Of a DNA stretch of 64,000 nt, positions 1-64,000 are shown in pieces; the first letter of the stretch is position 1; the number at the start of each line of letters is the position of its first letter. Location of the stretch: the NCBI GenBank assembly GCA_015657635.1, contig JACDQM010000095.1, positions 1 through 64,000 on the forward strand, given 5' to 3'. The DNA is from Roseateles sp. (lineage in GTDB: Bacteria; Pseudomonadota; Gammaproteobacteria; Burkholderiales; Burkholderiaceae_C). Below the pieces are notes generated by a model. That model was given only the letters and a program-made list of their open reading frames with translations. It did no database searches and was not told the DNA's origin. The position numbers were made by a program, and so were the translations under genes.

Positions 1-399
1 GCGGCCGGCATCGGCGTGGGCAATCTGGACCAGATCCGCAGCGAGACGCGGGCCAATGGCGCGGGCAATATCCCCGAGTACGGCACGGTGAAGATCGAGC
101 AGGAGTTCCACGCGCTGCGCAACAACAGCAGCTATGAGCACATCAAGCCTGGCACCAAGTACCCGGCCCTGCTGTTCGAGCATGGGGTGAACGACACGCG
201 TGTGGATGTGTGGATGAGCACCAAGACGGCCACCCGCTTTGTCGCCGCCAATCCCCAGGGCAAGCCGGTGCTGATGCGTCTGGAGTACGACGCCGGCCAC
301 GGTGTGGGCTCCACACGCATCCAGGGTCAGCAGCGGACGGCGGACCGCTGGTCCTTCTTCCTTTGGCAGGCGGGCGTGCCGGGCTTTCAGCCGAAATGA
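1..399 (+). CDS. Prolyl oligopeptidase family serine peptidase, C-terminal part (5' end outside window)
   Basis: The reading frame is open from the first base, so the gene starts before the window and only about 132 residues are visible. The visible part is the end of an S9-family alpha/beta-hydrolase catalytic domain. It contains the Asp loop (GVNDTRV) and, about 35 residues on, the catalytic His in AGHGVGS, in the spacing known for prolyl oligopeptidases. The Ser nucleophile and the propeller domain lie upstream and are not seen. The GTG at 16 is internal to the frame, not a start. The family cleaves short proline-containing peptides; the substrate here cannot be told. Confidence 0.85.
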   Translation, partial: AAGIGVGNLDQIRSETRANGAGNIPEYGTVKIEQEFHALRNNSSYEHIKPGTKYPALLFEHGVNDTRVDVWMSTKTATRFVAANPQGKPVLMRLEYDAGHGVGSTRIQGQQRTADRWSFFLWQAGVPGFQPK

Positions 400-830
400 G
401 GCCCCGTGCCGCCGCCTGGGCGGCGGCTTGATCTGGCCGCAGGCCATCCCCAGGCGGCATTCAAGAGGATTCAGTTCCGAATAGCGACCTGCAACTGGGC
501 TTGCGCGCCTGGTTCCTGATCGGGCCTTGCCTGTTCTTTCTGCTGGGCTCCGGGCTGGGGCGTAGCGCCGGTCTGCGGCGTGCGGACTGCTGGCATCTGG
601 GCTTCTTGATCGCGCTGACGCTGGCGGGCCCAGCCTGAAGGCCTGTGATGCCAAAACCAGGGCCATGATCGGCCTCATGGGCTCGAACTTCCTGTCCGTA
701 GCCATGAGGCCGGCATGCAAACTTGACCGAGGTCAACGCGGCCTCGGTGCGAGTGCTCATCATGCGGAGCATTCACCGCCGCCCGCCCCCGGGCGGTGGG
801 CGGCGTCAGAGCCCAGCGGGAGGTGATTCG
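400..830. other. Intergenic stretch with a possible small hydrophobic reading frame
   Basis: No convincing gene is present. A frame on the plus strand from about 483 to the TGA ending near 638 would encode roughly 50 residues with two hydrophobic stretches (for example AWFLIGPCLFFLLGSGLG). It has no ATG or GTG start, although an AAGAGGA sequence at 463-469 could serve as a ribosome site. It may be a fragment of a small membrane protein or chance. The rest of the stretch precedes the operon that starts at 831. Confidence 0.3.
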
Positions 831-2627
<1,797 letters not shown>

Positions 2628-2646
2628 TGAACCGCGGGAGCCCAGC

Positions 2647-3663
2647 ATGAGCGAGCACACCAAGATCCATCTCGACCGCGCGCATCTGCAGCATCTGTGG
2701 CGGCAGATGCTGCGCATCCGCCGCTTCGAGGCCAAGTGCGTCGAGCTCTACCAGGCGCAGCAGATCCGCGGCTTTCTGCACCTCTACGACGGCGAAGAGG
2801 CGGTGGCGGTGGGTGTGTGCAGCGCGCTGGACCCGGCGCGCGATGCGGTGGTGGCTACCTACCGCGAACATGGCCAGGCACTGGCGCATGGCGTGCCGAT
2901 GGCGCCGCTGATGGCCGAGATGCTGGGCAAGCTGGAAGGCTGCTGCCGCGGCCGCGGCGGCTCCATGCATCTGTTCAGCCGCGCGCAGCGCTTCTTCGGC
3001 GGCAATGCCATCGTCGGCGGCGGCCTGCCGCTGGCCGCCGGCATCGCGATGGCCGACCAGCGCCTGGGCCGCGGCGCGGTGACCGCCTGCTTCTTCGGTG
3101 AAGGCGCGGTCGGCGAAGGCGTGTTCCACGAAACCATGAACCTGGCCGAGCTGTGGAAGCTGCCGGTGCTGTTCGTCTGCGAGAACAACCTCTACGCAAT
3201 GGGCGTGCCGCTGGAAGACAGCGAGGTGGAGACCGAGATCTGGCGCAAGGCCAGCGCCTACCGCATGCCGGCCGAACGCGTTGACGGCATGGACCCGGTG
3301 CAGATGGAAGCCGCGGCGCGGCGCGCGGTGGCGCAGATCCGCGCCGGTGGCGGGCCCTTCTTCCTGGAAGCGCGCACCTACCGCTTCCGCGCGCACTCGA
3401 TGTTCGACACCCAGGCCTACCGGGCGCGCAGTGAGGTGGAAGGCTGGAAGCCGCTGGACCCGCTGGAGCGGCTGCGTGCATGGATGGTGGCCAACCACCA
3501 GCTCAACGACGCCGAGGCTGCTGCCATCGAGGCCGAGGTGGCGGCCGAGATCGCCAGCGCGGTGGCCTTCGCCGAGGCCGGCACGCTGGAGCCGGTGGAC
3601 GAGCTGGAGCGCTTCGTGCTGATGGACCGCGTGGTACAGGACGATGCCGGGGTGGCCGCATGA
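2647..3663 (+). CDS. 2-oxoacid dehydrogenase E1 component, alpha subunit (PdhA/AcoA type)
   Basis: 338 residues. The gene encodes the thiamine-diphosphate-binding half of a heterotetrameric E1 that decarboxylates a 2-oxoacid (pyruvate, acetoin or branched-chain) and transfers the acyl group to lipoyl-E2. The ThDP/magnesium motif is clear: GEGAVGEG near residue 150 followed about 28 residues later by [13 protein letters not shown] and RGRGGSMH are also characteristic of the E1 alpha family. The ATG at 2647, just behind a GGGAG, is chosen over an upstream ATG-less extension. It follows the ligase gene by 19 bases and overlaps the beta-subunit gene by four bases (ATGA), indicating translational coupling. 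Substrate cannot be decided from sequence reading; acetoin dehydrogenase is the main alternative to pyruvate. Confidence 0.9.
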
Positions 3664-4652
3664 GCGCGCCGCTGCGCATCAGCTACCGCGAGGCCTGCCG
3701 CCAGGCCATCCGCGACGCCTTGATCGCCGACCCGCGCTGCTTCGTGATGGGCGAGGACGTGGGCAAGTACGGCGGCTGCTATGCGGTCACCAAGGGCCTG
3801 CTGGAGGAGTTCGGACCGGCGCGCATCGTCGACACGCCCCTGGCCGAGAACGCCTTCACCGGCATCGGCATCGGTGCGGCGCTGGCCGGCCTGCGGCCCA
3901 TCGTCGAGATCATGACCTGCAACTTCAGCCTGCTGGCGCTGGACCAGATCATGAACAACGCTGCCACGCTGCCGCACATGACCGGCGGCCAGTTCGCGGT
4001 GCCGCTGGTGATCCGCATGGCCACCGGCGGCGGCCGCCAGCTGGCGGCGCAGCACTCGCACAGCCTGGAGGGCTGGTTCGCCCATATCCCGGGGCTGAAG
4101 GTGCTGGCACCGGCCACGGTGGAGGATGCGCGCTTCATGCTGGCGGCTGCGCTGGCCGACCCGAACCCGGTGCTGATCTTCGAGCATGTGGTGCTCTACA
4201 ACGGCGAAGGCGAGCTGGACCCGGGCGTGACGGCGGTCGATATCGCGCATGCCAAAGTGCGCCGCACCGGGCGGGACCTGTGCCTGATCACCTACGGCAA
4301 CAGCCTGCCGAAATGCCTGGCGGCCGCCGAGGCGCTGGCGCGCGATGGCGTCGAGGCCGAGGTGATCGATCTGCGCGTGCTGCGGCCGCTGGACCTGCCG
4401 ACCATCATCGAATCCGTCACGCGCACGCGGCGCGTCGTGATCGTCGATGAAGGCTGGAAGAGCGGCTCGATCTCGGCCGAGATCGCGGCCCGGCTGGCCG
4501 AGGATGCGCTGTACGAGCTGGATGCGCCGATCCGGCGCGTGTGCAGCCGCGAGGTGCCTGTGCCCTATGCCGCCCATATGGAAGAGGCGGCGCTGCCGCG
4601 TGTCGACGACATCGTGGCCGCCGCACGCGCGTTGCTGCCAGGCCGGGGCTGA
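3660..4652 (+). CDS. 2-oxoacid dehydrogenase E1 component, beta subunit (PdhB/AcoB type)
   Basis: 330 residues, the transketolase-like pyrimidine-binding and C-terminal domains that pair with the alpha subunit. The conserved stretches [25 protein letters not shown] and HSQSLE-like [10 protein letters not shown] are visible, as is the C-terminal domain around LRVLRPLD and VDEGWKSG. The start overlaps the stop of the alpha gene (ATGA at 3660). Together alpha and beta form the active site at their interface. E2 follows after six bases. No unusual residues were noticed. Confidence 0.9.
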
Positions 4653-4658
4653 AGCGCG

Positions 4659-5846
4659 ATGGCTGACTTCCTGATGCCCGCGCTGGGCGCCGATATGGAG
4701 ACCGGCAAGGTGGTGCAGTGGCTGGTCAAGCCCGGCGACCGCATCAAGTCGGGCGATGTGGTGGCCGTGGTGGAAACGCACAAGGGCGCCATCGACGTCG
4801 AATGCTTTCTGGATGGCGTGATCGAGAACCTGGTGCCGCTGGACACCGCGCTGCCGGTGGGCGCGGTGCTGGCGCACGTCCGCGGCGCGGCCGACGCGGG
4901 CGCGGCCCCGCCTGCTGCAGCAGCGTCATCTGCGCCAACTGCGGCGCCTCCGCCCGCCGCGCCTGCCGCCACCATTGGGCGTCCTGATTCTGCTGCTGCA
5001 CCCGCGGCCCGTGCACGCGTCAGCCCGGCCGCGCGGCGGCGGGCGCGCGAGCTGGGCCTCGCACCCGACACGCTGGCGGGCCATGGCGCCGACGGCGCGG
5101 TGACGCTGGCGGATGTCGAGGCTGCAGGCGCCACAGCAGGCACAGCGGCGCCTGCGCCGCGCGCAGCCCGCGCCGGCTTCGACCCGGCACAGATGCGCCA
5201 GGCGATCGCCGCGGCAATGAGCCGCTCCAAGCGCGAGATCCCGCACTACTACCTGTCAACCACGGTGGACTTCACCGCGGCGCAGGCCTGGCTGGAGCGC
5301 TACAACGCCGGGCAGCCGCCGGAGCAGCGCCTGCTGCCCGCCGTGCTGCTGCTGAAGGCGGTGGCGCTGGCGCTGCGGCGCTGGCCGCAGCTCAACGGCT
5401 TCTACGAGGGGTCGGCATTCCGACCTGGGCCAGGCATCCACATCGGCTGGGCCATCGCGCTGCGCGGCGGCGGCCTGGTGGCGCCGGCCATCCATGATGC
5501 CGACCGCCTGAGCCTGCCCGAGCTGATGACGGCGCTGCGCGATCTGGTGCAGCGCGCGCGCAGCGGCGGCCTGCGCAGCTCGGAGCTGAGCGACCCAACC
5601 ATCACCGTCACCAGCCTGGGCGAGCGCGGCGCCGAGAGCGTGCTGGGCGTGATCTACCCGCCGCAGGTGGCCATCATCGGCTTCGGCCGCGTGCTGCTGC
5701 GGCCCTGGGTGGTGGACGGCCAGGTGCTGGCGCGCCCGCTGCTGAACCTCAGCCTGGCTGCCGACCACCGCGCCAGCGACGGTCATCTGGGCGGCCAGGC
5801 CCTGGCCCTGATCGACGAAGCGCTGCAGGCGCCCGAATCCCTTTGA
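4659..5846 (+). CDS. 2-oxoacid dehydrogenase E2 component, dihydrolipoyl acyltransferase
   Basis: 395 residues in the standard E2 order. A single lipoyl domain comes first (residues 1-75), with the lipoyl-lysine K42 in VETHKGAIDVE. An Ala/Pro-rich hinge (about 80-115) follows, then a peripheral subunit-binding domain (about 118-150, SPAARRRARELGL). The catalytic acyltransferase domain is last and ends with the diagnostic HRASDG (His about 370). E2 passes the acyl group from the lipoyl arm to CoA. There is no E3 (dihydrolipoamide dehydrogenase) gene in the cluster, so E3 must come from elsewhere. The next gene is an acyl carrier protein, which raises the possibility that the acyl acceptor is ACP rather than, or as well as, CoA. 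That last point is inference. Confidence 0.88.
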   Translation: MADFLMPALGADMETGKVVQWLVKPGDRIKSGDVVAVVETHKGAIDVECFLDGVIENLVPLDTALPVGAVLAHVRGAADAGAAPPAAAASSAPTAAPPPAAPAATIGRPDSAAAPAARARVSPAARRRARELGLAPDTLAGHGADGAVTLADVEAAGATAGTAAPAPRAARAGFDPAQMRQAIAAAMSRSKREIPHYYLSTTVDFTAAQAWLERYNAGQPPEQRLLPAVLLLKAVALALRRWPQLNGFYEGSAFRPGPGIHIGWAIALRGGGLVAPAIHDADRLSLPELMTALRDLVQRARSGGLRSSELSDPTITVTSLGERGAESVLGVIYPPQVAIIGFGRVLLRPWVVDGQVLARPLLNLSLAADHRASDGHLGGQALALIDEALQAPESL

Positions 5847-5862
5847 CTCCGGAGACCCACCG

Positions 5863-6099
5863 ATGAGCCCCGCCGACATCCTTGCCCTGGCCACCGACGT
5901 GCTGGCTGGCATCGCCCCCGAGGCCGATCTGGCCACGGTGGGTGACACCGAAGACCTGCGCGAGGCGCTGGACCTCGACTCGATGGACTTCATGAACTTC
6001 GTGATCGGCCTGCATCAGAAGAGCGGCCGCGAGATCCCGGACGCCGATGCGCCCCGGCTGGCCACGCGTCAGGGCCTGCTGGCCTACTTTGCCGACTGA
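5863..6099 (+). CDS. Stand-alone acyl carrier protein of the dehydrogenase operon
   Basis: 78 acidic residues with the phosphopantetheine attachment serine S40 in the context LDLDSMDFMNFV. This matches the ACP signature DSL/DSM, but Phe-Met-Asn replaces the usual glutamate-rich helix II start, so it is unlike the fatty-acid-synthesis AcpP. The start has a GGAGA ribosome site. It lies 16 bases behind the E2 gene and looks like the last cistron of the operon. Its role is presumably to carry the acyl group made by the E1/E2 complex or by the ligase. Its 3' end overlaps the convergent alkB gene by 16 bases. Confidence 0.8.
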   Translation: MSPADILALATDVLAGIAPEADLATVGDTEDLREALDLDSMDFMNFVIGLHQKSGREIPDADAPRLATRQGLLAYFAD

Positions 6100-7292
6100 G
6101 CGCGCGCCGGCGTCGCAAGCCGGTGCTTGGCCATCAGGCGCTCGCGCTGGCTGGCCTGAAAGTTGATGCGCTTCGGATCGCGCCCGACCACGGCCAGCAG
6201 GCGCTCATCCATCAATTTGAACCACAAGGGCGGGATGTAGGCGATGGTGAACATGCCGAAATAGCCGCTGGGCAGCTGCGGCAGGTTCTCAAAGTGGCGC
6301 AGCGACTGGTAGCGCCGCAGCGGGTGTGCATGGTGGTCTGAGTGGCGCTGCAGATGGAACACCGCCCAGTTGGAGAAGATGTGGTTGCTGTTCCAGGAGT
6401 GGTGCGGCTGGCAGGGCTCGTAGCGGCCATTGGGCAACTGCTGGCGCAGCAGGCCGTAGTGCTCGATGTAGTTGGCCGAACTGAGCTGGAAATTGGCCCA
6501 GAAGGCGGTCGCCAGGATGAAGGGCAGCACCTGCGGCCCGAGCCAGATCATCAGGCCGCCCCACAGCGCCAGCGTGATCAGCGCCGGCTGGAGGATCTCG
6601 TTCTTTAGCGACCAGACCGGCAGGCCCGCCTTCTGCAGCCGCGCGCGTTCAAGCCCCCACGCCCGCCGGAAGGCGCCCGGCATTTCACGCAGCACGAAGC
6701 GGTAGATGGACTCACCCATGCGTGAGGAGGCCGGGTCCAGCGGCGTGGCGACATCGCGGTGATGGCCGCGGTTGTGCTCGATGTAGAAATGGCCGTAGGC
6801 GGTGGTGGCCAGCACCAGCTTGGCCAGCCAGCGCTCCAGCGCCGTTTGCTTGTGGCCCAGTTCATGGCCCAGGTTGATGCAGAAGCCGCCGACCGAGCCG
6901 GTGATGATCACCATCGCCAGCACGCCATGCCAGGGCAGCGGATACGCCGACACGAACCAGACGCAGAAGATGAAGGCCAGCCAGAGGATGGGCAGCAGGG
7001 CATAGGTGATGCGGCGGTAGTAGCGGTCTGCATCCAGCGCCGGCACGGCGGATTCGGGCGGGTTGCTGCGATCGGTGCCCAGCAGCCAGTCGAGCAAGGG
7101 TACGACGCCGTAGAGAAAGGCCACCGGCAGCCACAGCAGCCGCGGGTCGCCGCTCCAGATCAGCAGCGCGGGGCCCAGGGTCACCGAGGCAGGCACCAGC
7201 AGGCTCAGCAGCCAGGCGTAGCGCTTGCGGTCGCGGTAGGGCTCCAGCGGCTCGGGCGGCTTGGTCTCGGGCGATGGCATCGCGAGGCTCAT
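6084..7292 (-). CDS. alkB: Alkane 1-monooxygenase, integral-membrane non-haem di-iron hydroxylase
   Basis: 402 residues. AlkB hydroxylates the terminal carbon of medium-chain n-alkanes in the inner membrane using electrons from rubredoxin. All histidine boxes are present: HELGHK (about residue 137), EHNRGHH followed by VATPLDPASSR, NYIEHYG, and LQRHSDHHAHP (about 315). Several hydrophobic segments fit the six-helix topology. The ATG at 7292 has a good AAGGAG site. No rubredoxin domain is fused and no rubredoxin gene is in the window. The gene is divergent from an AraC-type regulator, a common arrangement for alkane-induced alkB, and its 3' end overlaps the acyl carrier protein gene. Other members of the family act on fatty acids or xylenes, so the substrate is inferred. 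Confidence 0.92.
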   Translation of the reverse strand: MSLAMPSPETKPPEPLEPYRDRKRYAWLLSLLVPASVTLGPALLIWSGDPRLLWLPVAFLYGVVPLLDWLLGTDRSNPPESAVPALDADRYYRRITYALLPILWLAFIFCVWFVSAYPLPWHGVLAMVIITGSVGGFCINLGHELGHKQTALERWLAKLVLATTAYGHFYIEHNRGHHRDVATPLDPASSRMGESIYRFVLREMPGAFRRAWGLERARLQKAGLPVWSLKNEILQPALITLALWGGLMIWLGPQVLPFILATAFWANFQLSSANYIEHYGLLRQQLPNGRYEPCQPHHSWNSNHIFSNWAVFHLQRHSDHHAHPLRRYQSLRHFENLPQLPSGYFGMFTIAYIPPLWFKLMDERLLAVVGRDPKRINFQASQRERLMAKHRLATPARAQSAK

Positions 7293-7305
7293 GGCTTGTC
7301 TCCTT

Positions 7306-7346
7306 GTGTTTGCCGCAGTCTGGCCGCAGCGCCTGCGCGCAAACAC
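7306..7346. promoter_or_regulatory. Inverted repeat in the alkB/araC-type intergenic region, possible operator
   Basis: The 93-base gap between the divergent alkB and regulator genes contains an exact 8-base inverted repeat: GTGTTTGC at 7306-7313 and GCAAACAC at 7339-7346, centres about 33 bases apart. This placement suits a regulator that controls both genes. No footprint or family consensus was available, so the assignment is inference. Confidence 0.35.
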
Positions 7347-7385
7347 CGAGGCAGGTGGCAAGCTATCGTCATAAAGTGACAAGCG

Positions 7386-8485
7386 ATGCCGCCCTCCAAA
7401 CGAACTCCCCCGCCGGCCGACACCGTCCCTGAGGCGGCACTGCCCGTGACGGCGGCCAAGGTTCACCCCACCTATGCGCGCCTGCTGTGCATGTTGTTGC
7501 GCAACCTGGGGGCTGATGTGGAGCGCAGCCTGGCCGCGGCTGGCCTGAGCTGGGCCGAACTGGCGGTGCGGGAGCAGATGCTGGACTTCGCCGTCGTGCA
7601 TCAGCTGGTGCTGGCGGCGCTGGCGGCCAGTGAGCGGCCGGCGCTGGGTCTGGGCCTGGGCCAGATGGCGCAGATCTCAGCCCATGGCGCGCTGGGGTAT
7701 TCGATGGTGGCGAGCCGCGATCTGCGCCAGGCTTTGGAGACGGTGGCTCGATTCGCCAGCCTGCGCAACGGCTTGCTGCGCTTCGAGCTGCAGGAAGACG
7801 CCGTGCAGGCCGTGCTGCAGGTGCATGAGTGCTGCGATCTCGGCCAGGCGCGCGGCTTTGTGCTGGAGATGGTGCTGGGCACGGCACTGCGCCTGATGGA
7901 ATCGGTGGTGGGGCATCGTGTGCCGGGCTTGCGCATCGAGCTGCCTTTCGCTCAATCCGCCGACCCACGCTGGCTGGCGCAGCTGCGTCAGCTCTTCGAC
8001 GGCCGCTCACGTTTGACGCGCCGATGCTGGCCTTTCATCTGGCCCCGGCGATGCTGAGCCTGCCCTGCCTGACGGCCGATCCTCGCGCCTACGAGGCGGC
8101 CCGGCAGGACTGCGAACGCGAGCTGGCGCAGGCGCGTGGCGTGCCGGGGCCCTGGACCTTGCGGGTGCAGCGGCTGCTGCTGCAACGCACGCCGGGCGAG
8201 CCCTTCGCCGGCGTGGCCGAGGCGGCCGCGCACTGCCATGTGTCGGTGCGGACCTTGATCCGGCACCTGCGCCTGGAAGGCGGCAGCTATCAAGCGGTGC
8301 TGGACGGCGTGCGCCAGGAACAGGCCTTGCGCGCGCTGCGCCAGGGCAAGGACTCGGTTGAAGAGATCGCCGCAGCGCTGGGCTTTGAGGACACGTCCAA
8401 CTTCAGTCGCACCGTCAGGCGCTGGTTCGGCCTCACGCCGACAGCCCTGCGGGCCCGCCTGCGAGGGGACAGCGTTTCTCGCTGA
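7386..8485 (+). CDS. AraC-family transcriptional regulator, interrupted by an apparent frameshift
   Basis: Two overlapping frames together form one AraC-type regulator of about 366 residues. The first part (from ATG 7386) is the N-terminal ligand-binding region of the arabinose-binding-like family. The second part ends in the DNA-binding domain with two helix-turn-helix units (VSVRTLIRHL, and EEIAAALGFEDTSNFSRTVRRWFGLTP). The frame changes at GACGGCCGCTC, about 8000-8006; one added C restores an uninterrupted protein reading FDG-PLTFDAPMLAFHL. Divergence from alkB suggests it is the alkane-responsive activator of alkB. The break may be a true mutation or a sequencing indel; similar breaks occur elsewhere in the window. 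Confidence 0.8.
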
Positions 8486-8564
8486 GCATGGGCGCATGAG
8501 CCTTCGGCGCTGCGATTGCTGCGTAAGCGAGCAGAAGCCCCATACCGCTTGAAGGAACACCACC

Positions 8565-9596
8565 ATGTCTGTCTTTGCCACCCGCTTGGTCCTGGCTGCG
8601 GCCTGCCTGCTGATCTCGGTCGCCGCCCAGGCCAAGGAGGCCCCTGAGCCCTTTGCGCTGCAGCCCGGCGCCGAGCTGACGGCTGGCACGGAAAGCACGC
8701 TCGATTGGGGCAATAGCGCGGCCTTCAAGGGCGTGCGCCGCGTCGTGGTGCCGGAGTTCAGCATCGAGTTCCTGCAAGGCAATGCCGCTGGCAGCAGCGC
8801 TGGCAAGGCCTCGGTGGCGCAGCAATGGCGACTCGAAGGCGTGGGGCCAGCCGAGTTCCAGGCCATCACCGACGCCGCCTACGCCCAGCTGCTGACCACC
8901 TTGCAGGCGGCCGGCTTCGAGGTGGTGGGCGCCGAGGCGATGCGGGCCCATCCGGCCTTCGCCAAGATGCAGGCCCAGGGCAAGCCCAGCGGCCACGCCA
9001 CCGGCGCCGGCCTGGCCATGGCGCCTGCCGGCCTGCTCGTGATGCCGCTGGGTACGGTGGGCCAGCGTAGCGACGGCGGCGCTCTCGGCGGCGCGCTCAA
9101 GACCCTGCAGACCTTCAGCGCCGTGAGCTCGGCGATCAGCGGCGGCTTCGACACGCAGGAGATGGCGCGCGGCCTGGACGCCACCGTGCTGCAGCTGCAC
9201 TTGGCGGTGGACTTCTCGCAGGTCGGCGCCAAGCGCGGCTTCGTGCAGCGCATGAGTGGCAAGGCCGAGGTGTCGGGCAAGGCCCAGCCCTCGATCGCTG
9301 CCGGCGCTCAATTGCGCTTCATGACCCCGGCCACGCAAGGCGCAACGCTGCAGCTGGCACGCCCGCTGCTGCTGCCCGAAGACACATTCAACGGCACGCG
9401 CGAAGCCACCAGCAGCGCCACCAAGACCGCCAATGTGGCCGGCGCGCTGCTGCGCTTTGCCGCCGGTGTCGGCGGCGGCCACGAGACGGTGGAATATGAG
9501 GTCAGCGCCGAGCCCGAGCAGTACAAGCGCCGCCTGATCGAAGGCCTCGGCCAGTTCAACGCCGCCGTGGCGGCCCGGCTGGCGGCGGCGCGCTGA
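8565..9596 (+). CDS. Secreted protein of unknown function
   Basis: 343 residues with a clear Sec signal peptide (LVLAAACLLISVAAQAK, cleavage near residue 23). The start has a GAAGGA ribosome site. The mature protein is rich in Ala and Gly and has no motif I recognise. Near residues 155-165 there is a glycine-rich hydrophobic stretch and near 285-305 another. No cysteine pattern or catalytic triad is apparent. It stands alone between the regulator and the convergent sugar dehydrogenase, so context gives no function. Export to the periplasm is inferred from the signal sequence alone. Confidence 0.65.
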   Translation: MSVFATRLVLAAACLLISVAAQAKEAPEPFALQPGAELTAGTESTLDWGNSAAFKGVRRVVVPEFSIEFLQGNAAGSSAGKASVAQQWRLEGVGPAEFQAITDAAYAQLLTTLQAAGFEVVGAEAMRAHPAFAKMQAQGKPSGHATGAGLAMAPAGLLVMPLGTVGQRSDGGALGGALKTLQTFSAVSSAISGGFDTQEMARGLDATVLQLHLAVDFSQVGAKRGFVQRMSGKAEVSGKAQPSIAAGAQLRFMTPATQGATLQLARPLLLPEDTFNGTREATSSATKTANVAGALLRFAAGVGGGHETVEYEVSAEPEQYKRRLIEGLGQFNAAVAARLAAAR

Positions 9597-9608
9597 GGGC
9601 CGCGCCGC

Positions 9609-10718
9609 TCAAGGTGCCGCCGGCACCACCCGCAGCACGCGCCCCTCCGGGCTGTCCGTCAGCAGATAGATCGCGCCGTCAGGCCCGACGCGCACATCGC
9701 GCAGGCGCTCGCCCAGTTCCTGGAACAGCAGCTCTTGCGGACCCGGCACGCCCTTGCTCATCGGCACGCGGCGCACGCTGCGCTCCACCAGTGCCGAGAC
9801 CAGCAGGCTGCCGCGCCAGGCAGGGAACAAGGCGCCGTCGTACCAGGCCATGCCGGCCGGCGCGATCGACGGCGTCCATTCCACCAAGGGCGGCTGCATG
9901 CCGGGCAGGCTGCGGTAGGGCGTGATGCGGGCGTAGGTGTAGTCGACACCGCCGGTGGTGACGGGCCAGCCGTAGTTGGCGCCGGGCTGGATGCGGTTCA
10001 GCTCGTCGCCGCCGCGCGCGCCATGCTCATGGGAAAACGGCACGCCCTCCGCCACCACCATGCCCTGCGGGTTGCGATGGCCGAGGGTGTAGATCTCGGG
10101 CCGGGCCTCGGGGCGCTTCACAAACGGGTTATCCGCCGGCACGCTGCCATCAGGCCTGATGCGCATCAGTTTTCCCAGATGGGTGTGCAGGCGCTGCGCA
10201 TCGGTGCGCTCCAGATTGCCGTCGCCCATGCCGAACAGCAGGCTGCCGTCCGGCAACCAGGCCATGCGGCCGCCAAAATGCTGCGTGTCGGACTTGGCAG
10301 GCTGCGAGGTGAAGATCGCCTGCACCTGCTGCAACTGGCGGCCATCGAGGCGGGCACTGATCACGCGCAGATGGTTGGCCTCGGGCGTGCCATGCGCAAA
10401 CGACAGCAGCACGCGGCGGTTGTTCGAAAAGTCAGGGTCCAGCAGCACATCGAACAGACCCGCCTGCCCGCGCGCCAGCACCGGCGGCAGGCCGGCTACG
10501 GGCTCGGCGCGCAGTTGCAGTCGGCCATCGGGCCCGGGCTCGATCAGGCGCAGCCGACCCGGCCGCTCGGTCACCAGCAGGGCACCACCGGGCAGAAAGG
10601 CCAGCGACCAGGGATGCACCAGCCCGGTGGCGACGGTCTCGATCCGGTAGCCGGCCGCCTGCGCCGAAGAGAGCGACAAGGCCAGCACACCTGCGAGCAC
10701 AGCGAGCACGTATTTCAT
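9609..10718 (-). CDS. PQQ-dependent aldose sugar dehydrogenase-like protein (YliI family)
   Basis: 369 residues with a signal peptide (MKYVLAVLAGVLALSLSSAQA), hence periplasmic. The body is a six-bladed propeller of the soluble glucose-dehydrogenase fold. Family hallmarks are VHPWSLAFLPGGALLVTERPGRL near the mature N-terminus, LGKLMRIRPDGS, LGHRNPQGM, and GDELNRIQPGANYGWP. Such enzymes oxidise aldose sugars with pyrroloquinoline quinone as cofactor. An alternative ATG nine bases upstream (10727) adds MTI. The start region overlaps the start of the divergent membrane-protein gene. No PQQ synthesis genes are in the window. Confidence 0.82.
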   Translation of the reverse strand: MKYVLAVLAGVLALSLSSAQAAGYRIETVATGLVHPWSLAFLPGGALLVTERPGRLRLIEPGPDGRLQLRAEPVAGLPPVLARGQAGLFDVLLDPDFSNNRRVLLSFAHGTPEANHLRVISARLDGRQLQQVQAIFTSQPAKSDTQHFGGRMAWLPDGSLLFGMGDGNLERTDAQRLHTHLGKLMRIRPDGSVPADNPFVKRPEARPEIYTLGHRNPQGMVVAEGVPFSHEHGARGGDELNRIQPGANYGWPVTTGGVDYTYARITPYRSLPGMQPPLVEWTPSIAPAGMAWYDGALFPAWRGSLLVSALVERSVRRVPMSKGVPGPQELLFQELGERLRDVRVGPDGAIYLLTDSPEGRVLRVVPAAP

Positions 10719-10719
10719 A

Positions 10720-11196
10720 ATGGTCATTATGAGAGTGATCCCCACCCGCAGTTCGCCGTCCGTCCATTGGGCGCGGCACCTGGCCCCGCTGCTGCTGGCC
10801 TGCCTGCTGGCGGCGGCCTGGGGTTCGGTGGTGCAGACGCAATGGAATCTGCAGGCGCTGGTGGGCCTGGGCGTGGACATCCCGGTCATCGAGCGCGCCC
10901 GCGCCACCTGGCAAGACCTGATCAGCTTTGCGCCGGTCTACGCCGGCATCCTGGCCGCCGGCTGGCTGCCGGCGCTGCCGGTGGCCGCCTTTCTGGCACG
11001 CCGCTGGCCGGCCTGGCGCAGCGCGCTGCTGGCGGCGGCCGCCGGCTTCGGCATGGTGGCCGCCGTGCGCGCCATCGACGCGCTAGCACCCATGCCAGTG
11101 TTCATCGATGCCACCCGGCACCTGAGTGGCCTGCTGGCCATGGCCGCAGGCGCCGTGATCGGCGGTTTTGTGTATGCCCGGCTCACAGCCCGCTGA
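10720..11196 (+). CDS. Small integral membrane protein, function unknown
   Basis: 158 residues with about four hydrophobic segments (about 20-38, 68-95, 103-125, 138-155) and a basic N-terminus. I do not recognise a family. Two in-frame ATGs are possible, 10720 and 10729; neither has a good ribosome site. The gene is divergent from the sugar dehydrogenase, and the two start regions overlap within a short palindrome, so one of the two starts may really be further downstream. The frame has normal high-GC coding character through to the TGA at 11196. Confidence 0.6.
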   Translation: MVIMRVIPTRSSPSVHWARHLAPLLLACLLAAAWGSVVQTQWNLQALVGLGVDIPVIERARATWQDLISFAPVYAGILAAGWLPALPVAAFLARRWPAWRSALLAAAAGFGMVAAVRAIDALAPMPVFIDATRHLSGLLAMAAGAVIGGFVYARLTAR

Positions 11197-11305
11197 TGAC
11201 GCACGACCGCCAGAGCCAGCTGCACCGATTTCACCCCCTGCCTGGGGATTGCCCCACACCCGCAGCGCCACAGGCTTACGAGCCGGATTGAAGAACAAAC
11301 GAACG

Positions 11306-11524
11306 ATGAAAACCATTGATGAGATGCTCAACCTGGCGCTGCTGACGCCCGAGCAACACCACCAGATCAGCGCCTGGATTGCACAGGCCGACTCGCCCGA
11401 TGAAATCCTGCAGATGCCCGCAGCGCTGTGGCAGGCGGTTGAACGCGCCAGCGTGGTGATGGGCATCGACACCGACCTGCTGCGGCCGCCGGCGCTCGAT
11501 GCTGGAGGGGTTGATGGGCATTGA
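11306..11524 (+). CDS. Small hypothetical protein
   Basis: 72 residues from ATG 11306. The N-terminal part (MKTIDEMLNLALLTPEQHHQ) looks like two amphipathic helices, with a hydrophobic-acidic pattern typical of a small cytosolic helical protein. No signal peptide, metal motif or helix-turn-helix is seen. It follows the membrane-protein gene on the same strand by about 110 bases. The longer upstream extension of this frame has poor start options. A real gene is plausible but not certain. Confidence 0.45.
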   Translation: MKTIDEMLNLALLTPEQHHQISAWIAQADSPDEILQMPAALWQAVERASVVMGIDTDLLRPPALDAGGVDGH

Positions 11525-11829
11525 TCGAGCGTCGCTGTAGTCCGCGAACGAGTGACTTGAATCCTTTGCAGCCCTGGCGCGTTGAGCGAAGGCTTGTGCA
11601 AAGACCATGAGGCTCAAGACCTGACCCTGGCGTCCGGCATACTCATGTACCCATGAACACGTACTGGGTAACAGCGCAAGGGAACCCGGTGCGAAGGCGG
11701 CGATTCATGCAATTCTTCGCGTGGACGGCCTGCGCCCCCTCCGCATGGGGGATGCACTCCCGGCGGTAGCGACAGCGAGAATCCCCAGCAAACAAATGCG
11801 GTCCAGCAAGGCCCGCCGGGGAGGACTCC
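11525..11829. other. Intergenic stretch without a supported gene
   Basis: About 305 bases. A 38-codon frame starts at ATG 11653 and a few short frames run on the opposite strand, but none has a ribosome site or recognisable product. A GGGAGGA near 11819 belongs to the gene that starts at 11830. I see no clear terminator or repeat. Confidence 0.4.
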
Positions 11830-12228
11830 ATGGAAACGTACAAGGCCTTGGCTGCTGGCCTGTTGCTGCTCGGGCTGACGCTGGCCGTGACGGCAGCCCG
11901 CGCAGACGTGTTACGCTGCACGGACCGCGAAGGCAAGGTTTCCTACCAGTCCCTGCCCTGCCCCGAGGCGCACGCATCCAGGCGACTGGAACTGGGCCAA
12001 GGCGAGACAGCGCGGACGGTGTCCGCCAAGCCGCCCCCACCCAGTGCCACGGCCCTGCACCTGAGCAGAGAGCGTGCTACGAGTGGCTGGGGGATCGTCT
12101 TCCTGGACGATGCCATGGACTTGCCGGCACCGGCTGCCGCCCCGACACCGGCTCCCGCCCCCGTCTATGTGAGCCCGTCAGCGCGTCCAGCCCACCCAAT
12201 GTCTGCGAGTCTGCCCAGCAAGCGCTGA
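11830..12228 (+). CDS. Secreted DUF4124-like protein
   Basis: 132 residues. A signal peptide (ALAAGLLLLGLTLAVTAARA) is followed by the DUF4124 core: LRCTDREGKVSYQSLPCP, an aromatic and glycine-containing beta hairpin with two cysteines. The C-terminal half is low-complexity and Pro/Ala rich. DUF4124 proteins are common periplasmic or envelope proteins of beta- and gammaproteobacteria with no defined reaction. The ATG at 11830 follows GGGAGGA. A second DUF4124 gene lies at 55304-55762. Confidence 0.68.
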   Translation: METYKALAAGLLLLGLTLAVTAARADVLRCTDREGKVSYQSLPCPEAHASRRLELGQGETARTVSAKPPPPSATALHLSRERATSGWGIVFLDDAMDLPAPAAAPTPAPAPVYVSPSARPAHPMSASLPSKR

Positions 12229-12302
12229 TGGCGGCTACTCGGGCACGCGGCTGCTCGCCGGCCGCACAGCAAGTCCACCCCACTTCTCACTACACAAACA
12301 CC

Positions 12303-14140
12303 ATGCGTCGTCTTGTTGCGCTACCGCTGTTTTTGGCCGTCGGGCTTCTTGCCGGATGCGATCTCAAGGACCGTTTCAGCAGTGAGGAGGATCGCCTCAA
12401 TGCTGCAATGCCGCTAAGCCTGGAGGTCCGGCAAGCGCGCGAAAGACTGTTGGAGCAGTTGGCCGAGAAACCCGCTGAACGCGCCAGCACGGAGACAGCC
12501 TGGTCGGCCCGGCTGCGCTTGCGGGCGGTGTCCTGCAGCCGCGGTCTGCAGATCTCGTGGCGGCAATCCAGCGACGAGATCCGCTCGGCGATACAGGACA
12601 AAGGCTGCTTCGCGTACTTTGACCAGCAGTCGACCCGTTTGCTGACTTTGCAGCGAATTGGAAGCTTCCTCGCCGATCCCATCATTGCGAGCCCCGCGGG
12701 AGCGGCCAGAGCAGCGCTTTCGCTGCCACTGCCAAGCTCGGACACCCGTCCGGCCAAGGATCTCGGGCTGGCGCCGGTGCTGGCCCTGGCGGGCATGAAC
12801 AGCTCGAGCTGGTGGCAATTGACAGCGGACGCAGCCTTCTCAAGGAACGCACCAACCGCTCGGTCGTCACGAGCATCTCGCCCAACGGCCGACTGTTCGC
12901 GGACTTCGTCGCGGACACGATGCTGCGCGTGCGGGCCACAGAAAGCGGCGAAACACTGTTGGAACTTCCGGAGGCCAACAGCGTTTTCTGGCTAGGAACC
13001 CAATACCTTGCCGTGCGCTCGACGCGCTACAACAAGCCGAGTTATGTGATCGACTTGGCAAGCGGCGAGGAGCTCGTGCTGCCCCTGAAGGAAATCATGC
13101 CCGGCATCCAGATCCTGCCGGTACCGGGTCACGAGAAGCGCCTGAACGTGCTGAGCTATCGCTCCATCCAACAGTTCGAGATCCAGGTGGCAGACGGGCG
13201 AAGCCGAATTGCATTGCTGGCGGAGAAGAGCACTGGCGGCGGGTTCAGGCTCAACCCGGACGGCGTGCGCCTGTCTGCTGGCGGCAAGGAGTGGGTGATG
13301 AACCGCGAGAGTCTGATCCGCGTGGATCCGGTCAGCCTGGAGACGCGGGAGACCAGCTTCGCCCCGATCCAGCTGATGAGCGCCTCGCCCACGGCGGTGG
13401 CGGATCAGTATGTGGTGCAGTTGCGCGCCAACGGCAGCAGCAACGCCGGCAACGGCAACTACATCTACGACGCCAGACAGGAGACGCTGGCGCGCGTGCA
13501 AGGCGTGGCCGGAGAGCAGACCCTGCAGTACTACCCAGCAGTGAATCGCTTTGCCTTGCCAAGTCATCAGACGCTTGAGCTGATCGGCACCCTGGAAACT
13601 TCCACACCACGTCTGGCGGCCGACGTGATCTCGGCCATGCTCGAAGAATCAAACCAGCTTCGCTTGAAGGAGTCCGAGGAGGAGATGCGGCGCGTGCTGC
13701 AGAACGCAGCCCTCTCGCCCGACTCCCCCCTGCTCGCCCGCATGCAGGCAGCCCAGGTCGAGGGCCTGGGCGTTTACGAAGGGCGCGAACGAGTCAGTGT
13801 GCCCGGAACGAGTCGTCCGGTTGGCACGGTGAGCGTCACGGTAAGGCGCACCACCCGCCCTTTGGTGCTGGTGCTCAGCGCCTATGAGGCCGTGCAATGG
13901 AAGCTGCGTCTCGAACCGGGCGCCCGGCTGGAAGCAGTCCTTCTGAGCGGCTATTACGACTCAACCGTGCTGGGCGGTGGTGACGTGCGCGTGCTGAAGA
14001 TCGGCAAGGAGTACGCCTACCAGAGCGAGGGCGGCGACTACCAGCTGCTGCAGCGCCAAGTCACTCGCTGGACAGGCCGACCCATCAGCATCTTTCAGGG
14101 CGGCTACCAAGGCAGCAGCTTCATCGTCGGCGGCAGCTGA
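12303..14140 (+). CDS. Large lipoprotein of unknown function, interrupted by an apparent frameshift
   Basis: Two overlapping frames make one protein of about 612 residues. The first, from ATG 12303, begins with a lipoprotein signal (LFLAVGLLAGCDL, lipobox LAGC, Cys about 19) followed by a charged helical region. The second continues from about 12790 with repeated beta-strand-like stretches (for example SISPNGRLFADFVADTMLRVRATESG) that resemble a WD/PQQ-like propeller. It ends with a region describing a jelly-roll-like fold (LVLSAYEAVQWKLRLEPGA). The frame changes in CTGGCGGGCATG near 12789-12794, where one extra G restores ALGGHEQLELVAIDSG. No function can be assigned. The sorting signal predicts an outer-membrane or inner-membrane anchored periplasmic protein. 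Confidence 0.6.
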
Positions 14141-14337
14141 CCCGGGGCTGTCCCCGCAAGGCATGGCTTTGACTGCGCCCCGCGCACGTCAACGCAAGGC
14201 CAGGAGCCGGCGTTCACTCGCCCCCCTGTTGCTAGGCGCCCAGGCATGCGGGTGGGGAGACAATCCCTGTTTTGCACCGCTCCTGATCGGCCAGACAGCC
14301 TGCCCCGAGCTGCAGCGGCTGCCACCAGCTCCCCCTC

Positions 14338-15366
14338 ATGACCGACACGCCTCAATCCCAATACACGACCCTGCCGCAGTGGCCCAAGGCTTATCCGGCC
14401 AGCGGCGCCAGCGCCACGCTGAAGCTCCTCAACGAGGATTTCATCGTCACCGAGCTGCCGCTGCAGCTGCCCTCCGGTGCGGGCGAACACCTGTGGCTGG
14501 ACGTCGAGAAGAACGGAGCCAACACGGCCTTCGTCGCACAGCAGCTGGCCGAAGCCGCCGGCGTGCAGGAACGTGACGTGGGCTATGCCGGCCTCAAGGA
14601 CCGCTACGCCATCACCCGTCAGTGGTTCAGCATCTATTTCCCGAAGGGCGAGACGCCCGACCTGACCCAGTTTCAGCACCCGGAATTCAAGGTGCTGGCC
14701 CAGAGCCGGCACGTGAAGAAGCTGCGCCCCGGTGATCTGCAGGGCAACCGCTTCCGCATCGTGCTGCGCGAGGTGACGGGCGATCGCGACGCCATCGAGG
14801 CGAATCTGAAGGCCGTTGCATCACAGGGCGTGCCCAACTACTTCGGCGCGCAGCGTTTCGGCCATGACGGCGGCAACGTCGAACAGGGCCGCGCCATGCT
14901 GGCGCGCGAGATCCGCGTGCGCAACCCGAAGAAGAAGGGCATCTATCTGTCGGCGGTGCGCTCGTTTGTCTTCAATGAAGTGCTGGCGCTGCGCATTCAG
15001 CAAGGGCTCTGGGGCCAGAAGACCCTGCCGGGTGACGTGTTGGACGCGGCGGGCCGCCCTACCGGGCCGCTGTGGGGACGGGGCCGCGTGGGCACCACCG
15101 ATCAGGCCCAGGCCTTGGAGAACGACGTGGCTGCAAGTCACGCCAGCTTGTGCGACGGCATGGAGCACGCCGGCCTGGATCAGGAGCGCCGCTCCCTGGT
15201 GGCGATTCCGCAGGACATGTCTTGGGAATGGCCTCAGACCGATCAACTGGTGCTGACCTTCTCTTTGCCCGCCGGCAACTACGCCACGTCCGTTCTGAAC
15301 GAAATCCTCAGCACCAGTGAGCCTGAGCGGCACATCGAGAACAGTGAGTCTGCGTCTGTCGAGTGA
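14338..15366 (+). CDS. truD: tRNA pseudouridine(13) synthase
   Basis: 342 residues, the usual TruD length. TruD converts uridine 13 of tRNA-Glu to pseudouridine. The catalytic aspartate is in GLKDRYAITRQW (about residue 88). Other family motifs are NGANTAFVAQQLA, LRPGDLQGNRFRIVLR, GVPNYFGAQRFGHDG and the SFVFNEVLALR helix. It stands alone on the plus strand. In many proteobacteria truD is clustered with ispF and surE; here it is not. Confidence 0.92.
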   Translation: MTDTPQSQYTTLPQWPKAYPASGASATLKLLNEDFIVTELPLQLPSGAGEHLWLDVEKNGANTAFVAQQLAEAAGVQERDVGYAGLKDRYAITRQWFSIYFPKGETPDLTQFQHPEFKVLAQSRHVKKLRPGDLQGNRFRIVLREVTGDRDAIEANLKAVASQGVPNYFGAQRFGHDGGNVEQGRAMLAREIRVRNPKKKGIYLSAVRSFVFNEVLALRIQQGLWGQKTLPGDVLDAAGRPTGPLWGRGRVGTTDQAQALENDVAASHASLCDGMEHAGLDQERRSLVAIPQDMSWEWPQTDQLVLTFSLPAGNYATSVLNEILSTSEPERHIENSESASVE

Positions 15367-15523
15367 CGGCGTCTTGCCTTCGGTTTGAAACCCGGCGCCT
15401 GGGACACAGTGCCCCGTCCAGCAGCGGTCCCATAGACCTGGCTTTCTGCGGGTGACTCGTACAGGCAGGCGACTCCTGGACTACCGCCGTGACTTGCATA
15501 CGCGACTTCAGTACAGTGACCGC

Positions 15524-16363
15524 ATGCAGGCTCACCGCATGCTCGGATTCCGACCGATTGCCGCCTCCCTTTGTGGGGCGCTTGTGCTGTTTGCTCCGGC
15601 ACAGGGCTGGGCGCAGTGTTCGCGCCCCATCGTGGTCCCGGCGGCACCCACCGGCTTCAGCGTGATGGTCGAGTCCGGGCTCGTGCGTGGCATCTACCCC
15701 GACTGGCTGAGAGCCGTGGGCCGTCGCATTGGATGCACCTTCGAGTTTCCGGTCGTGCCGAGGGCTCGGGCCGACCACATGTTTTTCGAGCAGCACAGCG
15801 CCGACATCCTCACCCCTGCATCGCAAACACGGGAGCGCGATACCCGGGCCGAGTTCGTCCACTTCTACGGCCTGACGCCGGCGCTGATCACGCACCAGAG
15901 TGTGCGCGGAGAAGTCCCCCGCGACGTGACTGCGCTGCTGACCGACACCAAGTGGCGTGCCGCCCTGGTCCGCCGTTACAGCTTTGGCGATGAATACCAG
16001 GCCCTGCTTCGTGAGCTGGAGGCAAGCGGGCGGGTTGACTTTGTCAGCGATCTCGAGACCGTGGAACGCATGCTGCGCAGCGGCAGGGTGGAGTTCAGCA
16101 TCCTGCCGGCTTCACTCATGTATTCCGCCTTGCTGGATGGTCAGGCCGCGCAAGGTGCCGGCGAGTTCCGCTATCACGAGTTGCGTGGCCTGAGCCCCAT
16201 ACGCTCAGGCGCCTATCTCTCACTGCGCTCCCTGCCGCCCCAGGATCGGGAGCTGCTGCGCGACGCCCTGAGCAAAGCCGCACGTGATGGTTCTTTCCGC
16301 AAGGCCCACGAGCCGCACCTGCCTGAAAACGTCCTCAAAACCGACCGCTTTCTGGGGAATTGA
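15524..16363 (+). CDS. Periplasmic substrate-binding protein of the SBP_bac_3 type
   Basis: 279 residues. A signal peptide ending AQGWAQC (cleavage near residue 31) precedes a two-lobe binding-protein fold resembling the amino-acid-binding family, with a motif like GIYPDWLRAVGRRIGCTFEF at the hinge entry. The ATG at 15524 and another at 15539 are both possible. No permease or ATPase gene is adjacent, so this may be an orphan binding protein or a sensor partner. The ligand is unknown. Confidence 0.65.
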   Translation: MQAHRMLGFRPIAASLCGALVLFAPAQGWAQCSRPIVVPAAPTGFSVMVESGLVRGIYPDWLRAVGRRIGCTFEFPVVPRARADHMFFEQHSADILTPASQTRERDTRAEFVHFYGLTPALITHQSVRGEVPRDVTALLTDTKWRAALVRRYSFGDEYQALLRELEASGRVDFVSDLETVERMLRSGRVEFSILPASLMYSALLDGQAAQGAGEFRYHELRGLSPIRSGAYLSLRSLPPQDRELLRDALSKAARDGSFRKAHEPHLPENVLKTDRFLGN

Positions 16364-16397
16364 GACTGCTTGGGCTCTCGTTCAGCGCGGCTTGTGG

Positions 16398-16424
16398 GTT
16401 GGAGTGAGCCCCACGAACTCCAAC
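16398..16424. repeat. Hairpin, 8-bp stem and 11-nt loop (first of a pair)
   Basis: GTTGGAGT (16398-16405) and ACTCCAAC (16417-16424) are perfect inverted repeats around an 11-base loop. A near-identical hairpin with the same stem length and loop length lies at 16501-16527, differing by one base pair in the stem. The pair sits between the binding-protein gene and the glmS tail relic. No U-tract follows, so neither is a standard terminator. Confidence 0.6.
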
Positions 16425-16500
16425 GCAAGGCCAGGCGCAGGCCATCGCTCGCTAAGGAACCGCTCCGCTCCGCAACCAGCGCCGCTGCCACACTTAGATC

Positions 16501-16527
16501 GTTGGAATTCGCTAAGCTCATTCCAAC
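16501..16527. repeat. Hairpin, 8-bp stem and 11-nt loop (second of a pair)
   Basis: GTTGGAAT (16501-16508) and ATTCCAAC (16520-16527) enclose an 11-base loop. The stem differs from that at 16398-16424 by one compensated base pair (G-C to A-T), while the loop sequence is unrelated. Conservation of stem but not loop suggests a structural element such as a REP-like unit or recombination site. Confidence 0.6.
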
Positions 16528-16568
16528 CTACCTTGCTGCGCACACCAGGCGCTCCGCGCCCAAGTCGC

Positions 16569-16610
16569 TCACTCCGCAGTGACCGACTTCGCGAGGTTTC
16601 TCGGCTTGTG
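16569..16610 (-). pseudogene. Relic of a second glmS 3' end
   Basis: On the minus strand these 42 bases read [13 protein letters not shown] followed by TGA. The end of the intact glmS gene 70 bases upstream reads [13 protein letters not shown] followed by TGA. From the Lys onward, 12 of 13 codons including the stop encode the same thing, while about 11 of 39 bases differ, almost all at third codon positions. That pattern is what a diverged coding copy gives, not chance. Further upstream in the relic the match to GlmS stops. It is either the remnant of a tandem second glmS or a glmS tail brought by an element that inserts at this site, as Tn7-type elements do. Confidence 0.7.
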
Positions 16611-16680
16611 CCGCCGCCTCACTTGCCTGCGGCAAATGAGCGGCGCCCAAGCCCAGTCACTGGCACGCCTGCGGCGACGG

Positions 16681-18551
16681 TCATTCGACCGTCACGGATT
16701 TGGCCAAGTTTCTGGGCTTGTCCACATCCGTGCCGCGCGCGCAGGCGGTGTGATAGGCCAGCAGTTGCAGCGGCACGGTGTGCAGGATGGGGCTCAAGGC
16801 GCCGTAGTGCTCGGGCATGCGGATCACGTGCAGGCCGGGCTCGCTTTCGATCTTGGTATCGCCGTCGGCGAACACATAGAGCTGGCCGCCGCGGGCGCGC
16901 ACTTCCTGCATATTGCTCTTGAGCTTTTCCAGCAGCGTGTCGTTGGGCGCCACCGTCACCACCGGCATTTCGGCGGTCACCAGCGCCAACGGGCCGTGCT
17001 TCAACTCGCCGGCCGGGTAGGCCTCGGCGTGGATGTAGGAGATTTCCTTGAGCTTCAGGGCGCCTTCCAGCGCGATCGGGTAGTGCAGGCCGCGGCCCAG
17101 GAACAGCGCGTTCTCCTTGCGGGCGAACTCTTCGCTCCAGGCGATCACCTGCGGCTCCAGCGCCAGCACGGCCTGCACGGCCACCGGCAGATGGCGCAGC
17201 GCCTTCAGGTGCTCATGCTCCTGCGCTTCGCTCAAGTGGCCGCGCGTCTGCGCCAGCGCCAGCGTCAGCAGGAACAGGCCCACCAATGGGTGGTGAAGGC
17301 CTTGGTGGAGGCCACGCCGATCTCGGCGCCGGCACGGGTGATGTAGGCCAGCTCGCACTCGCGCACCATGGCGCTGGTGGAGACATTGCACACCGTCAGC
17401 GTGTGCAGCATACCTTGGGCGCGCGCATGCTTGAGGGCCGCCAGCGTGTCGGCCGTCTCGCCGCTCTGGCTGATGGTAACGACCAGGGTGCGCGGATTCG
17501 GCACGCTGTCGCGGTAGCGGTATTCGCTGGCGATCTCCACGCTGGTGGGGATCTTGGCGATGCTCTCCAGCCAATACTTGGCGGTGGAACCGGCGTAGTA
17601 GCTGGTGCCGCAGGCCAGGATCAGCACCGATTCCACTTCCTTGAAGATGCGGAAGGCGCCGTCGCCGAACAGCTCGGGGCTGATGTTGGTGATGGATTCC
17701 AGCGTGTTGGCAATCGCGGTGGGCTGCTCGAAGATTTCCTTCTGCATGTAGTGGCGATACGGGCCCAGTTCGGCAGCCCCGCTGTGCGCGTGCACCGTGC
17801 GCACTTGGCGCTCGGCCGGCAGGTAGCGGCCGCTTTCGGCATCGAGCTGGCTGATCCAATAGCGGCCCAGCTGCAGGTCCACCACATCGCCCTCTTCCAG
17901 ATAGACGATCTGGTCGGTCACGCCGGCCAGGGCCATCGCGTCCGAGGCCAGGAAATGCTCGCCCTGCGCCGGGTCGGTGCCCACGCCCAGCACCAGCGGC
18001 GAGCCTTCGCGCGCACCGATCACGCGGTGCGGCTCGTCGCGGCAGAACACTGCAATCGCATAGGCACCGCGCAGGCGGGTCAGCGCCTGCTGCACGGCTT
18101 CCAGCAGATCGCCGTGGTAGTGGTGATCCACCAGATGGGCGATCACCTCGGTGTCGGTCTGGCTGAGGAATTCATAGCCGCGGCCTTTCAGCTCAGCGCG
18201 CAGTTCGTCGTGGTTCTCGATGATGCCGTTGTGCACCAGGGCAATGCGGCCGGCCGTGGCTGCAGCGGCATTCGGGCCGTGCGAGAAATGCGGGTGGGCG
18301 TTGTGCACTGCCGGCACGCCATGCGTGGCCCAGCGCGTGTGGGCAATGCCGGTGCCGGAGGCGATGCCGTCTTCGGCAGACAAGGCGTCGAGCTCGGCCA
18401 CGCGCGAGGTGCTGCGCGCACGCTTGAGTTCGCCGCCCTGGTGCACCGCCACGCCGCAAGAGTCATAGCCGCGGTACTCCAGGCGCTTCAGGCCTTCGAT
18501 CAGAACCGGAACGATGTTGCGCTGACTGACGGCGCCGACGATGCCACACAT
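16681..18551 (-). CDS. glmS: Glutamine--fructose-6-phosphate aminotransferase (isomerising), with an apparent frameshift
   Basis: GlmS makes glucosamine-6-phosphate for peptidoglycan and LPS. The start MCGIVG gives the N-terminal nucleophile cysteine of the glutaminase domain. The isomerase half has two SIS domains ([18 protein letters not shown]), and the C-terminus is the conserved [13 protein letters not shown]. The gene is split into two frames near 17285-17288: after ASTKAFTT the reading becomes HWWACSC-stop, while one inserted base gives [16 protein letters not shown] as in normal GlmS. Because glmS is usually essential, a sequencing or assembly indel is the likeliest explanation. The restored length is about 623 residues. 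It is divergent from an Lrp-type regulator. Confidence 0.9.
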
Positions 18552-18635
18552 AGCTTGTCTCCCAGGGTTGCGGCCAAGTTGCCGAGGGCGATGGTAGGCA
18601 GGCCCGCAAGACAGATGCTTTCAATTTGAGTGTCA

Positions 18636-18649
18636 TTTTGAAATCAAAA
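18636..18649. promoter_or_regulatory. AT-rich palindrome between glmS and the Lrp-type regulator
   Basis: TTTTGAAATCAAAA is a perfect 14-base palindrome-like repeat (TTTTGA-AA-TCAAAA) in an unusually AT-rich stretch (18619-18696) of an otherwise GC-rich region. Lrp/AsnC proteins bind AT-rich palindromes and usually control their own gene, so this is a candidate operator for the regulator that starts at 18697 and perhaps for glmS. Confidence 0.45.
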
Positions 18650-18696
18650 ACCGAGCGTGATAAATTACCCAACAATCTTTCACGAACATCTGTTCT

Positions 18697-19188
18697 ATGA
18701 ATGAATCAGTCATTCACACCGGGCTCGACGGCACCGACCTGCGCCTGCTCGACCTCTTGCAGCAGGATGCCGCGCTGTCCAACCAGGCGCTGGCCGAGCG
18801 CGCGCACATCTCGCCGGCCACTTGCCTGCGGCGGGTGAAGCGGCTGGTGGAGAGCGGCATCATCGAGCGGCGCGTGGCTCTGCTGTCCCCGGCCAAGGTG
18901 GGCGCCGGCCTGTCGGCAATCGTCGAGATCACGCTGGACCGCCAGGGCGCCGAGCATCTGCAGGCCTTCGAGCAGGCCGTGGTCGGCGATGCCGCCGTGC
19001 AGCAGTGCTGGCGTGTGTCGCCCGGGCCGGATTTCGTGCTGGTGGTGCAGACGCCCGACATGCCGGCCTATAACGCGCTGGTTCAGCGCCTGTTCACGCA
19101 GCAGGCCAATGTGCGCAATGTCAAAAGCTTCTTCAGCCTGCAGCGGGTGAAGTTCGATCCGCGGCTGGCGCTGCCGACGCGCGGCTGA
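18697..19188 (+). CDS. Lrp/AsnC-family transcriptional regulator
   Basis: 163 residues. The N-terminal winged helix-turn-helix (DLRLLDLLQQDAALSNQALAERAHISPATCLRRVKRLVESGII) is followed by the RAM ligand-binding domain (AIVEITLD, VQQCWRVSPGPDFVLVVQTPDM). Such proteins form octamers and respond to amino acids. The start ATG at 18697 lies behind an AT-rich control region shared with the divergent glmS. Whether it regulates glmS is not known. Confidence 0.88.
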   Translation: MNESVIHTGLDGTDLRLLDLLQQDAALSNQALAERAHISPATCLRRVKRLVESGIIERRVALLSPAKVGAGLSAIVEITLDRQGAEHLQAFEQAVVGDAAVQQCWRVSPGPDFVLVVQTPDMPAYNALVQRLFTQQANVRNVKSFFSLQRVKFDPRLALPTRG

Positions 19189-19247
19189 GGGCGAGCTTCG
19201 CCAATCGGCTCGCTGTGCCGCTCCGGACCAGCGCGCCAGACGGCGAC

Positions 19248-19272
19248 AAAAAAAGCGGGCCCAAAGGCCCGC
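19248..19272 (-). terminator. Rho-independent terminator of the subtilisin gene
   Basis: On the minus strand, the stem GCGGGCC/GGCCCGC (19255-19261 with 19266-19272) has a four-base loop and is followed by seven U residues (A-run 19248-19254 on the plus strand). It lies about 45 bases after the stop codon of the protease gene. A second 8-bp stem lies at 19282-19308. Confidence 0.85.
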
Positions 19273-19316
19273 AAGCGAGAACGCCGCAGCAGCAAGGCAG
19301 CTGCGGCGAGGCGCTC

Positions 19317-20930
19317 TCAGTTGTTGCAGCCAGTCCGGGCCAGGCGCTCATACGCGGCCCGGGCTTGAACCAGGCCGAAACCAAACTCCGCGTCCTTGCC
19401 CGGCTTGCCCAGTTCCATGGCACTGGCATTCAGCACCTGACGGATCTGCTTTGCGCTGCAGTTCGGGAAATGACTCCACACCAGAGCGGCAATGCCGGAG
19501 ACATGCGGCGTGGCCATCGAGGTGCCGCTGAAGTAGGCGTATTGAGCGGGGTCGGGGGTGACGCTCACGGTGGCGTTCAGGCCGGTCAATCCGGCCAGCA
19601 CCGCGCCATCGGCGTCGCTGACGCCAATGGACGGGATTGCCGTGACTGCGCCGGCCAGAGTGCCGAACAGCATGCCAGGGCGATTGTTGTAGATCACCGC
19701 TGCGACACCGCCGCTGGCCTCACAACGCATCACCTTATCGGCGAAAGAAATCTGTCCGCGCTGGATCAGACACACCTTGCCGCTGGCACCGGTGTCATTG
19801 GCAAGGCCAAGGCCGAAGTTGTACAGCGCTGCGCTTGCATTCAGGTTCGGCGAACCTGTCATGGCGGCAGCCCCATAACCAGTGCCAGCCACCGACAGCT
19901 CGCCCAGAGAGCTGAGGTTGGGCGGTATGGTCGACAAGGTCACCACGCCGGGACCTGCAATCTCCACGTCATTGTTGACCTGCGAGAAGTCGGCTCGCGA
20001 CTTGGCGCCATCCAACGCGCCAACCGACATCACCTCTTCGTAGCCAGCGGGATAGGAGGTGCTGGTGTCGCCCGCATTGCCTGCGGCAGCGATGGTCAGC
20101 ACGCCTTCGTTCAGCAGACTGCGAAACACGCGACGCTCAGCCTGACTGGGATCGCCGCCGCCCAGCGACATGCTGATGATGTGTGCCCCTGCGTCTGCGC
20201 AACTCGCAACAGCCTCCATCACGGTCGACGAGGAAGCTGAGCCACTCGCGTCAAAAACCTTGGCGATGTGCAGCTTGAGACGCGCATTCGGGCTCACGCC
20301 CACCACCCCGATGCCATTGCCGCCCACGGCGGCAATCGTGCCGGCCACATGGGTGCCGTGGGCGTTCTCGTCACTGTCCCAGGTACCCGAGCCGCTCAGA
20401 TTCGCTCCCGTGACATTGCCGTTCGCGTAGTTGGCCGCAAGGTCTGGATGGTTGCGGTCAAGGCCGGAGTCGATGATGCAGAGCTTGCGATTGCCTGTGG
20501 CCGCATCGTTGACCTGGTCGGCCTGAGACAGCGAGATGCCATAGGGCCGGATCTCGGTGCCGCTGGTCGGCGTGTCGGCGACCAAGGATTGCGGCCGGCT
20601 GCCGTCGGACATGATGCGGCTCGGCATGCCCAGCAGGCGTCGTTCGACGTCTGCCTCCACGAAATCGACATTGCTGCTGGCCCGCAAGGAAGCGGCCCCG
20701 GAGGAAGGCATGCGCGCGGCAAAGGCGCTGGCGCGGCCAATTTCCCGCACGATCTTGCCGCCCGCGTTCAGCACCTCGGCGCGCACGGCAGCCGCCTTGC
20801 CGGCCTTGTAGGCCACGATTACGGCGTCATGCCCGTCGGCCGGGGGCGCAGCCAGGACCAAGGAAGTCGATGTGGCCAGCGCCAGCAAGGTCAGGGCGCA
20901 GGGGATCGCGGACTTGTTGAACGAACTCAT
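19317..20930 (-). CDS. Secreted subtilisin-like serine protease (S8) with PA-type insertion
   Basis: 537 residues. The signal peptide (LTLLALATSTSLVLAAP) is followed by an inhibitor-I9-like propeptide (about 35-100), then the peptidase S8 domain. The catalytic triad is Asp154 (IIDSGLD), His191 (HGTHVAGT) and Ser471 (SGTSMATPH); the oxyanion Asn is in AAAGNAG near 285. Between Asn and Ser lies an insertion (about 340-450) with the pattern of a protease-associated domain (KVCLIQRGQISFADKV, GVAAVIYNN). It is probably an extracellular protease. It is followed by a strong terminator and is transcribed alone. Confidence 0.92.
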   Translation of the reverse strand: MSSFNKSAIPCALTLLALATSTSLVLAAPPADGHDAVIVAYKAGKAAAVRAEVLNAGGKIVREIGRASAFAARMPSSGAASLRASSNVDFVEADVERRLLGMPSRIMSDGSRPQSLVADTPTSGTEIRPYGISLSQADQVNDAATGNRKLCIIDSGLDRNHPDLAANYANGNVTGANLSGSGTWDSDENAHGTHVAGTIAAVGGNGIGVVGVSPNARLKLHIAKVFDASGSASSSTVMEAVASCADAGAHIISMSLGGGDPSQAERRVFRSLLNEGVLTIAAAGNAGDTSTSYPAGYEEVMSVGALDGAKSRADFSQVNNDVEIAGPGVVTLSTIPPNLSSLGELSVAGTGYGAAAMTGSPNLNASAALYNFGLGLANDTGASGKVCLIQRGQISFADKVMRCEASGGVAAVIYNNRPGMLFGTLAGAVTAIPSIGVSDADGAVLAGLTGLNATVSVTPDPAQYAYFSGTSMATPHVSGIAALVWSHFPNCSAKQIRQVLNASAMELGKPGKDAEFGFGLVQARAAYERLARTGCNN

Positions 20931-21040
20931 GAGGGCGTCTCCGTTGTGGAACGAGCAGGAGCCCGACTTTCGCCGCCCCGCCCTTGCAGGGTCTATCCGT
21001 GCATTCCTGTCCCTTGTTCAGGGCGGACGCCCTACGAACC

Positions 21041-22225
21041 CTAGCCGCGCTTCAGGATCAGCAAGCCCTTCAGGTACTCCCCCTCGGGGAAGTTGATCGT
21101 CTGCGGATGGTCGGGCGCCGCGCCGACGCGGTCGAGGATGAAGCCATCCACGCCAGCGTCCAGGCCCGCGCCGGCCACGATCTTGTGGAACAGGTCCGGC
21201 GGGATGCCGCCCGAGCAGGAGAAGGTGAACAGCAGGCCGCCAGGCGCCAGCAGCTTCAGGCCCAGGCGGTTGATGTCCTTGTAGGCGCGCGCGGCGCGCT
21301 CGGCGTGCGCGGCCGTGGGCGCGAACTTGGGCGGGTCCAGCACGATGGCGTCAAAGGTGCGGCCTTCCTGCAGATAGCGGCGCAGGGTTTGATTGACATC
21401 GGCATCCAGCGCGGTGTGGCGCGCGGCATCGAAGCCGTTCAGCGCCACATGCGCGCAGGCGCGCTCGAGCGCCGGACCGGAGGAATCGACGCTGATCACT
21501 TCTTCAGCGCCGCCGGCCAGCGCCGCCACCGAGAAGCCGCCGGTGTAGCTGAAGCAGTTGAGCACCGACTTCACGCCGTAATGGCGCACCACCTCGGCAA
21601 ACTTCTTGCGGCTGTCGCGCTGGTCCAGGTAGTAGCCGGTCTTGTGGCCCTCGGCCACGTCCAGGCTCAGGCGCCACTCGTGCTCCTGGATCACGATCTC
21701 GGTGCCGCCCTCGCCGCGCAGCCAGCCGCGCACCTCGGGCAGGCCTTCTAGGCCGCGCACGCTGGCATCGCTGCGCTCGTACAAGCGCGCAAGGCCGGTG
21801 GCGGCCAGCAACGCATCGGCGATCACCGCCTTCCAGCGCTCGGTGCCGGCGGTGCCGAACTGCGCCACCAGGGTGTCGCCATAACGGTCGACGATCAGGC
21901 CCGGCAGGCCGTCGGATTCGCCATGGATCAGCCGCACCGCGTCTGAGGCGATCGGCAGCCTTGCGCGCACCGCCACGGCTGATTCGATGCGGCGCTGGAA
22001 GAAGGCCGCGTCGATGCGCTCGGCGGCGTCAAAGCTCCAGGCGCGCGCGCGGATCTGCGATTCGGGGCTGAAGGCGGCCCAGCAGAGGAATTCGCCCTCG
22101 GCAGAGTCGACGCGCACGGTCTCTCCGGCGTCGGCCCGGCCTTTCTCGATCGAGCCTTGAAAGATCCAGGGATGGCGGCGCTGCAGCGAGCGCTCCTTGC
22201 CGGCGCGAAGACGAATGCTTTTCAT
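21041..22225 (-). CDS. rlmI: 23S rRNA (cytosine-C5)-methyltransferase RlmI-type
   Basis: 394 residues. An N-terminal PUA domain (about 1-80, LRAGKERSLQRRHPWIFQGSI) and a central RNA-binding segment precede a class I SAM methyltransferase domain. The domain has VLNCFSYTGGFSVAAL (motif I), VILDPPKFA-like IVLDPPKF (motif IV) and FTFSCSGG (motif VI with the catalytic Cys). RlmI methylates C1962 of 23S rRNA. The family also contains related enzymes of other specificity, so the exact target is inferred. It stands alone on the minus strand. Confidence 0.85.
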   Translation of the reverse strand: MKSIRLRAGKERSLQRRHPWIFQGSIEKGRADAGETVRVDSAEGEFLCWAAFSPESQIRARAWSFDAAERIDAAFFQRRIESAVAVRARLPIASDAVRLIHGESDGLPGLIVDRYGDTLVAQFGTAGTERWKAVIADALLAATGLARLYERSDASVRGLEGLPEVRGWLRGEGGTEIVIQEHEWRLSLDVAEGHKTGYYLDQRDSRKKFAEVVRHYGVKSVLNCFSYTGGFSVAALAGGAEEVISVDSSGPALERACAHVALNGFDAARHTALDADVNQTLRRYLQEGRTFDAIVLDPPKFAPTAAHAERAARAYKDINRLGLKLLAPGGLLFTFSCSGGIPPDLFHKIVAGAGLDAGVDGFILDRVGAAPDHPQTINFPEGEYLKGLLILKRG

Positions 22226-22353
22226 GGCCGCGATTGTCGCCGCGCCGCGGCCGGCGCTGGCGCTTCAGGTGCAGCACGCGGCCGCAAGCCGAAGACAGTG
22301 CTTCAGCACGGCGAGGCGACACAACAAAGTGATGCGCTTGAAGCGTCAGCGCT

Positions 22354-23925
22354 TCAGCGAGTCAGCGTCCCGAAGGCGTAGCCCAGCGACACATTCACCA
22401 GCGAGGACGCTTGCGTCTCGCCGCGCAGGCTGCGCCACTGGCCCAGGCCGGTGCGCAGGCGCCAGCGTTGCTCGCTGCCCAGCGTCCACTGCGCCCAGGC
22501 CTCAGCCTGCGCCACCGCACCACCGGCCACCGCCACGCCGCCGCCGCCGGCCGCACCACCAGCGCCTCGACACCGACGCGCGGTTGCCCCGGCAGGCTGG
22601 CCCAGGGCTGGGTCTGCACCCCGAGGCCGAACAGGCCGAAGGAATACGCCCCGGCGCTGCCGAATGCAGCGCTGCCGGCCTGCGCCGTGCCATAGACATG
22701 GCGGCCCAGATCGCGCGTCAGCACCATCGCCAGATGGCCGACGCTTTCTTCGCGGCCGTTCTTGAAGCGCACCTGCGGCAGATGCTGCAGGCTGGCGTAC
22801 ACGGCTTGCGTCTGCACCAGGCCCTCGCGCTCGGCGAACGGGCCTTCGCGGCCGATCGCCTCGTCCAGCGGCAGGGCCAGCGAGAAGCGTGCAAAGGTGG
22901 ACTTGAACTTGCCCGTGGCAGCACCCATCACGCCGGCATCCAGATGCAGGCTGGGGCCCCAGGGCGATTTCCAGCGCAGCGTGGGGCCGGCCTTCACCAG
23001 CCAGCCATTGCCGGTGTCCACATCGCCGCCACCGCCCAGGCCGGCGGCCACATGCCAGCCGCCGCGCAGCCGCGGCGAGCCGAGCGCGAAGTCTTCGCCC
23101 AGCGTGCCCAGCACTTCCATATAGCCATCGGCGCCACCTGAAGCCGCACCCGCGGCCTCCAGGCCCCACCAGGCGCCGTCGGTGACGTACTGGCGCAGCA
23201 CCGCGCCGGCCTTGCCATGCTGGCGGCCGGCCACCGCTGCGGTTGCGCGCACTGCTGTGCGGCTTGTAGCGGCCCACGCTCAGCGCAATCTCGTCGAAGC
23301 CCAGGCCGCTGCGCTTGTAGCTGCTGGCGCGCCGCCCGGCATCGCGCGGCGCGTAGCTCATGAAGCCATCGGAATAGCCCAGCACCAGGCCCAGCGAGCT
23401 GCCCTTGACGTTGCCGCTGGGGAAGCGTGTGTGCGCGGCCGAGACGCCGTAGTACCAGTTGCCGGCTTCGGCGCGCAGCGACAACTCGGGGCGCAGCATC
23501 AAGCCGCCGCCAAAGCGCACCTGGTCCGAACTCAGGCCGCCGCCAGCGCCGGCGTAAAGGCTGGCCGCCCAATGCAGATTCGGGCTCAGGCGGCCACGGC
23601 GCTGGGCGGTGAAGCCGACTGTGAAGATGCCGCCATAGTTGCCCTGCGCGGCGCCGTAGAAGCTCGGGCCAACGCCCCAGTCCTCGTTCATCGCCACCAG
23701 ATAGCTGGCGCCCAGCAGCGCGATGCGGTCCTGGGTGGGCATGCGCAACGGCGTCCAATTGAGCTCGAAGGCCGCCGGCTGGGCCTGCAGAAAGGCCGGC
23801 AGGGGCAAGGCCGACGCCGGCTCAGCGCGTTGTTCGACACGTTGGGCCTGCGCGGCGATGGACAGCAGTGACAGGGTCAGCGCGCCAGCAGCGCGGCAGG
23901 CCAGGCTCAGTTCATTCTTCGACAT
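22354..23925 (-). CDS. Predicted outer-membrane beta-barrel protein with two apparent frameshifts
   Basis: A protein of about 523 residues with a signal peptide (AAGALTLSLLSIAAQAQ) and many alternating hydrophobic/polar, aromatic and Gly-rich strands (for example NLHWAASLYAGAGGGLSSD, RLRTGLGQWRSLRG), ending in a strand closing with a Phe-containing C-terminus (SLGYAFGTLTR). This fits a barrel, though I do not recognise the family. Reading shifts frame near 23262 (CCGCACAGCAGTG, one base too many) and back near 22545 in a GCG repeat (one base too few), so the two indels compensate. The start is ATG 23925. A compensating pair could be real, but the GC-repeat context and other breaks in the window favour sequence error. 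Confidence 0.55.
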   Translation of the reverse strand: MSKNELSLACRAAGALTLSLLSIAAQAQRVEQRAEPASALPLPAFLQAQPAAFELNWTPLRMPTQDRIALLGASYLVAMNEDWGVGPSFYGAAQGNYGGIFTVGFTAQRRGRLSPNLHWAASLYAGAGGGLSSDQVRFGGGLMLRPELSLRAEAGNWYYGVSAAHTRFPSGNVKGSSLGLVLGYSDGFMSYAPRDAGRRASSYKRSGLGFDEIALSVGRYKPHSSARNRSGGRPPAWQGRRGAAPVRHRRRLVGPGGRGCGFRWRRWLYGSAGHAGRRLRARLAAAARRLACGRRPGRWRRCGHRQWLAGEGRPHAALEIALGPQPASGCRRDGCCHGQVQVHLCTLLAGPAAGRGDRPRRPVRRARGPGADASRVRQPAASAAGALQERPRRKRRPSGDGADARSGPPCLWHGAGRQRCIRQRRGVFLRPVRPRGADPALGQPAGATARRCRGAGGAAGGGGVAVAGGAVAQAEAWAQWTLGSEQRWRLRTGLGQWRSLRGETQASSLVNVSLGYAFGTLTR

Positions 23926-23983
23926 GGGCGCGGAGGTTATCAGTCTTGCGGCCCCGCCAAGGCAGGCGCAGGCCGGGCGTGGT

Positions 23984-24910
23984 TTATTTCTTCTTCGCGC
24001 GCGGATGGGCCGCGTCGTAGACCTTGGCGAGGTGTTGGAAGTCCAGCTTGGTATAGACCTGCGTGGTCGCGATATGGGCATGGCCCAGCAACTCCTGCAC
24101 GCCGCGCAGATCGCCGCTGGATTGCAGCAGGTGCGAGGCAAAGGAATGGCGCAGCATGTGCGGATGCACATGGCTGGGCATGCCGGCCCGCAACGCGCGC
24201 TGCTTCAGCGCCACGCGCACCTGCCCATCCGAGATGCGTGCGCCGCGCGCGCCGACGAACAGCGCCGGCTCATCCGCGCGCGCCAACTCGGGCCGCAGCG
24301 CCAGCCAGGCCTGCAGCGCCGCCAGCGCGGCCGATCCCACCGGCACGCTGCGCCGCTTGCCGCCCTTGCCCAGCACCTGCGCCTCGGCGGATTGCCGGTC
24401 GACCCAGCCGCGCGCCGTGCCACTGGCCTGCGCGTCCAGGCCCACCAGCTCGGCCACCCGCAGACCGCAGCCGTAGAGTAGCTCGACGATGCAGTGGTCG
24501 CGCGCCTCGATGCGAGGGTCGCCGCTGCCGTCCTTGAAATCAGCCAGCTGCACCGCGTCATCGGCCGACAGGGCCTTGGGCAGCGGCTTGGCCGCCTTGG
24601 GCGCACGCAGGCCGGCGATCGGGTTCTGCGTCACCAGGCCTTCGCGGCCCAGCCATTGATAGAAGCCGCGCCAGGCCGACAGCAGCAGCGCCAGCGTGCG
24701 CGGCCCCAGGCCTTCGCCGTGCGTGGCCGCCAGCCAGCGGCGCGCCTGGGCGGCCTGCAGCTGGCGCAGCGCCACGCCGTCGCGCTCGGCCAGCTGCTGC
24801 AGGCGCAGCAGTGCATCGGTGTAGAGCGTCAGCGTGCGCGCGGCCAGCCGGCGCTGCACGCGCAGATAGTCCAGGTAGCGGGCGAGATCGCCCTCAGGCG
24901 CCAGCGCCAT
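23984..24910 (-). CDS. xerC: Site-specific tyrosine recombinase of chromosome-dimer resolution
   Basis: 308 residues. An N-terminal SAM-like core-binding domain (1-100) is followed by the catalytic domain with all six residues: Arg151 (GLRVAEL), Lys about 182 (GKGGKRR), His251 and Arg254 (HMLRHSF), His277 (LLGHAHI), nucleophile Tyr286 (QVYTKLD). XerC with XerD resolves chromosome dimers at dif. The position at the end of a dapF-DUF484-xerC operon is the conserved proteobacterial arrangement, so it is housekeeping, not a phage integrase. It overlaps DUF484 by 17 bases. Confidence 0.93.
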   Translation of the reverse strand: MALAPEGDLARYLDYLRVQRRLAARTLTLYTDALLRLQQLAERDGVALRQLQAAQARRWLAATHGEGLGPRTLALLLSAWRGFYQWLGREGLVTQNPIAGLRAPKAAKPLPKALSADDAVQLADFKDGSGDPRIEARDHCIVELLYGCGLRVAELVGLDAQASGTARGWVDRQSAEAQVLGKGGKRRSVPVGSAALAALQAWLALRPELARADEPALFVGARGARISDGQVRVALKQRALRAGMPSHVHPHMLRHSFASHLLQSSGDLRGVQELLGHAHIATTQVYTKLDFQHLAKVYDAAHPRAKKK

Positions 24911-25601
24911 CGCCTGTGCCCGGCAGCAGCCGCGCCAGGCCCGCGCTGGCGATCTCGCCGATGCGGGCCAGGAACTCGGTGCCCATCTCGGCGGTGTAGC
25001 GCGTCGGGTCCGGCGAGCCCAGCACCAGCAGGCCGAAGCTGCTGCCTGAATGCTTGAGCGGGATCAGCGCCAGCGAAGCCATGTCCTGATCGCCGCCCAG
25101 CCAGTTGGCCGCTTCGAAGCCCGAGTTCACGCCGCAATAGGGCTGCGACAGGCTGCCGGCAAAGCTACGCACATCGGCGCTGCAGGCCTGCGCAAAATCG
25201 GCCTGCGCATGCGCCTCGGCCACGCCCCACAGGCGCAGGCCGGCGGCCGGGATCATGAACTGGTGGCGCAGCTCGCGCGTCAGCACCTCGGGCACGGCGG
25301 CGGCGTCCTGCGTGAGCATCAGCGCCAGGGTCCAGCGGTGCAGCCGGTCGGCGATAGCCACGTTCTCCTGGCCGTTGCGGATCATCTCGATGATCTTGAA
25401 CTCCAGGCCCTTGATCTTCTCGCGCAGCATCTCGGCCTGGCGCTCCTGCAGCGACACGGTGCGCTGGTTGTGCGGATGGCTCAGCTGCACATTGGCCAGC
25501 AGCTCGGCGTGGCGCTCGAAGAAGCTCGGGTTGTTGAGCAGGAAGTCGGCGATGTCCTGCTCGGTGATGCCCTCGGTACCCGGGTTGCCTTGATTGCTCA
25601 C
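24894..25601 (-). CDS. DUF484 family protein
   Basis: 235 residues. The N-terminal part ([40 protein letters not shown]) is diagnostic of DUF484. A coiled-coil-like helix ([22 protein letters not shown]) and a GAF-like domain (about 90-225) follow. No reaction is known; the gene nearly always lies between dapF and xerC. It starts with GTG whose last bases overlap the dapF stop (GTGA), indicating translational coupling. Confidence 0.9.
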
Positions 25602-26455
25602 AGCGTGATCTCTCCATCAAAAACAGTTTGTGCCGGGCCGGTCATCAGCACCGGCGCGTCCAGGCCGCGGCTCAGGCCCGGCCACTCGATCGTCAACAGC
25701 CCGCCGCGCGCCTGCACATCGACGCGCTCGTCCAGCCAACCCAGGCAAATGCCAGCCACCACGGCCGCACAGGCGCCGGTGCCGCAGGCCAGGGTTTCGC
25801 CAGCGCCGCGCTCGAACACGCGCAGCTTCACCTGGCCGCGATCCAGCACCTGCAGAAAGCCGGCGTTGACGCGGCGCGCGAAGCGCGGGTGGTTCTCGAT
25901 GCGCGGGCCGAGTGTCAGCACTGGTGCAGTCTCGACATCGGCGACGCGCTGCACCGCATGCGGGTTGCCCATCGACAGCACGGCCAGCTCGCAATGCAGA
26001 TCGGCCAGCGGCCACAGCTCGAAGCCATGCTCCAGCCTGGGGGTCAGGCCTTGCGCGTCGAACGGCACCTTGTCCAGGGCAAAGACCGGCGCGCCCATGT
26101 CCACGGTGACGCGGCCGTCGTCACGCAGATGCAGCTCCAGCAAGGCGTTGACGGTGCGCACGGTGATGCTGCGCTTGGCTGACAGGCCCTTGTCGGCCAC
26201 ATAGCGCACGAAGCAGCGCGCGCCGTTGCCGCAGTGTTCGACCTCGTCGCCGTCGTTGTTGAAGATGCGGTAGCCGAAATCCACGCCCGGCTCGGTGCTC
26301 TTCTCGATCACCAGGATCTGGTCGCAGCCCACGCCGAAACGGCGGTCGCCGAGCTGGCGCATCTGCTCGGGGCTCAGGCTCAGGGGCTGCTGGGTGGCGT
26401 CGATCACGACGAAGTCGTTGCCCGCCCCTTGCATCTTGGTGAAGCGCAGGTTCAT
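25598..26455 (-). CDS. dapF: Diaminopimelate epimerase
   Basis: 285 residues. DapF interconverts LL- and meso-diaminopimelate for lysine and peptidoglycan synthesis, using two catalytic cysteines that are both present: Cys75 (EHCGNGARC) and Cys224 (LACGTGACA). The N-terminus [19 protein letters not shown] is typical. The ATG at 26455 is first in the operon dapF-DUF484-xerC. The gene is divergent from the histidine kinase at 26546, with 90 bases between them. Confidence 0.95.
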
Positions 26456-26545
26456 GTCCCCATTATCGGGGCTTCCGATGGCCGGCTTGCAATGCGCTGC
26501 AGCAGTACCATCGGTCCGGCAAACCGCGCTGAGAACCACAAACAA

Positions 26546-28258
26546 ATGGCCGCGCTCGCCCGCCTCCTTCCTGCCGCTTTTCGACGCTGGCTGCTGACGC
26601 AGCTGGACGATTCGAGCGCCGACCGCTTCGCCCGCGCCTTTCATGCCAGCCCGGACTGGATCGTCATCACGCGCCTGAGCGACGGGCTGATCGTCGAGGC
26701 CAATCAGGGCTTCCAGAACATCAGCGGCTATGCGCCCGCCGAGGTGGTCGGCCGCTTGATGTCCGAGTTCAAGGTCTGGGTCCATGCCGAACAGCGCCAG
26801 CTGCTGATCGACGAGATGATGCGTGACGGTGCCGCGCGCGACCGCCTGGTGCAGCTGCGCCGCCGCGATGGCGGCATCCGCGACTGCATGGTGAACTGCA
26901 GCTTGATCGCGCTGAGTGGGCGCGGCAACGACCACGCCGTCTGGATCGCCCGCGACATGACCGAGCAGAACGCCATCCACGAGCAATTCAGGGTCGCCTT
27001 CAAGCTGATGCCCGAGCTGATGTCGATCTCGCGCCTGAGCGACGGCTGCTATCTCGAGGTCAACGACGCCTTCGAGCGCATCACGGGCCTGCGCCGGGAG
27101 CAGGTCATCGGCCGAACCTCGCTGGAGCTCAACATCTGGCGTGACACCAGCCAGCGCCAGTCCCTGGTGCGGCAGGTGCTGGCCAGCGGCGGCGCCAGCG
27201 ACCACTTCATGCTGCTGAACTCGAGCCATGGCCAGGTGCGCGAGGTGCTGCTGAATGCGGCCAGCTTCGAGGCCCGCGGCGAACGCTACCTGATCGTGCT
27301 GGCCCGCGATGTCACCGAGATGCGGCGCGTGCAGCGCGAGATCCAGGACCTGAATGCGCAGCTGGAGCAGCGCGTCGAGCAGCGCACCGCGGATCTGCAG
27401 ACCGCCAACCAGGAACTCAGCCGCGCGCTCAGCGAGCTGCGGCTGACGCAGAAGCATCTGGTGATGTCGGAGAAGCTGGCCGCACTCGGCGCGCTGGTGG
27501 CCGGCGTGGCGCATGAGCTGAACACGCCGATCGGCAACAGCATGACCGTCGCGAGCACGCTGGAGGACCGCGTGCAACAACTGGCCAAGCAGGCCGAACA
27601 AGGCATTCGGCGCAGTGCCTTGACGCAGTTTCTGACCGACGCAGCGCAAGGCACGGAGATCCTGCTGCGCAATCTGGCCCGGGCCAGCGACCTCGTCAGC
27701 AGCTTCAAGCAGGTGGCCGTGGATCAGACCAGCTCGCAGCGCCGCCAGTTCCAGCTTGCCGGGCTGGTGGGCGAGATCCTGCTGACGCTATCGCCCAGCC
27801 TGCGCAAGTCAGGCTGCCAGGTGCTGCAGCAGATCGACCCGGCGCTTCGCCTGGACAGCTACCCCGGCCCGCTCGGCCAGGTGCTGACCAATCTGATCAA
27901 CAACGCCATGCTGCATGGCTTTGCAGATCGGCTGCCCGGCACCATCACCATCGAGGCGCAGGCACTGGATGCGCAGAGCCTGCGCCTGTGCGTGAAGGAT
28001 GATGGCCGCGGCATCCGACCGGATGACCTGAACCGTGTCTTCGAACCCTTCTTCACGACCCGGCTGGGCACGGGTGGCTCGGGTCTGGGTCTGCACATCA
28101 CGCACAACATCGTCACCAGCGTGCTGGGTGGCCAGATCGAGCTCAGCAGCACGCTCGGTGCCGGCTCCACTTTCACGCTGACCCTGCCCTTGCAGGCACC
28201 GCAGAACGACGGGCCTGATCTCAATACACCGCAGGCTCGCCCGCCGGGCGGGTCTTGA
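26546..28258 (+). CDS. Sensor histidine kinase with two PAS domains, no membrane segment
   Basis: 570 residues. Two PAS domains (about 28-150 and 150-270, each starting with the ISRLSDG/ITRLSDG pattern and ending in ARDMTEQ/ARDVTEM) are followed by a coiled coil (about 265-305). The kinase core has the phosphoacceptor His in [14 protein letters not shown] (about 322), the N box [12 protein letters not shown], the D box DDGRGI and the G box GTGGSGLGL. No transmembrane helix is seen, so the sensor is cytosolic. No response-regulator gene is adjacent. Its 3' end overlaps the convergent acyltransferase gene by 38 bases. Confidence 0.88.
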
Positions 28259-29120
28259 AGCGTTTGTGGACCCAGAAGTACTGCGCCGGATGCTCCCGGA
28301 CGCGGGCCTCCAGCCATTGATTCAGCAGGGCGGCGTCCGCCACCGGATCGCCGCTGGGATAGCCGGCCAGCGGCTCGCAGGCCTCGATCTCATAGCCCTG
28401 CCCGCCCGGCAGCATCGTGATGAGCAGCGGCTGCACCACCATGCCCATGGTGCTGGCAATGCGCGACGGCGCCAGCAGCGTGCAGGCAGGCACGCCAAAG
28501 AAGGGCACGAAGGCCGAGTCCTTCTCGCCGAAATCCATGTCCGGCGCATTCATGAAGGCATAGCCCTGCTTGATCAGGCGCAGCACCGGCCGGATGCCAT
28601 CGTGCCGATCAACCAGCGCCACCTTGCCAAATCGCGCCCGACCGGCCAGCAGGCGCGCATCGAACACCGCATTGCTCTGCGCCTGGTAGACGTCGACGCC
28701 AGGGGTCGACTGGTTGAGCATGGTGGCTGGCGCCGACCATTCGAGGCCAAGGAAATGCGGCAGCAGCCACATCACCGGCGCCTCGCTCTGCTCGGCCAGC
28801 TTGATATTGCCCTTGATGCGCATCAGCCGCTGCAGCCGCTCGGCCGGCGCGAACCAAAGCAGGCTGCGCTCCAACAGGCTGCGCCCCAGCAGGGCGAAGT
28901 GCTCGCGCGCCAGCGCACGCCGCCAGGCCGTCGGCTGCTCGGGAAAGCACAGCTCGATATTGCGCAAGGCCACGCGGCGGCGGCGCCGCGCCAGCGCCCA
29001 CAGCAGCGCACCCAGGCCGCGGCCGAGTGCGGCCAGCAGCGGCATCGGCAGCAGGTGCAGCAGCCACAGCAGCCCGATGAAGAGATGAGACGCGCCGTGC
29101 TTCAGGAGTCCGCCCACCAT
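28221..29120 (-). CDS. Lysophospholipid acyltransferase, LpxL/HtrB family (lipid A acyltransferase), copy 2
   Basis: 299 residues. The N-terminal hydrophobic anchor (LFIGLLWLLHLLPMPLLAAL) is followed by the acyltransferase domain with the HX4E motif in PHFLGLEW (about residue 125). LpxL/LpxM enzymes add secondary acyl chains to lipid A at the inner membrane. The ATG at 29120 overlaps the stop of the upstream paralogue (TGATG), so the two are co-translated. Which of the two adds which chain cannot be told. Confidence 0.88.
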   Translation of the reverse strand: MVGGLLKHGASHLFIGLLWLLHLLPMPLLAALGRGLGALLWALARRRRRVALRNIELCFPEQPTAWRRALAREHFALLGRSLLERSLLWFAPAERLQRLMRIKGNIKLAEQSEAPVMWLLPHFLGLEWSAPATMLNQSTPGVDVYQAQSNAVFDARLLAGRARFGKVALVDRHDGIRPVLRLIKQGYAFMNAPDMDFGEKDSAFVPFFGVPACTLLAPSRIASTMGMVVQPLLITMLPGGQGYEIEACEPLAGYPSGDPVADAALLNQWLEARVREHPAQYFWVHKRFKTRPAGEPAVY

Positions 29121-30004
29121 CAGGACTCCCGCCGCTCGCCCGCGCCCGAGCCCTGACCCAGGTCCAGGCCGCGCGGGTTCTTGTAGCGGTGGTAGCCCCA
29201 CAGATACTGCTGGGGCGACAAACGGATCAGTTCTTCCATGGCCTGATTGATGAGCGTGGCGGCCGATTCTGGCGTGGAATCGGCCGGTACCTGCGGGCCG
29301 GGTCGCACGCGCACCACATAGCCCCGGCCGTGCGGCAGGCGTTCACCCCAGACCAGCAGAATGGGCGCACCGCTTTGCTGGCTGAGCTTGGCCGCCAGCG
29401 TCATCGTGTAGGCCGGCTGGCCGAAAAACGGCGCCCACACGCCCAGCCCTTCCGGCGGCACCTGATCCGGCAGCAGTCCGATGACCTGCCCTTGACGCAA
29501 TGCCCGCAGCATCTGACGCACACCCGCCAGGTTGGCCGGCGCCGTCGCCAGGCCCGGCCGCTCGCGCGAGCCGTCCACCAGTGCGCGCATCCAGGCCTTG
29601 CGGGCCGGGCGGAACAGCACGGTGATCGGTGCGCGCTTACCGAAGATCTCGGCATAGGCCTGGGCCGTCACTTCGAAGCAGCCCAGGTGTGGTGTCAGCA
29701 GCACCAGACCGCGCCCCTGGGCCAGGGCAGCATCGACCAGGCCCTCGTCCTCCCAGCGCACGCGTGGGCCCAAAGGCTGGTCCTTGGGGCGCAGCCACAT
29801 CCAGGGCAGCTCGGCCAGCATGCGCCCGGCATGGGCGATGGCCGGGCGAGCCTGGGGCCAGGCCAGGCCGGCGGTCCGCACATTGGCGCGAAAGCGCTGC
29901 CGGTAAGTGGGCGAGGCCCACCAGGTCAGCCAGCCAATGAGGGCTCCAAGACCATGCAGCAGCCACAGGGGACTGCGGGACATCAGGCGCAACAGCGACA
30001 TCAT
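29120..30004 (-). CDS. Lysophospholipid acyltransferase, LpxL/HtrB family (lipid A acyltransferase), copy 1
   Basis: 294 residues from ATG 30004, with an N-terminal hydrophobic segment (LWLLHGLGALIGWLTWWA) and the acyltransferase motif TPHLGCFEV (His about 125). Other family features are VLFRPARK, IGLLPDQVPP and the C-terminal YLWGYHRYKNP. It is the first of two coupled paralogous genes. It is divergent from metK; together these are a common betaproteobacterial arrangement. Confidence 0.9.
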   Translation of the reverse strand: MMSLLRLMSRSPLWLLHGLGALIGWLTWWASPTYRQRFRANVRTAGLAWPQARPAIAHAGRMLAELPWMWLRPKDQPLGPRVRWEDEGLVDAALAQGRGLVLLTPHLGCFEVTAQAYAEIFGKRAPITVLFRPARKAWMRALVDGSRERPGLATAPANLAGVRQMLRALRQGQVIGLLPDQVPPEGLGVWAPFFGQPAYTMTLAAKLSQQSGAPILLVWGERLPHGRGYVVRVRPGPQVPADSTPESAATLINQAMEELIRLSPQQYLWGYHRYKNPRGLDLGQGSGAGERRES

Positions 30005-30009
30005 GTTTC

Positions 30010-30015
30010 TATAAT
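30010..30015 (+). promoter_or_regulatory. Candidate -10 element of metK
   Basis: TATAAT, a perfect sigma-70 -10 hexamer, lies 165 bases before the metK start in AT-poor surroundings. I do not see a good -35 hexamer 17 bases upstream. If used, it gives a leader of roughly 160 nucleotides that includes the hairpin at 30086-30147. Confidence 0.45.
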
Positions 30016-30085
30016 TGGCGCATCGCCGAGTTAATTTGGACAACTTGCGGGGCGATGCGGCTGTTTATCGAGTCATCGAAACGCC

Positions 30086-30147
30086 GCCGGGCTGTCAAGC
30101 TCAACAAATGCCGCTAAAGCGTTCGCCGCGTCTCCTGACAGCCCGGC
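30086..30147 (+). ncRNA. Structured metK 5' leader, candidate cis-regulatory RNA
   Basis: A perfect 12-bp stem forms between 30086-30097 (GCCGGGCTGTCA) and 30136-30147 (TGACAGCCCGGC), enclosing a 38-base loop that itself holds a small CGC/GCG stem (30112-30121). It lies 33 bases before the GTG start of metK. It does not match the SAM-I, SAM-II or SAH consensus features I know. The role is inferred only from stem quality and position in front of a SAM synthetase gene. Confidence 0.45.
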
Positions 30148-30180
30148 AACGCCGACCGACTGACTTTTTAGGAGCACCCA

Positions 30181-31361
30181 GTGGCGAGCGATTTTCTCTT
30201 TACTTCCGAATCAGTTTCCGAAGGACACCCCGACAAGGTGGCCGACCAGATCTCGGATGCCATTCTCGACGCAATCCTGGCCCAGGACCCGGTGTCCCGT
30301 GTCGCGGCGGAAACGCTGACCAACACCGGCCTGGTCGTGCTGGCGGGTGAAATCACCACCCAGGCCAATGTCGACTACATCCAGGTGGCGCGCGACACCA
30401 TCAAGCGCATCGGCTACGACAACACCGAATACGGCATCGACTACAAGGGCTGCGCGGTGCTGGTGGCCTATGACAAGCAATCCAATGACATCGCGCAGGG
30501 CGTGGACCGCGCCAGCGATGACTACCTGAACACCGGCGCCGTGACCAGGGCCTGATGTTCGGCTACGCCTGCGACGAGACGCCCGAGCTGATGCCAGCGC
30601 CGATCTATTACGCCCACCGTCTGGTCGAGCGGCAGGCGCAGATGCGCAAGGACGGCCGCCTGCCCTTCCTGCGCCCGGACGCCAAGAGCCAGGTCACGCT
30701 GCGCTATGTGGACGGCAAGCCGCACTCGATCGACACGGTGGTGCTGTCCACCCAGCACGCCCCCGAGATGAGCCTGGGCGACAAGATGACGCCCGAGTTC
30801 TACGAGGCCGTGCGCGAGGAAATCATCAAGCCGGTGCTGCCCAAGGAATGGCTGACCGCCGACACCAAGTACCTGATCAACCCGACCGGCCGTTTCGTCA
30901 TCGGCGGCCCGCAGGGTGACTGCGGCCTGACCGGGCGCAAGATCATCGTCGACACCTATGGCGGCGCCTGCCCGCACGGCGGCGGCGCCTTCTCGGGCAA
31001 GGACCCGACCAAGGTGGACCGCTCGGCCGCTTACGCTGCCCGCTATGTGGCCAAGAACATCGTCGCCGCCGGCCTGGCCAAGCAGTGCCAGATCCAGGTT
31101 GCCTATGCGATCGGTGTGGCGCGCCCGATGAACGTGACGGTCTATACCGAAGGCACCGGCGTGATCTCGGACGACAAGATCGCCGCGCTGGTCAACGAGC
31201 ACTTCGACCTGCGCCCCAAGGGCATCATCCAGATGCTGGACCTGCTGCGCCCGATCTACTCCAAGACGGCCGCCTACGGCCACTTCGGCCGCGAAGAGCC
31301 CGAGTTCACCTGGGAAAGAACTGACAAAGCCCAAGCGCTGCGTGCAGCGGCGGGGCTGTAA
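30181..31361 (+). CDS. metK: S-adenosylmethionine synthetase, with an apparent frameshift
   Basis: MetK makes SAM from methionine and ATP. The N-terminus ([19 protein letters not shown]), the [14 protein letters not shown] segment, the P-loop-like [21 protein letters not shown] and [16 protein letters not shown] are all canonical. The GTG start at 30181 follows AGGAGCACCCA. The frame breaks at GGCGCCGTGACC (about 30537-30545): one additional G gives [17 protein letters not shown], as in all MetK proteins. The restored length is about 393 residues. Since metK is usually essential, an indel error is the most likely cause. The last codons also occur as a direct repeat downstream (31536). Confidence 0.92.
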
Positions 31362-31460
31362 GGCCACGCGTTTGCGCCAGCAAACCTAGGGCTTTGGGGC
31401 GCAGCTCATGTCGCGCAGCGACGTGGGCGCAGACCACAAGGCGGCCGCGCTGCGCGCAGC
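31329..31460 (+). repeat. Direct repeat unit 1, covering the metK 3' end
   Basis: The unit starts inside metK with the codons for [10 protein letters not shown] and the stop, then runs about 100 bases into the intergenic region. The second unit (31536-31650) matches it with two differences in the first 53 bases. Unit 1 carries an extra block of about 16 bases (AAACCTAGGGCTTTGG near 31382-31397). The repeat period is 207 bases. Confidence 0.8.
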
Positions 31461-31485
31461 GGATCGTCGGCCTTGCGGCGAACGC

Positions 31486-31507
31486 TAACTTGGCGTCCGC
31501 CAAGTTA
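31486..31507. repeat. Perfect 22-base inverted repeat
   Basis: TAACTTGGCG (31486-31495) and CGCCAAGTTA (31498-31507) are exact reverse complements separated by two bases. It lies between the two metK-tail repeat units. There is no following U-tract, so a terminator role is uncertain. It could instead be a protein-binding palindrome or an insertion remnant. Confidence 0.65.
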
Positions 31508-31535
31508 AGGCCCGCTGGGCCGGCCGAAGCACAAG

Positions 31536-31650
31536 GCCCAAGCGCTGCGTGCAGCGGCGGGGCTGCAAGGCTACGCGTTTGCGCCAGCGGCGCAGCTCAT
31601 GTCGCACAGCGACCTGGGCGCAGACCACAAGGCGGCTGCGCAATGCGCAG
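31536..31650 (+). repeat. Direct repeat unit 2, duplicated metK 3' tail
   Basis: In the metK register the unit reads [12 protein letters not shown], where the stop TAA of the original is CAA. It continues through the downstream sequence of unit 1 (ACGCGTTTGCGCCAGC and CAGACCACAAGGCGG are shared). It is a decayed tandem copy of the end of metK plus about 100 bases of flank. Confidence 0.8.
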
Positions 31651-31715
31651 CCGCTGGTGTTTGAGTCCACCCGACAGCCCCCTCCCGTACGGCCAGGCCA
31701 GAGAAAAAAGTTGAG

Positions 31716-32720
31716 ATGAACCCCAAAGCAGACTCTGCACTTACCGTTCTGATCGTTGACGACCAGAGCACCACGCGTGTCGCCGTCACTGCCGAGCTTG
31801 ACCGGGTGGGCCACCGAGTCATCGAGGCCGACAGCGCCGAGTGGGGGCTGGAGCTGTTCAAGCGCCACCGTCCGGACCTGGTGTTGATGGACATCGAAAT
31901 GCCCGGCCACGATGGTTACTGGGCCGCCCGCGCGATGCGCGCGGCCGAACCTGGAGGATGGACCCCGATCATCTTCCTGTCGCAGCGGGATCAGGCCGAG
32001 GACATCTGGCAAGGCATCGAAGCTGGCGGAGACGACTATCTGGTCCGCCCGGTCTCGCCCATGACGCTGGCCGCCAAGCTGCGGGCGATGCAGCGCCTGC
32101 TGCGCATGCGGCGGGAGCTGGTCCGGGTCTCCGAGGAGTTGATCGCGGCCAATGCGCAGCTGACCGAACTTTCGCGTCTGGACGGCCTGACCGGATTGAT
32201 GAACCGCCGGGCCTTGGACGAGCGGCTGCAGGTGGAGATTGCCGATGCACGCCGCCACGGCACGCCGCTGACGGTGGTGCTGTGTGATGTCGATCATTTC
32301 AAGCGCTACAACGACAGCCTGGGTCACCTGGCAGGAGACGACTGCCTGCGCAACATTGCCAAGCTGCTGCAGGGCAGCTGCCTGCGGCCGCGCGACTTCG
32401 CCGCCCGTTTCGGCGGCGAGGAGTTCGCGCTGGTGCTTCCCGAAACACCGCGCTCGGGCGCCATGACCTACACCCGGGCACTGTTGCGCGCGGTCGAGCG
32501 GGCCGCGATGGCGCACCCGGATTCCGATGTCGGGCCCTGCATCACGATCTCGGGTGGCATCACCACCTGCGTGCCTGACGAGGGCACCACGGCTCAGGAC
32601 CTGCTGCTGCGGGCCGATGACGCGCTCTACACCGCCAAGCTGCGCGGCCGCCAGCGCTTCTTCAGCTACGAAATGCAGATGGACACGCTGGAACAGCGCG
32701 AGCTGCAGCGCGGCGGCTGA
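31716..32720 (+). CDS. Response regulator with GGDEF output (diguanylate cyclase), copy 1
   Basis: 334 residues in PleD-like order. The receiver domain (about 10-125) has phospho-acceptor Asp in LVLMDIEMPGHDG and Lys replaced by Arg in DYLVRPVS. A linker helix and a GGDEF domain with GGEEF (about 233) follow. The inhibitory-site motif RPRD sits five residues upstream. It should synthesise c-di-GMP from GTP when phosphorylated. The C-terminal tail FFSYEMQMDTLEQR is nearly the same as in the paralogue at 34325. The change of the conserved receiver lysine may alter signalling. Confidence 0.9.
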   Translation: MNPKADSALTVLIVDDQSTTRVAVTAELDRVGHRVIEADSAEWGLELFKRHRPDLVLMDIEMPGHDGYWAARAMRAAEPGGWTPIIFLSQRDQAEDIWQGIEAGGDDYLVRPVSPMTLAAKLRAMQRLLRMRRELVRVSEELIAANAQLTELSRLDGLTGLMNRRALDERLQVEIADARRHGTPLTVVLCDVDHFKRYNDSLGHLAGDDCLRNIAKLLQGSCLRPRDFAARFGGEEFALVLPETPRSGAMTYTRALLRAVERAAMAHPDSDVGPCITISGGITTCVPDEGTTAQDLLLRADDALYTAKLRGRQRFFSYEMQMDTLEQRELQRGG

Positions 32721-32723
32721 CGT

Positions 32724-33101
32724 TCAACCCGGCGCCAGGCCGCACAGCTTCTTCAGCGGCCCCAGCACCACTTCGCCGCGGAAAGGCTTGACGATCCAGC
32801 CGGTCACGCCGATCGCACGGCCGCGCTCGCGCATCTCGACGTTGTCTTCGGTGGTGAGCATGACGATGCGCACCTCCTGGTTGCCCAGCTCGGAGCGGAT
32901 CTTCTCGGCCATCGTCAGCCCGTCCATATTGGGCATATTGATATCGCTGAGCACCAGCCGGATCCCGGCGTCCTGACGCAACTGCGCCAGACCATCACGA
33001 CCATCGGTGGCCACAGCCACCTCAAAACCGTTCTTGCTCAGAAAACTGGCAACGATCTCACGCATGGTGCTGGAGTCGTCAACCACAAGAACATTCGCCA
33101 T
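32724..33101 (-). CDS. Single-domain response regulator, CheY-like
   Basis: 125 residues, one receiver domain with the acidic pair (VVDDSS), phospho-acceptor Asp in VLSDINMPNMDG (about 53), Thr in MLTTED and Lys in IVKPFRGE. The sequence STMREIVASFLSKNGFEV resembles stand-alone CheY/PilH-type regulators that work with chemosensory arrays or with CheX/CheC phosphatases. It converges on the REC-GGDEF gene (3-base gap) and follows the CheX-like gene on the same strand. Confidence 0.9.
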   Translation of the reverse strand: MANVLVVDDSSTMREIVASFLSKNGFEVAVATDGRDGLAQLRQDAGIRLVLSDINMPNMDGLTMAEKIRSELGNQEVRIVMLTTEDNVEMRERGRAIGVTGWIVKPFRGEVVLGPLKKLCGLAPG

Positions 33102-33172
33102 CTGTACTTCTCCTCGGGCGGGCGAGATCTCAATCGATCAATCTATCGGTCAGTCAGTCAAGTATCGGCGAG

Positions 33173-34138
33173 TCAGAACAGCTCAAGCTCACCAGTGTCG
33201 CCCTTGTCAGGCGGCGCGGCCGCGAACTCGGCGAATTCCTCAGGAGACCAGTGCAGGTTGAAGATCAGGCGCTGCACGATCACCAGCGGTGGCATGCCCG
33301 GCCGCCTCGGATCGGCCAACTGATAGCGGATGCACAGCTGCGGGTCCTGGGAGCCGAAGGAGATGTACTTCTGCTCGTGGTTGATGACGATGGGCACCTG
33401 GGTCTGCTGGCTGGTGAAGGCGCGCGGCGGGATGAAGCGGTTCTTGAACGCGCCCCAGATCAGGTTGGTCGTCTCGCCCAGCAGGTTATTCAGCTCGCGG
33501 AAGTTCAGGTCGCCGCCCACGCCTTCAAAGCCGAAGCCCTGGATCATGCCCTGGCGCAGCGCGTGCTCCTCGGTCTGCAGCATCATGTAGCCGCGGCACC
33601 AGGTGCTTTCCAGCGCGATCAAGGTCGAGACCTGGCCGAAGATGATGCGGTCATGCACGACAAAGGGGGACTCCGCCGTCACCTTGGCATGCGGAAACAT
33701 CGAGCGGATGGCCGAGCAGGTCAGATCCACGACGCCGTCCACCAAGGTCGTCGGGTAGCGCAGGCTGAAGATGCTGCGCTCGACATTGGCGCGCAGCTGC
33801 TCGGTATCACCGGTGACCCAGGCGTGCCGAACGGCCGCCTGCTCCTCGTCGCCGAGGGCGCGCGTGCTGGTTCTGCGCAGGAAGATCGGCAACTCGGGCC
33901 GCAGCTTGTGGATCTGGCGCGCCAGCCCCAGGCTGTCCGGCCCGTCGCAAGGTAGATCCTCAGCGAGCAGCACGCCCCCCAGATCCTTGTGCTGGCCCAG
34001 CGTCGGCAGGGCATCCAGTGCCGTGCGCGGCATCGCCTTCAGGCCGACCTCGTCGCAGAAGTCCATCAGGCACTGGTACTGCACCGGGTCATGCTCAAGC
34101 AGCAGAACCTTGGCTTCTAGGTGGGTGGTTTCCGTCAT
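33173..34138 (-). CDS. Degenerate receiver domain fused to a CheX-like domain
   Basis: 321 residues. Residues 1-125 have the layout of a receiver (KVLLLEHDPVQYQCLMDFC, LLAEDLPCDG) but lack a clear acidic pocket and the usual Lys. Residues about 135-300 resemble the CheX/CheC phosphatase family, with a helix FRELNNLLGETTNLIWG containing an ExxN pair like the phosphatase signature. CheX proteins dephosphorylate CheY. The CheY gene directly downstream is the natural partner, so the pair may tune one of the two nearby REC-GGDEF proteins. The assignment rests on motif resemblance only. Confidence 0.65.
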   Translation of the reverse strand: MTETTHLEAKVLLLEHDPVQYQCLMDFCDEVGLKAMPRTALDALPTLGQHKDLGGVLLAEDLPCDGPDSLGLARQIHKLRPELPIFLRRTSTRALGDEEQAAVRHAWVTGDTEQLRANVERSIFSLRYPTTLVDGVVDLTCSAIRSMFPHAKVTAESPFVVHDRIIFGQVSTLIALESTWCRGYMMLQTEEHALRQGMIQGFGFEGVGGDLNFRELNNLLGETTNLIWGAFKNRFIPPRAFTSQQTQVPIVINHEQKYISFGSQDPQLCIRYQLADPRRPGMPPLVIVQRLIFNLHWSPEEFAEFAAAPPDKGDTGELELF

Positions 34139-34324
34139 ATGGTCTTCCCGAGCTGTGGCCCTGCTCCTCGCACCCCGCGCAAGCCGGGCCATTGATGCAT
34201 ATCGGCATGTTCTTGCAGTTCTGTAGGCCCCTGCAACGATGGTGCCCCCCCGCATAAACCCTCTGCAGCGGCAGCGTTGACCCCAGATAATCAAGCCACC
34301 GCCCCTCACCGCTGTGCCATACGC

Positions 34325-35356
34325 ATGGAACTGCCCGCAGCCCTCCCCCCCTTGCAGGTGCTGGTCGTCGACGATCAGGCCTCGGCGCGGCAGGTGCTGG
34401 TCGCTCAGCTTGCTGCCAGCGGCCATCAGGTGCTGGAGGCCGATGGGGCCGAGCAGGCGCTGCAGCAGTTCCGCAGTTTCAAGCCAGACCTGGTGCTGCT
34501 GGACGTGGAAATGCCCGAGCACGACGGCTATTGGGTGGCCAGCCAGATGCGCGCGCTGGAAGCCGGCGGCTGGACCCCCATCATCTTTCTGTCCAGCCGC
34601 GACCAGGACCAGGACCTGTGGCTGGGCATCGAATCCGGCGGCGACGACTATCTGGTCAAGCCGGTTTCGGCCACCGTGCTGCAGGCCAAGCTGCGGGCGA
34701 TGCAGCGCCTGCGCCGCATCCAGGGCCGGCTGATCGAGCTGTCGGAAGAGTTGCGCCTGGCCAATGAGCAGCTGAGCCGCCTCAGCCATGAAGACTCGCT
34801 CACCGGCCTGCCCAACCGCCGCGCCTTCGACACCCGGCTGCAACAGGAAATCGCCAGCGCGCGGCGCGAGCAGCAACCGCTGACGCTGGTGCTGTGCGAC
34901 ATCGACCACTTCAAGGCCTACAACGACAGCCTGGGCCATGTGGAGGGCGACGCCTGCCTGCAGCGTGTCGGGCGCCTGCTGCAGCAGACCTGCCGCCGCC
35001 CGCGCGACAGTGCGGCGCGCTACGGCGGTGAAGAATTCGCACTGATCCTGCCCGGCACGCCGCGCTCCGGCGCGATGATCTTCGCGCGCGCCGTGCTGCG
35101 CGCGCTGAGCCTCAGCGCCCCCGAGCACCCCGCCTCGCCGCTGGCGCCGCATGTCACGATTTCGGGCGGCATCACCACCTGCACGCCGGACGACAGCACG
35201 ACGGTCGAAGGCCTGGTGCGGCGTGCCGACGATGCGCTCTACACCGCCAAGTCGCGCGGGCGCAACCGCTTCTTCAGCTTCGAGATGCAGATGGACACGC
35301 TGGAGCAGCGTTCTGCCCGACAGGCTCACGACACCCATGGCCGCGGCGACAGCTGA
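34325..35356 (+). CDS. Response regulator with GGDEF output (diguanylate cyclase), copy 2
   Basis: 343 residues, the same architecture as the gene at 31716. The receiver (about 12-125) has Asp in LVLLDVEMPEHDG and an intact Lys in DYLVKPVS. The GGDEF domain has GGEEF (about 234) and an upstream RPRD inhibitory site. The ATG at 34325 matches the start of the paralogue; an upstream in-frame TTG at 34277 is less likely. The pair is plainly duplicated, with the same tail FFSFEMQMDTLEQR. It lies just before the hybrid kinase and may be its target. Confidence 0.9.
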   Translation: MELPAALPPLQVLVVDDQASARQVLVAQLAASGHQVLEADGAEQALQQFRSFKPDLVLLDVEMPEHDGYWVASQMRALEAGGWTPIIFLSSRDQDQDLWLGIESGGDDYLVKPVSATVLQAKLRAMQRLRRIQGRLIELSEELRLANEQLSRLSHEDSLTGLPNRRAFDTRLQQEIASARREQQPLTLVLCDIDHFKAYNDSLGHVEGDACLQRVGRLLQQTCRRPRDSAARYGGEEFALILPGTPRSGAMIFARAVLRALSLSAPEHPASPLAPHVTISGGITTCTPDDSTTVEGLVRRADDALYTAKSRGRNRFFSFEMQMDTLEQRSARQAHDTHGRGDS

Positions 35357-35479
35357 GCCGCCGCGCGCAAGAACGGGCCAGACCTTGCGCTTTCATCGCG
35401 ATCAAGACCCTGCGGGCGTGCCCATAATTGCCCTGTTATCCACCCAGCCGTCCCAGCTTGCCTGCGGCGCGAGACCGTC

Positions 35480-37737
<2,258 letters not shown>

Positions 37738-37741
<4 letters not shown>

Positions 37742-38610
37742 ATCCCACCCGACGCCAGCTTTGTGCAGCCAGCGCGGCCCTGCTCAGCCCCGCCGGGCTG
37801 CTGGCGCAGACAAGCGTCGCGCCGCTGAGCATCGGACTCGCGCCCTTCCTGACGACCGCGGCGCTGCTGAGCGCGTTCCGGCCGCTGCGCGAGCATCTGG
37901 CGCGGCAGACGCAGCAGCCAGTCGAGCTCTACACCGCGCGCGACTTTGTCGAGCAGCTCAAGCAGACGCGCGCCGGGGCCTACGACATCAGCTATCTGCC
38001 CTCGCATCTGGCCGGCCTGGCCATCAGCGACTGGGGTTTCCAGCCACTGGCTGGCACGCTGAGCCGCACCCCGGTGCTGCTGCTGGTGCGCGCCCAGGGC
38101 GGGCTGCGCTCGACGGCCGAGTTGCGCGGTCGCAAAGTCGGCTCGCTCGGACAGCTGTCCTTGAGCGCTGCCGTCGGCACGCTATGGCTGCGCCAGCACC
38201 AGCTGCAGCCAGGGCGTGATGTGCAGCTGCTGCCGCAGACCTCGATCAACAGCGCCATGATCAGCCTGGAGCGCGGCGACGTCGATGCGGTCTTTGCCAC
38301 CCGCAACCAGCTCGACATGCTGCCGAGCCAAGGTTTTGGCGCCCACAGCGCGATGGCCGAGGTGGGCGACATCGAGGCGCCGATCTTCGTGGCCCAGCCA
38401 CGTCTGGCGCCCGAGCGCGTGGCCCGGCTGCGCGAGGCCATGCTGGCCTTCGTGCCCGATCCATCGCGGGCAGGCACCGTCGGCAACACGCTGCTCTACC
38501 GCGTCGATGCCGCCGTGCTCAAGCGCCTGGCGCTGCTGCGCGAGATCGCGCTGGAGCAGTTGCGCGAGGCCGGCTTCGACAGCTCAAGCAGCAGCACCAG
38601 CACGCGCTGA
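37738..38610 (+). CDS. PhnD-like periplasmic binding protein coupled to the hybrid kinase
   Basis: 290 residues with a signal peptide containing an Arg pair (NPTRRQLCAASAALLSPAGLLAQ) and a binding-protein fold of the phosphate/phosphonate PhnD type (LSIGLAPFLTTAALLSAFRPLREHLARQT; YDISYLPSHLA). The ATG overlaps the kinase stop (ATGA). No transporter genes are near, so it is more likely a ligand-sensing partner of the kinase's periplasmic domain than a transport component. Its tail is Ser/Thr rich, and its 3' end overlaps the convergent HAD gene by 27 bases. The ligand is unknown. Confidence 0.75.
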
Positions 38611-39378
38611 CAGCAGCGCCCGCGCCAGCTCGGCAAAGCCCTGGCCACGTTCGCCGCGCGTGACATAGCTCGGCAACGCCTGCAGCTGCGGCACGAAGCG
38701 CGCAATGTTGGCCACGCCCACCGACAGCGGCATGCGCGCAAACATCTGCTGGTCATTGGTGGAGTCGCCCACATAGACCCACTCGGCCGCGTCGAAGGCC
38801 TGGCCCAGAGCGGCATGCACGGCCCAATGCGCCGCGGTCCACTTGTTGTGCTCACCGATCCAGCCATTGATGTGGATGGAGCTGACGGTGGCGCGCAGCC
38901 CATGCTCGCGCATCACCGCACAGACCTGCTCGATCTGTGGCGCATCCAGATGTGCATGCTCGCTGTGGTCAATGGCGATATCGGTCAGGCGGCCGGCGCT
39001 GTCGGTGGCCAGCGTGGCGCCCGGCACCCGGGCCAGCACATCGGCGGCACAGGCCTGCAGCCGGGCGAAGTTGGCGCTGCGCGTGGCCTCGTCCTGGCAG
39101 AAGTCGCGCTGCAGCCGGCCCTGCAGATTGCGCAGCATCACCGCCCCGTTCTCCGCCACGATGGCCGCCACCGGCCAGTCCATCGCGAAGGCCTCGCTCC
39201 AGCCGGACGGGCGACCGGTGATGGCGATCACCGGCACGCCGGCCGCCTGCAGATCGTGCAGGGACTGCAGGGTCTCGGGTGGCAGGCCGGCATGGCCGAT
39301 CAGGGTGTCGTCGATGTCGGTGAGCACGCCGAACAGGCGGGCCAGGGATTCGCGGGGGCAGAGTTCAAGCGCTTGCAT
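38584..39378 (-). CDS. HAD-IIB family phosphatase
   Basis: 264 residues. The three HAD motifs are visible: DIDDTL (nucleophile Asp about 21), ITGRPSGWSEA (motif II), and GDSTNDQQMF (motif IV) with a type IIB cap between. The closest known groups are sugar-phosphate and mannosyl-3-phosphoglycerate phosphatases; the real substrate is not evident. It is transcribed toward the PhnD-like gene and divergent from the SAH riboswitch/ahcY unit. Confidence 0.85.
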   Translation of the reverse strand: MQALELCPRESLARLFGVLTDIDDTLIGHAGLPPETLQSLHDLQAAGVPVIAITGRPSGWSEAFAMDWPVAAIVAENGAVMLRNLQGRLQRDFCQDEATRSANFARLQACAADVLARVPGATLATDSAGRLTDIAIDHSEHAHLDAPQIEQVCAVMREHGLRATVSSIHINGWIGEHNKWTAAHWAVHAALGQAFDAAEWVYVGDSTNDQQMFARMPLSVGVANIARFVPQLQALPSYVTRGERGQGFAELARALLSARAGAAA

Positions 39379-39453
39379 GGGCCGAGATTGTCCGCAATCC
39401 CGGCGCTGCTCAGGACATCACGCGGATCGGCGATCCGACTACAATGCGGCCAT

Positions 39454-39540
39454 TCCGAGGAGCGTTGCAACCTCTGCACTGAGGCCAGGCTCGGAACAAG
39501 CTCTGTGATACACAGGCCTCGTCGCAACTGCGCTCACCCG
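39454..39540 (+). promoter_or_regulatory. SAH riboswitch upstream of ahcY
   Basis: The sequence matches the known SAH-riboswitch consensus. CCGAGGAGCGTTGCAACC begins at 39455, the pairing arm CTCGG is at 39490-39494 (with CCGAG 39455-39459), and the downstream GCAACTGCGCTCACC is at 39524-39538. The pseudoknot pairs GAGCG (39460-39464) with CGCTC (39531-39535). SAH binding is known to raise expression of SAH-recycling genes. A second hairpin, GGGTGAG (39555-39561) with CTCACCC (39533-39539), overlaps the pseudoknot strand and may be the alternative OFF structure. Confidence 0.92.
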
Positions 39541-39632
39541 CTGAAGTCCTGCGTGGGTGAGAGTTTGAATCCCCCCCTTTCTCTCCTGCGCCAGACGGCA
39601 GCGGCTTCAAGAATGTGTTGAAGGAGCCTGCA

Positions 39633-41066
39633 ATGAACGCCGTTAAGAAGACCCTGGCCGCTGACCAGTACAAGATTGCCGACCTGTCCCTGGCCGCCTG
39701 GGGCCGCAAGGAACTGAGCATCGCCGAGAGCGAAATGCCCGCGCTGATGGCGATCCGCCGCGAATACGCCGCAAGCCAGCCTCTCAAGGGCGCGCGCATC
39801 ACCGGTTCGCTGCACATGACCATCCAGACCGGCGTGCTGGTCGAAACCCTGCAGGCGCTGGGCGCCGAAGTGCGCTGGGCCTCGTGCAATATCTTCTCCA
39901 CCCAGGACCATGCGGCTGCCGCGCTGGTGGCCGAAGGCACGCCGGTGTTCGCCTACAAGGGCGAGACGCTGGAAGACTACTGGGACTACACCCACCGCAT
40001 CTTCGAATTCGCCGCCAAGGGTGAGCCTGGCGAAGGCCCGAACATGATCCTGGACGACGGCGGCGATGCCACGCTGCTGATGCACCTGGGCCAGAAGGCC
40101 GAGAAGGACCTGAGCGTGCTGGCCAAGCCAGGCAGCGAGGAAGAGCGCATCCTGTTCGCCGCCATCAAGGCCAAGATCGCCCAGGACCCGAGCTGGTACA
40201 CCCGCAAGAGCGCCGAGATCATCGGCGTGACCGAGGAAACCACCACCGGCGTGCTGCGCCTGAACGAGATGGCGGCCAAGGGCGGTCTGCTGTTCCGCGC
40301 CATCAACGTCAATGACTCGGTGACCAAGAGCAAGTTCGACAACCTCTACGGCTGCCGCGAATCGCTGGTCGATGCGATCAAGCGCGCCACCGATGTGATG
40401 GTCGCCGGCAAGATCGCCGTCGTGGCCGGCTATGGCGACGTGGGCAAGGGCTCGGCCCAAGCGCTGCGCGCGCTGTCGGCCCAGGTGTGGGTGACCGAGA
40501 TCGACCCGATCTGCGCGTTGCAGGCCGCGATGGAAGGCTACCGTGTCGTGACGATGGAATACGCCGCCGACAAGGCCGACATCTTCGTCAGCGCCACCGG
40601 CAACAAGAACGTGATCCGCTACGAGCACATGGCCGCGATGAAGAACAACGCCATCGTCTGCAATATCGGCCACTTCGACAACGAGATCGACGTCGCTTCG
40701 CTGGACAAGTGCGAGTGGGACGAGATCAAGCCGCAGGTCGACCATGTGATCTTCCCGTCCGGCCGTCGCATCATCCTGCTGGCCAAGGGCCGTCTGGTGA
40801 ACCTGGGCTGCGGCACCGGCCACCCGAGCTATGTGATGTCGAGCTCCTTCGCGAACCAGACCATCGCGCAGATCGAGCTGTATGCCCACAAGGACGCGTA
40901 TGACATCGGCAAGGTCTATGTGCTGCCCAAGCATCTGGACGAGAAGGTGGCGCGCCTGCAGCTGGTGACGCTGAATGCGCAGCTCAGCGAGCTGAGTGAT
41001 GAGCAGGCGGCGTACATTGGCGTGCCCAAGACCGGCCCCTTCAAGTCCGCCACCTACCGCTACTAA
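39633..41066 (+). CDS. ahcY: S-adenosylhomocysteine hydrolase
   Basis: 477 residues. AhcY splits SAH to adenosine and homocysteine, removing the product inhibitor of methyltransferases. Canonical motifs: [53 protein letters not shown]-binding [17 protein letters not shown] and the C-terminal PFKSATYRY. The start ATG has a GAAGGAG site. It is controlled by an upstream SAH riboswitch and followed by tlyA and metF, which together return the homocysteine moiety toward methionine. Intact. Confidence 0.96.
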
Positions 41067-41104
41067 GCGCTGGGCTACTGCGCGGCGCGCTGGCGTTGTT
41101 GGGC

Positions 41105-41160
41105 GGTGCTCGGAATCCTCACGACCAGGAAGGTCGCTCCGGTTCCTGCGCTCCGTCCGC
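41105..41160. repeat. Palindromic extragenic element between ahcY and tlyA
   Basis: Around TGCTCGGAATCCTCACGACC-aggaa-GGTCGCTCCGGTTCC the DNA forms an imperfect inverted repeat with GACC/GGTC at the tip. From memory, closely similar GTGCTCGGAATCCTC...GGTTCCTGCGC sequences recur between genes in Burkholderiales genomes. It may act as a transcript 3' stabiliser or attenuator before tlyA. No whole-genome count could be made. Confidence 0.4.
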
Positions 41161-41212
41161 CTAGCCAGCGCACCGCTCGCTACGCCCCCGAGAATCCTGT
41201 CCCATCTCTTCG

Positions 41213-41983
41213 ATGCGCGCTGACCAACTGCTTGTCGCCCACAAGCTCGCCCCGACGCGTTCGGCCGCCCAGCGGCTGATCGACAGCGGGGCGGCTGAGT
41301 GGGCTTCGCCCACCGGCTGGGCGCGGGTGCGCAAGTCTGGCGAAGACCTGCCGCAGACCGCGCAGTTCCGCATCACCGACGACGCGGAGTTGCGCTTTGT
41401 CTCGCGCGGCGGACTCAAGCTGGAAGGCGCTTTGAAGCACTGCGGCCTGTCGGTCGCCGGTTTCACGGCGCTGGACATGGGCCAGAGCACCGGCGGCTTC
41501 AGTGACTGCCTGCTGAAAAGCGGCGCAGCGCGCGTGGTCGGCGTGGATGTGGGCCATGGCCAGCTGCATGCCAGCCTGAGCAGCGACAGCCGCATCACCG
41601 CGCTGGAAGGCCTGCATGTGCGCGAGTTGATCGGCTCGGCGCTGGAGGGCCACAAGCCCGCAGGCGGCTTCGACCTGATCGTCGGCGATCTGAGCTTCAT
41701 CTCGATGCTGGGCGCCCTGCCCCATCTCAAGCCCTGGCTCAGGGCCGGGGGTCAGGTCTTGCTGCTGGTGAAGCCGCAGTTCGAGCTGGGCCCCAAGGCC
41801 GTCGGCCGCGGCGGGCTGGTGAAGGACAGCGGCCTCTATCCGCAGCTGCAGGCGCAAGCCCGTGAGGCCTGCGCCGCGTTGGGCTGGGCGGTGCGCGACT
41901 ACTTTCAAAGCCCCATCACCGGCGGTGATGGCAATACCGAATTCTTTCTGTGGGCCCAGGCCCCGGAGCAATCAACACCATGA
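41213..41983 (+). CDS. tlyA: TlyA-family rRNA 2'-O-methyltransferase
   Basis: 256 residues: an N-terminal S4 RNA-binding domain (MRADQLLVAHKLAPTRSAAQRLIDSG, 1-60), then an FtsJ-type SAM methyltransferase domain (LDMGQSTGGFSDCLL, motif I; FDLIVGDLSFIS). TlyA proteins methylate ribosomal RNA ribose and are also described as haemolysin-like. The stop overlaps the metF start (ATGA). The position between ahcY and metF is the usual one in this group, so it probably belongs to the ahcY transcript. Confidence 0.85.
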   Translation: MRADQLLVAHKLAPTRSAAQRLIDSGAAEWASPTGWARVRKSGEDLPQTAQFRITDDAELRFVSRGGLKLEGALKHCGLSVAGFTALDMGQSTGGFSDCLLKSGAARVVGVDVGHGQLHASLSSDSRITALEGLHVRELIGSALEGHKPAGGFDLIVGDLSFISMLGALPHLKPWLRAGGQVLLLVKPQFELGPKAVGRGGLVKDSGLYPQLQAQAREACAALGWAVRDYFQSPITGGDGNTEFFLWAQAPEQSTP

Positions 41984-42822
41984 CCACGAACCAGAAGACG
42001 CCTGTGAGCTTCGAGTTCTTCCCGCCCAACACACCGGTGGGCGCGGAAAAGCTCAAGACCGTGGTGCAGGAACTCTCCAGCCTGCAGCCCCAATACTTCA
42101 GCGTCACCTATGGCGCTGGCGGCTCGACCCGCGACAAGACGCTAGCCACCGTCAGCCAGATCGCGGCGATGGGCTTCGAGGCCGCGCCGCACCTGAGCTG
42201 CGTCGGCTCGACGCGCGAGAACATCGCCGAGATCCTGGCCACCTACCGCGCGCAGAACATCCGCCGCGTGGTGGCGCTGCGTGGCGATCTGCCCAGCGGC
42301 ACGGCCACGGCAGGCGAGTTCCGCTATGCGGCCGAACTGGTGCGCTTCATCCGTGAGACGCAAGGCGCGGACTGGAAGATCGAGGTGGCGGCCTATCCCG
42401 AGTACCACCCGCAGCAACGCTATGCCGCCAAGGATCTGCAGCACTTCGCCGACAAGATGGCGGCGGGCGCGAGCGCGGCGATCACGCAGTTCTTCTTCAA
42501 CCCCGACGCCTACTTCCACTTCGTCGACGAAGCGCGCAAGCTGGGTGTGACCCAGCCCATCGTGCCGGGCATCATGCCCTTCCACAACTACGCGCGCATC
42601 GCGCAGTTCGCAGCCCGCGACGGCATCGAGATTCCGCGCTGGGTGGCGCTGAAGATGGAAGGCTATATGGACGATGTGGCATCGATCCGCGCCTTCGGCC
42701 TGGAAGTGATGACGCGCGTCTGCGAGCGCCTGATCGCCGGCGGCGCGCCGGGCATCCACTTCTACACGCTGAACCAATCGGCCTTGACGCTGGAGTTGTG
42801 CAAACGCCTCAGTCTGGGCTGA
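41980..42822 (+). CDS. metF: 5,10-methylenetetrahydrofolate reductase
   Basis: 280 residues. MetF reduces methylene-THF to methyl-THF for methionine synthesis. Motifs: VSFEFFPPNTP at the N-terminus, SVTYGAGGSTRD, ALRGDLPSG, EYHPQ and GIHFYTLNQS. The ATG overlaps the tlyA stop, so translation is coupled. With ahcY and tlyA this makes a one-carbon unit under the SAH riboswitch. A terminator hairpin follows 24 bases after the stop. Confidence 0.95.
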   Translation: MTTNQKTPVSFEFFPPNTPVGAEKLKTVVQELSSLQPQYFSVTYGAGGSTRDKTLATVSQIAAMGFEAAPHLSCVGSTRENIAEILATYRAQNIRRVVALRGDLPSGTATAGEFRYAAELVRFIRETQGADWKIEVAAYPEYHPQQRYAAKDLQHFADKMAAGASAAITQFFFNPDAYFHFVDEARKLGVTQPIVPGIMPFHNYARIAQFAARDGIEIPRWVALKMEGYMDDVASIRAFGLEVMTRVCERLIAGGAPGIHFYTLNQSALTLELCKRLSLG

Positions 42823-42846
42823 CTTGTTGACCCATCTCAAAGCCCC

Positions 42847-42873
42847 AAGGCCCTCCCCGGAGGGCCTTGTTTG
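42847..42873 (+). terminator. Terminator after metF
   Basis: Stem AAGGCCCT (42847-42854) pairs with AGGGCCTT (42861-42868) around CCCCGG, followed by a short run GTTTGCATTT. It ends the ahcY-tlyA-metF unit. Confidence 0.75.
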
Positions 42874-42876
42874 CAT

Positions 42877-42890
42877 TTGCGTCAGATCAA
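42877..42890 (+). promoter_or_regulatory. FNR-like site upstream of ompW
   Basis: TTGCGTCAGATCAA resembles the FNR/CRP-type consensus TTGAT-N4-ATCAA with a perfect right half and three of five bases of the left half. It lies about 70 bases before the ompW start. In E. coli ompW is regulated by FNR, which supports the idea. The weak left half leaves it uncertain. Confidence 0.4.
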
Positions 42891-42959
42891 GGGTTTACCC
42901 CTGCATGGCTCGTCCAATCACTTCATCGGGAACGTTCCCGCACAACTGGAGTGTTTGAA

Positions 42960-43571
42960 ATGTCGAAGAAGATGATTGTCACCAGCCTGGCCGCCGTGAT
43001 GGCCCTGTCTGCTTTCGCCGCTCAGGCTGCCGAAGGCCCGTGGCTGGTGCGCGCCCGCGCCGTGAACCTGGATTCGGCCAACAAGGACACGACCGGCCTG
43101 GGCCTGTCGGTCAACAACAAGGTCATCCCGGAAGTCGACATCAGCTACTTCATCACGCCGAACATCGCAGCCGAGCTGGTTCTGACCTATCCGCAAAAGC
43201 ATGACCTGAAGTCGAATGGCAACAAGATCGGTTCGCTCAAGCACCTGCCGCCGACGCTGAGCCTGCAGTACCACTTCGCGCCGACCGCCAGCTTCCGTCC
43301 CTATGTGGGCGTGGGCGTGAACTACACGCACTTCTCCAGCGTCGAGTTCGCACCTGCCGTCGCGGCCGCACTCAAGCCCAGCATCAAGAGCGACAGCTAT
43401 GGCCTGAGCGTGCAAGCCGGCGCGGACTTTGAAGTCGCCAAGAACCTGTACCTGAACGTGGACATCAAGAAGGTGCAGATCGGCACCAAGGTCTATTCCA
43501 ACGGCACCGAAGTCGGCAAGTTCAAGGTCGACCCGCTGCTGGTCGGCATCGGCCTGGGCATGCGCTTCTAA
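42960..43571 (+). CDS. ompW: Outer membrane protein OmpW
   Basis: 203 residues. The signal peptide (SLAAVMALSAFAAQAAE) is followed by an eight-stranded barrel with the family signature around LPPTLSLQYHFAPTASFRPYVGVGVNYTHF and the C-terminal strand ending GIGLGMRF with terminal Phe, as needed for outer-membrane insertion. OmpW forms a narrow hydrophobic channel for small molecules. It is transcribed alone and followed by a strong terminator. Upstream is a candidate FNR site. Confidence 0.92.
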   Translation: MSKKMIVTSLAAVMALSAFAAQAAEGPWLVRARAVNLDSANKDTTGLGLSVNNKVIPEVDISYFITPNIAAELVLTYPQKHDLKSNGNKIGSLKHLPPTLSLQYHFAPTASFRPYVGVGVNYTHFSSVEFAPAVAAALKPSIKSDSYGLSVQAGADFEVAKNLYLNVDIKKVQIGTKVYSNGTEVGKFKVDPLLVGIGLGMRF

Positions 43572-43630
43572 GCACACGGCCACTGCGCTGGCCGCTGCCG
43601 CGCCAGCGCAGAGACCTGAGAGAGTTGTTC

Positions 43631-43664
43631 AAAGCCGCCGGGGCTGCCCCCGGCGGCTTTTTTT
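43631..43664 (+). terminator. Terminator after ompW
   Basis: A strong stem, AAAGCCGCCGGGG with CCCCGGCGGCTTT around a short loop, ends in seven T residues (43658-43664). It lies 59 bases after the ompW stop. Confidence 0.92.
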
Positions 43665-43793
43665 GCACGGGGCTGACCGTCGGCATTTTTAACAGGGGCT
43701 CCGGCGCGATTCGCGCACCGGTGTGAACTTGTGCACTGCAGCGCCGCCATCTGCTTGTCAGCCAAAACCCCTCCGCGAATCGGGGGGTGCCAC

Positions 43794-43809
43794 TGGCATG
43801 AAGTCTGCA
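43794..43809 (+). promoter_or_regulatory. Sigma-54 (RpoN) promoter of the PEP-CTERM gene
   Basis: TGGCATGAAGTCTGCA fits the RpoN consensus TGGCACG-N4-TTGCA at 10 of 12 defined positions. GG (43795-43796) and GC (43807-43808) are separated by exactly ten bases. It lies 80 bases before the ATG at 43889. PEP-CTERM genes are known in several betaproteobacteria to be RpoN-dependent through the PrsK/PrsR system, which agrees with this position. Confidence 0.7.
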
Positions 43810-43888
43810 CCTACAGAGGTGATCTGCCCGCGGGAGGAACGCTGGCGGATTCAACAACAACACCTCAACACATCAATTGCGACATCCC

Positions 43889-44467
43889 ATGAAACTGAAA
43901 GCTGCTGTGCTCGCCCTGGCCTCCGCCCTGTCCCTCGTTACCGGCACCGCGAATGCCGCCATCGTCACCAGCACCAATGTGCCGGTCACCATCTGCGATC
44001 TGTGCACCGTCAGCTCAACGCTCAACTTCGGCAGCCACCTGACGCTGACAGACGTGAACGTGCGCCTGAGCAACTTGACACACACATTTGTCGGCGACCT
44101 GCTGATCACATTGATCAGCCCACGCGGCACCTCGGTCGTCTTGAGCGACAAACGTGGCGGTAGCGGCGACAACTTCAGGAATACCGTGTTCGACGATGAG
44201 GCTGGCAGAGCCATTGCCGACGGCAGCGCTCCGTTCACCGGCAGTTTCCGTCCGGACGGTCTGCTCAGTGCTTTCGACGGTCAAGACGCTTTCGGCACCT
44301 GGACCCTGCGTGTCGAGGATCAGGCGTTCATTGACAGTGGTTCAATCAACAGCTGGGGCCTTGAGCTGACCGGCACCGCCAACAATGTGCCGGAGCCCAC
44401 CTCGCTGGCGCTGAGCGCATTGGCGCTCGCGGGCCTGGCAGCGGCTCGCCGCCGTCGCGCAGCCTGA
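43889..44467 (+). CDS. PEP-CTERM-sorted extracellular protein with a proprotein-convertase P-like domain
   Basis: 192 residues. The signal peptide (LALASALSLVTGTANAA) is followed by a beta-rich domain of the convertase P type (VNVRLSNLTHTFVGDLLITLISPRGTSVVLSDKRGG; FGTWTLRVEDQAFIDSGSINSWGLEL). The C-terminus is a complete sorting signal, VPEPTSLALSALALAGLAAARRRRAA. An exosortase should cleave this and export the protein to the cell surface. No peptidase domain is attached, which is unusual as P domains normally follow one. It is preceded by a sigma-54 promoter. Confidence 0.88.
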   Translation: MKLKAAVLALASALSLVTGTANAAIVTSTNVPVTICDLCTVSSTLNFGSHLTLTDVNVRLSNLTHTFVGDLLITLISPRGTSVVLSDKRGGSGDNFRNTVFDDEAGRAIADGSAPFTGSFRPDGLLSAFDGQDAFGTWTLRVEDQAFIDSGSINSWGLELTGTANNVPEPTSLALSALALAGLAAARRRRAA

Positions 44468-44498
44468 GGATGTCGGTGGCTGCAACGCAGCCATGAGC

Positions 44499-44521
44499 AA
44501 AGGGCGCCAATGGCGCCCTTT
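44499..44521. terminator. Bidirectional terminator between the PEP-CTERM gene and pepQ
   Basis: AAAGGGCGCC (44499-44508) pairs with GGCGCCCTTT (44512-44521) around a three-base loop, with T-rich sequence on one side and A-rich on the other. Both convergent genes end close to it. Confidence 0.8.
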
Positions 44522-44574
44522 GTCTTTGCCGGCCACTCAGCGCTGGCCCGAGCGCCGCGTCGGCAGCGCCAGGC

Positions 44575-45891
44575 TCAGCCCAGCGCTTCGAACGCCTCGC
44601 GCGTCAGGTTCTCCGGTGCGCCGTCGGCGCGGCAGACCACATCGTCCTCGATGCGCACGCCGCCGATACGTGCCAGGCGCTCGACCAGCGGCCAGTTCAC
44701 CGCAGCGCCCTGCGGCGTCGCGCGCAGCTTGCTCAGCAGCGTCGGGATGAAGTAGAGCCCGGGCTCGATGGTCACCACCATGCCGGGGGCCAGCGTGCGC
44801 GTCAGACGCAGATAGGGGTGGCCCTCGGGCTTGGGCGAGGGCGTGCCGCTGTCGTCCGCCATGAAACCGCCGATGTCATGCACCTGCAGGCCCAGCAGAT
44901 GGCCGATGCCATGCGGGAAGAAGGTGGTGGTGATGCGTTCGGCCACCAGCGCCTCTTCGCTCAGGCCCTGCACGATGCCCAGCTCGCGCAGCACGCGCGC
45001 GGTGCGGCGGTGCGCGCTCAGATGGATGTCGCGGTAGTCGACACCCCGGCGCACCTCATCCACCAGGCCCAGCTGCTCGCGCTCCATCGCTGCCAGCAGC
45101 GCGTCGAACTCAGCGTTGCCGCCGGCGCTCCAGGTGCGCGTGATGTCGCTCGCATAACCATTGACCTGCGCACCCGCATCGATCAGCAGCGCGCGGCTCT
45201 CGGCCGGCGCTACCGCATCCTGGTATTGGTAGTGCAGCACCGCGCCATGCTCGTTGAGCGCGACGATATTCGTATAGGGCAGGTCGCGGTCGGTGTGGCC
45301 GCAGGCGGCCAGGTAGGCGCGGTGGATCTCCAGCTCGGACGCGCCGGCCAGAAAGGCCTGGCGTGCGGCGATATGCGCCGGCGCCGCGCGGCGCGAAGCC
45401 GCGCGCATCTGCTCCAGCTCATGCTCGGTCTTGCAGGCGCGCTGGTAGTGCAGCAGGTTCAGCAGCGCTTCAGGGTTGTTGGGCTGCAGGCCCTCCAGCG
45501 CAGCGTCAGCCTCGCCGATGATGGCCAGGCGCCCAGCCACCTGCAGATGCTGGCGCGCCTGCGCCGGCTCACTGATGACGATGATCTCGAAGTGGGCCAC
45601 CCACTCGCCGCTCGGGTCGCTGGGCGGCACATGCCAGTAGTCGTCGGGCTGGTAGTACACCAGGCGCGGCTTGTGGCCGGGGCGGATCAGCAGCCAGCTG
45701 TGCGGATGCGCGGTCAGCGGCAGCCAGTGCTTGAAGTGCGGATTGGGCTGGAACAGATAGGGCCGGTCGTCGAGGAAGGCGAACTTCTCGATGCCGCTGG
45801 CGATCGCCAGGGCGTCAAAACCGCTGCGGGCCAGCGCGTCTTCGCTGCGGCGCTGCAGCTCGGCCAAGTGTCGGGCGTAGAGGGTGCTCAT
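44575..45891 (-). CDS. pepQ: Xaa-Pro dipeptidase
   Basis: 438 residues of the M24 family. It cleaves dipeptides with C-terminal proline. Metal ligands are visible in order: Asp in LLIDAGAQ and in SDITRTW, His in FPHGIGHLLGLQVHD, Glu in VVTIEPGLYF, Glu in GGVRIEDDV. The N-terminal creatinase-like domain is present (HWLPLTAHPHSWLLIRPG). It precedes, on the same strand, the formyl-THF cyclo-ligase gene with 20 bases between. Intact. Confidence 0.93.
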   Translation of the reverse strand: MSTLYARHLAELQRRSEDALARSGFDALAIASGIEKFAFLDDRPYLFQPNPHFKHWLPLTAHPHSWLLIRPGHKPRLVYYQPDDYWHVPPSDPSGEWVAHFEIIVISEPAQARQHLQVAGRLAIIGEADAALEGLQPNNPEALLNLLHYQRACKTEHELEQMRAASRRAAPAHIAARQAFLAGASELEIHRAYLAACGHTDRDLPYTNIVALNEHGAVLHYQYQDAVAPAESRALLIDAGAQVNGYASDITRTWSAGGNAEFDALLAAMEREQLGLVDEVRRGVDYRDIHLSAHRRTARVLRELGIVQGLSEEALVAERITTTFFPHGIGHLLGLQVHDIGGFMADDSGTPSPKPEGHPYLRLTRTLAPGMVVTIEPGLYFIPTLLSKLRATPQGAAVNWPLVERLARIGGVRIEDDVVCRADGAPENLTREAFEALG

Positions 45892-45911
45892 GGGGGTGGA
45901 TTCTTGCAGGC

Positions 45912-46511
45912 TCAGCCGTTCACATCCCAGACCACCCCTTCTTCGGTGATCATCGCGTCCAACGGCACATCGTGGGGCTCGGCCTTGAGCAGCGGCAGAA
46001 AGCCATGCGCATAGCCCAGGCCGGCGGTGGCGGGTCGCGGTTTCAGCCCGGCCAGCGTGCGGTCCATGAAACCGCCGCCATAGCCCAGGCGCAGGCCCTG
46101 CGGCCCGTAGCCCACGCAGGGCACCAGCAGCAGCTGCGGCTCGAAGACTTCGGTGTCCTTGGGCTTGGGAATGCCGTAAGCGTCTTCTTCCATCGGACAG
46201 CCCGGATACCAGACATGGAAGGTCAAGGTGCCGTGGGTCTTGTCGACCACGGGCAGGCCGATTTTTCGGCTCGGTCGGTCGGCATCCTGCGCCTCGCTCC
46301 AGCGGTACAGCGCCGGCAGCGGGTCGAACTCGCCCTTGATCGGCCAGTAGGCGCCGATGGTCAGCTCCGGGCGACGCACCAGCCAGACGCGCAGCACGCT
46401 CTGCAGCTGCTCGGCCAGGCTCAGTCGGTCGGGCAGGTTCAGGCGTGCCTGAATCAGCTTGTGGCGCAGCGCGGCGCGGTCATTGCTCAACAGGTCCAAG
46501 GCGAACTCCAA
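45912..46511 (-). CDS. 5-formyltetrahydrofolate cyclo-ligase, copy 1
   Basis: 199 residues. The enzyme converts 5-formyl-THF to methenyl-THF with ATP. The signature LVPCVGYGPQGLRLGYGGGFMDRTL (about 135-160) includes the GYGGGF/YD loop that binds ATP. No ATG is available near the N-terminus; the frame opens with TTG at 46511 (46509-46511), and a further TTG lies shortly after. A second family member is at 49196. Having two is unusual for a bacterium. Confidence 0.88.
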   Translation of the reverse strand: MEFALDLLSNDRAALRHKLIQARLNLPDRLSLAEQLQSVLRVWLVRRPELTIGAYWPIKGEFDPLPALYRWSEAQDADRPSRKIGLPVVDKTHGTLTFHVWYPGCPMEEDAYGIPKPKDTEVFEPQLLLVPCVGYGPQGLRLGYGGGFMDRTLAGLKPRPATAGLGYAHGFLPLLKAEPHDVPLDAMITEEGVVWDVNG

Positions 46512-46546
46512 TGGCGAGACCCTGCCATTGTCATAGAGTCCGGCCC

Positions 46547-46939
46547 ATGCCCAGCCCGAATGAATTCACGCTGCATTGCTGCGAGCTGCTGGCACCGCTG
46601 GGGCCGGTGCGGGCGCACCGCATGTTCAGTGGCCACGGCCTGTATGTCGATGACCTGTTCGTCGCCCTGCTGGCGGACGAGCAGCTGTGGCTGAAGAGCG
46701 ATGCGCTCAGCCGCCCGAGTTTCGAGGCCGCCGGCTGCCCGCCCTTTCGCTACCAGCGCAAGGGCGAGTGGGCGCAACTGGGCTTTCACCGCCCACCGGA
46801 AGAGGCCATGGATTCGCCCGCGCTGATGCAACCCTGGGCGCGGCTGGCACTGCAAGCAGCGCTGCGCGCCCACAGCACGAAACTCAGCAAGCCGGCGCGG
46901 CCGCCAGCGTCGAAGCAGAAGCGCCGGCCGCCGATCTGA
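46547..46939 (+). CDS. TfoX N-terminal domain protein
   Basis: 130 residues matching the TfoX/Sxy N-terminal domain (LLAPLGPVRAHRMFSGHGLYVDDLFVALLADEQLWLK). Stand-alone N-domain proteins are widespread and their function is not established; full Sxy proteins activate competence genes. The last 35 residues are basic and Pro/Lys rich. The 3' end overlaps the convergent DUF2917 gene by 56 bases. Confidence 0.82.
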   Translation: MPSPNEFTLHCCELLAPLGPVRAHRMFSGHGLYVDDLFVALLADEQLWLKSDALSRPSFEAAGCPPFRYQRKGEWAQLGFHRPPEEAMDSPALMQPWARLALQAALRAHSTKLSKPARPPASKQKRRPPI

Positions 46940-47225
46940 GCCCCTGCAGCTGGCGAAGCAGTTGCGGGCAGGCGCTCGGCGGCACCAGCAGCTGAAAACC
47001 GGCCGGCGCCTTCCAGGCTTCGATGACAACCTCGCTGCCGCGCGCCAGTGCCAGGCGCTGGCCCGGCTGCAGCCAGATGTCCTGGCTGGCATGCGCCGTC
47101 GCGGCCGACACGGTCAGCCACAGCTCGCCCTCGACCACCTGCAACTCACGCGGTCCGCTATCCATCTTCAGACGCAAGGCCTGACGGGCCGCCACGCGCC
47201 ACAATGATTGCTGCGATTCACTCAT
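46884..47225 (-). CDS. DUF2917 protein
   Basis: 113 residues. The core pattern LRLKMDSGPRELQVVEGELWLTVSAATAHASQDIWLQPGQRLALARGSEVVIEAW is the DUF2917 cupin-like sheet. The gene is divergent from a LysR regulator, a conserved neighbourhood in betaproteobacteria. No function is known. The C-terminal end is Ala-rich. Confidence 0.78.
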   Translation of the reverse strand: MSESQQSLWRVAARQALRLKMDSGPRELQVVEGELWLTVSAATAHASQDIWLQPGQRLALARGSEVVIEAWKAPAGFQLLVPPSACPQLLRQLQGLRSAAGASASTLAAAPAC

Positions 47226-47338
47226 GACAGTCTTCTCCCTTCCATCGCCAGGAAACGGCGGCGATACAGAGGCAATACTAGGGATCACCCGGAGTGTCGT
47301 CCAATGAGATGAATGCGCTCGATTGATACCATCCACGC

Positions 47339-48298
47339 ATGAATCAACTGCGCCACCGTCCGCTCGCCGTGGGTCCGCTGCGTGCTTTCGAGGCGGTCGC
47401 GCGCCTGCTGAGCTTTCGCGCGGCCGCCGAGGAACTGCACCTGACGCAATCGGCCATCAGCCGCCAGATCCAGGCCCTGGAGCAGGAGATTGGCTGCAGC
47501 CTGTTCCAGCGCGGCACGCGCAGCGTGGCCCTCACCTCGGACGGCGCCGTGCTGCTGGCCTGCGTGCCCGGCGTGCTGGACCGGCTGGACGCCACGGTGC
47601 GTCAGATCCGCCAGAGCCGCGGCCGTCGGGTGGTGACGGTCAGCACTTTTGCTTCCTTCGCTTCCTTGTGGCTGATCCCGCGGCTGGAAGCCTTTCAGCA
47701 GGAGCACCCCGACATCGACATCCGCGTCTCGGCGCATGACGGCATCGTCGACCTGGCCGATGGCGAGATCGACCTGGCGCTGCGCTATGTGCAGCCCGGC
47801 CCGGCGACGCTGGGCGGCGAGCGCCTGTTCGGCGAGACGCTGACGCCGGTCGTCAGCCCCTGGCTGCTGCGCCAGAGCCAGGCGGGCGAGGCTGCGCCCT
47901 TGAACACCCCCGCGGACCTGGCCGGCCACACGCTGGCAGAAGAGGACGATCAACGCCCCGGCGCGCGATATCTCACCTGGCGCCGCTGGCTCAGCGAGCA
48001 AGGCCAGCCGCAGTTGCAGCCGCGCCGCTGGATGTATCTGAACTTCACCTATCAGCAGGTGCAGGCGGCCCTGGGCGGCCAGGCGGTGGCGCTGGCGCGA
48101 CTGGCCCTGGTGGCCGATGCGCTGCAGCGCGGCGATCTGGTCGAGCCCTTCGGCCCCGAGCGCCGCATGGACAGCCCGCTGGCCTACTGGCTGCTGCTGT
48201 CAGAGAGCAGCCGCCAGCGCGCCGAGGTGCGGCAATTCGGCGATTGGGTGCTGGCGCAGGCAGCCCTGACGCGCGACGCCATTGGCGAAACCGCTTAG
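47339..48298 (+). CDS. LysR-family transcriptional regulator, GcvA-like
   Basis: 319 residues. The N-terminal winged helix (LRAFEAVARLLSFRAAAEELHLTQSAISRQIQALEQEIGCSLFQRG) and a C-terminal two-lobe effector domain (WLIPRLEAFQQEHPDIDIRVSAHDGIVDLADGEIDLALRY) are typical of the GcvA subgroup. The start is in the region shared with the divergent DUF2917 gene, which it probably regulates. Effector unknown. Confidence 0.9.
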   Translation: MNQLRHRPLAVGPLRAFEAVARLLSFRAAAEELHLTQSAISRQIQALEQEIGCSLFQRGTRSVALTSDGAVLLACVPGVLDRLDATVRQIRQSRGRRVVTVSTFASFASLWLIPRLEAFQQEHPDIDIRVSAHDGIVDLADGEIDLALRYVQPGPATLGGERLFGETLTPVVSPWLLRQSQAGEAAPLNTPADLAGHTLAEEDDQRPGARYLTWRRWLSEQGQPQLQPRRWMYLNFTYQQVQAALGGQAVALARLALVADALQRGDLVEPFGPERRMDSPLAYWLLLSESSRQRAEVRQFGDWVLAQAALTRDAIGETA

Positions 48299-48310
48299 CC
48301 GCGCTCGCGC

Positions 48311-49156
48311 TCAGCCCATCTGAGCCCGCAGGCGCCGCTCGGTTTCCTCATCGCGCGCCGCATCGATCTCGCGCAGCACCGCGCCCAGATCCACCGCCGC
48401 CAGCTGGCGCTCGAAGCGCCCGGTCAGCGGGGTCTCGGGCGTCAGCGCGCCGCGCTGGAACAGCGACCAGATCTCGGGGCCGTAGTCGGTGGCCAGCAGC
48501 GCCGGCGCGAAGCGGCCGAAGAAATCGCGCAGATTGCCGACATCGCGCAGCAGCATGCGCATCGCATGGTTGTTGCCCGCCGCGTCCACCGCCTGCGGCA
48601 GGTCGATGATCACCGGCCCGTCGGCCGCCAGCAGGATGTTGAATTCCGACAGGTCGCCGTGCACGACGCCGGCGCACAGCATGCGCACCACCTCACTGAT
48701 CAGCGCAGCGTGATGCGTCCGCGCCTCGTCGGCGCTGAACAGCACATCGTTCAGCCGCGGCGCGGCATCACCGTCGGCATCGGTGACCAGCTCCATCAGC
48801 AGCACGCCCTCATGGAAGTTGAAGGGCCGCGGCACGCGCACGCCGGCGCCGGCCAGGCGGTAGAGCGCATCCACCTCAGCGCTCTGCCAGGCGGCTTCAG
48901 TGGCCTCGCGGCCATAGCGCGTGCCCTTGGCCATTGCGCGGGCCTGGCGGCTGTTCTTGACCTTGCGGTTCTCGGTGTAGTCGACGGCCTGGCGGAAGCT
49001 GCGCTCGGTGGCTTCCTTGTAGACCTTGGCACAACGGATCTCGTCGCCGCAGCGCACCACATAGACCGTGGCTTCCTTGCCGCTCATCAGCTGGCGCTGC
49101 ACCGCATCGATCAGCCCCTCATCGATCAGGGCCTGCAGTCTCTTGGGTGCTTTCAT
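48311..49156 (-). CDS. RIO-type protein kinase
   Basis: 281 residues with the RIO fold: SGKEATVYVVRCGDEIRCAKVYK (nucleotide loop and Lys), catalytic loop VHGDLSEFNILL (Asp about 168, Asn about 173), metal-binding IIDLPQAVD. This resembles archaeal/eukaryotic RIO1 rather than bacterial Hanks kinases. RIO kinases phosphorylate Ser and aid ribosome maturation in eukaryotes; the bacterial targets are not known. It is transcribed alone and converges with the LysR gene. Confidence 0.85.
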   Translation of the reverse strand: MKAPKRLQALIDEGLIDAVQRQLMSGKEATVYVVRCGDEIRCAKVYKEATERSFRQAVDYTENRKVKNSRQARAMAKGTRYGREATEAAWQSAEVDALYRLAGAGVRVPRPFNFHEGVLLMELVTDADGDAAPRLNDVLFSADEARTHHAALISEVVRMLCAGVVHGDLSEFNILLAADGPVIIDLPQAVDAAGNNHAMRMLLRDVGNLRDFFGRFAPALLATDYGPEIWSLFQRGALTPETPLTGRFERQLAAVDLGAVLREIDAARDEETERRLRAQMG

Positions 49157-49195
49157 GCGCGCATTGTGACCGCGCGGACATGCACCGCCTTCAAT

Positions 49196-49750
49196 TCAAG
49201 GCGCGATCAGCTCGCGCTCGGTCAGGATCAGCGTCAGCGCCTGGTCATGCGGCTCCACCGCGAACTGCGCCTCACTGACGCTCCAGCCCAGGCCTACGCT
49301 GGTGACGCCGGGGTGAGCCGCCAGCCAGCGGTCGAAATAACCGCCGCCATAGCCCAGCCGGAAGCCCTCGCGCGTGAAGCCCACGCAGGGCACCAGCACC
49401 ACATCGGGCACCACCACAGCACCGCTGCTGCTCGGAATGCCGCACTCGTCTTTCAGCTCTGGCGCCTCGCCATCCCAGCGCCGGTAGACCATCTCGCGAC
49501 CACTTTGCTTGGCATAGGGCAAGGCGAACTGAGGGACTTGCTCGAAGTGCTGGGCCAGCACCGCAGCCGCTGCGTTAAATTCGCCCTCAAGCGCCCAGTA
49601 AAGCCCCAGGCATTGCGGTTCAAGCTGCGTCAGCAGCTCGGCCAACTGATGCGCCAGCTGCGACTCGGCGGTCTGCGCGGCACTGCCAGCCAACCAGGCC
49701 CGGCGTGCGGCCAGCAACTCAGCGCGCAGGCTGGCACGCTCGTGCGGCAA
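49196..49750 (-). CDS. 5-formyltetrahydrofolate cyclo-ligase, copy 2
   Basis: About 184 residues when started at TTG 49750 (LPHERASLRAELLAARRAWL); no in-frame ATG occurs nearby. The ATP-binding signature LVPCVGFTREGFRLGYGGGYFDR is clear. It is about 40 percent alike by eye with copy 1 at 45912 in the same region. It is divergent from the slt gene, with only about 40 bases between starts. The true start may lie a few codons upstream. Confidence 0.8.
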   Translation of the reverse strand: MPHERASLRAELLAARRAWLAGSAAQTAESQLAHQLAELLTQLEPQCLGLYWALEGEFNAAAAVLAQHFEQVPQFALPYAKQSGREMVYRRWDGEAPELKDECGIPSSSGAVVVPDVVLVPCVGFTREGFRLGYGGGYFDRWLAAHPGVTSVGLGWSVSEAQFAVEPHDQALTLILTERELIAP

Positions 49751-49789
49751 TGCGGCACTGGCAGACTGAGGCCCGGACAGCGGATTCCC

Positions 49790-51850
49790 ATGGCAGTACA
49801 GACAGAGAAGCAGAAGAAGTTGAGCCCAGTATATGCAGCCCCCTCCCCCAGCGCGCGCCCCGCGCGATGGACCCGTGCACTGAGCCTGGCGCTGGCGCTC
49901 GCCGTTGCGGGGCCAGGTCTTGCCTGGTCCAAGGGCGAAGCCATCCATGAAGCCCAGGCCGCCTTCAAGGCGCGCGACCAGAAGCGCCTGGCGGCACTGG
50001 CCAGCGCCGCCATCGACACCCAAGACCCGCTGGCGCCCTGGATCCACTACTGGGCCCTGAACAGCCGGCTCGGCCAGGCCCAGCAAAGCGAGCTCGATGC
50101 CTTCTATGCGCGCTGGCGCGGCAGCTATGTGGAAGACCGGCTGCGCAACGACTGGCTGCTGGAACTGGGCCACCGCCGCGACTGGGGCAATTTCGCGCGC
50201 GACTACAAACAATTTCGCATGCGCGATGACCGCGATGTGAGCTGCTACGCGCTGCTGACCGAAGCGCTGGATGGCCAGGATGTGCGCAGCGCCGCACGCG
50301 CTGCCTGGCTGGGCCAGCGCGAGGCCGATGCCGGCTGCAATCTGCTGGCCGAGCACCAGCACAAGGCCGGCCGCCTCAGCGATGCCGATGTCTGGCTGAA
50401 GATCCGTTTCGCCGTTGAGAACGGCCGCCTGCGCACCGCGCGCCAGGCCGTGATGCTGCTGTCGCGCGAGGCCGAGCGCGGCCTTGGCGAGGCGCTGGAC
50501 AAGCCCGATCGGTTTCTCAAGGCCAAGAACCGCAAGGCCGGCAACCGCACCCAGGCCGAGCTGATCGGCGTGGCCTTGCTGCGCGTGGCTGCCAGCGATC
50601 ACGACAGCGCCGCCAGCCAGATGCGCGCCCGTTGGCAGGCCGAGCTGCCGCCCGATCTGGCCGCCTGGATCTGGGCCCAGCTGGGGCGCCAATCGGCGAT
50701 GCGCCTGCACCCTGAGGCCAGCGAGCTGTATGACAAGGCGCTGATCCTGCAAGGCCGCGCCACCCCCGAGTGGAGCGATGACACGCTGGCCTGGGCCGCG
50801 CGCGCCGCGCTGCGCGCCAACGCCGGCGGCGGCCACTGGACGCTGGTGCTGCGCGCCATCGAGCTGATGAGCGACAGCGCGCGCCAGGACGCCACCTGGC
50901 AGTACTGGCGCGCCCGTGCGCTGATGGCCACCGCCGCCCAGCGTCACGGCGCCGAGGCGCAGCGCATCCTGCAGGGCATCGCCTCGCCGCTGAGCTTCTA
51001 CGGCAAGCTGGCCGCAGATGATCTGGGCCAGACCCCGGCCCTGCCGCCAGCGCCAGCACCGCTCAGCAGCGCCGAACGCGCCGCGGCCAGCGCCAACCCC
51101 GGCCTGCAGCGCGCGCTGATGATGATCGCCAAGGGCCTGCGCAGCGAAGGCGTGCGCGAATGGAACTTCAGCCTGCGCGGCATGAGCGACCGCGAGCTGC
51201 TGGCCGCCGCGCAGCTGGCCTGCGACCGCGAGGTCTGGGACCGCTGCATCTCGGCCAGCGAGCGCACCAAACAGGAAATCGACCTGACGCAGCGCTTCCC
51301 CACCCCGCACCGCGAGGCCGTGCTGGCGCAGGCGCGTGAGTACGGGCTGGACGCGGCCTATGTCTATGGCCTGATCCGCCAGGAATCGCGCTTCGTCACG
51401 GATGCGCGCTCCAGCGTCGGCGCCTCAGGCCTGATGCAGGTGATGCCCGCCACCGCCAAGTGGACCGCCAAGAAAGCCGGCATCGTCGACTTCCAAACCG
51501 ACCAGCTGCATGAGCGCGATGTGAACCTGCGCATCGGCACCCGCTATCTGAAGCTGGTGCTGGACGACTTCGAGGGCTCGATGGCGATGGCCGCCGCCGC
51601 TTACAACGCCGGCCCCGGCCGCCCGCGGCGCTGGCGCGACGGGCCGGCGCTGGACGCCGCCGTCTGGGCCGAGAACATCCCCTTCAGCGAGACGCGCGAC
51701 TACGTCAAACGCGTGCTCTCCAACACCACGATCTACGCCCAACTGCTGGGCGGTGCCGCCGAGCAGCCCGGGCTGCGTCAGCGCCTTGGTGCGCGCATCG
51801 GCCCGCGCGCCGCCAGCGGTGCCCCCGCCATCAACACGGAGCTGCCATGA
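49790..51850 (+). CDS. slt: Soluble lytic murein transglycosylase
   Basis: 686 residues. After a basic N-terminus, a signal-type hydrophobic stretch (LSLALALAVAGPGLAW, about 31-46) leads into a long helical solenoid typical of Slt70. The catalytic GEWL-like domain comes last, with the Glu in IRQESRF (about 529), then GLMQVMPATA, NLRIGTRYL and AYNAGPGR. It cleaves peptidoglycan with formation of anhydro-muramyl ends. The stop overlaps the next gene (ATGA). Confidence 0.92.
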   Translation: MAVQTEKQKKLSPVYAAPSPSARPARWTRALSLALALAVAGPGLAWSKGEAIHEAQAAFKARDQKRLAALASAAIDTQDPLAPWIHYWALNSRLGQAQQSELDAFYARWRGSYVEDRLRNDWLLELGHRRDWGNFARDYKQFRMRDDRDVSCYALLTEALDGQDVRSAARAAWLGQREADAGCNLLAEHQHKAGRLSDADVWLKIRFAVENGRLRTARQAVMLLSREAERGLGEALDKPDRFLKAKNRKAGNRTQAELIGVALLRVAASDHDSAASQMRARWQAELPPDLAAWIWAQLGRQSAMRLHPEASELYDKALILQGRATPEWSDDTLAWAARAALRANAGGGHWTLVLRAIELMSDSARQDATWQYWRARALMATAAQRHGAEAQRILQGIASPLSFYGKLAADDLGQTPALPPAPAPLSSAERAAASANPGLQRALMMIAKGLRSEGVREWNFSLRGMSDRELLAAAQLACDREVWDRCISASERTKQEIDLTQRFPTPHREAVLAQAREYGLDAAYVYGLIRQESRFVTDARSSVGASGLMQVMPATAKWTAKKAGIVDFQTDQLHERDVNLRIGTRYLKLVLDDFEGSMAMAAAAYNAGPGRPRRWRDGPALDAAVWAENIPFSETRDYVKRVLSNTTIYAQLLGGAAEQPGLRQRLGARIGPRAASGAPAINTELP

Positions 51851-52815
51851 ACACCACAAACCCTCCCTCGATCCTGATCCTGGGCGGCAGCGGCTTTGTC
51901 GGCCGCGCGGTCTGCGAGCAGATGCTGCGCGAGTACGGTGGCGCTGCCCGCCTGACCGTGCCCACGCGCCGCCTGCCGCATGCGCAGTCGGTGCAGTCGC
52001 TGCCCGGCGTCACCGTGGTGCAGGCCGATGTGCACCGCGATGCCGATCTGCAGCGCTTGCTGCCGGGCCACGATGTGGTGATCAATCTGGTGGCCATCCT
52101 GCAGGGCAGCGAGTCCGCCTTCGAACAGGTGCATGTGGCACTGCCGCGCCGCCTGGCCGCCGCCTGCCAGGCTGCCGGCGTGCGCCGCCTGATCCACATC
52201 AGCGCCATCGGCGCCGATGCCGCCGCCCCCTCGCGCTATCTACGCAGCAAGGGCCGCGGCGAGCAGGCGCTGCGCGAAATCACCAGCCTGGAGCTGACGC
52301 TGCTGCGCCCCTCGGTGATCTTCGGCCGCGAGGACAGCTTCCTGAACCTGTTCGCCCGCTTGCAGGCCCTGGCGCCGCTGATGCCGTTGGCCGGCGCCAG
52401 CGCCCGCTTCCAGCCGGTGTGGGTGGAAGACGTGGCGCGCGCCGTGGTGGCCTGCGTGCGGGATCGCAGCAGCATCGGCCAGACCTATGAGCTGGCTGGC
52501 CCCACCGTGGCCACGCTGGCGGAACTGGTGCGCCTGGCGGGCCGGGTGAGCGGCCATTCGCGCCCCATCCTGCCGCTGCCCGGCCCGCTGGCCTGGCTGC
52601 AGGCGGTGGCGATGGAGCTGCTGCCCGGCGTGCCGCTGATGTCGCGCGACAACCTGGCTTCGATGCGAGTGCCCAATGTGGCCGGAGGCGTGCTGCCGGG
52701 GCTGGAGACGCTGGGCATCACACCGCAATCGGCCGCCGCCGTGCTACCGGGTTATCTGGCGCCGGGCACCGGCTGCGCAAGGCTGGAGCGCTGGCGCGCC
52801 CGCGCACGGCGCTGA
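51847..52815 (+). CDS. Complex I NDUFA9-like NAD(P)-binding epimerase/reductase
   Basis: 322 residues, an atypical short-chain dehydrogenase with the Rossmann glycine motif ILGGSGFVGRAV, then HISAIGADAAAPSRYLRSKG (Tyr-Lys pair replaced by YLRSK) and LRPSVIFGREDSFLN, typical of the NDUFA9/YfcH-related group. The ATG overlaps the slt stop. Homologues in betaproteobacteria commonly sit next to slt and cca. Reaction unknown. Confidence 0.85.
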   Translation: MNTTNPPSILILGGSGFVGRAVCEQMLREYGGAARLTVPTRRLPHAQSVQSLPGVTVVQADVHRDADLQRLLPGHDVVINLVAILQGSESAFEQVHVALPRRLAAACQAAGVRRLIHISAIGADAAAPSRYLRSKGRGEQALREITSLELTLLRPSVIFGREDSFLNLFARLQALAPLMPLAGASARFQPVWVEDVARAVVACVRDRSSIGQTYELAGPTVATLAELVRLAGRVSGHSRPILPLPGPLAWLQAVAMELLPGVPLMSRDNLASMRVPNVAGGVLPGLETLGITPQSAAAVLPGYLAPGTGCARLERWRARARR

Positions 52816-52924
52816 TCATGATGATGATGCGCGCCAGGCATCAATGCCTTGCGCCGCTTTCAACCCGGCGCGGCGCGCGTGCGTCTAAGCTTGGCACTCA
52901 CCTCAAGCCACCGAGCCTCACACC

Positions 52925-53596
52925 ATGCAACTGATCATCGGCAACAAGAATTACTCGTCCTGGTCCATGCGCCCCTGGGTGCTGATGACGCAGCTGGGCA
53001 TCGCCTTCGAAGAGCGCCAGCTGCGCTTCGACTTCACGCCTGGCTCGGCCTTCTACCAGGCGCTGGCCGCCTACACGCCCACGGCCAAGGTGCCGGTGCT
53101 GGTGGAGGGCGACGGCTTTGCCGTGTGGGACACGCTGGCCATCATTGAGCATTTGAGTGACCGCCACCCCGATCGTGGCGTCTGGCCGCGCGAGCCGCGC
53201 CAGCGCAGCCGCGCCCGCAGCCTGTGCGCCGAGATGCACGCCGGCTTTGGCGCGCTGCGCAACCAGTGCCCGATGAATATCGAAGCCAGCCTGCCCGAGA
53301 TCGGCGCCAAGCTGGTGGCCGAAGACGCCCGCCTGCGCGCCGACCTGGCCCGCATCGACGCCATCTTCAGCGCCGCTGCGCCCGACGCCTTCCTGTTCGG
53401 CCCCTTCTGCGCCGCCGATGCCTTCTTCGCCCCGGTGGTGATGCGCATCGCCACCTACGCCCTGCCGCTGTCGCCAGCCGCCGCGGCCTATGCCCAGCGC
53501 GTGCGCGAGAGTGCCGGCGTCAAGGCCTTTGTGGCGAAGGCGCTGGATGAACGCGACTTCCTCGACTTCGAGGAACCGTATCGCAGCGCGCCCTGA
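52925..53596 (+). CDS. Glutathione S-transferase family protein
   Basis: 223 residues. The thioredoxin-like N-domain ([23 protein letters not shown]) has the glutathione-site Ser region, and [22 protein letters not shown] is the conserved cis-Pro and Asp segment. The C-terminal helical domain (about 90-215) is present. Substrate not evident. It precedes cca by one base (TGA-G-ATG). Confidence 0.9.
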
Positions 53597-53597
53597 G

Positions 53598-54821
53598 ATG
53601 AAGGTCTACAAGGTCGGCGGCGCGGTGCGCGATGCACTGCTGGGCCGCCCGGTCAGCGATACCGACTGGGTGGTGGTAGGCGCCAGCCCGCAAGCCATGC
53701 AGGATGCGGGTTATCAGCCCGTGGGCAAGGACTTCCCGGTGTTTCTGCACCCGCAGACGCATGAGGAATACGCGCTGGCACGCACCGAGCGCAAGACGGC
53801 GCCTGGCTATCACGGCTTCGCCTTCCATGCCGCGCCCGAGGTGACGCTGGAGCAAGACCTGGCACGCCGCGACCTGAGCATCAACGCGATGGCGCTGGAC
53901 CCCGACAGCGGCGCCATCGTCGACCCCTACGGCGGCCAGCGCGACCTGCAAGCCAAGGTGCTGCGCCATGTCTCCGACGCCTTTGCCGAAGACCCGGTGC
54001 GCATCCTGCGCCTGGCCCGCTTCGCCGCGCGCTTTCACGACTTCACAGTTGCACCCGAGACGCTGGCGCTGATGCGCCAGATGGTGGCTGATGGCGAGGT
54101 GGATGCGCTGGTGGCCGAGCGGGTGTGGCAGGAAGTGGCGCGCGGACTGATGGAAGCCCACCCCTCGCGCATGTTTGAAGTGCTGCGCGAAGCTGGCGCA
54201 CTGGCCCGGCTGGCGCCGGCCATAGCCCGGCTCTGGGGCGTACCGCAACCCGAAGCCCACCACCCCGAGATCGACACCGGCGTGCACCTGCTGATGGTGC
54301 TGGACGCCTGCGCGCGCATGGATGCGCCCCTGCCGGTGCGCTATGCCTGCCTGTGCCACGACCTGGGCAAAGGCCTGACGCCGGCCGACCAATGGCCACG
54401 TCACATCGGTCACGAAGGCCGCGGCGTGCCTCTGGTGCAGCAGCTGAGCGAGCGCTGGCGCGTGCCCAGCGACTGCAAGGAACTGGCCGAGCTGGCCGCG
54501 CGCGAACACACCCACATCCACCAGAGCCTGGGCTTTGGCCCCGAGGCGCGGCTGCGCCTGCTGGAACGCTGCGACGCGCTGCGCCGCCCTGAGCGCTTCG
54601 AGCTGCTGCTGCTGGCCTGCGAATGCGATGCGCGCGGGCGCCTGGGGCTGGAAGACCGCGACTATCCGCAGCACGCGGCGCGGCTGGCCGATCTGCGCTG
54701 CCTGCAGGCGCTCGATCAAGGCGCCATCAGCGCGGCGGCGCTAGCGCAAGGATTGAGCGGCCAGGCGGTGGGGCGGGCGATACAGGCGGCGAGGTTGCAG
54801 GCGTTGATGAATGGGGCGTGA
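53598..54821 (+). CDS. cca: Multifunctional CCA-adding enzyme (tRNA nucleotidyltransferase with HD domain)
   Basis: 407 residues. The enzyme adds or repairs the CCA end of tRNA. The nucleotidyltransferase motif [12 protein letters not shown] and DTDWVVVG (catalytic Asp pair) are at the N-terminus; [11 protein letters not shown] and the arginine-rich [12 protein letters not shown] follow. An HD phosphohydrolase domain ([10 protein letters not shown], about 254) is present, as in gamma/beta-type Cca. It is the last gene of a group slt-reductase-GST-cca. Confidence 0.95.
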
Positions 54822-54868
54822 GCGAGTTGGCGGACGGACTGACGGCTGAAGCCTGAGCGGCCAAGCAC

Positions 54869-55189
54869 TCACTCGAGCACGACCGCTGTGCCGCTGACTG
54901 CGACCATCAGCATGCCGTTGCTCTGGCCGAGCACCTCGTAATCGATGTCGATGCCGACCACCGCGTTGCCGCCGCTCTTCTCGGCACGCTGCTGGAGTTC
55001 TGCGAACGCAATGTCTCGCGCGCGGAGCAGCTCCCTCTCGTAGGTGCCAGACCTGCCGCCGAGCATGTCCGTGACGCCAGCAAACATGTCCTTGACGACG
55101 TTCGCACCCAGGATCGCCTCACCGCACACCACGCCGCAGTATTTGACGATGCTGCGACCCTCGACGTTCGGGGTAGTTGTGAAGAGCAT
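54869..55189 (-). CDS. YbjQ/UPF0145 family protein
   Basis: 106 residues. The pattern [48 protein letters not shown] with the later [14 protein letters not shown] is diagnostic of UPF0145, a pentameric fold of unknown function often called heavy-metal-binding. It is the first of several small genes all read leftward in a stretch of visibly lower GC, which resembles gene-cassette DNA. Confidence 0.85.
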
Positions 55190-55259
55190 GTGTTGTGGTC
55201 CTTTCGAGGGGTGAAGTCAGTGAATGTGCGGGCCGACGTTTGAACTGCGCGGCGAGCGT

Positions 55260-55320
55260 CGGGATGACACTGGCCCGCTCAAGCTCAGGGCCAGGCTTCG
55301 GTCTCACCTGCAGAAAAGGC
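55260..55320 (-). repeat. Possible broken integron attC-like site
   Basis: On the minus strand GCCCTGAGCTTGAGCGGGCC (around 55281-55300) shares TGAGCTTGAGCG with the attC at 56505-56561, but the recombination core GTTAG is replaced by GGGCC. The block also forms an inverted repeat, CTGGCCC/GGGCCAG, around an 11-base loop. It sits just behind the stop of the DUF4124 gene, where an attC would be expected. Confidence 0.3.
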
Positions 55321-55762
55321 GAATGTCGTTCTCCGCAACCTGCCGGTCGTGCGCGTCCGTTGGCGCTCCGTTGCCATGCTTGACCGCTCCACTGAGTACA
55401 TCTCGGGCCAAGTTGCACTTGGACTCCCTGGTCTCGTCGATCTTGCCGCCAGACAATGACTTCGGTCGAGAACTCGAAAAACCGTGGCCAGAGCCTTCCT
55501 TTCGCTTCACAGACTCGGCTGGAGCAGAAGCCTCCTGGGAACGACTCGTCGCCGTCGCTGGCGGACGGAGGGTTGGGTGCGGCGAACTTGGGATCCTGAT
55601 ATCGACCACCTTTTCTCCCGCTTGCGGCGGCTTGCGCTCGGAGTAGTGCACCTTGCCATCCTTATCAACCCACTTGTAGACCTCAGCAGCAACTGCCGAT
55701 GACGCTGCGGCCAATGCGAGGACGACAAGGAGGGTGAACAGCCAGGCTGCTGAGTACTTCAT
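55304..55762 (-). CDS. Secreted DUF4124 protein
   Basis: 152 residues. A signal peptide (LFTLLVVLALAAASSAVAAE) precedes the DUF4124 core EVYKWVDKDGKVHYSERKPPQ, which is complete, unlike the more divergent copy at 11830. The C-terminal part is basic and Ser/Pro rich. It is a periplasmic or envelope protein of unknown role. Its base composition is less GC-rich than the core genes. It lies in a leftward series with the neighbours, possibly as a gene-cassette relic. Confidence 0.75.
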   Translation of the reverse strand: MKYSAAWLFTLLVVLALAAASSAVAAEVYKWVDKDGKVHYSERKPPQAGEKVVDIRIPSSPHPTLRPPATATSRSQEASAPAESVKRKEGSGHGFSSSRPKSLSGGKIDETRESKCNLARDVLSGAVKHGNGAPTDAHDRQVAENDIRLFCR

Positions 55763-55833
55763 GCTTGGGCCTTGAGCTACGAGTAGAAGGCGCGACGCAG
55801 AGGTGACGTCGAATCCTCACGTTGCAGTTGCGC

Positions 55834-55882
55834 CGCTAACGGCGGCCTTCCGACGCGAGTCGGCTCGAGCTGCAGGTTAGAG
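55834..55882 (-). repeat. Possible degenerate attC site
   Basis: On the minus strand CTCTAAC (55876-55882) and GTTAGCG (55834-55840) bracket 35 bases holding a CCGAC-TCGC-GTCGG hairpin. CTCTAAC holds the TAA stop of the gene ending at 55877, as often seen in cassettes. The outer arms pair poorly and the element (49 bases) is short for an attC. It would terminate the cassette of that gene. Confidence 0.3.
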
Positions 55883-56488
55883 CTCACCAACCGCGCCTTC
55901 TGAAAAGCAGCCTGTGCGCGCGCAACTACGCTTGCTCGTCCAGTAGATGCCACTCCACATCACAGGATTCAGCTCGCGATCTCGATTGAAAAAGAGCGCA
56001 CTTCCATTCTCAAGTCTCCATCCCACAAGCCGGACACCCGCAACTGGCTCAGCTTGAAACCCTGAGGGGCGGCCATACAGCTTAAGAATGGACCTTAGGC
56101 CATCCATGTGCCCCCACCACGGAATTGTGAGACTTGCACTGTCCAGTCGGTCGTCCTGAAAGAAGAATGCCACCACCATAGCGCGGACCCCGTTGTGCGA
56201 CGAAACGTCGACATAGCACCCCTTGTCTCCCAAATTCGTCGCCGGCGCTCCCTTGTAGCAAGTGATCCTTGCCTCAGGAAATCGCTGCCGTAGCTCAGCC
56301 TCGCTCCAGGTCTCAGACAGCTCATCAAAGCGAAAGTCCAATGCCGGTCGCTTCTCAGTCAAGTAGAGGCGGTATTCCCGGACATGCTCTGGGTACGCAA
56401 GCGCGAGTAGGGCCAGCGCGCAACCGATCGCAGCGATCGCGATAGCTAAGGCCAGTACAAGTGGGTGGGTTCTTTGGCGGCTTCGCAT
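55877..56488 (-). CDS. Hypothetical protein with N-terminal membrane anchor
   Basis: 203 residues. A single hydrophobic segment (LVLALAIAIAAIGCALALLALAY, about 10-32) is followed by a soluble domain (RPALDFRFDELSETWSEAELRQRFP; then aromatic-rich GHMDGLRSILKLYGRP). Cys pairs occur near the end. I do not recognise it. The start lies 16 bases behind the attC site at 56505-56561, and the stop lies in the attC-like site at 55834-55882. This is the layout of an integron cassette gene. Confidence 0.6.
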   Translation of the reverse strand: MRSRQRTHPLVLALAIAIAAIGCALALLALAYPEHVREYRLYLTEKRPALDFRFDELSETWSEAELRQRFPEARITCYKGAPATNLGDKGCYVDVSSHNGVRAMVVAFFFQDDRLDSASLTIPWWGHMDGLRSILKLYGRPSGFQAEPVAGVRLVGWRLENGSALFFNRDRELNPVMWSGIYWTSKRSCARTGCFSEGAVGEL

Positions 56489-56504
56489 GTGGTGTCTTCG
56501 TGAG

Positions 56505-56561
56505 CTCTAACGCTCAAGCTCAGCGGGCGGCGAAGCCGTCCACTGGAGCGATGGGTTGAAC
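56505..56561 (-). repeat. Integron attC recombination site
   Basis: On the minus strand the element runs from GTTCAAC (56561-56555) to GTTAGAG (56511-56505), 57 bases, the usual minimal attC length. Between are the CGCTC/GAGCG arms, a central GCGG-CGAA-GCCG hairpin, and CTGAGCTTGAGC before the core, all in the order known for environmental 59-base elements. It lies directly behind the stop of the gene at 56572-56985. No integrase gene is seen in the window. Confidence 0.6.
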
Positions 56562-56571
56562 CGCACCACAA

Positions 56572-56985
56572 TCACCTGGCAGAAGTGCATGCCAGTTCCA
56601 CTCGGACCATGCCGCCCCCCAGGCCGGGGGTACCCACTTGGGTACCTGATCTGGTCTGCAATTGTGCGATCGTAGTCTCGCCTTCATATATCGCGTTCAT
56701 TCGGACTCCCGCTGACGCAAGGAACCGGGCGGTTGCCGACGTGCCCTTGCTGTTTGGCTCGGCCTCAGAGATGACTATCTCCACAACTGCGACCAAATCG
56801 TCGACGATGGTCGTGCACCGTTGGCGGAGTTCTGCGAGTGCAGCCTTCAGTGGGGCCTGCCAAATACGGTCGGGATGCGACGCGTATCCAGCAGGAAGTA
56901 AAACAACTTCGAACTCCCTTATCGACGTTGCCGGAGCCGGCACGGAAGTGGCAACGAAAACAAGGGCGAGAAGCGATGCGCGCAT
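56572..56985 (-). CDS. Small secreted protein, probable gene-cassette product
   Basis: 137 residues from ATG 56985 with a signal peptide (MRASLLALVFVATSVPAPATS). The mature part has charged segments with Cys near the middle and end (RQRCTTIVDD, ELACTSAR). It is followed at once by the attC site. An upstream in-frame extension to 57072 lacks a plausible signal sequence. Unrecognised; low GC compared with core genes. Confidence 0.5.
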   Translation of the reverse strand: MRASLLALVFVATSVPAPATSIREFEVVLLPAGYASHPDRIWQAPLKAALAELRQRCTTIVDDLVAVVEIVISEAEPNSKGTSATARFLASAGVRMNAIYEGETTIAQLQTRSGTQVGTPGLGGGMVRVELACTSAR

Positions 56986-57325
56986 GTGCTTTTCAACGCA
57001 ATTTCTCGAGACAGGCGCTGCTGTATAACACCGGAAATGTCCGCATAAAAAGTCCGCGCCAAACGCTCGCAATCCCCTGATTCATATATGTTTCATCCTG
57101 AATTCGAAGTCCAGCGCTGGGTACTAAAAATTCTGTCAAAAGCGGCAAGGGTTACAACTGACAGGGCGCAGCAGGATGCCGGATCTGGGGGACAGTGAGC
57201 CTGTCGTTAGCAGGCCTCTGCCTGCGGTCGCCAAGCTCCCAAGGATCGCTTGTCGCAGGGGAAGCAACGCCCTCGTCTTCACTCCGCCACACTTCTGCGT
57301 TGCCCATGCCTCGCACACATCACCC

Positions 57326-58192
57326 TCATCGGTAACGCCACACCACCGTCGCCTTCAGCCCCGCGTCGACCAGCCGATGCCTGGGCTGCGAGGCCGAGCC
57401 CACCAGCACGCCGTGCCGCCACAGCGGCGCCGAGGGGCCGGCAGCGATGCGCTCGTCGCGCAGGCTCAGGCGCAGTTCATGCGCCCAGCCCGGCGGGCGA
57501 TTCTCAGCCGCGAAGCCGGCCGAACGCAGCGACAAGGCGGCTTCGCCGAACGTGGAGCGGCCGGTGCGCAGCCGCGCCGGGTCAGCCGTGGGCAGCTGCA
57601 CTTGCACCGTGCCGCGCGGTCCGCCGCCCAGCCACAGCTCGGCGCCCCAGTGCCAGCCTGCCGGCGCGCTGCTCATGCCGCTGCCCCGCTGCGCCGTCAG
57701 GCCGAGGGCCAGCGTGGCATGGCGATGCTGCTCGGGATAGCCCTGCACAAGGCCCACTGAGGCCAGGTCGCGATCCAGGCTGCGCCAGTCGCCGCGCAGG
57801 CCCAGCGCCAGCTCGGTGCGGCCACTCGATGGTGGCGACAGCGGCCGCCAGAGGCTGACGCGCAGGCTGCGCTCCTCGATGTCGCTGTGGGTGCGGATGG
57901 CGGCACCACTGCTGCTGAGGCCGCGGTAGTCTCGCTGGCCACTGCGCCAGCCGGCATCGGCCTCGCCGTGCCAGCCCGCGCAACGCAGCGCCAGGCCTAG
58001 CCTTGCGCCGGCCAGCGTGCCGGATTCGCGCAGCAGGCGTCGCCCCTGCGCATCGCTTTCATCCCAGCGGCTGTGCCCCAGCCACAGCGCGGCGCCAGGC
58101 TCCGGTGCGGCACAGCCGGCCGCAGTGGCATTGGCAGCGCCGCCGCCGCCACAGACCAGCAGCAAGCTCAGCAACGCTGAGCGGGTCATCAT
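57326..58192 (-). CDS. Predicted outer-membrane protein coupled to a lipoprotein
   Basis: 288 residues with a signal peptide (ALLSLLLVCGGGGAANATAAG) and a mature part of alternating strands (GAALWLGHSRWDESD, LGLALRCAGWHGEADAGW, GWHWGAELWLGGGPRGTVQV), ending VVWRYR. This suggests a small beta-barrel, but the family is unknown to me. Its ATG overlaps the stop of the lipoprotein gene upstream (TGA within ATGA), so the two are co-translated. Confidence 0.55.
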   Translation of the reverse strand: MMTRSALLSLLLVCGGGGAANATAAGCAAPEPGAALWLGHSRWDESDAQGRRLLRESGTLAGARLGLALRCAGWHGEADAGWRSGQRDYRGLSSSGAAIRTHSDIEERSLRVSLWRPLSPPSSGRTELALGLRGDWRSLDRDLASVGLVQGYPEQHRHATLALGLTAQRGSGMSSAPAGWHWGAELWLGGGPRGTVQVQLPTADPARLRTGRSTFGEAALSLRSAGFAAENRPPGWAHELRLSLRDERIAAGPSAPLWRHGVLVGSASQPRHRLVDAGLKATVVWRYR

Positions 58193-59244
58193 CAACGCAG
58201 ATCGCTCCAGCGGCGCGTGGTCGAGGTCTCGTAGACACCGTTGCCGTCGGCATCCAGCTCCAGCAGGGCCATGCCGCCAGCCTGTGCGGTGATGCGCAGC
58301 TGGCTGGACGCCGCGCCCTTGATCAGCAGCTGGCCGCTCGACGGATCGACAGCGCTCCAGTTGCGAACCAGCGGCGCCAGAGTTTCAACGCTGATCTGCT
58401 TGGACTCGATCATCGAGCCGCTGAGTGCGCCCCTGATGCTGACGCTGACGTTGTAGAGCGTGCCGCCGGGCGCCTTGCCCAGCGTCAGCTGGAAGCCGAC
58501 CAGCGAGTTGGAGTAGCTCACGCCACCCAGCGTGCCGGCTACCGTAAAGCTGGGCACGGTGATGGTGACTGCAGAGCTGTAGGGACCGGTGACCCGCGTC
58601 TCCATGCGCATTTCGCCATTGCCGATGGCGGTGTCCTGGCCCGTGACGACGGTGAGCTTGTCCATGCGCAGCGTCAGCGCGGCGCTGTAGTTGCTGGAGC
58701 CGAACACTCCGGTGAGGCTGGTCAGCGCCATCTCGATGCCGCCATTCATGGTGGAACCGCTCTCGATGCAGTTGACCGCACGGATGGCAATCGCATCGCC
58801 GGCGTCAAAGCTGCTGTTGTTGTTCTTGTCGTCGACGCTGATGTCCATGCGTCCGCCGCCCGAGCAGGCTTCGGTCACGGTAGTCACCGCGCCAGCGACA
58901 ACGGGCGAACCGACGCCCTTGGCGAACCAGCCCGGCAGGCGATCCAGCTGCGCCAGCGCAAAGCGCGCCGGCGCCTTGCCGTCGCTGGCCTGCGCACCAG
59001 TCAGCAACTCGGCGCTGTCCATGAAATACAGCGAAGACGACACCGCCGTCTGTGCCACCGCCACATAGTTGCTGCTGGTGATCGACAGCTTGCCCAGGTT
59101 GGGATCGGGGCCGGGCACCAGCGGGTCGCCCGCGCCGCCGCCACCGCCGCCGCAGGCAGTCAGTACGAGTGCCAGTGCCATGGACGCTGCCAGGGCCGAC
59201 TGCCGGCCCAGCTGATGATGATGGTGAGTCGTCTGCTTCTGCAT
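58192..59244 (-). CDS. Lipoprotein of unknown function
   Basis: 350 residues. A His-rich N-tip and signal peptide ending in LVLTACGGGGGG (lipobox, Cys about 31) predict a lipoprotein. The mature part is Ser/Thr/Gly-rich with beta-strand periodicity and one calcium-binding-like segment (DISVDDKNNNSSFDAGD). A final LELDADGNGVYETS resembles a calcium loop. The start ATG at 59244 has a GGAGG site. It is co-translated with the barrel-like protein, so the two may form an envelope complex. Confidence 0.6.
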   Translation of the reverse strand: MQKQTTHHHHQLGRQSALAASMALALVLTACGGGGGGAGDPLVPGPDPNLGKLSITSSNYVAVAQTAVSSSLYFMDSAELLTGAQASDGKAPARFALAQLDRLPGWFAKGVGSPVVAGAVTTVTEACSGGGRMDISVDDKNNNSSFDAGDAIAIRAVNCIESGSTMNGGIEMALTSLTGVFGSSNYSAALTLRMDKLTVVTGQDTAIGNGEMRMETRVTGPYSSAVTITVPSFTVAGTLGGVSYSNSLVGFQLTLGKAPGGTLYNVSVSIRGALSGSMIESKQISVETLAPLVRNWSAVDPSSGQLLIKGAASSQLRITAQAGGMALLELDADGNGVYETSTTRRWSDLR

Positions 59245-59358
59245 GGTGTTTTCCTCCCTGAAATCCACGCGCATAACCGGCTTTTTGCCCGTCTTGCGCC
59301 TGCTGGCGGGAAGTCTACGCGCAGCGATCCGGCTACCACGATCCCTCTTCAGGGTGTG

Positions 59359-59413
59359 GCGCCCGCGCCGACCGACTCAGAGCGTGTGGCTGCGATCGCC
59401 GCGCGCGAAGCCC
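59359..59413. repeat. 55-bp direct repeat, copy 1 (end of the GGDEF-EAL gene)
   Basis: This 55-base segment is identical to 62441-62495. It covers the last codons and stop of the GGDEF-EAL gene (GFARGDRSHTL then TGA on the minus strand) and about 18 bases beyond. The other copy covers the same end of the methyltransferase gene. Confidence 0.92.
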
Positions 59414-62235
59414 TGCCCGTCGGATGCCTGGCCATCGAGCATGCGCTCCAAGGCGTCCACCTCCATGGGCCGCCCAAACAGGTAGCCCTGGAAATGCTGG
59501 CAGCCCAGCAACAGCAGCTGGTCGCGCTGGGCTGGCTGCTCCACCCCTTCAGCCAGCACGTCCAGGCCCAGGCTGTCCCCGAGCACGATGATCATCTGGG
59601 CGATGGCTCTGTCATCGGGAGACGCGACGAGGTCTTCCACGAAGCTCCGGTCGATCTTCACTTCGGCCAGCGGCAGGCGCTTCAGATAGGCCAGCGAAGA
59701 GAAGCCCGTTCCGAAGTCGTCGAGTGAGAGGCGCACGCCGAGAGCCGCGATGCGGCGCATCTTGGCGGCGGCATCGTTGAGATCGTCCAACAGCACGCCT
59801 TCGGTGAGTTCCAGCGTCAGCCGCTGGGGCGCGATGGGGCTTGCAGCCAGCAGCGACTCAAGGCCCGGCAGGAACTCTGCCGAACGAAACTGGCGCGGGC
59901 TCACATTGACCGCAATACCCAGTTCACGGCGTTCGGGGCGCAGCGACCAGGCTGCGAGCTGCGCCACCGCCGTCTGCAGCACCCAAGCGCCCAGCGGTGC
60001 GATGAGCCCGGTTTCCTCAGCCAGGGCAATGAACTCCTGGGGGCCCACCAAGCCTCGATCGGGAAGCTGCAGACGCAGCAAGGCCTCCGCGCCGGTGATG
60101 CGACCCGAGGTGTCGACCTGAGGCTGGTAGTGCAGGCGCAGCCCATCGGCGCGCAAGGCCTCGCGGAGCTCGTTCTCTCGTTGCGCCCGCGCCAGGATCG
60201 CCTCCTGCATGGAAGGATCGAAGAAGCACACGGCATTGCGCCCGGCGGCTTTGGCTCGATACATCGCCAGATCAGCGCGGCGCAGCAGTTCCTCGGGCTG
60301 CTGGCGCTCGGCGCCGAACACCGCCACGCCGATGCTGGCGGTGCAGCTGTGCTGGTCAGCACCCAGCGCGTACGGCGCCCTGAGGATGTCCAGCAGCTTG
60401 TTGGCAGCAATGCCGGCGTGTGCGGCCGCCTCCGGTGCGCTGCTGCCAATGTCTTCCAGCAGCACCAGGAACTCGTCACCGCCGAGTCGGCCAACGGTAT
60501 CCCCCTTGCGCATCGCGGCGGTGAGGCGCTGCGCCACCTGCCGCAGGAGCAGATCGCCACGCTGGTGGCCAAAGGTGTCGTTGATCTTCTTGAAGCCGTC
60601 GAGATCGACAAACAGCATCGCCCCAAAGCGCTCGTGGCGCTCGGAGAACGCCAAGGCGTGGGCCAGCCGATCGATCAACAGCCGCCGGTTGGGCAGCGCG
60701 GTCAGGGTGTCGGTGAACGCAAGACTCTCGATCTCCAGCTCTGCCTGCTTGCGAGCGCTGATGTCCATGGCCACGCCGTGAATCTGGGGTGCCACGGCGC
60801 CAGCCTCGGCCCGCGCCGCACCTCGCGCCAGCAGCCAGCTGCGCCGGCCATCGGGCTGCGCGCATGCCAGCTCCAGCTCGAACGCATCGGAGCCCTCAGC
60901 AGCAGCACGCAAGGCCGCCTCGAAGCGATCCCAGCTGTCGGCACTGAAATGCGCGCGCTGGTCAGTCAGCGGGCGGGCGACGCCATCTGGCGGCAAGCCC
61001 AGCAGCGCGCAGACTTCGGGCGACCAGCTGATCATGGACGTCTGCAAATCCACCTGCCAGCTGCCGAGATGGGCAATGCGCTGAGCCTCCAGCAGGCGCC
61101 CGCTCTGGACCCGCAAGGCCTCGTTGGCGCGCGTGGCAGCCCGCTCGGCACCCTCGATGCGGCGGCGGCTGGCCTGCACCAGCATCACCGCGCGCGCCAT
61201 CAGCAGGGTCATCAGGCCACCGGCCACAAGGAGCCACAGCGACAGCTGCGGCTGAACATCGTCATAGAACCCTGCAGCCGGTTGCAGCTGGACGCGCCAC
61301 TGCTGGCCGGCAACAGCGAGCGTCGCGCTCAGCTGCTGCCGCTCCAGCGCTGTCAGCTGCGCAAGCGCCGGTGTCGCTGCAAAGGCAGGGGCGGAAAAGA
61401 ACGCTGCCGCGCCCACCGGGGCCGTCGGAAACACCTGCAGATCCAGCCGGGCCTCGCGGGCCTGCTCGGTGGAACGCTGGAACAAGGTGGGCAAGTCGAC
61501 CACGGCGGCCAGGTAACCGCGCGCCTGACGGTCAGGCCCAAACACCGTCGCCGAGATCGCAAGAGCCATGCTGCCGGAGTGCACCTTGCCCTCTTTCATG
61601 AACTCGAACGGGCTTGAAGCCGTCGGGACGCCCGTCGCGGCAGACTGCAGCTTGGAGGCCATCCGCTCCGGGCTGAAGCTCATGTCGTAGCCGACGGTCT
61701 GGTACTGCTCGGGCCAGGCATAGCGGACCACCACATAGGGGTCGCGCCCTGCAACCGGACGCCAGCCCTTTCCGCTGCCGTCCGGTTCGATGACCTCGAA
61801 GTCGGGAAAGCCGCTGCGGCGCGCCTCAGCCTGGAAGGCATTGAGGTCCCTGGCCGCCACGATGGGCTGCCACTCGACGACGTTGATGCTCAGCTGCCCC
61901 TCCACCAGCATGCGCATCGCGTCGTTGAACTGCACGCGCGTGAACGCCGGCTGCACCTCCAGCATCAGCGCTGCGGTGCGCAGCGCCTCCAGGGTGCGGG
62001 TCAGCTCCTGCTCGAAGGCCTGGACCACGCGATCGGTGGCGGCCCGGCGGTACTCCTTCAAGCGCAACTGCTCGGCCTGCCGCAGGCTGCCTGCAGCCAA
62101 CAGCGTCAGCGCGACACCCAGCAGCAAGACGGTGAGCAAGCGCACGCGGTCGCTCCAGGACGCACGCTCGCCGGGCGCATCGGGACCCGCCATGCTCACT
62201 TGAGTCATTCCACTCACGTCGAGTCGCGTTGCCAT
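59377..62235 (-). CDS. CHASE-PAS-GGDEF-EAL membrane protein (c-di-GMP turnover)
   Basis: 952 residues. After a short N-terminus, helix 1 (about 30-50) leads into a CHASE periplasmic domain (about 55-270), then helix 2, PAS (about 360-465), GGDEF with intact GGDEF (about 583) and EAL (GAEALLRL about 715, DDFGTGFSSL). Both cyclase and phosphodiesterase signatures are present. The last 11 residues FARGDRSHTL plus stop match the end of the MidA-like methyltransferase, within a 55-bp repeat, so the native C-terminus has probably been replaced or extended. Start ATG 62235. Confidence 0.9.
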   Translation of the reverse strand: MATRLDVSGMTQVSMAGPDAPGERASWSDRVRLLTVLLLGVALTLLAAGSLRQAEQLRLKEYRRAATDRVVQAFEQELTRTLEALRTAALMLEVQPAFTRVQFNDAMRMLVEGQLSINVVEWQPIVAARDLNAFQAEARRSGFPDFEVIEPDGSGKGWRPVAGRDPYVVVRYAWPEQYQTVGYDMSFSPERMASKLQSAATGVPTASSPFEFMKEGKVHSGSMALAISATVFGPDRQARGYLAAVVDLPTLFQRSTEQAREARLDLQVFPTAPVGAAAFFSAPAFAATPALAQLTALERQQLSATLAVAGQQWRVQLQPAAGFYDDVQPQLSLWLLVAGGLMTLLMARAVMLVQASRRRIEGAERAATRANEALRVQSGRLLEAQRIAHLGSWQVDLQTSMISWSPEVCALLGLPPDGVARPLTDQRAHFSADSWDRFEAALRAAAEGSDAFELELACAQPDGRRSWLLARGAARAEAGAVAPQIHGVAMDISARKQAELEIESLAFTDTLTALPNRRLLIDRLAHALAFSERHERFGAMLFVDLDGFKKINDTFGHQRGDLLLRQVAQRLTAAMRKGDTVGRLGGDEFLVLLEDIGSSAPEAAAHAGIAANKLLDILRAPYALGADQHSCTASIGVAVFGAERQQPEELLRRADLAMYRAKAAGRNAVCFFDPSMQEAILARAQRENELREALRADGLRLHYQPQVDTSGRITGAEALLRLQLPDRGLVGPQEFIALAEETGLIAPLGAWVLQTAVAQLAAWSLRPERRELGIAVNVSPRQFRSAEFLPGLESLLAASPIAPQRLTLELTEGVLLDDLNDAAAKMRRIAALGVRLSLDDFGTGFSSLAYLKRLPLAEVKIDRSFVEDLVASPDDRAIAQMIIVLGDSLGLDVLAEGVEQPAQRDQLLLLGCQHFQGYLFGRPMEVDALERMLDGQASDGQGFARGDRSHTL

Positions 62236-62440
62236 GTCCAGAGAGCCTCCTGCAAGAAACGGGCTGTTGTCCCATCCTATCCGCGCAGAGGCCGGATCAG
62301 AAACAGGCGCCCCGGAACATCGATGGCATCGCAACCGGCCCGGGAAGCCGCACAGCTTTCAGGGCGGTTTCGTCAGCGGCCGGTGCGCGAGGCTGGCCGT
62401 CAGCGATATCGGCTGATGAACGCCACCACTCCACCGTTGT

Positions 62441-62495
62441 GCGCCCGCGCCGACCGACTCAGAGCGTGTGGCTGCGATCGCCGCGCGCGAAGCCC
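62441..62495. repeat. 55-bp direct repeat, copy 2 (end of the MidA-like gene)
   Basis: Identical to 59359-59413. Here the sequence is the natural end of the methyltransferase, whose family often ends in FARGDRSH-type tails. The repeats flank a segment of about 3.0 kb that carries the whole GGDEF-EAL gene. Confidence 0.92.
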
Positions 62496-63583
62496 AGCGC
62501 GTCGAATTCCTGGCCCTCGACCGCGAAGCCGATCACCTTGAACAGCTCGCCCATCTCGTGCTCCTGGATCAGCTTGTGCGCCATCGCGCGCGCCGGCAGC
62601 TCGGCCTCTTGCTCCATCAGCGCGGCCAGGCCGCAGTTCAGCAGAAAGTGCGCCTGACTGGTGTAGCCCAGCACGCTGAGGCCGGCGTCCTGCCCGGCCA
62701 GCGCAATGCCGGTGAAGTTGACATGCGCGGTGATGTCCTTCTGGCCCACCAGCTGCAGCGGGTCCGGGTCGGCCATGTGCTGGTGGTGGCACATCAGCGT
62801 GCCGCCGTGGCGCTGCGGGTGGTAGTACTCGGCCTCGGGGAAACCGTAGTCGATCAGGAAGATGGCGCCGCGCTGCAGTTGCGCGGCCAGCGTGCGCACA
62901 AAGCCTTCGGCCTGCGCATGCAGCTCGGTGACGGTGCCAGGCGGATAGTGCAGGCGCGCGTCAGCCACTTCCAGCGGCGGCTGCAGGGGGCTGGGCCGGT
63001 CGCTCCAGGCAAACGCATGGTCGTCATCGGCGCAGACCACGCCGCGCTCCTGCCACTGCTCGCCGTCGAAGAAGACCAACTGCACCGGCATTGCATCCAG
63101 CACCTCGTTGCCGATCACCACGCCGCTGAACTGATCGGGTAGCGCATCCAGCCATTCCACCCGGCCAGCCCAGGCGGTCAGCCGCTCGGCCTGGCGCGCG
63201 CGCAGCGTGCCGGACAGGTCGACGATGCGGTAGCGGCGGATGCGATCGCCCAGCGCCTGCAGCAGCTGCGCGGCCAGCGCGCCGGTGCCGGCACCGAACT
63301 CGATGATCTCGTCGGTGCCCGTGGCGTCCAGCGCCTGGCGAAGCTGTGCGGCCAGCGCCTGGCCGAACAGCGGCGACAGCTCGGGCGCGGTGACGAAGTC
63401 GGAGCCGCTTTGCGGCATCAGGCCGAATTTCTGGCGCTCGTTGGCGTAGTAGCCCAGGCCGGGGGCGTACAAGGCCAGGGCCATGAAGCGGTCGAAGGGC
63501 AGCCAGCCGCCGGCTGACTCGATCTCACGCCGGATCAGGGCCGGCAAGGGCTGCTCAGCCTGCTGGCCGTTGTGAATGCTCAT
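62459..63583 (-). CDS. MidA-like class I SAM-dependent methyltransferase
   Basis: 374 residues. The family signature is clear: PFDRFMALALYAPGLGYYAN near the start, FVTAPELSPLFGQALAAQL, EFGAGTGALAAQLL (motif I), VVIGNEVLDAMPV and FLIDYGF. Mitochondrial MidA/NDUFAF7 dimethylates an arginine of complex I subunit NDUFS2; the bacterial target is not known. The gene ends inside the 55-bp repeat. It is transcribed 16 bases after an EAL gene on the same strand. Confidence 0.9.
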   Translation of the reverse strand: MSIHNGQQAEQPLPALIRREIESAGGWLPFDRFMALALYAPGLGYYANERQKFGLMPQSGSDFVTAPELSPLFGQALAAQLRQALDATGTDEIIEFGAGTGALAAQLLQALGDRIRRYRIVDLSGTLRARQAERLTAWAGRVEWLDALPDQFSGVVIGNEVLDAMPVQLVFFDGEQWQERGVVCADDDHAFAWSDRPSPLQPPLEVADARLHYPPGTVTELHAQAEGFVRTLAAQLQRGAIFLIDYGFPEAEYYHPQRHGGTLMCHHQHMADPDPLQLVGQKDITAHVNFTGIALAGQDAGLSVLGYTSQAHFLLNCGLAALMEQEAELPARAMAHKLIQEHEMGELFKVIGFAVEGQEFDALGFARGDRSHTL

Positions 63584-63599
63584 GGATCGATTGTAGGAA

Positions 63600-64000
63600 T
63601 CAGGCGGGCTTGCGCAGCGTCAGCCAGGCCTCGAAGTCCTGCGCTGACAGCGGCGGCGAGATCAGCTCGCCCTGAAAGGCATCGCAGCCCCAAGACGCCA
63701 GCAGATCGCGCTGCTGCGGCGTGCGCACGCCTTCGGCGATGACGGCCAGGCGCAGGCCGCTGGCCATCTGCACGATGGCGCGGGTGATGGTCGCGGCAGC
63801 CGCATCGCCTGGCAGGCGCGCGACAAAGCCCTGGTCGATCTTGAGCTTGTCCAGCGGGAGCTGGGTCAGGTGGGCCAGCGAGGTGTGGCCGGTGCCGAAG
63901 TCGTCGACCGAGATCGACAGCCCCAGAGCGCGCAGACTGGCCAGCGTGGCCGGCGCAGCCTCCACATCGTCCATCAGCATGCGCTCGGTCAACTCCAGCT
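63600..64000 (-). CDS. EAL-domain protein, C-terminal part (5' end outside window)
   Basis: About 133 residues of an EAL c-di-GMP phosphodiesterase domain are visible. They begin inside LTERMLMDD, then SVDDFGTGHTSLAHLTQLPLDKLKIDQGFV, VIAEGVRTPQQRDLLASWGCDAFQGELISPPL. These are EAL motifs around loop 6 and the second Glu. The EAL signature itself and any sensor domain lie beyond the window. Probably in an operon with the MidA-like gene. Confidence 0.88.
   Translation of the reverse strand, partial: LELTERMLMDDVEAAPATLASLRALGLSISVDDFGTGHTSLAHLTQLPLDKLKIDQGFVARLPGDAAAATITRAIVQMASGLRLAVIAEGVRTPQQRDLLASWGCDAFQGELISPPLSAQDFEAWLTLRKPA

Follow-up and report, generated by a model that had tools for sequence, protein, structure and literature searches.

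How does a chromosome come to carry what looks like an array of integron cassettes with no integrase gene beside it? In an integron, cassettes arrive as circles, and the integrase IntI recombines the attC site of each with attI; the most recent arrival is therefore found beside attI, and successive genes are separated by attC sites. The question is raised by a locus in a Roseateles sp. genome (G000; 4.6 Mb in 191 contigs). The window, by which we mean the whole stretch of DNA analysed, comprises bases 1-64000 of a 99-kb contig, C162. Within it, the original prediction had pointed to four small genes on one strand that differ in composition from their surroundings, one of them ending in a putative attC site, and had suggested that they form either a cassette cluster without an integrase or a relic. 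Here we argue that the segment is very probably what is left of an integron after loss of its integrase gene: an attI relic, two cassettes with attC sites and two older genes.

The features are collected in Table 1. Their order is attI, g1, attC a, g2, attC b, g3, the doubtful attC c and g4, in a single orientation throughout. All four open reading frames run leftward, the first spanning 56572-57072 in its longest form; from the sequence, we think 56985, an ATG, a more probable start of g1 than 57072. Windows of this size across the 64 kb average 0.675 G+C (sd 0.024), whereas 54869-57072 reaches only 0.595, and the ten sliding windows of lowest G+C all start at about 54850-55300. The reading frames and the base composition thus agree with the four same-strand genes of deviant composition first described. 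The 289-aa right-flank reading frame has no Pfam match. Elsewhere in the window, an SAH riboswitch was found at 39451-39542 (60.5 bits).

Table 1. Features of the array and its flanks, given as positions in the window.
Feature	Position	Strand	Basis or remark
Left flank: cca-type tRNA nucleotidyltransferase gene	53598..54821	+	ORF; named from sequence; relatives conserve the gene
g4, YbjQ-family protein, 106 aa	54869..55189	-	PF01906, E 2.9e-36
attC c, doubtful degenerate attC between g3 and g4	55231..55296	-	R1, filters off
g3, DUF4124 protein, 152 aa	55304..55762	-	PF13511, E 2.2e-13
attC b, partly decayed, overlaps g2 stop codon	55814..55882	-	R1 match
g2, 203-aa ORF, cassette 2	55877..56488	-	ORF
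attC a, end of cassette 1, 57 bp	56505..56561	-	R1 match 56505-56560
g1, 137-aa ORF, cassette 1	56572..56985	-	ORF; extendable to TTG at 57072
attI relic and remains of divergent integrase-promoter region	56995..57159	-	Array head; attI profile and R2
Right flank: 289-aa ORF	57326..58195	-	ORF; 91% aa identity in L051, 47% in L048

Are the attC sites real? From beside the intI genes of 19 other genomes of the family we gathered 119 attC-like elements by folding and by the box motifs of such sites. After evident non-sites had been left out, we selected 44 of these elements, which come from 14 loci, to build the covariance model R1; none comes from the window's genome, and one (from L154) is of the sequence type of attC b. 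On the held-out loci L144, L147 and L150, R1 gave many matches, up to 66.6 bits. As controls we used 70 of the relatives' 80 cca loci, 1.045 Mb in all; two matches reached E<=10, and the higher score was 14.5 bits.

Over the 64-kb window, R1 at E<=10 returned attC a at 43.2 bits (E 1.9e-8, minus strand), attC b at 22.3 bits (E 0.0037, or 0.267 genome-wide) and nothing else. The 57-bp element that had been taken for attC is therefore found by the model, and the ATG of the next gene, at 56488, follows 16 bases past it, as had been stated. The covariance-model search that the original prediction proposed as a check yielded in addition attC b, which, like the attI relic discussed below, was not among the features first reported. 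Neither of the outcomes named in advance as telling against the element, a sub-threshold score or a lack of further attC sites in the genome and its relatives, arose for attC a. The R' box of attC b reads GTGAGGA, as against the GTTAGG-like form, and the site is 80-83% identical to attC sites on contigs C90, C161 and C83 of the same genome. With filters off, R1 also scored attC c, at 13.4 bits (E 0.029 in 2.8 kb). Because the controls reach a higher score than this, and because its strand folds into two hairpins, we keep attC c only as doubtful.

One objection is that these are ordinary low-G+C chromosomal genes with chance hairpins and no integron at all. It can draw on the weak scores of attC b and c and on modest single-strand folding: the z values are -1.77, -0.60 and -0.79 for attC a, b and c, so that attC a folds only modestly better than shuffled sequences (12 of 200 shuffles fold equally well) and the folding of attC b and c is unremarkable. 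Chance hairpins would nevertheless have to produce the E value of attC a, that of the attI match (5.2e-12), an agreeing order and orientation of sites, and scores that the controls fall far below; we consider this explanation extremely improbable.

If the segment is an integron, where is the integrase? The original prediction saw none here, and neither a TIGR02249 search of the genome (cut-off 265 bits) nor tblastn with 29 IntI proteins finds intI near the array. The sole TIGR02249 match on C162 is a recombinase at 24.0-24.6 kb (match 24020-24235) that scores 68.8 bits. Nor was an intI remnant recognised beside the attI relic, by tblastn with the same proteins or otherwise. The prediction had also called for a search for intI and for more attC copies, and both are present elsewhere in the genome. 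Its only IntI lies at C127:6337-7282 (L012), where TIGR02249 matches two adjoining pieces (239.8 and 189.7 bits) that lie in different frames and, taken singly, both miss the cut-off; as assembled, the reading frame of the gene is broken, perhaps through a mutation or through an assembly error. A sister genome, G036, has intI without stops at C62:297-1241. On one side of the C127 intI are sugar-nucleotide genes, recognised from their sequence, and on the other an attI, one cassette reading frame and an attC of 49.1 bits. With two attC sites in the segment, no intI nearby, and attC and intI elsewhere, both forms of the original proposal, an integrase-less cluster and a relic, fit.

An integrase elsewhere in the genome and no remnant of one at the locus are also what would be expected had the cassettes been inserted by that distant enzyme at a secondary, attG-type site that was never an integron platform; such insertion has been described (Loot 2024, as cited in PMC12444791). 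We leaned towards it at first, since a BLASTN comparison of the C127 attI region with the window found nothing above chance level (the matches included one of 41 bp at 56981-57021, E 2.2). We dropped it once a profile built from 12 attI regions outside the window matched 56995-57159 on the minus strand at 42.6 bits (E 5.2e-12), spanning positions 6-171 of its 173. The best score of this profile on 79 control loci was 6.6 bits. R2, a model of 20 attI regions, again none from the window, matched 56995-57158 at 42.7 bits (E 6.5e-12, or 1.8e-10 in the whole genome). An attG insertion places cassettes at a site without attI; here a nearly full-length attI relic stands exactly at the head of the array, and we regard attG insertion as unlikely. 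To judge from these two scores, the segment probably derives from an integron platform.

The attI match stops at 56995, 9 bases ahead of the g1 ATG. It is this relic, together with attC a and attC b as found by R1, that leads us to an integron without intI. The window attI is the most diverged of five compared with one model. The profile also recovers intI-adjoining regions outside its training, at 21.4 to 106.8 bits and some of them partial; since it finds 12 of 30 intI loci (L018-L047), it covers only part of attI diversity. An exact CTGT-N8-ACAG box occurs in 7 of 48 attI regions without an adjoining working intI, as against 11 of 30 intI-linked promoters (Fisher p 0.03); we set this SOS-box comparison aside because the two sets stem from different integrase lineages.

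What does the same locus look like in relatives? The closest named relative at the cca locus is Methylibium sp. isolate BC.012 (97% aa identity), followed by Pelomonas, Roseateles and Paucibacter. In BC.012 (L051, a 131-kb contig) the flanks are conserved, at 94% over cca and 93% from 57161 on, and g3 and g4 lie in the same place, g3 being 82% identical at the amino acid level. In place of window positions 55880-57160, which hold g1, g2 and the attI relic, L051 has some 845 bp of different sequence. One breakpoint (55880) falls inside attC b and the other (57161) at the edge of the attI match (57159). L051 has no attI match by R2 and no attC above 10.7 bits in the matching segment; R1 gives the counterparts of attC b and attC c 4.8 and 9.4 bits. 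Pelomonas sp. CA6 (L048) has the right-flank gene immediately after cca. The window's genome and L051 encode the very same g4 (YbjQ) protein, next to a g3 that differs as stated. L051 also carries, at 8208-9400 between cca and g4, a gene that by eye resembles those for PEP-CTERM proteins, together with an incomplete second copy of the 3' end of cca.

This comparison also bears on whether the array is a misassembled piece of the main integron, a concern that an assembly of 191 contigs and a main array ending at a contig end might raise. The array lies well inside its contig, with both flanks collinear with L051, where g3 and g4 occupy the same place, and we judge misassembly very improbable.

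The cassette genes themselves say little. Neither g1 nor g2 has a Pfam, PADLOC or plasmid match. No relative of g1 was found in the other 398 of the 399 genomes searched; relatives of g2 turned up in 11 genomes of the 399 besides this one, and no attC was found in the fetched flanks of these relatives. Since the g2 relatives have no nearby attC and g1 has no relatives, the cassettes have not been seen moving, and the attC-free relatives of g2 do not help the cassette claim. Loss of the integrase has further points against it: attC b is weak genome-wide, folding is modest, no intI remnant was found, and the L051 segment is without an attI match.

We nevertheless favour loss of the integrase gene from a former integron, and propose the following history. 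IntI would have put circular cassettes into attI by attC x attI recombination, the newest adjoining attI. The intI gene would have been deleted later, after which the sites drifted. On this model g3 (DUF4124) and g4 (YbjQ) would be older genes whose attC sites decayed or never existed. Any present movement of the cassettes would need an integrase supplied in trans. Site scores drop with distance from attI (43, 22 and 13 bits, the last doubtful), and this fall in site quality, the array order and the single orientation all fit insertion by IntI.

The window array is not the only one of its kind in the genome. Four other attI-like places without intI are each followed by attC: C33:14995-15161, C90:57795-57961, C161:603-770 and C55:135693-135832. 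On C90, C33 and C161 the attI/promoter region of C127 recurs without intI, at 78-87% identity, and these copies retain about 17 codons that resemble, by eye, the start of intI. More than 100 bp of further upstream DNA is common to C90 and C33 and absent from C127, which suggests that these two attI regions descend from a copy that was already decapitated. R2 finds six attI matches in the genome among the matches listed (C33, C90, C127, C161, C55 and C162); the attI models were trained in part on copies from this genome and from G075, another genome of the family, though never on the window copy, and recovery of the training copies is therefore partly by construction. Because the array on C83 runs up to the end of its contig, its head is not visible. 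Behind their last cassettes, C90 (L013 9995-10123) and C83 (L015 10586-10714) have a common 129-bp tail (85% identity). A cassette reading frame on C161 (L014 771-1451) weakly matches a candidate defence model, PDC-S50 (E 1e-5).

How far does this pattern extend? At E<=1e-5, R2 gave attI-like matches in 81 of 299 genomes of the family, this genome included; these are counts among the matches listed in a search of the 299 genomes with stricter filters, not family frequencies. We chose 40 attI matches from 27 genomes, away from the intI matches listed and with long contigs favoured, and fetched at most 7.7 kb around each. None of the 40 was in the R2 training, and for two, G021:C10 and G075:2692411, nearby attC sites had been found beforehand. 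Downstream of 32 of them lies an attC of at least 25 bits in the right orientation. The eight without one are L255, L256, L257, L259, L260, L262, L264 and L265, the last two from the sister genome G036. A piece of intI (E<=1e-5) accompanies 15 of the 40; at L256 coverage of intI is nearly full, with one piece in the opposite orientation, and the others cover at most 145 of 380 residues.

In G075, an assembly of three contigs with a completeness rating of 100%, the 10 attC matches fall at four places, all of which also have an attI match, and no IntI scores above the level of generic recombinases (best E 3.1e-23). G021 is a counter-example: it has four attC places away from intI, with an attI match at two of them among the matches listed, leaving C11:322623-323896 and C10:238526 as attC without attI among those matches. 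As a separate observation, contig C1 of G007, a single-contig genome of 5.3 Mb, has six attI-like places (L243-L248), each followed by attC, with a piece of intI (E<=1e-3) at only one.

Integrase-less attC clusters are already known as CALINs. IntegronFinder 2.0 reports them when there are at least two attC sites, and they have been proposed to be degraded integrons (PMC9024848). The segment in the window has two neighbouring attC sites (43.2 and 22.3 bits by R1, the second weak genome-wide) and no integrase nearby; of the three parts of a complete integron, intI, attI and attC, it is intI that is absent at the locus. It resembles CALINs in its attC-bearing cassettes without a nearby intI, and it differs from those described in the relevant part of PMC9024848 in keeping an attI region at its head. 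Xanthomonas CALINs away from ilvD are likewise integrase-less clusters at several conserved loci, with an integron elsewhere and progressive loss of IntI; the part of PMC12444791 considered here mentions no retained attI, whereas in our genomes attI heads recur. According to the sections considered of PMC2426708 and PMC3108266, roughly one intI gene in three, or more, is broken. Such inactivated integrons have, like ours, lost the integrase and left the sites; in contrast to them, no intI remnant was found at the window locus, and its genome has six attI matches among the matches listed. The attG insertions (Loot 2024, as cited) share cassettes outside an integron platform and differ in that an attI relic is present here. 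We did not find CALINs that keep attI, or several intI-less, attI-headed arrays on one chromosome, described in the open-licence PubMed Central texts considered, PMC11023631 included (subscription papers lay outside this scope). The retained and repeated attI is thus the aspect that we did not find described. As outlined in PMC9024848, IntegronFinder does not detect attI outside class 1; array heads and their likely points of expression and capture therefore go unannotated.

Where integrase-less clusters come from is debated: whole integrons may decay, or cassettes may be inserted at secondary sites. A family-specific attI model allows a decision between these origins case by case, and most of the sites examined here point, by their sequence, to loss of intI with attI kept. 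A more speculative reading, less likely than not, is that many chromosomes in this family of Burkholderiales are multi-platform integrons: they would have one integrase or none and several attI-headed arrays, multiplied and spread after the loss of intI, each a possible landing site in trans, and the array in the window would be one such platform, and an old one. If this were true, many CALINs would be decapitated, sometimes duplicated integrons, not cassettes that have strayed into attG sites.
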